Assembly (NCBI GenBank): GCA_937923225.1
Contig: CALAKR010000351.1
Coordinates: 1-15,774, forward strand
Length of the DNA: 15,774 nt
Direction of reading: 5' to 3'
Source of the DNA: an uncultured Aquabacterium sp.
GTDB lineage: Bacteria > Pseudomonadota > Gammaproteobacteria > Burkholderiales > Burkholderiaceae_C
Both the position numbers and the translations under genes were made by a program. Numbering within the stretch: the stretch's first letter is position 1; each line of letters opens with the position of its first letter. The notes below the pieces were generated by a model that saw only the letters and a list, made by a program, of their open reading frames with translations, had not been told where the DNA came from and ran no database searches. Shown here piece by piece: positions 1 to 15,774 of this stretch.

Positions 1-180
1 GCCTGCGTGCAGCGCCTGCAGGTCGGCCTCCTGGTCCCTGCGTAAACCCAGGGCCGCTGCCAACAGCCCACCCAATGCGGAGGCGGTGGGACGGTCATCG
101 CTGCCGCGGTACTCGCCGACAGCGGCTTCACCCCAGGAAGCCATCGCCCCTTTAATCTGAAAGATGAGGTACTGGGGCAT
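1..180 (-). CDS. cas5e: Type I-E Cascade subunit Cas5e (CasD), N-terminal part only
   Basis: The first 60 codons are present; the rest lies beyond the left edge. The start MPQYLIFQIKGAMASWGEAA followed by VGEYRGS and a PTASALGGLLAAALGL stretch matches the Cas5e N-terminus, where the family reads LxFxLxGPMASWG and RxSxxxPTxSALLGLLAAALG. In I-E Cascade, Cas5e caps the crRNA 5' end, holds the 8-nt handle and contacts Cse1. The ATG at 180-178 lies 3 bp after the cas7e stop, so the two genes are probably translationally coupled in one operon. It was identified by reading the reverse complement. Family assignment is secure; nothing can be said about the missing part. Confidence 0.93.
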   Translation of the reverse strand, partial: MPQYLIFQIKGAMASWGEAAVGEYRGSDDRPTASALGGLLAAALGLRRDQEADLQALHAG

Positions 181-183
181 GGC

Positions 184-1236
184 TCAGCCCTGCACGAATG
201 CCGTCAGTTCCTTGAACGAGCCGGCGCCGGCCTCTGCATTCATGACGCAGCGATCATCGGCACAGTCTCCGTACACGGCATCGAAGTTTTTCTGTTGCGC
301 CTCCAGCGCCTCAATGGCCGCGGCCAGCATGGAGCGATCACCCCATGCCTGCACAGGTTTGATGAAGGCCTGAGACAGGCTGCGCGGTTGCTGAGGGCCT
401 TTTTCGGCCATCACATAGCCAGCGTAAGCCCGCGAGGCAAAGCTGTTCTGCATGCCTGTAGGAGTGACCTTCGTGACGGCCTGCAGCAGGGCGCTCAAAG
501 CCTTGTCGGCCAGCGCCTTGTCGCCATGCAGGTTCTGCTCAAGCAATGTCCGGTTGATGCACAGATACAGATAGAACAAGCCGGCTCCGTAGCCGCGCTC
601 GCCGATGTGCCCTGCACCACGCGGGTTGAGGTCATCGACGGCACTGAAGTAGTCGTCTTCAACTTCCGCGCGGTGCACCGTGAAGGCGTGAGACACCTGC
701 ACAGCGGCCTCTACATTGAAATCGGATGCATCGGCCAGCATGCGGCCAAACATGGCCACATCTACCGCGTGCGCATCTTGGGTCAGCAACTTGAGTTCGG
801 CTTCTTCTGGCCCGGCCTTGCGTTCTGCACAAACCTTGGCCAGCGCGATGGCAGCTTCACGTTCGGCCGGCAAGATGTGCGCCAGTTGCTCGATCTGCAG
901 GTCTTCATCGTTGTCCTGCTTTTTTTCAGCCTTGAGCTTGCCGAAGGTGGCTCCGATCTGGCGGGCCCATTCGCGAGCCTTCTTTTCATCTACACCGCCA
1001 TCCTTCATGACCTGATAGAGGTCACGACCGAAAGATTTGGTACGTACCCCCAAGTGCTCGCCCAAGGCTGACTCGAATACATCGGATGTGCGCCAAGCCC
1101 GCTTCTGGCTCTGAGAAGAAATGCGCAGACGATTGGTGCCGCCCATCAGCGCCGTTTTGGGGCGACCGGTGTCGTCTCGGTTGAGGTTGGCGGGGGCGTG
1201 GCTGGTGAGGATGTGCAGCTGGATGAAGTCAGACAT
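184..1236 (-). CDS. cas7e: Type I-E Cascade backbone subunit Cas7e (CasC/Cse4)
   Basis: 350 aa from the chosen ATG at 1236, close to E. coli Cas7e (363 aa). Six copies normally form the helical backbone that coats the crRNA spacer and flips out every sixth base. The N-terminus MSDFIQLHILTSHAPANLN followed by RDDTGRPKTALMGG and RLRISSQSQKRAWRTSD is the diagnostic Cas7e signature. A middle part GLFYLYLCINRTLL and a late TPTGMQNSFASRAYAGYV also fit the family. An in-frame start seven codons earlier (1257) is possible, but the ATG at 1236 has GGGAGA about 9 nt upstream and aligns with the family N-terminus. A 52-bp gap separates it from cse2 upstream; cas5e follows after 3 bp. No frameshift is seen. 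Confidence 0.96.
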   Translation of the reverse strand: MSDFIQLHILTSHAPANLNRDDTGRPKTALMGGTNRLRISSQSQKRAWRTSDVFESALGEHLGVRTKSFGRDLYQVMKDGGVDEKKAREWARQIGATFGKLKAEKKQDNDEDLQIEQLAHILPAEREAAIALAKVCAERKAGPEEAELKLLTQDAHAVDVAMFGRMLADASDFNVEAAVQVSHAFTVHRAEVEDDYFSAVDDLNPRGAGHIGERGYGAGLFYLYLCINRTLLEQNLHGDKALADKALSALLQAVTKVTPTGMQNSFASRAYAGYVMAEKGPQQPRSLSQAFIKPVQAWGDRSMLAAAIEALEAQQKNFDAVYGDCADDRCVMNAEAGAGSFKELTAFVQG

Positions 1237-1288
1237 GAGGTGGTCTCCCTGGTTCAAAGTTCGAAATGGCGGCTAGCGGGCGAGTGCA

Positions 1289-1789
1289 TCACTTGGTTGG
1301 CCAGACATAGGCATAGGCCCAACTGCGCTTGACGGTGTCGCCCCAGAAGAGAACATCTTCTGTCAGACACAGCAAGTTCACTTGCCCGTCACCGATCAGG
1401 GGCAAGGCCCGGCGCAGGCCCGTGAACAACGCATCGTCATCGGGCGCATCAAGCAAGCGACGAAAGCGTAATTCGCTCACCGGATTGCGGTCTTGCCCTG
1501 GTTTGGGGTGACTCATGGCCTTTGGCAAAGAATCCGCGCCAGGACGCTTGACATGGCTCATGAGGGCGCAGGCCATGGCTAGGCGATCCAGCTTCTGCGG
1601 CGAGCTGAGCAACTCAGGTTGGATGGCCACCAGGCGCCGTTGCAAACGCTGGAAGGCGGGGCACATCAGGGCATCGAGCACGGTGGCGGCCCGACGCAGC
1701 TGGGCGCGCCCGCCGCGGTCGTGTTCTTCCAGTTTTTTCCACCAATCGATGATGGCTTGGCCCACGCCGGCTTCTTCGTTCAGTTTCAT
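1289..1789 (-). CDS. cse2: Type I-E Cascade small subunit Cse2 (CasB/Cas11)
   Basis: 166 aa, near the usual 160-200 aa. Two copies form the belly of Cascade and stabilise the displaced DNA strand. Visible family traits are a small, highly basic, helical protein with an IIDWWKKLEEHDRGGRAQLRRA start. This resembles the Cse2 pattern of WW..L....GxRAxLRR, followed by a run of Arg-rich helices such as FQRLQRRL. The start codon overlaps the cse1 stop (ATGA), with a perfect AAGGAGG ribosome site 3 nt upstream of GC-ATG, so translation is coupled to cse1. Position between cse1 and cas7e is the canonical order. Sequence conservation in this family is low, so context carries part of the call. Confidence 0.93.
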   Translation of the reverse strand: MKLNEEAGVGQAIIDWWKKLEEHDRGGRAQLRRAATVLDALMCPAFQRLQRRLVAIQPELLSSPQKLDRLAMACALMSHVKRPGADSLPKAMSHPKPGQDRNPVSELRFRRLLDAPDDDALFTGLRRALPLIGDGQVNLLCLTEDVLFWGDTVKRSWAYAYVWPTK

Positions 1790-3423
1790 GCTTCCTCCTT
1801 GTTCTTGGTCTTTGCTACTTTGGCGGGACGTGCTTTAGCAGGCTTGCCGACATCCAGTGTGGGCAAGGCCAGCAGTTGCCTGAGCTTGCTGCCGTTCAAG
1901 GTGTTGAGCAGCAGCTTGTGGGCATCGGCCACGCGGCGCGGATTCTGACGGTCGATCAGGCCCGCTCCGACGAACTCCTTGTCAAAAAGGTCGCGGCATA
2001 CTTGACTCAAGGTCTGCAACCACCGCTCGCCAAGGGCTTCGTGGTCTTGCACGGCACTGCCCCGCACTTCATCGATCACCTCTCGCAGGTTGCGGTAGAA
2101 GGCCTCTTCCGTCTGCGCCCAAAACCGGGCATCAACCAGGCTGAAGTCACCCCGTGCATCCAACTTGAACCACGCCGACTTGACGGCACTGCTCAGGGCA
2201 TAGCGGGCAAAGCGTGCACCCTCCAGCCAGCGACTGATCACTACCTCAAGGCGCCGCAAGTCCGATGGGGCGCAGTCATCCAGGTTGTACAGAGGCAGGC
2301 GGGCCTCGTACCAACATCGGGCCTTCATGTTCTCCATATCGAAACCGAAGGCCCAGATCTGGAATTGCCCCCCCACGGTGCTCTGTCGCCGGGACAGCGC
2401 ATGGCGCTCCACAACGCGTGCGGGGCGCTGCCTTTGTTTGTCATCACCAGAGCCCAGCACCCACGGTAGCCAGTGGCGATAGCCAAAGCCTCCGGGTTGA
2501 GGGTGCAGAGGCAGCCATCCCTCCTTGGTCTGGTAATAGGGGGAGAGCACATGGTCCCATGGCCCTTTGTAGTTCAAGCCATAGGCCTTGGTGCTGTACT
2601 GACTGAGCAGCCTGTCGCTGGCACGATGGCACAGGTCGCAGGTACCGCTGCTCGTCGACTGAAAGTCGAGCCGGATACGGCGAGGCATGGCCCAGAAGAT
2701 GTGCAAAGGGTGGGTTTGCTTGGGCGCGGTTTCGCCCTTGTCAGGCTGGATAGCCGTGATGTCGGCCAGCCATGGAAAGGTGAAGTGACCATCCACCTTT
2801 TTCGCGTCACCACCATGGTCGTGGTGATGAGGCGGCTCGATGACGTTGAGCCAGAGGTCATGCCACAGCGACTTCGGTGGCTGACAGGCCAGCAGCGTCG
2901 TCAAGGGCCCACCGCCGCGCAAGCCCGTGCGGTGACCGGCACCGCCGGCGGGTGCGTTGATCTGTAGTGTCAGCAGGGCAATCACCGCACAATGCGGGCA
3001 TAGCCGCTCGACGCGACCGCGTTTGACGAAATGATCGCTGTTGTTCTTGATGGTGTTCTCACCCGGTGAGTCGACGAGCAATGCGGCCACCCCGACATCG
3101 CCCGACTCGCCCAGCACCCTGTCCTGCATGAACCGCGCCCCGTCGCCGTCGTACACAAACGCGTCGACGCCCGGTTGAAACCAGGTGTGCAGGTCAGTGC
3201 GCGGAGGCGGCGTTTTGAACAAGGCTCGCCAGGCAAATGTGTCTTGCACCGGTACGAAGGTAGCCAGCAGGCCGATGGCGAACTGGGCCAGTGCGCCATT
3301 GAAATCGGCACGATCAGCGTCAAAGGCCAGCACCTCCGGATCGGACAACTGCTCCGGCGAGATCCAGCGCCGCTCGCCCGCGCGGGTGCGCACGGGCATC
3401 CATGGTTCAGTCAACAGCGACAT
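1786..3423 (-). CDS. cse1: Type I-E Cascade large subunit Cse1 (CasA/Cas8e)
   Basis: 545 aa (E. coli 502). Cse1 reads the PAM, starts R-loop formation and recruits Cas3. The N-terminus MSLLTEPWMPVRT with ADFNGALAQFAIGLL and the Gly-rich AGGAGHRTGLRGGGPLTTLL (residues 159-178) are typical. Two cysteine pairs, CPHC (142-145) and CDLC (262-265), could bind zinc together. A His-rich loop PPHHHDHGG (198-205) is local. It is the first gene of the Cascade operon: GGGGAG lies about 7 nt before the ATG, and a strong promoter lies 40-68 bp upstream. The stop overlaps cse2 by 4 bp. If the RNA proposed upstream is real, this is the transcript it would repress. No disruption is seen. Confidence 0.96.
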   Translation of the reverse strand: MSLLTEPWMPVRTRAGERRWISPEQLSDPEVLAFDADRADFNGALAQFAIGLLATFVPVQDTFAWRALFKTPPPRTDLHTWFQPGVDAFVYDGDGARFMQDRVLGESGDVGVAALLVDSPGENTIKNNSDHFVKRGRVERLCPHCAVIALLTLQINAPAGGAGHRTGLRGGGPLTTLLACQPPKSLWHDLWLNVIEPPHHHDHGGDAKKVDGHFTFPWLADITAIQPDKGETAPKQTHPLHIFWAMPRRIRLDFQSTSSGTCDLCHRASDRLLSQYSTKAYGLNYKGPWDHVLSPYYQTKEGWLPLHPQPGGFGYRHWLPWVLGSGDDKQRQRPARVVERHALSRRQSTVGGQFQIWAFGFDMENMKARCWYEARLPLYNLDDCAPSDLRRLEVVISRWLEGARFARYALSSAVKSAWFKLDARGDFSLVDARFWAQTEEAFYRNLREVIDEVRGSAVQDHEALGERWLQTLSQVCRDLFDKEFVGAGLIDRQNPRRVADAHKLLLNTLNGSKLRQLLALPTLDVGKPAKARPAKVAKTKNKEEA

Positions 3424-3462
3424 ACCGGCTCCCCATTTTCGATGCGATTTTTAGTACGCCAT

Positions 3463-3491
3463 TTATTACATAAGTGGTTTGTGTCTGTCAA
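3463..3491 (-). promoter_or_regulatory. Promoter of the cse1-cse2-cas7e-cas5e operon
   Basis: On the minus strand a perfect -35 TTGACA (3491-3486) is followed by exactly 17 bp and a -10-like TAATAA (3468-3463). The expected start of transcription is near 3456, giving a leader of about 33 nt before the cse1 ATG at 3423. The surrounding 3440-3530 stretch is clearly richer in A and T than the flanking genes. The -35 is a perfect match; the -10 is only a partial match to TATAAT. The interval between the two boxes is the region matched by the pseudo-spacer at 3544-3563. Confidence 0.7.
3472..3487 (+). promoter_or_regulatory. Putative Cascade target (PAM plus seed match) inside the cas promoter
   Basis: AAG (3472-3474), a canonical type I-E PAM in E. 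coli, is followed by TGGTTTGTGTCTG (3475-3487). Compared with the first 13 bases of the pseudo-spacer at 3544-3556 (TGGTTGGTGTCGG), positions 1-5, 7-11 and 13 match. The only mismatches are positions 6 and 12, the bases known to be flipped out and unread in I-E Cascade. The site fills most of the -10/-35 interval of the cse1 promoter and reaches the -35, so bound Cascade would block RNA polymerase. Partial complementarity would be expected not to trigger Cas3. The matches are seen; repression is inferred. Confidence 0.6.
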
Positions 3492-3512
3492 ATTATTCTG
3501 TAGGACAATGTC

Positions 3513-3543
3513 TGCTTCCCGAATCAAAGTTTGGGATGACCCG
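3513..3543 (+). repeat. CRISPR-repeat-like element 1 (degenerate I-E repeat)
   Basis: The core is CTTCCC (3515-3520) followed by a hairpin CCCGAA / TTTGGG (3518-3523 with 3530-3535, one G-U pair, 6-nt loop). The 3' end is GGGATGACCCG (3533-3543), one base off the GGGATGAACCG end known in many type I-E repeats and close to GGGATAAACCG in E. coli. The Cas6e cut expected after the last G of the stem would leave the 8-nt handle AUGACCCG. The loop is 2 nt longer than in canonical 29-nt repeats. The array repeat of this strain is not in the window, so the comparison is with remembered repeats of other species. Confidence 0.55.
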
Positions 3544-3584
3544 TGGTTGGTGTCGGGACCCAACCGTTCCCCAAATCCTTGGGG
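3536..3584 (+). ncRNA. Putative CRISPR-derived regulatory RNA (CreA/CreR-like) with a 20-nt pseudo-spacer
   Basis: If both repeat-like hairpins are cut by Cas6e, the product is an 8-nt handle (3536-3543), a 20-nt guide TGGTTGGTGTCGGGACCCAA (3544-3563) and a 21-nt 3' segment with its hairpin (3564-3584). That is 49 nt, against 61 nt for an E. coli crRNA. The guide is 12 nt shorter than the usual 32, which is two 6-nt Cas7 steps. The bases just before the guide are CCG, as in true repeats, so the locus itself would not be seen as target. Its best match in the window is the cas promoter at 3472-3487. No good promoter is seen upstream; GACAAT at 3504-3509 is a weak -10 candidate. CreA and CreR RNAs are known in other Cas loci; this instance is inferred. 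Confidence 0.5.
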
Positions 3585-3592
3585 ATGCCGCT
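3564..3592 (+). repeat. CRISPR-repeat-like element 2 (degenerate I-E repeat)
   Basis: GTTCCCC (3566-3572) and GGGGAT (3581-3586) are separated by 8 nt, exactly as in the E. coli I-E repeat. The fold is a 6-bp stem CCCCAA / TTGGGG (3569-3574 with 3579-3584) closed by the tetraloop ATCC, the same geometry as a Cas6e substrate. The predicted cut site G-A after the stem is kept. The 3' part (GCCGCT) has diverged from the usual ACCG end. That would matter little if this copy supplies only the 3' hairpin of an upstream RNA. Another small hairpin, CCGC-TACC-GCGG (3588-3599), follows directly. Confidence 0.55.
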
Positions 3593-3616
3593 ACCGCGGA
3601 GTCGCATCGGGGCGGC

Positions 3617-3644
3617 TTGAAAAAATAACCAATTTGGTTAAAAT
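3617..3644 (+). promoter_or_regulatory. Candidate mqsRA promoter
   Basis: TTGAAA (3617-3622), a 16-bp spacer and TAAAAT (3639-3644) resemble sigma-70 boxes and lie in a short A/T-rich tract just before mqsR. The predicted start near 3651 would leave only about 8 nt before the GTG at 3659 and would exclude the AGGG at 3647-3650. The mRNA would then be nearly leaderless, or the true start lies upstream. The call is therefore tentative. Confidence 0.45.
3627..3639 (+). promoter_or_regulatory. Candidate MqsA operator (AACCAATTTGGTT palindrome)
   Basis: AACCAA-T-TTGGTT is a perfect 6+1+6 palindrome lying between the candidate -35 and -10 boxes of mqsRA. E. coli MqsA represses its own operon by binding palindromes with AACC and GGTT arms (AACCT-N-AGGTT type). 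The MqsA here keeps the DNA-contact residues N97 and R101. The outer arms match; the inner bases differ (AA/TT rather than T/A), so affinity is not certain. Confidence 0.55.
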
Positions 3645-3658
3645 ACAGGGTTTTCAGC

Positions 3659-3961
3659 GTGGAAAAAAACACACCTCATTGCAAACTGCATGTCGTGAAA
3701 GCACTGGTGCAGGCCGGTCAGGTGCGCACCACCACCAGTGCCCTGATCGGCGCTCGCGCACTCGGCATCGACACTGTGGCCGGCATGTGCGAGGTGGTGA
3801 TGGCCCTGACATCCGCCCATTTCCACAAGAGCATGACCACCCATGCGGATCACCGGATCTGGCAGGACGTCTACCGAACCCACACCACCACAGGTTTGGC
3901 CGTTTATTTGAAACTCACCGTGGTGGATGACCTGCTGATCGTGTCGTTCAAGGAGCTGTGA
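3659..3961 (+). CDS. mqsR: MqsR-family toxin, mRNA endoribonuclease
   Basis: 100 aa (E. coli MqsR 98 aa), aligning end to end: the start MEKNTPHCKLHVVKALVQAG compares with E. coli MEKRTPHTRL..VK.LVNAG, and the end VYLKLTVVDDLLIVSFKEL is nearly the same. MqsR is a RelE/YoeB-fold, ribosome-independent RNase that cuts mRNA mainly at GCU/GCA. The residues equivalent to E. coli K56, Q68 and Y81 are present as K57, Q69 and Y83, so it should be active. The start is GTG at 3659, chosen by alignment; AGGG lies about 8 nt upstream. It is transcribed opposite to the cas genes, toxin first as usual for this family, and its stop is 2 bp before the mqsA ATG. Confidence 0.93.
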   Translation: MEKNTPHCKLHVVKALVQAGQVRTTTSALIGARALGIDTVAGMCEVVMALTSAHFHKSMTTHADHRIWQDVYRTHTTTGLAVYLKLTVVDDLLIVSFKEL

Positions 3962-3963
3962 CC

Positions 3964-4365
3964 ATGAAATGCCCAAGCTGTGGTGGCGCCGAACTGGTGC
4001 GCGACACCCGCGATCTGCCTTACAGCTACAAGGGCCAGCAAGGCCTCGTGCAGCAGATCACGGGTGATTTCTGCCCAGCCTGCGGCGAGGTCATCCTTGA
4101 TGCGGCGCAAGGCGACCGCTTCAGCACATGGATCGGGGCCTTTCAAAAGCAGGTCAATGAACAGCACTTTGATCCATCCGAGATCGCCCGCGTTCGCAAG
4201 AAGCTGGCCCTGGACCAACGACAAGCCGCAGAGCTGTTCGGAGGGGGTGTCAACGCCTTCTCTCGCTATGAAACAGGCAAGACCACGCCGCCACTGGCCT
4301 TGCTGCAATTGTTGAAGGTGCTCGACAGACACCCCGAACTACTGGCAGAGATCCAATCGACTTGA
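3964..4365 (+). CDS. mqsA: MqsA-family antitoxin and autorepressor
   Basis: 133 aa (E. coli 131). The N-terminal zinc domain has CPSC at 3-6 and CPAC at 37-40, the same four cysteine positions as E. coli MqsA, and neutralises MqsR. The C-terminal HTH-Xre domain (about 69-133) contains VRKKLALDQRQAAELFGGG and NAFSRYETGK with N97 and R101, the DNA-contact residues. The ATG at 3964 is preferred over an in-frame GTG at 3958 (which would overlap the toxin stop), because AAGGAG (3950-3955) is 8 nt before the ATG but only 2 nt before the GTG. The gene ends 17 bp from the convergent end of cas3. Both partners look intact, so the module should work. Confidence 0.94.
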   Translation: MKCPSCGGAELVRDTRDLPYSYKGQQGLVQQITGDFCPACGEVILDAAQGDRFSTWIGAFQKQVNEQHFDPSEIARVRKKLALDQRQAAELFGGGVNAFSRYETGKTTPPLALLQLLKVLDRHPELLAEIQST

Positions 4366-4382
4366 GCGCTGCGGACCTGGCG

Positions 4383-7115
4383 TCAGGACGACAACGGCTT
4401 CAGGCCGGAGAGCGGGTCATAGACCCAGTCGCGACGGATCTGGCGATCTCCTTGTTTCATCAGGGCCGCCCCCCGCCAGCCGAAGTCGCTGGCCTGCAAA
4501 GCCAGCAGGATGGACCACTTTCCTTGATCCGGCAGGCTGGACTGGGCCTGTCGCCAGGCCGCCAGTGCCGCTTCGTCTTCAGGTTCTGCGGCTTCGGCGA
4601 TCAGCCGCTGAGGCACGCGCACTGTGCTGTAGGCCCAGGCATGCTCAGGCCGTGATGCAGCCCACGGCCGCAGATGCCCACCCTCCCAGCACGCCAGCAC
4701 GACATCCACACTGGGCTCGCCCAGGCGCGAGGGGGTACGGGCATCGTCCCACCAGTCGGTGATGCCGCGCTGATAACCACTGGCAAGCTTGATCGTGTTG
4801 CTCTGCGATTCGGAGGCCTCGCTCATGGCTTTGCCTTCGACCTGCACCGCGTTCTGCATCAATGAGGCAGGCAGTTCCGCGTCCTGGCCGAACACGCCCT
4901 CAATGAGACGCCTGGCGTCTTCGGGCATGCGTAACTGGCCTTCTTGCAACAAGCGCGCCGTCAACCACAGTTGCCCGTGGTGTGGGTAGACCTTTGCCGA
5001 TTTCGGAAAGGCATCCTTGACCCAGGTGGCGGATGGCGATTCCTGCCAGCGTGGCCCGTGCACCCACAGGCACGCACGCGCACGTCCATCGGGCTGAGAC
5101 GGATCTGCCAAGCGCTCTCCAGCCCCACTCCGACGATGCCGCTGCAGCCGGCCGGCACGCTGGATCAGGCGATCAATGGGCGCCAGATCGCTCACGACCA
5201 GATCCCAGTCGGCATCGAGAGATTGCTCTGCAACCTGGGTGGCGATCACCAATCGCCCCTGTCGAAGCGAGGGCGTACTCTGCGGCCCGAAGTGCTGCAG
5301 GATGCGCCCCTCCATGTCGAGCCGGTCACCCAGGCTGAAACGGGCATGAAACAACATCAGCCTGTCTGGCGTCAACTCGGCGGCGAACCGGGCATGGGCA
5401 TCCAGCGCTTCGGCCACCGTGTTGCGCATCCAGCACACGCAGCGCCCCTCGGCCAGCGCGGCACGGATACCCTCTACCACCTCATCAATGTCGGCCAGAT
5501 AGCGCACATCCACCGTGCGCCGCACATCGGCGCGTGTGGGCATGGCCAGCAAGTCGATTCGGCCAGGCTCAGCGAACGACCAACTCGTCACAAGGGGGTA
5601 GCGCGTCTCGGACGAAGCCGGCACAAGCTGGCCGCCCCCCTCCGCGAAAGCATCCAGCAACGCCTGCTTCATGCGCTGCGGCAAGGTGGCAGACAGCAAG
5701 ATGGCACTGCCGCCCACCGACGCATGGGCACGCAGCACCTGTTCAAGTACGCCTTGCATGTAGGCATCGCAAGCATGCACTTCATCCACGATGACCACCT
5801 TGCGAAACAGCCCCAGCAGGCGCAACGACTGGTGCTTGCCTTGCAGTACAGCCATCAGCGCCTGGTCGATGGTGCCAGCGCCGGCGGGCGCCAGCAGGGC
5901 ACGCTTGTTGTGGTCAGCCAGCCAGGCGGTGCAGCGCGCTGTCGCGGTGTCATCAAGTTGATGCCCATCGCGCTCGGTCTGCCCTGGCTGCAGCACCGAT
6001 TCGGCGAACGCTGCCACCAAATCCCTCTGGCCATTGGCCAAGGACAGGCTGGCCATGCCATCGAACAGGCATGCATAGAAAGTGCTCAGGCGACCATACA
6101 TGGCGTTGGCCGTGGCCATGGTGGGCAGGCCCATGTAGAAGCCCTCGGCCAGCCCCTCGCTCATCAGCCGGTGAGTGAGCATCATGGCGGCTTCGGTCTT
6201 GCCAGAACCCGTGACGTCTTCCAGCAAATGGATCTGCGCCCCGTTCGGCAGCGCTACCTGACTGGCCCACGCCTGCAGCGGCGAGGGATGCTGGATATGC
6301 GGGAACAACTGCTCAAAGGCCATGGCTGGCCGGGCAGGCACGGGCAGCACGCCCACGTCACTCAGTGCCCGACTTGCAGCTTGTCGAGCGGTTTGCCAGT
6401 AAGCGGTCAGATCCTGCGCTTGGCTGCGATAGGGAAAATGCGACTGGTTGGACCCGATCCAGTCTGCCAGCACGGCCACGCCAGCCAGCCACCAGGACAG
6501 TTGGCGACTGACGTTCAGGAATCGACGCGGGTCAGCAAAGCAGGGGTGTTCAAAGTCGATGTCAGACAGGAACATGCCGCGCATGGCTTGCACGAATTCG
6601 AATGCGGCACGCTGATCGAATGGGTATTGAAAGTGGGGATCCAGCGCCTTGGCAAACTCTCTAGGGGGTTGTCCGTGGTGCCCCGTCATGGCCCTTGCCC
6701 AGAAGCAAAGCCCTTCAAGGAGATCATCGGTGGCTGGCCCGAACCAGGCTTCTGCAGCAGCATCCTCTTGCAATGCAAGCCACAGCAGCATGCCCAGGGT
6801 GTCATGCCGCTCACTGTATTGATGACGACAGATCCGCTGCTGCAACCTCTGCAGGATGTCTTCACGCTGGCCTTGAAAGGTGGTCGCAAACTTACCCAGG
6901 TCATGCAAAGCCAGCCAGAACCCTATCCATGGCAGCAATTGCGCCTCAGGCAAGCCCAGTCGATGCTGGAGTAGCGCACGAATTTGGGGGCTGCGCTCGA
7001 TGTAAACAGTGCCCGCAGCAGCAACATCCAGGCTATGAAAGGGCAACAGATGCCAGGCAGAGGAGCTTCCGTCTACCGGTTTCGCTTTCCCCCAATAGTC
7101 GAACATCCCGGTCAT
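4383..7115 (-). CDS. cas3: Type I-E Cas3 nuclease-helicase
   Basis: 910 aa, a full HD-helicase fusion (E. coli 888). Recruited by Cascade, it nicks and unwinds target DNA. The HD nuclease part (about 1-225) has HSLD (27-30), HDLGKF (71-76), H104, GHHG (145-148) and ADWIGS (217-222). The helicase has Walker A TGSGKTEA (302-309), DEVH (444-447), SATLP (475-479), ATQVAEQSLDAD (625-636) and QRAGRLQRH (652-660), followed by an accessory C-terminal domain. All catalytic motifs are intact. The ATG at 7115 follows a GGGGCGG stretch; an ATG three codons later is possible. It is split from cse1 by mqsRA and sits 18 bp after the thioredoxin-like gene, so it may be co-transcribed with that gene. No own promoter is obvious in the short gap. 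Confidence 0.96.
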   Translation of the reverse strand: MTGMFDYWGKAKPVDGSSSAWHLLPFHSLDVAAAGTVYIERSPQIRALLQHRLGLPEAQLLPWIGFWLALHDLGKFATTFQGQREDILQRLQQRICRHQYSERHDTLGMLLWLALQEDAAAEAWFGPATDDLLEGLCFWARAMTGHHGQPPREFAKALDPHFQYPFDQRAAFEFVQAMRGMFLSDIDFEHPCFADPRRFLNVSRQLSWWLAGVAVLADWIGSNQSHFPYRSQAQDLTAYWQTARQAASRALSDVGVLPVPARPAMAFEQLFPHIQHPSPLQAWASQVALPNGAQIHLLEDVTGSGKTEAAMMLTHRLMSEGLAEGFYMGLPTMATANAMYGRLSTFYACLFDGMASLSLANGQRDLVAAFAESVLQPGQTERDGHQLDDTATARCTAWLADHNKRALLAPAGAGTIDQALMAVLQGKHQSLRLLGLFRKVVIVDEVHACDAYMQGVLEQVLRAHASVGGSAILLSATLPQRMKQALLDAFAEGGGQLVPASSETRYPLVTSWSFAEPGRIDLLAMPTRADVRRTVDVRYLADIDEVVEGIRAALAEGRCVCWMRNTVAEALDAHARFAAELTPDRLMLFHARFSLGDRLDMEGRILQHFGPQSTPSLRQGRLVIATQVAEQSLDADWDLVVSDLAPIDRLIQRAGRLQRHRRSGAGERLADPSQPDGRARACLWVHGPRWQESPSATWVKDAFPKSAKVYPHHGQLWLTARLLQEGQLRMPEDARRLIEGVFGQDAELPASLMQNAVQVEGKAMSEASESQSNTIKLASGYQRGITDWWDDARTPSRLGEPSVDVVLACWEGGHLRPWAASRPEHAWAYSTVRVPQRLIAEAAEPEDEAALAAWRQAQSSLPDQGKWSILLALQASDFGWRGAALMKQGDRQIRRDWVYDPLSGLKPLSS

Positions 7116-7133
7116 TGCCGCCCCAGATATTTG

Positions 7134-7463
7134 TCAATCAGCCTCCAAGCGTAACAGCGCGTCCTCGATGGTCTTCATATCCGTCGGCCTGACCAGCCGC
7201 TCCACCTCCTGCCCATCACGCAGCAGGATCAGGGTGGGCCACAGCTTCACCTTGAACGAGCGGCCCAGCGGGCGGCCGGGGCCGTCCTCGATCTTGAGGT
7301 GCGGGATGCCGGGGTGGCGATCGAACGCGTCGGCAATTTTGGGCTGCGCTGCAGCACAGATGCCGCACCAACCTGTGCCGAACTCGAGCACCAGCGTGCC
7401 GCGTGTGGCATCGACCTCGTCGCGCGAGGGCGCATCGGCGGTGTAGTCCTTGCGCTGTGTCAT
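7134..7463 (-). CDS. Thioredoxin-family protein
   Basis: 109 aa thioredoxin fold: strand TLVLEFGTG, active site W-C-G-I-C (C33, C36), then FKVKLWPTLILLRDGQEV with the cis-proline (P76) and the usual C-terminal helix. The redox pair is WCGIC rather than the classical WCGPC, which suggests a different redox potential. There is no signal peptide, so it is cytosolic, perhaps a general disulfide reductase. The ATG at 7463 is chosen over a much longer in-frame extension because AGGAGA lies about 8 nt upstream and the upstream part has no family resemblance. It precedes cas3 on the same strand by 18 bp. A functional link to CRISPR is not shown; it may just border the cas locus. Confidence 0.88.
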   Translation of the reverse strand: MTQRKDYTADAPSRDEVDATRGTLVLEFGTGWCGICAAAQPKIADAFDRHPGIPHLKIEDGPGRPLGRSFKVKLWPTLILLRDGQEVERLVRPTDMKTIEDALLRLEAD

Positions 7464-7483
7464 GGCTTGTCTCCTGCATCGTT

Positions 7484-7497
7484 GAAACACGTGTTCA
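7484..7497. promoter_or_regulatory. Near-palindrome around ACACGTGT in the divergent gap 7464-7630
   Basis: GAAACACGTGTTC, an 8-bp perfect palindrome with longer imperfect arms, lies 24 bp upstream of the thioredoxin-like gene. The gene facing the other way starts at 7631. It could be an operator for a dimeric regulator, but none is identified. The rest of this 167-bp gap holds a bulged inverted repeat near 7543-7562 (CATGGCCCG / CGGGCATG) and no convincing sigma-70 promoter. Confidence 0.25.
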
Positions 7498-7630
7498 GGA
7501 TAGCGCCGCGCCGCATCGCGATGCCCGAAGGGATTTACCCGCGCATGGCCCGATGCGGGCATGTCGGTTGCCACCTTGGTGCACGCCTCCGGCACCTTGC
7601 CGGTGACAGCACCCATCAAAGGAGACCATC

Positions 7631-8155
7631 ATGGCCCTGCGCACACCTCATACAAGCCCCACAAAGCCCTCCGACCCCCATGTGCACTCGCACGACCCGG
7701 CCACAGGCGCGCCTGATTTCCACCCCGTCGGCACGGGGCTGGGCGCCGCCACCGGCGGCGTGATGGCTGGGGCGGCGGCGGGTGCCATTGCCGGCCCGGT
7801 CGGCGCGGCCATCGGTGCGGCGGCGGGCGCCTTTGCAGGTGCGGCGGCCGGCAAGGCCATCGCCCACCGCATCGATTCGGACCTGGAAGACGCTTACTGG
7901 CGCGACAACTACGCCTCGCAGCCCTACGTGAGCGCAGGCAGCACCTACGATGACTACGGCCCTGCCTACCGCTATGGCGTGAGCACCTACGACGCCTTCC
8001 GCGGCCGCCCCTTCGATGAGGCCGAAGAAGAACTCTCACGCGACTGGGGCCATTTCAGGGGCCGCTCCCAATTGGAATGGGAGCATGCCCGACATGCCAC
8101 CCGCGCCTCGTGGGATCGGCTGAACAAGCAGTTCCCGCCTGACCCGACCGTCTGA
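7631..8155 (+). CDS. Glycine-zipper-containing hypothetical protein
   Basis: 174 aa, function unknown. After a polar His/Pro/Thr-rich start, residues about 33-75 form an uninterrupted Gly/Ala stretch with GxxxG spacing (VGTGLGAATGGVMAGAAAG, then AIAGPVGAAIGAAAG). This is typical of glycine-zipper segments that pack into or along membranes. The C-terminal 95 residues are charged and aromatic (DAYWRDNY, DDYGPAYRYG, AEEELSRDWGHFRGRSQLEW). No signal peptide is seen. AAAGGAG lies about 8 nt before the ATG, an excellent ribosome site. Similar proteins are common as stress-related hypotheticals in proteobacteria, which I recall only in general terms. It converges on the SIR2 gene with a 12-bp gap. 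Confidence 0.8.
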   Translation: MALRTPHTSPTKPSDPHVHSHDPATGAPDFHPVGTGLGAATGGVMAGAAAGAIAGPVGAAIGAAAGAFAGAAAGKAIAHRIDSDLEDAYWRDNYASQPYVSAGSTYDDYGPAYRYGVSTYDAFRGRPFDEAEEELSRDWGHFRGRSQLEWEHARHATRASWDRLNKQFPPDPTV

Positions 8156-8167
8156 CCTGCGCGAAGG

Positions 8168-9007
8168 CTAGTGGGCAGACACCAGGGCTTCAAGCGCCTG
8201 GCCGCAATCCGCGTCCAGCTTGAACGCCAGCAAGGCGTCTGCCCGCGTCACACCCTGGTTGATGGCGATCACCGGTTTGCCCAAGCGGTGCGCCTGCTCG
8301 GCAAAGCGGTAGCCCGAGTACACCATCAGCGAGGAGCCGACCACCAGCAGGCCGGCGGCGCCTTCCACACAGGCCATGGCCTGTGCCACACGCTCGCGCG
8401 GCACATTGTCGCCATAGAACACCACGTCGGGCTTGAGCAGGCCAGCGCCGCACGCGGGGCAACCCGGCACCTTGAAATCGCCGTAGACATCTTCTTCAAG
8501 GTGCGCATCGCCATCGGGTGCGGTGCGAGCAGTGTCCATGCACGACGGATCAAAGCCGGGGTTCAGCGCCTCCAGCCAGGTTTGCACCTGCGTGCGCTCA
8601 TGGCGCTGGCCACAGGCCATGCACACCACCTGCCGCAAGGCCCCGTGCAGTTCGATCACGGCATGGCTGCCCGCCGCCAGGTGCAGGCCGTCGACGTTCT
8701 GCGTGATCACCGTGTGCACATGGCCCTGGCGCTCCAGTTCGGCCAGCGCGTGGTGCCCGGCATTGGGCTGAGCCTGCCCGAAGCGCTGCCAGCCCACGAA
8801 GCTGCGCGCCCAGTAGCGGCGGCGCACGGCTTCATCGCGCGTGAAGGCCTGGTGCTGCACCGGTGCGGGGTGGGCCCAGCGACCCTCGGCATCGCGGTAG
8901 GCCGGGATGCCGCTGCCCGTGCTCAACCCCGCGCCCGTCAGCACCACGAAGGGGCCGGCGGCCAGGGCCGTGCGCAGCAGGGGCAGTTCAGCGTGCCAGT
9001 TGCTCAC
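8168..9007 (-). CDS. SIR2-family NAD-dependent protein deacylase
   Basis: 279 aa sirtuin that removes acyl groups from lysine using NAD+. Motifs in order: [15 protein letters not shown] (25-39, NAD binding), TQNVDGLH (102-109), ELHG with catalytic H121, zinc cysteines C129/C132 and C183/C186, and [13 protein letters not shown] (222-234). The [12 protein letters not shown] form and the length suggest the SIRT4-like class II group rather than E. coli CobB. It starts at GTG 9007 inside the 3' end of rpe, overlapping it by 20 bp. No Shine-Dalgarno is visible, so translation probably depends on ribosomes finishing rpe. Motifs are complete, so activity is expected; the substrate is unknown. Confidence 0.93.
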
Positions 9008-9680
9008 GCATCGCGTCGATCACGGCCTTGTAGCTGGGCTGGCCGAAGATGGCGCTGCCCGCCACGAAGGTGTCGGCACCGGCATCGGCCACGCGGCGGA
9101 TGTTGTCCACCTTGATGCCGCCATCGATCTCCAGGCGGATGTCGCGGCCTGTTTCCCGATGGTGTGCGTCGATGATCTTGCGCACCTTCTCGCATTTGCG
9201 CAGCGTGCTGTCGATGAAGCTCTGGCCGCCGAAGCCGGGGTTCACGCTCATCAGGAGGACCACGTCCACCTTGTCGATCACCCACTCCAGCACGTCCACC
9301 GGGGTGGCCGGGTTGAAGACCAGGCCGGCCTGGATGCCCTCGGCCTTGATCAGCTGCAGGGTGCGGTCCACGTGGGTGGAGGCATCGGGGTGGAAGGTGA
9401 CGATGTCGGCGCCCGACTTGGCAAACGCGGTGGCCAGCGCATCGACGGGCTGCACCATCAGGTGCACGTCGATGGGCACCTTGGTGCCGTCAGCCTTGAC
9501 CGAGTGCTTGCGCAGCGCCTGGCACACCATGGGCCCGAACGTGAGGTTGGGCACGTAGTGGTTGTCCATCACGTCGAAGTGGATCCAGTCGGCACCGGCG
9601 TCGATGACGTTGCGCACTTCCTCGCCCAGGCGGGCGAAATCGGCGGACAGGATGCTGGGGGCGATGCGGTAGGTGGCCAT
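8988..9680 (-). CDS. rpe: Ribulose-phosphate 3-epimerase
   Basis: 230 aa, the standard length. It interconverts ribulose-5-phosphate and xylulose-5-phosphate in the pentose phosphate and Calvin pathways, in the cytosol. The TIM-barrel motifs are all there: [14 protein letters not shown] (7-19), [12 protein letters not shown] (34-45, metal ligands H34 and D36), DVHLMV (71-76, H73), VFNPATP (121-127), [11 protein letters not shown] (144-155) and LEIDGG (183-188, catalytic D186). The ATG at 9680 fits the family start; the frame stays open upstream past 10,000, but that part is antisense to phoD and shows no homology. Only a weak GAGAG precedes the start. It forms a pair with the SIR2 gene, which overlaps its end. 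Confidence 0.97.
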
Positions 9681-9727
9681 GGCGGGGCTCTCGGGCTCTG
9701 GTTGGGGCTCGGTGGGGCGGGGTGCCC

Positions 9728-9733
9728 ATTGTA
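9728..9733 (-). promoter_or_regulatory. Candidate -10 element for rpe
   Basis: TACAAT on the minus strand matches TATAAT in five of six bases and lies 47 bp upstream of the rpe ATG, in the 131-bp gap after phoD. No convincing -35 is found at 16-18 bp, so the call rests on the -10 alone. No clear intrinsic terminator for phoD is seen in the same gap. Confidence 0.35.
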
Positions 9734-9811
9734 GAAAACTTGTCCGCCCTGCGTCCTGCACCGTCTGAACACCCGTGACGCAATGCCCAGGTCGGCCCTG
9801 CCCGGCCTTTG

Positions 9812-11578
9812 TCAGTAGCCCCAGGTCGTCTGTCCGATCAGCCAGGGAATGGACGTGTACTTGCGCTGCCGGGCGATGCAGGTGCGCGCCGGCAGCCCCT
9901 GGCTCACCCCCTTGTCGACCGCGTAGGACACCCATTCGGCGAAGGTGTCGGTCAGCTCCAGGGTGGAATAGCCCTGGCGCGTGCTGTCGAAGAACTGGAT
10001 GTGCTGGTTGTTCAGGCGCACGGCCGGGGTCGCCAGGCCCTGCAGCAGCAACTGGCGCTGCTGGGCGTTCAGCTTGGCACCGAGCATCTCCCCCAGGTTG
10101 GACGAGCTCACCGAGGGCGTCATGAACTCGGCGCCCACCAGATTGCCCAGGTCCAGCGGGTTGAGGTTGCCGTAGTTGTGCTTGACGTTGCTGGCGATGT
10201 GCGTGTGCAGATCGCCGGTGACGATCAGGAAGTCCTTCACACCAGCATCGCACACGGCCCCGGTGATGGCGCGGCGCTCGACCGCGAAGCCGTCCCAGGC
10301 ATCCACATTGAAGGGCGCCACCTGCGCGCCCAGGAAGGTCAGCGCCAGGCGACCGAAGAAGGTCTGGTTGCCCATCAGCTTCCACTGCGCGCGCGAGCCG
10401 GTCAGGCCATCGATCAGCCACTGGCGCTGGGTGGCGCCCAGCAGGGTCTGCTCGGGGCTGTTGACCCGGGTACAGCCCAGCGGCACGTAGCGCTGCAGCA
10501 CATCGCCGTCGCCGCAGGGGTGCGGGCTGCGGTAGCTGCGGTTCTCGATCATGAACAGGTCAAGGAAGCGGCCGAAGGTGAAGCGGCGGTAGACCTTGAG
10601 CGCCTCGTGCGGGTGGGTGGCCTGCGGGTTGTGGGTCACGCGGGCGGGCACGTACTCGGCCCAGGCGCGCTGCGAATCGAGCTTGAGCTGGCGCAGCAGC
10701 CGCGCATCGTTGCCGTACTGCGGGTCGGTGGTGTAGGGGTGATCGGGCGCGCCCAGGGTGTCGCGGGCATAGTCCCAGTAACAGTCGTTGGCCGTCTCGT
10801 GGTCGTCGGGCACGCAGATGAAGGTGTGACGCTCCATCGCGGCCTGCAATTGCAGGTCGGACCGGTAGGTGCGGTAGATGAAGCGGTAGTCGGCCAAGTC
10901 CAGCGCCACCAGGCCGCCGGAGGGCAGCACCAGGGTGCGGTCGGCATAGGGCAGGCTCTGGAAGCGCGGATCGCCTGCCGTTTCGTAGATGAAATCGCCC
11001 AGGTGCAGCACGAAGTCGATGGTGTCGTCCTGCGCCACGTGGGTCAGGGCGCCGTAGTAGCCGTTGGTGTAGTCCTGGCAGGTCAGCAGGCCCAGTTTCA
11101 GGCGCTTGAGGTTGTTGCTGGCCGGCAGGGTGCGGCAACGGCCCGTGCGGCTCACGGTGGCGTCGTAGATGAAGCGGTAGAAGAAGGGTCCACCGCCCTG
11201 CGTGGTGGGCAACTGGCCGTCCAGGTCGATCTTGACGGTGTGGTCACGCTCGGGGGTGATCTCCTGGGCGTCGATGCGGGCCTGCAGCAGCAGGGTCTGG
11301 AAGCGCTCGTCCAGCGCCACCTGCAGGTACAGGGGTTCGCCCGGCCGCACGGCCGTGTCGGCGATGTGCGTCCACAGCACCACGCCGGCGGGGCTCGGGT
11401 CGGCCGAGGCCACGGACAGGTCGAACACGCGCGCCGAATCGGTGCGCAGCGCATTGGCATCGATGGGCCATTCGCCCGTGGACAGCCACTGCACCGCCCG
11501 CACCATGGGCGACCACCAGGTCAACGACAAACCCGCACCCGCGGCGCCCAGCGACGCCAGCCAACGACGACGGTCCAT
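9812..11578 (-). CDS. phoD: PhoD-like alkaline phosphatase / phosphodiesterase, Tat-exported
   Basis: 588 aa. PhoD enzymes release phosphate from mono- and diesters outside the cytoplasm using iron and calcium. The N-terminus [20 protein letters not shown] has a twin-arginine n-region and a hydrophobic core, with a likely cut after VRA (about 28), so Tat export is expected. A PhoD N-terminal beta domain (about 50-145) precedes the metallophosphatase core, which has [11 protein letters not shown] (165-175), LHLGDFIYE (191-199), VPDDHE (256-261), ENRSYRS (345-351), GNQTFFGR (403-410) and [12 protein letters not shown] (453-464). The ATG at 11578 is chosen over one 16 codons earlier because it gives a proper Tat signal and has GGGGAG about 8 nt upstream. 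A Pho-box-like site lies 55-72 bp upstream. It is probably monocistronic. Confidence 0.93.
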
Positions 11579-11632
11579 GATCAACGCTCCCCTTCGTGAC
11601 ATGTGTGACGGACGCCAGCGTGCCAAGCCTGG

Positions 11633-11650
11633 ATGACAGCCCTATGACCC
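11633..11650 (-). promoter_or_regulatory. Pho-box-like PhoB site upstream of phoD
   Basis: On the minus strand GGGTCAT-AGGG-CTGTCAT gives two 7-bp direct repeats separated by 4 bp, the layout of the PhoB Pho box (CTGTCAT-N4-CTGTCAT). The second half is a perfect match and the first matches five of seven. It lies in the 124-bp divergent phoD/apaG gap, 55-72 bp before the phoD ATG, a sensible place for an activator site. No clear -10 follows. A biological reason exists, since PhoD is a classic phosphate-starvation enzyme. Confidence 0.5.
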
Positions 11651-11669
11651 CGTGGGGTATTGTTCAGAT

Positions 11670-11694
11670 CCCGCCTGGCGGGCCTGCCTAGAAT
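11670..11694 (+). promoter_or_regulatory. Inverted repeat and -10-like box before apaG
   Basis: CCCGCC-T-GGCGGG (11670-11682), a perfect 6+1+6 palindrome, is followed by TAGAAT (11689-11694, five of six to TATAAT). The box is only 8 bp before the apaG ATG, so transcription from it would give an almost leaderless mRNA. No -35 is evident. Either this is an operator with a nearly leaderless promoter, or the similarity is chance. Confidence 0.25.
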
Positions 11695-11702
11695 CCCAAC
11701 CC

Positions 11703-12077
11703 ATGAGTCAAGCCCAATTCACCTGCTCCGTGGTCCCCAACTACCTGGAAGAGCACAGCGACCCGACCCGGCACGAGTACGCCTGGTCCTACACCGTCAC
11801 CATCGCCAACACGGGCGATGTGCCGGCGCAGCTCGTCGGCCGCCACTGGGTCATCACCGACGCCACCGGCCACATCGAGGAGGTGCGCGGCCTGGCCGTG
11901 ATCGGCCAGCAGCCCCTGCTGCAGCCCGGCGAGCAGTTCGAATACACCAGCTGGACACGCCTGAACACGCCCCAGGGCACCATGCAGGGCACCTACTTCT
12001 GCATGTCCGAGGATGCCCGCTGGTTCGACGCGCCCATTCCGGCCTTCGTGCTGTCCCGCGCGCAGTCGCTGCATTGA
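11703..12077 (+). CDS. apaG: ApaG protein
   Basis: 124 aa, the usual length of ApaG, an immunoglobulin-like beta-sandwich protein. It is often annotated as a Co2+/Mg2+ efflux protein from old E. coli genetics; its biochemical role is not settled. Signature parts: YTVTIANTGDVPAQLVGRHW (30-49), VRGLAVIGQQPLLQPGEQFEYTSW (61-84) and TPQGTMQGTYF (89-99). The ATG at 11703 gives MSQAQFTCSVVPNYLEEHSD, which fits the family start; a GTG 17 codons earlier adds an unrelated extension. No good Shine-Dalgarno is visible. It is followed 12 bp later by the Gcr-family gene on the same strand, probably one operon. Confidence 0.95.
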   Translation: MSQAQFTCSVVPNYLEEHSDPTRHEYAWSYTVTIANTGDVPAQLVGRHWVITDATGHIEEVRGLAVIGQQPLLQPGEQFEYTSWTRLNTPQGTMQGTYFCMSEDARWFDAPIPAFVLSRAQSLH

Positions 12078-12089
12078 GCGGGCCGCTGC

Positions 12090-14288
12090 ATGGCATTTCG
12101 ACTGTTTTCTCGCCCCAAACCGCCCGTCAGCATCGACCAACTGCTGGAAAACGCCCCCCATCAAGGATCCGCCGCGCAACGCCACCTGTGGCTGATCGAG
12201 GTGCTGCGCTGGGTGCGTCAGGGCGAGCCCGTCTCCGGCCTCCAGTACATCGTGCGCCACGTGGCCGACCACACCAAGGCGCGTCGCCGCGTGGTGGCCC
12301 TGCTGGCCGCCTGCCTGCGCGACCTGCACTTCAGCAGCCTGCTGGCCGACCATGGTTTCGCGCCACGTGCCGCCTTCATGAGCGAGTTCGGCGAGCGCAT
12401 GCGCCGCAAGCTGCTGCCCTCCAGCCCTGAAACGCGCGAGCTGTCCACCCTGTTCGGCCTGCTGTTCGACGTGGACCGCGACCCGGTCTGGATCGCCCAG
12501 CTCGACGACGCCACGATGGGGCGCCTGGGCGATCTCTTCAGCCAGGCCTGGCACTACGCCGAAGACAGCCCGCTGGGCTGGCGTCAGCCCTTCATGGAGG
12601 CGCTGAGCATCCTGGCCAGCCAGGTACGTGCCGCTGGCGTATCGCCCGAACTGCGCCTGCGCATGGGCGATGGCCCCAGCCGCGAAGTCACGCAGACCTT
12701 CGGCCAGTTGGCTCGTGCCGCCGAAGATCTGCACGACTTGCTGGAAGACGTCGCTGAAGCGGAGGCGCCCGAACTGCCCGAGCAAACGGCCGATGCCATC
12801 CCGCGCACCGCCGATTTCTCGCGCCCTGCGCCCGCGCCCGTGCCGGACGAGAAGCGCCGGGCCGCCGTGCTGCAGCAGGCCCAGTACCTGCGCGGCCTGT
12901 TGGACCACTGCATGCAACTGGCCGTGGGCGTGCACGATCACCTGGAAGCCTATGGCGTGTCGGTGGACGTGGTGTTCCAGATCGACCAGCTGCGCGCGCG
13001 CGGCCGCCGCATCGAACAGGTGCTGGATTGCCTGCTGGCGCCCCAGCCCCAGCGGGAGATCCGCGCCCTGGTGCTGGGCCTGATCAAGGAAAGCGCGGAG
13101 CGACGCAGCGTGCGCGCCCTGTTCACCCGGCATTACTCGCTGCTGGCCCGCCTGGTGGCCGAACGCAATGCCGAGACGGGCGAGCACTACATCACCCGCA
13201 CCCGTGCGGCCTACTTCGACATGCTGCGGCGAGCTTCAGGCGGCGGCGTGGTGCTGGCTGGCACCACCTTCCTGAAGTTCTTCCTGCTGGCGTTGGTGGG
13301 TTCGGCCTTCTGGGGCGGCTTCGCGGCCGGCCTGAACTACGCCATCAGCTTCGTGATCATCTACCTGCTGCACTGGCGGGTGGCCACCAAGCAGCCGGCG
13401 ATGACGGCCCCAGCCATGGCGGCCAAGCTGGGCGAGGCGCACACCGAGGAAGGCGCGGCCGCCTTCGTGGACGAGGTGGCCAACCTGATCCGTTCACAGA
13501 TGGCCGGCATCATCGGCAACCTGATGCTGGTCTTTCCCGTGGTGCTGGCCATCCAGGCCCTGGCATGGTGGGCGCTGGGCCACCCGCTGATCGGCGAAGA
13601 GAAGGCGCACCACACGCTGGAAAGCCTCACCTTGCTGGGCCCCTCGGTGTTCTTCGCCGCCTTCACCGGCATCCTGCTGTTCACCTCCAGCATCTTCGCC
13701 GGCTGGTTCGAGAACTGGTTCGTGTGGCACCGCATCGACAGTGCCATGCAGTGGCATCCGCGCATGCAGGCGCTGCTGGGCCCCGAGCGTGCAGCGCGCT
13801 GGGCGCGGTGGTGGCGTCTCAATGTGTCCGGCCTGGCGGCCAATGTGTCGCTGGGCCTGATGCTGGGTCTGGTGCCCCCCATCGCCGCCTTCTTCGGGCT
13901 GCCGCTGGAGGTGCGCCACGTGACGCTGTCCACCGGGCAGATCGCGGCGGCGCTGGGCACCCTGGGCCTGCCCGCACTGCACGATCCGCTGTTCTGGTGG
14001 TGCATGGCCGCCATCCCGCTGACAGGCCTGTTCAACGTGGGCGTGAGCTTCGCGCTGGCCCTGCGCGTGGCGCTGCGTTCGCGCGGTGTGCGCGTCAAAG
14101 ACCGCTCGCGCCTGTGGAAGGCCATGGGCCGGCGCTTTCTGCGCCATCCCTTCAGCTTCGTGCTGCCGCCCAGCAAGCGCAAGGAGGCGCGTGAGGCCGC
14201 CGAGCGGGCCCAGTCCCTGGTGCAGCTGGACAACGCCGCAGCGGCCCCACCCCCCTCAGTACCGGAGGGCAAGCCCCCCCGCGCCTGA
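12090..14288 (+). CDS. Gcr-family (so-called site-specific recombinase) membrane protein
   Basis: 732 aa. It looks like the proteobacterial family annotated as site-specific recombinase Gcr (SpecificRecomb), named from a Neisseria observation. I see no tyrosine or serine recombinase motif. Residues 1-380 are soluble and helical. Residues about 380-665 carry several membrane segments: GTTFLKFFLLALVGSAFWGG with ISFVIIYLL, IGNLMLVFPVVLAIQAL, FFAAFTGILLFTSSIFAGW, GLMLGLVPPIAAFFG, and MAAIPLTGLFNVGVSFAL. The last 65 residues are basic and end in a Pro/Ala tail. An inner-membrane protein of unknown function is the safer description. The start at 12090 follows the apaG stop by 12 bp, with a weak GAGCGGG site. 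Confidence 0.82.
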   Translation: MAFRLFSRPKPPVSIDQLLENAPHQGSAAQRHLWLIEVLRWVRQGEPVSGLQYIVRHVADHTKARRRVVALLAACLRDLHFSSLLADHGFAPRAAFMSEFGERMRRKLLPSSPETRELSTLFGLLFDVDRDPVWIAQLDDATMGRLGDLFSQAWHYAEDSPLGWRQPFMEALSILASQVRAAGVSPELRLRMGDGPSREVTQTFGQLARAAEDLHDLLEDVAEAEAPELPEQTADAIPRTADFSRPAPAPVPDEKRRAAVLQQAQYLRGLLDHCMQLAVGVHDHLEAYGVSVDVVFQIDQLRARGRRIEQVLDCLLAPQPQREIRALVLGLIKESAERRSVRALFTRHYSLLARLVAERNAETGEHYITRTRAAYFDMLRRASGGGVVLAGTTFLKFFLLALVGSAFWGGFAAGLNYAISFVIIYLLHWRVATKQPAMTAPAMAAKLGEAHTEEGAAAFVDEVANLIRSQMAGIIGNLMLVFPVVLAIQALAWWALGHPLIGEEKAHHTLESLTLLGPSVFFAAFTGILLFTSSIFAGWFENWFVWHRIDSAMQWHPRMQALLGPERAARWARWWRLNVSGLAANVSLGLMLGLVPPIAAFFGLPLEVRHVTLSTGQIAAALGTLGLPALHDPLFWWCMAAIPLTGLFNVGVSFALALRVALRSRGVRVKDRSRLWKAMGRRFLRHPFSFVLPPSKRKEAREAAERAQSLVQLDNAAAAPPPSVPEGKPPRA

Positions 14289-14293
14289 TGGTA

Positions 14294-14329
14294 GGGGCGA
14301 TCCAGCCATCTACGATGGTGTGTCGCCCC
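14294..14329. other. Two-level stem-loop at the convergent end of the Gcr-family gene
   Basis: GGGGCGA (14294-14300) pairs with TCGCCCC (14323-14329), enclosing a second perfect hairpin CCATC-TAC-GATGG (14306-14318). It sits right after the Gcr-family stop and includes the stop codon of the small gene coming from the other side. No U-tract follows on either strand, so it is not a standard intrinsic terminator. It may protect mRNA ends or assist termination on both strands. Confidence 0.35.
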
Positions 14330-14474
14330 CCGACTCATCGCGGGGGGGTGGCGGGGGCGGCGACGCCACCTTGGCCGGCGGCTCGCCCTTGCGGCGCCCC
14401 GAGAACATCGTCCACCACACGAAGAACACCAAGAGCGCCAGCGCCGCCAGCGCTTCGAGCAGAATCAGCCACAT
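14310..14474 (-). CDS. Small single-pass membrane protein, hypothetical
   Basis: 54 aa: MWLILLEALAALALLVFFVWW (membrane segment, residues 1-21), then a basic TMFSGRRKGE and a Pro-rich, acidic tail. The layout suggests a short inner-membrane anchor with the tail in the cytoplasm by the positive-inside rule. The ATG at 14474 is preferred over a TTG eight codons earlier because the membrane helix then starts at residue 2; no strong ribosome site supports either. Its start codon shares CATG with the start of mltA on the other strand, so the two are head to head with a 2-bp overlap. A run of six prolines is coded by simple C-rich DNA. I do not recognise a named family. Confidence 0.55.
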   Translation of the reverse strand: MWLILLEALAALALLVFFVWWTMFSGRRKGEPPAKVASPPPPPPRDESGGDTPS

Positions 14475-15774
14475 GATCGGTCGTCGTCTCCGCAGCAATC
14501 ACCAGCCGCACCCCCGGGTGCGTGCCTCTCTGGCCCTCATCATCGCAGCATTCCTGGCCGCCTGCGGCCAGTTGCCCACGCACCAGCCGGCCACGCCCCT
14601 CCCACCCACGCAGCCACAGCCCCCCGTGCCTGGCCTGCACAAGCCTTCGGCCTCGCCGGAGATCCAACCCGATGGCAGCCTGGCCTGGGACCGCGCCCGC
14701 GCGCGCTGGGTGGCCACCGACTGGGCCTCCGTGCCCGGCTGGACACAGGACCGCGTGGGCGAAGCCTGGAGCGCGCTATGGCGCAGCTGCCAGCGCGCCA
14801 CGGGCGACTGGCTGCCCGTGTGCACGAAGGCACGCACACTGGGGGCCGGCTGGGGCCGCGAGGCGGGCGACGAGACCGTGCGCCGCTGGCTTGAGGTCAA
14901 CCTGCGACCTTGGCAGGTGCAAAGCTACGAAGGACAGACCACGGGGCTGCTGACGGGGTATTTCGAGCCCCAAGTGGACGGCATGCGCAAGCCCGTGGGC
15001 GCGTTCCAGACGCCGCTGTTCCGCCCGCCGGTGGATCTGGCCACGCGCAAGCCCCACTACACCCGCGCCGAGCTGGACACCCTGCCCGAGGCCCGTGCCT
15101 CGCTGATCGGGCGCGAGCTGATGTACGTGGCCGATCCCTTGGACGCCTTGATGATCCAGGTGCAGGGCTCGACCCGCATCCGCGTGCTGGACGACCTGAC
15201 GCCCGACGGACAGCCCAAGCAGATCCGGCTGGCCTTCGCGGGGCACAACAGCCAGCCTTATCAATCGGTGGCGCGCTGGCTGGTGGACCAGGGCGCTGTG
15301 ACGCTGGACCAAGCCTCCTGGGGATCGATCCGGGGCTGGGCGGCGGCGAACCCGCAGCGCGTGGCGGAGATGCTGCGCGCGAACCCGCGTGTGGTGTTCT
15401 TCCGGGAAGAGCCCTTGACGCAGCCTGATCAGGGGCCGGTGGGGGCGCAAGGCATTCCGTTGACGCCCGGCCGTTCGATCGCGGTGGACCGCGATGCGGT
15501 GCCCTATGGCACGCCGGTGTGGCTGGACAGCACGGAACCCCAGGCCTGGAGCGCAGCGGCGGCACCTGCCCGGCCGCTGCAGCGGCTGGTGGTGGCGCAG
15601 GACACGGGCGGGGCGATCGTGGGGGCCGTACGGGCCGACTATTTCTGGGGCTGGGGGGATGAGGCGTTGACGCAGGCGGGGCGGACGAAGCAGCCGCTGC
15701 GGGTGTGGGCCTTGTGGCCGCGCGATACCGCCAGTACGCCGAGTGATCCGGCGCGGATCCTGGGAATGGGGGAT
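14473..15774 (+). CDS. mltA: Membrane-bound lytic murein transglycosylase A (MltA), 3' end beyond window
   Basis: Read directly from the sequence: 434 codons open to the right edge. MltA cleaves peptidoglycan glycan strands, leaving 1,6-anhydro ends, and is anchored to the outer membrane. The start has a basic n-region, hydrophobic SLALIIAAFLAAC and a lipobox with C31, so it is a lipoprotein. A Pro-rich linker (35-60) precedes the MltA barrel (TGLLTGYFEPQVDG, 157-170; LMYVADPLDALMIQVQGSTR, 216-235). The 3D domain follows, with AQDTGGAI (375-382) and RADYFWGWGDEAL (387-399). D389 matches the E. coli catalytic D308, and D377 the conserved D297. A GTG at codon 16 (14518) is an alternative start with a shorter signal. 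The gene is nearly complete. Confidence 0.93.
   Translation, partial: MIGRRLRSNHQPHPRVRASLALIIAAFLAACGQLPTHQPATPLPPTQPQPPVPGLHKPSASPEIQPDGSLAWDRARARWVATDWASVPGWTQDRVGEAWSALWRSCQRATGDWLPVCTKARTLGAGWGREAGDETVRRWLEVNLRPWQVQSYEGQTTGLLTGYFEPQVDGMRKPVGAFQTPLFRPPVDLATRKPHYTRAELDTLPEARASLIGRELMYVADPLDALMIQVQGSTRIRVLDDLTPDGQPKQIRLAFAGHNSQPYQSVARWLVDQGAVTLDQASWGSIRGWAAANPQRVAEMLRANPRVVFFREEPLTQPDQGPVGAQGIPLTPGRSIAVDRDAVPYGTPVWLDSTEPQAWSAAAAPARPLQRLVVAQDTGGAIVGAVRADYFWGWGDEALTQAGRTKQPLRVWALWPRDTASTPSDPARILGMGD

Follow-up and report, generated by a model that had tools for sequence, protein, structure and literature searches.

A probable CreR gene beside the cse1 promoter of an Aquabacterium type I-E CRISPR-Cas operon, with guide and target covarying among relatives

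Results

Genes of the locus

The window (the whole stretch of 15,774 nucleotides analysed here, from an uncultured Aquabacterium sp.) carries on its minus strand a type I-E operon with profile matches to cas7, cse2 and cse1, and with cas3 upstream. The genes are as follows:

7..174, minus strand: start of cas5e, truncated by the contig end (56.7 bits, profile positions 1-56 of 230, below the family cut-off)
184..1257, minus strand: cas7 (cse4), TIGR01869
1289..1789, minus strand: cse2 (cas11), TIGR02548
1786..3423, minus strand: cse1 (cas8e), TIGR02547, first gene of the putatively repressed operon
3659..4365, plus strand: mqsR toxin gene (3659-3961, PF15723) and mqsA antitoxin gene (3964-4365, PF15731), between creR (see below) and cas3
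4383..7115, minus strand: cas3, by profile match

The interval between cse1 and cas3 is made up of a 235-nt intergenic stretch and the plus-strand mqsR-mqsA pair. No cas6e was found in the genome; its assembly is 54% complete, with a break inside cas5e. A real CRISPR array is located on another contig of the same genome; its repeat is GTGTTCCCCACGCATGTGGGGATGAACCG, and its period of 61 nt corresponds to 32-nt spacers. At the other end of the locus, a thioredoxin-like gene (PF00085, 7134-7619) ends just before the start of cas3 on the same strand, and possibly shares a transcript with it.

A mini-CRISPR element upstream of cse1

A mini-CRISPR element occupies positions 3516-3592, and the following features were assigned to it and to its possible promoter:

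3481..3486, plus strand: GTGTCT, weak candidate -35 of creR (3/6), which would fall inside the CreR target
3504..3509, plus strand: GACAAT, candidate -10 of creR, 40 nt before the guide, read by hand
3516..3543, plus strand: psiR1, degenerate repeat with a hairpin and the 5' handle ATGACCCG (3536-3543)
3536..3584, plus strand: predicted mature CreR RNA (handle, guide and psiR2 hairpin), from presumed Cas6e-type processing and a computed fold
3544..3563, plus strand: pseudo-spacer (guide) of 20 nt, TGGTTGGTGTCGGGACCCAA, from sequence and structural scans
3564..3592, plus strand: psiR2, degenerate repeat TTCCCC-AAATCCTT-GGGGATG, with a 6-bp stem retained

CreRs (cas-regulating RNAs) are crRNA-like RNAs by which Cascade or Cas12a is directed to a cas promoter (PMC12737573; this and the other papers cited by PMC number are represented here by excerpts). 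In the window, the handle shares 7/8 letters with the handle ATGAACCG of the genome's real repeat, and is directly followed by the first 13 letters of the guide, TGGTTGGTGTCGG (3544-3556). The psiR2 hairpin, CCCCAA-ATCC-TTGGGG, contains six pairs, the innermost of which differs from the real repeat on both sides. Repeat-like sequences flanking a pseudo-spacer, such a handle and a 6-bp psiR2 hairpin together make up the crRNA-like architecture of a CreR. A canonical CRISPR array was considered and rejected: there are only two repeats, identical to the genome's array repeat at 15/29 and 17/29 letters. Cas6e-type cleavage, which we take to fall 8 nt before the end of a repeat, would yield an RNA with its ends at 3536 and 3584; the ends put forward in the initial annotation agree with such processing of psiR2.

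The guide (3544-3563) is self-complementary in a computed fold (GGTTGG...CCAACC, including the next bases), so that in the free state it could mask its seed by folding into a hairpin.

In 11/19 loci the best -10-like hexamer is one located 38-42 nt before the guide, and by hand count that of the window ties for best. A constant creR promoter is only a lead, as the scores are often barely above those of shuffles. Overlap between the possible promoter (3481-3509 in the window) and the target holds in some loci only; through it, CreR-Cascade might restrain the supply of its guide as well. A scan of 3380-3720 revealed no intrinsic terminator.

A partial match to the guide in the cse1 promoter region

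The counterpart of the guide is located within a predicted promoter of cse1:

3462..3491, minus strand: predicted cse1 promoter (our own scoring), -35 TTGACA at 3491-3486, 18-nt spacer, -10 AATAAA at 3467-3462
3472..3487, plus strand: CreR target, AAG PAM at 3472-3474 and protospacer TGGTTTGTGTCTG at 3475-3487 (sequence, shuffle test and genus-wide pattern search)

As reported in the initial annotation, the guide matches this site after AAG at 11/13 positions and departs from it only at positions 6 and 12; guide positions 14-20 are all mismatched. A partial match of this kind to the element's own cas promoter region, beside a PAM, is a further mark of a CreR. Dinucleotide shuffling of 3424-3515, repeated 100,000 times, never produced an AAG followed by a match of at least 11/13. 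The pattern AAGTGGTTNGTGTCNG, in which positions 6 and 12 are left free, has one copy in the genome (54% complete) and none in the 41 other genomes of the genus. When AAG plus the seed was sought in the window with up to three mismatches, five matches appeared: the site itself (0 mismatches), the guide (2) and three places elsewhere (3 each).

The predicted cse1 promoter ranked top of 19 candidates by our own scoring, with a perfect -35 and a weak -10 preceded by TG; it was absent from the output of a stricter promoter scan. The last two bases of the target touch the -35. A location between the -35 and the -10, as had been proposed, thus holds for the window, the -10 being the less certain of the two, but not for several relatives, in which by our reading the target is found just upstream of the likely -35. 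Among relatives' targets, the top-ranked candidate promoter overlaps in 10/19 loci and lower-ranked candidates do so in the other nine.

Occurrence among related cse1 loci

A sample of 99 loci was assembled (the window, L007-L014, L016-L073, L075-L102 and L104-L107), each read for at most 900 nt upstream of its cse1 match; the cse1 loci taken were the best 30 of 38, 30 of 41 and 30 of 34 listed places by score. L103 and L108 were left out; they are fragments of genes that the sample contains as L063 and L107. In some loci, L030, L050, L063 and L070 among them, the profile match starts inside the gene, such that part of the 900 nt is coding, and contig ends shorten the upstream stretch of L016, L066 and L079.

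A mechanical rule, blind to the promoter, required a handle of at least 6/8 letters, a guide of 10-40 nt and then a TTCC opening a 6-bp stem, and it returned 34 structures in 23/99 loci. Eight of the 34 belong to L090, where a true type I-E array of at least eight repeat-spacer units lies directly upstream of cse1. With L090 excluded, 20/26 structures, in 20/22 loci including the window, possess, after an AAG in their own upstream region, a match at no fewer than 9 of the 11 read positions. When guides were swapped among loci, 8/2,154 combinations reached this threshold, compared with 19/22 for a guide's own locus in the same comparison. The initial annotation had suggested examining guide and promoter for covariation in related genomes, and independent drift of the two is contradicted by these counts.

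Two structure-bearing loci, L089 and L105, contain no AAG match; in L089 a match follows ATG instead, in the opposite orientation, and in L105 the structure is present and has no target. L046, one letter short of the mechanical rule, has a 12/13 match after an AAA PAM. Structures of 16, 17 and 25 nt (L056, L063, L058 and L009) match nothing at 9/11; in them, a handle present by chance pairs with psiR1 or psiR2 of the same element. By the same rule, 76/99 cse1 loci (one being the near miss L046) are without a structure, among them two of the eight nearest relatives (L008 and L012). The device is therefore common, but far from universal.

Looser scans were made of 67 loci. A handle-only scan gave matches of at least 9/10 in 17/67 loci and in 45/4,422 swaps, with one clear false positive at 9/10 (L029) and with chance matches among those at 8. 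A structural scan listed 27/67 loci, of which 18 were chosen by eye for the pair set described below. Because of that choice by eye, the count to be trusted is that of the mechanical rule.

The mqsRA neighbour

The immediate neighbour of the element is a toxin-antitoxin pair, and this invites a reading in which the RNA is a CreA-type antitoxin that guides Cascade to silence the mqsRA promoter, in the manner of CrePA addiction modules, the match to the cas promoter being secondary. The position of mqsR and mqsA directly after creR, with no terminator found between them, is in keeping with this, and CrePA systems with protein toxins do exist (PMC12737573). In such systems, the guide is aimed at the promoter of the neighbouring toxin. 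However, a search near mqsR for AAG plus the seed within three mismatches found no second CreR site, and the pair has a protein antitoxin and a promoter-like site of its own (TTGAAA-16-TAAAAT, 3617-3644) lying over a palindrome, AACCAATTTGGTT (3627-3639). In addition, a tblastn search of L001-L074, in which most loci extend just 1.5 kb past the cse1 match, found mqsR and mqsA only in the window and its copies L006, L015 and L074, while the match to the cas promoter is kept in 20/22 loci with a mini-CRISPR. We therefore regard an antitoxin role as very unlikely, and mqsRA is taken as an insertion between creR and cas3.

Covariation of guide and target

The set compared position by position consists of 21 distinct guide-target pairs. 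In the 18 loci chosen by eye, the target was taken as the AAG-preceded site with the highest match across the 13 letters (in L046, the best match after any PAM); L016, L080, L104 and L089 were added separately, and L063, the guide of which is identical to that of L056, was omitted. Numbers of mismatches at positions 1 to 13 were 0, 0, 1, 0, 1, 15, 0, 0, 2, 3, 3, 15 and 5, every target having been chosen with the 13 letters weighed alike except that of L016, for which positions 6 and 12 were skipped in the score. Position 6 is mismatched in 15/21 pairs, versus 10/210 at the other positions from 1 to 11 (Fisher 1e-12), and position 12 in 15/21, versus 8/42 at positions 11 and 13 (7e-5). Mutual information between guide and target at positions 1-5, 7-11, 13 and 15 was reached by 0/2,000 permutations, whereas that at position 6 was reached by 1,918/2,000 and that at position 12 by 313/2,000.

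The expectation that mismatches fall where Cascade leaves the guide unread is thus borne out, as positions 1-5, 7-11 and 13 covary and positions 6 and 12 do not. Read from these alignments, the pattern is the footprint of Cascade, which in Escherichia coli flips out every sixth base and needs no more than AAG plus five seed bases for binding in vivo (PMC5904413). At E. coli off-target sites, position 6 was matched above chance (PMC5904413), whereas only 6/21 are matched here.

The same data bear on other origins of the match. Were the element a decayed ordinary mini-array, resembling the promoter by chance or through a dead self-targeting spacer, then its degenerate repeats would be accounted for; this reading is already contradicted by the covariation of guide and target, since the pairing is kept in 20/22 loci and in 21 distinct pairs, and the shuffle test and a psiR2 hairpin kept through a two-sided change also speak against it. 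It appears extremely unlikely. Hardly any chance can be given to duplicated transcription-factor sites or to an RNA antisense to the cse1 leader. Both copies do appear to lie near promoters, but the letters vary between loci, free positions 6 and 12 beside constrained neighbours are unexplained by a protein site or an RNA duplex, and the target is upstream of the predicted cse1 start, and so would not be transcribed from there. To our knowledge, free positions 6 and 12 with covarying neighbours are predicted by no antisense or protein-site model. In this regard, no independent evidence comes from the handle and AAG next to the two copies, because most pairs were sought by means of them (L046 and L089 are without AAG). 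As for a decoy that soaks up Cas proteins, as the RNA anti-CRISPRs (Racrs) of phages do with repeat mimics (PMC10651486), it likewise has hardly any chance: a guide match is superfluous in a decoy, selection acts on the pairing of the guide, and similar elements are found upstream of cse1 in relatives.

The extent of the match varies. In six relatives (L007, L011, L026, L051, L052 and L058), 15/20 or 16/20 positions are matched; a match that ends at position 13 is therefore a feature of the window genome, not of the family. Consequently, the earlier argument that Cas3 is not licensed because homology ends at position 13 is not general.

In L052, 16 of the first 17 guide letters are matched to a target on the opposite strand, and in L058 15/20 are matched; these CreRs are perhaps young and descended from self-derived spacers. 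The guides of L051 and L104, from one genus, are entirely unlike and match the promoter regions of their respective loci; in these the guide and site seem to have been replaced as a set.

Two classes of guide length

Guides with an AAG match under the mechanical rule are 20 nt (five), 21 nt (five), 22 nt (one), 32 nt (seven) or 33 nt (two) in length. With L046 (20 nt) and L089 (31 nt) included, lengths of 20-22 nt occur in 12 loci and of 31-33 nt in 10, with none between, L056 and L063 having one guide in common. The 12-nt gap between the classes is twice the six-base footprint of Cas7, and the short class may be read as a Cascade with two fewer Cas7 units. In a Haloarcula type I-B system, repression without interference or priming is obtained with guides no longer than 24 bp (PMC10989794), and the 20-nt guide of the window may alone prevent interference. 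PMC9458426 yielded no passages on mismatches, spacer length or CreR.

We tentatively propose, at slightly less than an even chance, that type I-E CreRs have two discrete guide lengths, and that about half of the family, the window included, uses a dedicated short Cascade that only represses and is unable to license Cas3; in the window, the site may also cover the creR promoter, and the transcript could run into mqsRA. No title or abstract opening that we retrieved deals with two guide-length classes or position-wise covariation, but the searches were not aimed there and missed most subscription journals, and we do not claim that either is unpublished.

Discussion

The element at 3516-3592 can with high confidence be called a creR gene, the product of which, bound to Cascade, would repress the cse1 promoter. 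Its transcript would be cut by Cas6e to a crRNA-like RNA with a 20-nt guide (3544-3563), which would load into the neighbouring type I-E Cascade. This complex would then read AAG at 3472-3474, pair through positions 1-5, 7-11 and 13 inside the cse1 promoter and exclude RNA polymerase, such that cas expression would drop as Cascade rises. With so small an R-loop and so short a guide, cutting by Cas3 would not be expected to follow. Occupation of Cascade by ordinary crRNAs, or its inhibition by an anti-CRISPR, would free the promoter.

The immune complex thus very probably turns down its own genes. The negative feedback proposed in the initial annotation is supported by 20/22 matched loci, as opposed to 8/2,154 swaps, and by the clustering of mismatches at positions 6 and 12, from which repression is inferred. 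Autorepression by CreRs, and its relief by competing crRNAs and anti-CRISPRs, are described in the excerpts of a review (PMC12737573). Other observations point the opposite way: binding of Cascade with a short R-loop has been argued to be often transcriptionally inert, on the ground that promoter repression was lost with six PAM-distal mismatches (PMC5904413). Self-folding of the guide, the weak -10, the failure of a stricter scan to recover the promoter, the lack of cas6e in the incomplete assembly, the 76/99 loci without a structure and the two structures (L089 and L105) that lack an AAG match could likewise count against this explanation.

What the relatives contribute is an independent, purely evolutionary line of evidence for type I-E CreR, as 21 pairs match where Cascade reads and drift elsewhere. 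Covariation may also allow such regulators to be recognised from sequence alone, living ones to be separated from relics, and the reason for two guide lengths to be sought. If the feedback holds, then cas levels would sense free Cascade and go up under an anti-CRISPR block; if the short complex truly only represses, then it would permit matching to a promoter without the risk of self-cutting.

Several known systems resemble the element in part. Racr, a solitary repeat mimic from a viral genome (PMC10651486), was rejected as a counterpart, as here two repeats and a targeting guide lie beside cas genes. Short-spacer repression in Haloarcula type I-B (PMC10989794) also relies on shortened guides, but was engineered, whereas the type I-E case here is natural. 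CrePA likewise places a protein toxin gene beside a crRNA-like gene (PMC12737573); unlike CrePA, the window has no target in the toxin promoter, and the toxin has its own protein antitoxin. The likeness to CreA of CreTA (type I-F, Acinetobacter) extends to the psiR1-psiS-psiR2 order, a psiS of 20 nt, an unpaired sixth position (CreA is unpaired at 6, 11 and 18) and a PAM-flanked target nearby, but CreA represses an RNA toxin gene, whereas the target in the window is a cas promoter (PMC10097628).

The closest likeness is to CreR itself, which resembles a crRNA and is partly complementary to the promoter of the cas operon to which it belongs. The primary study is reportedly that of Liu et al. 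(2023, Cell Host Microbe). Partial complementarity to the promoter is the means by which CreRs repress cas genes of types I-B, I-E and V-A (PMC13131331). They are generally uncoupled from a toxin gene (PMC12737573); here, mqsRA adjoins the element without containing a target site. The window genome is set apart by its 20-nt guide and by the presence of mqsRA between creR and cas3. CreR is already known in type I-E; the element of the window would be an example of it, and the type of regulation one that has been published.
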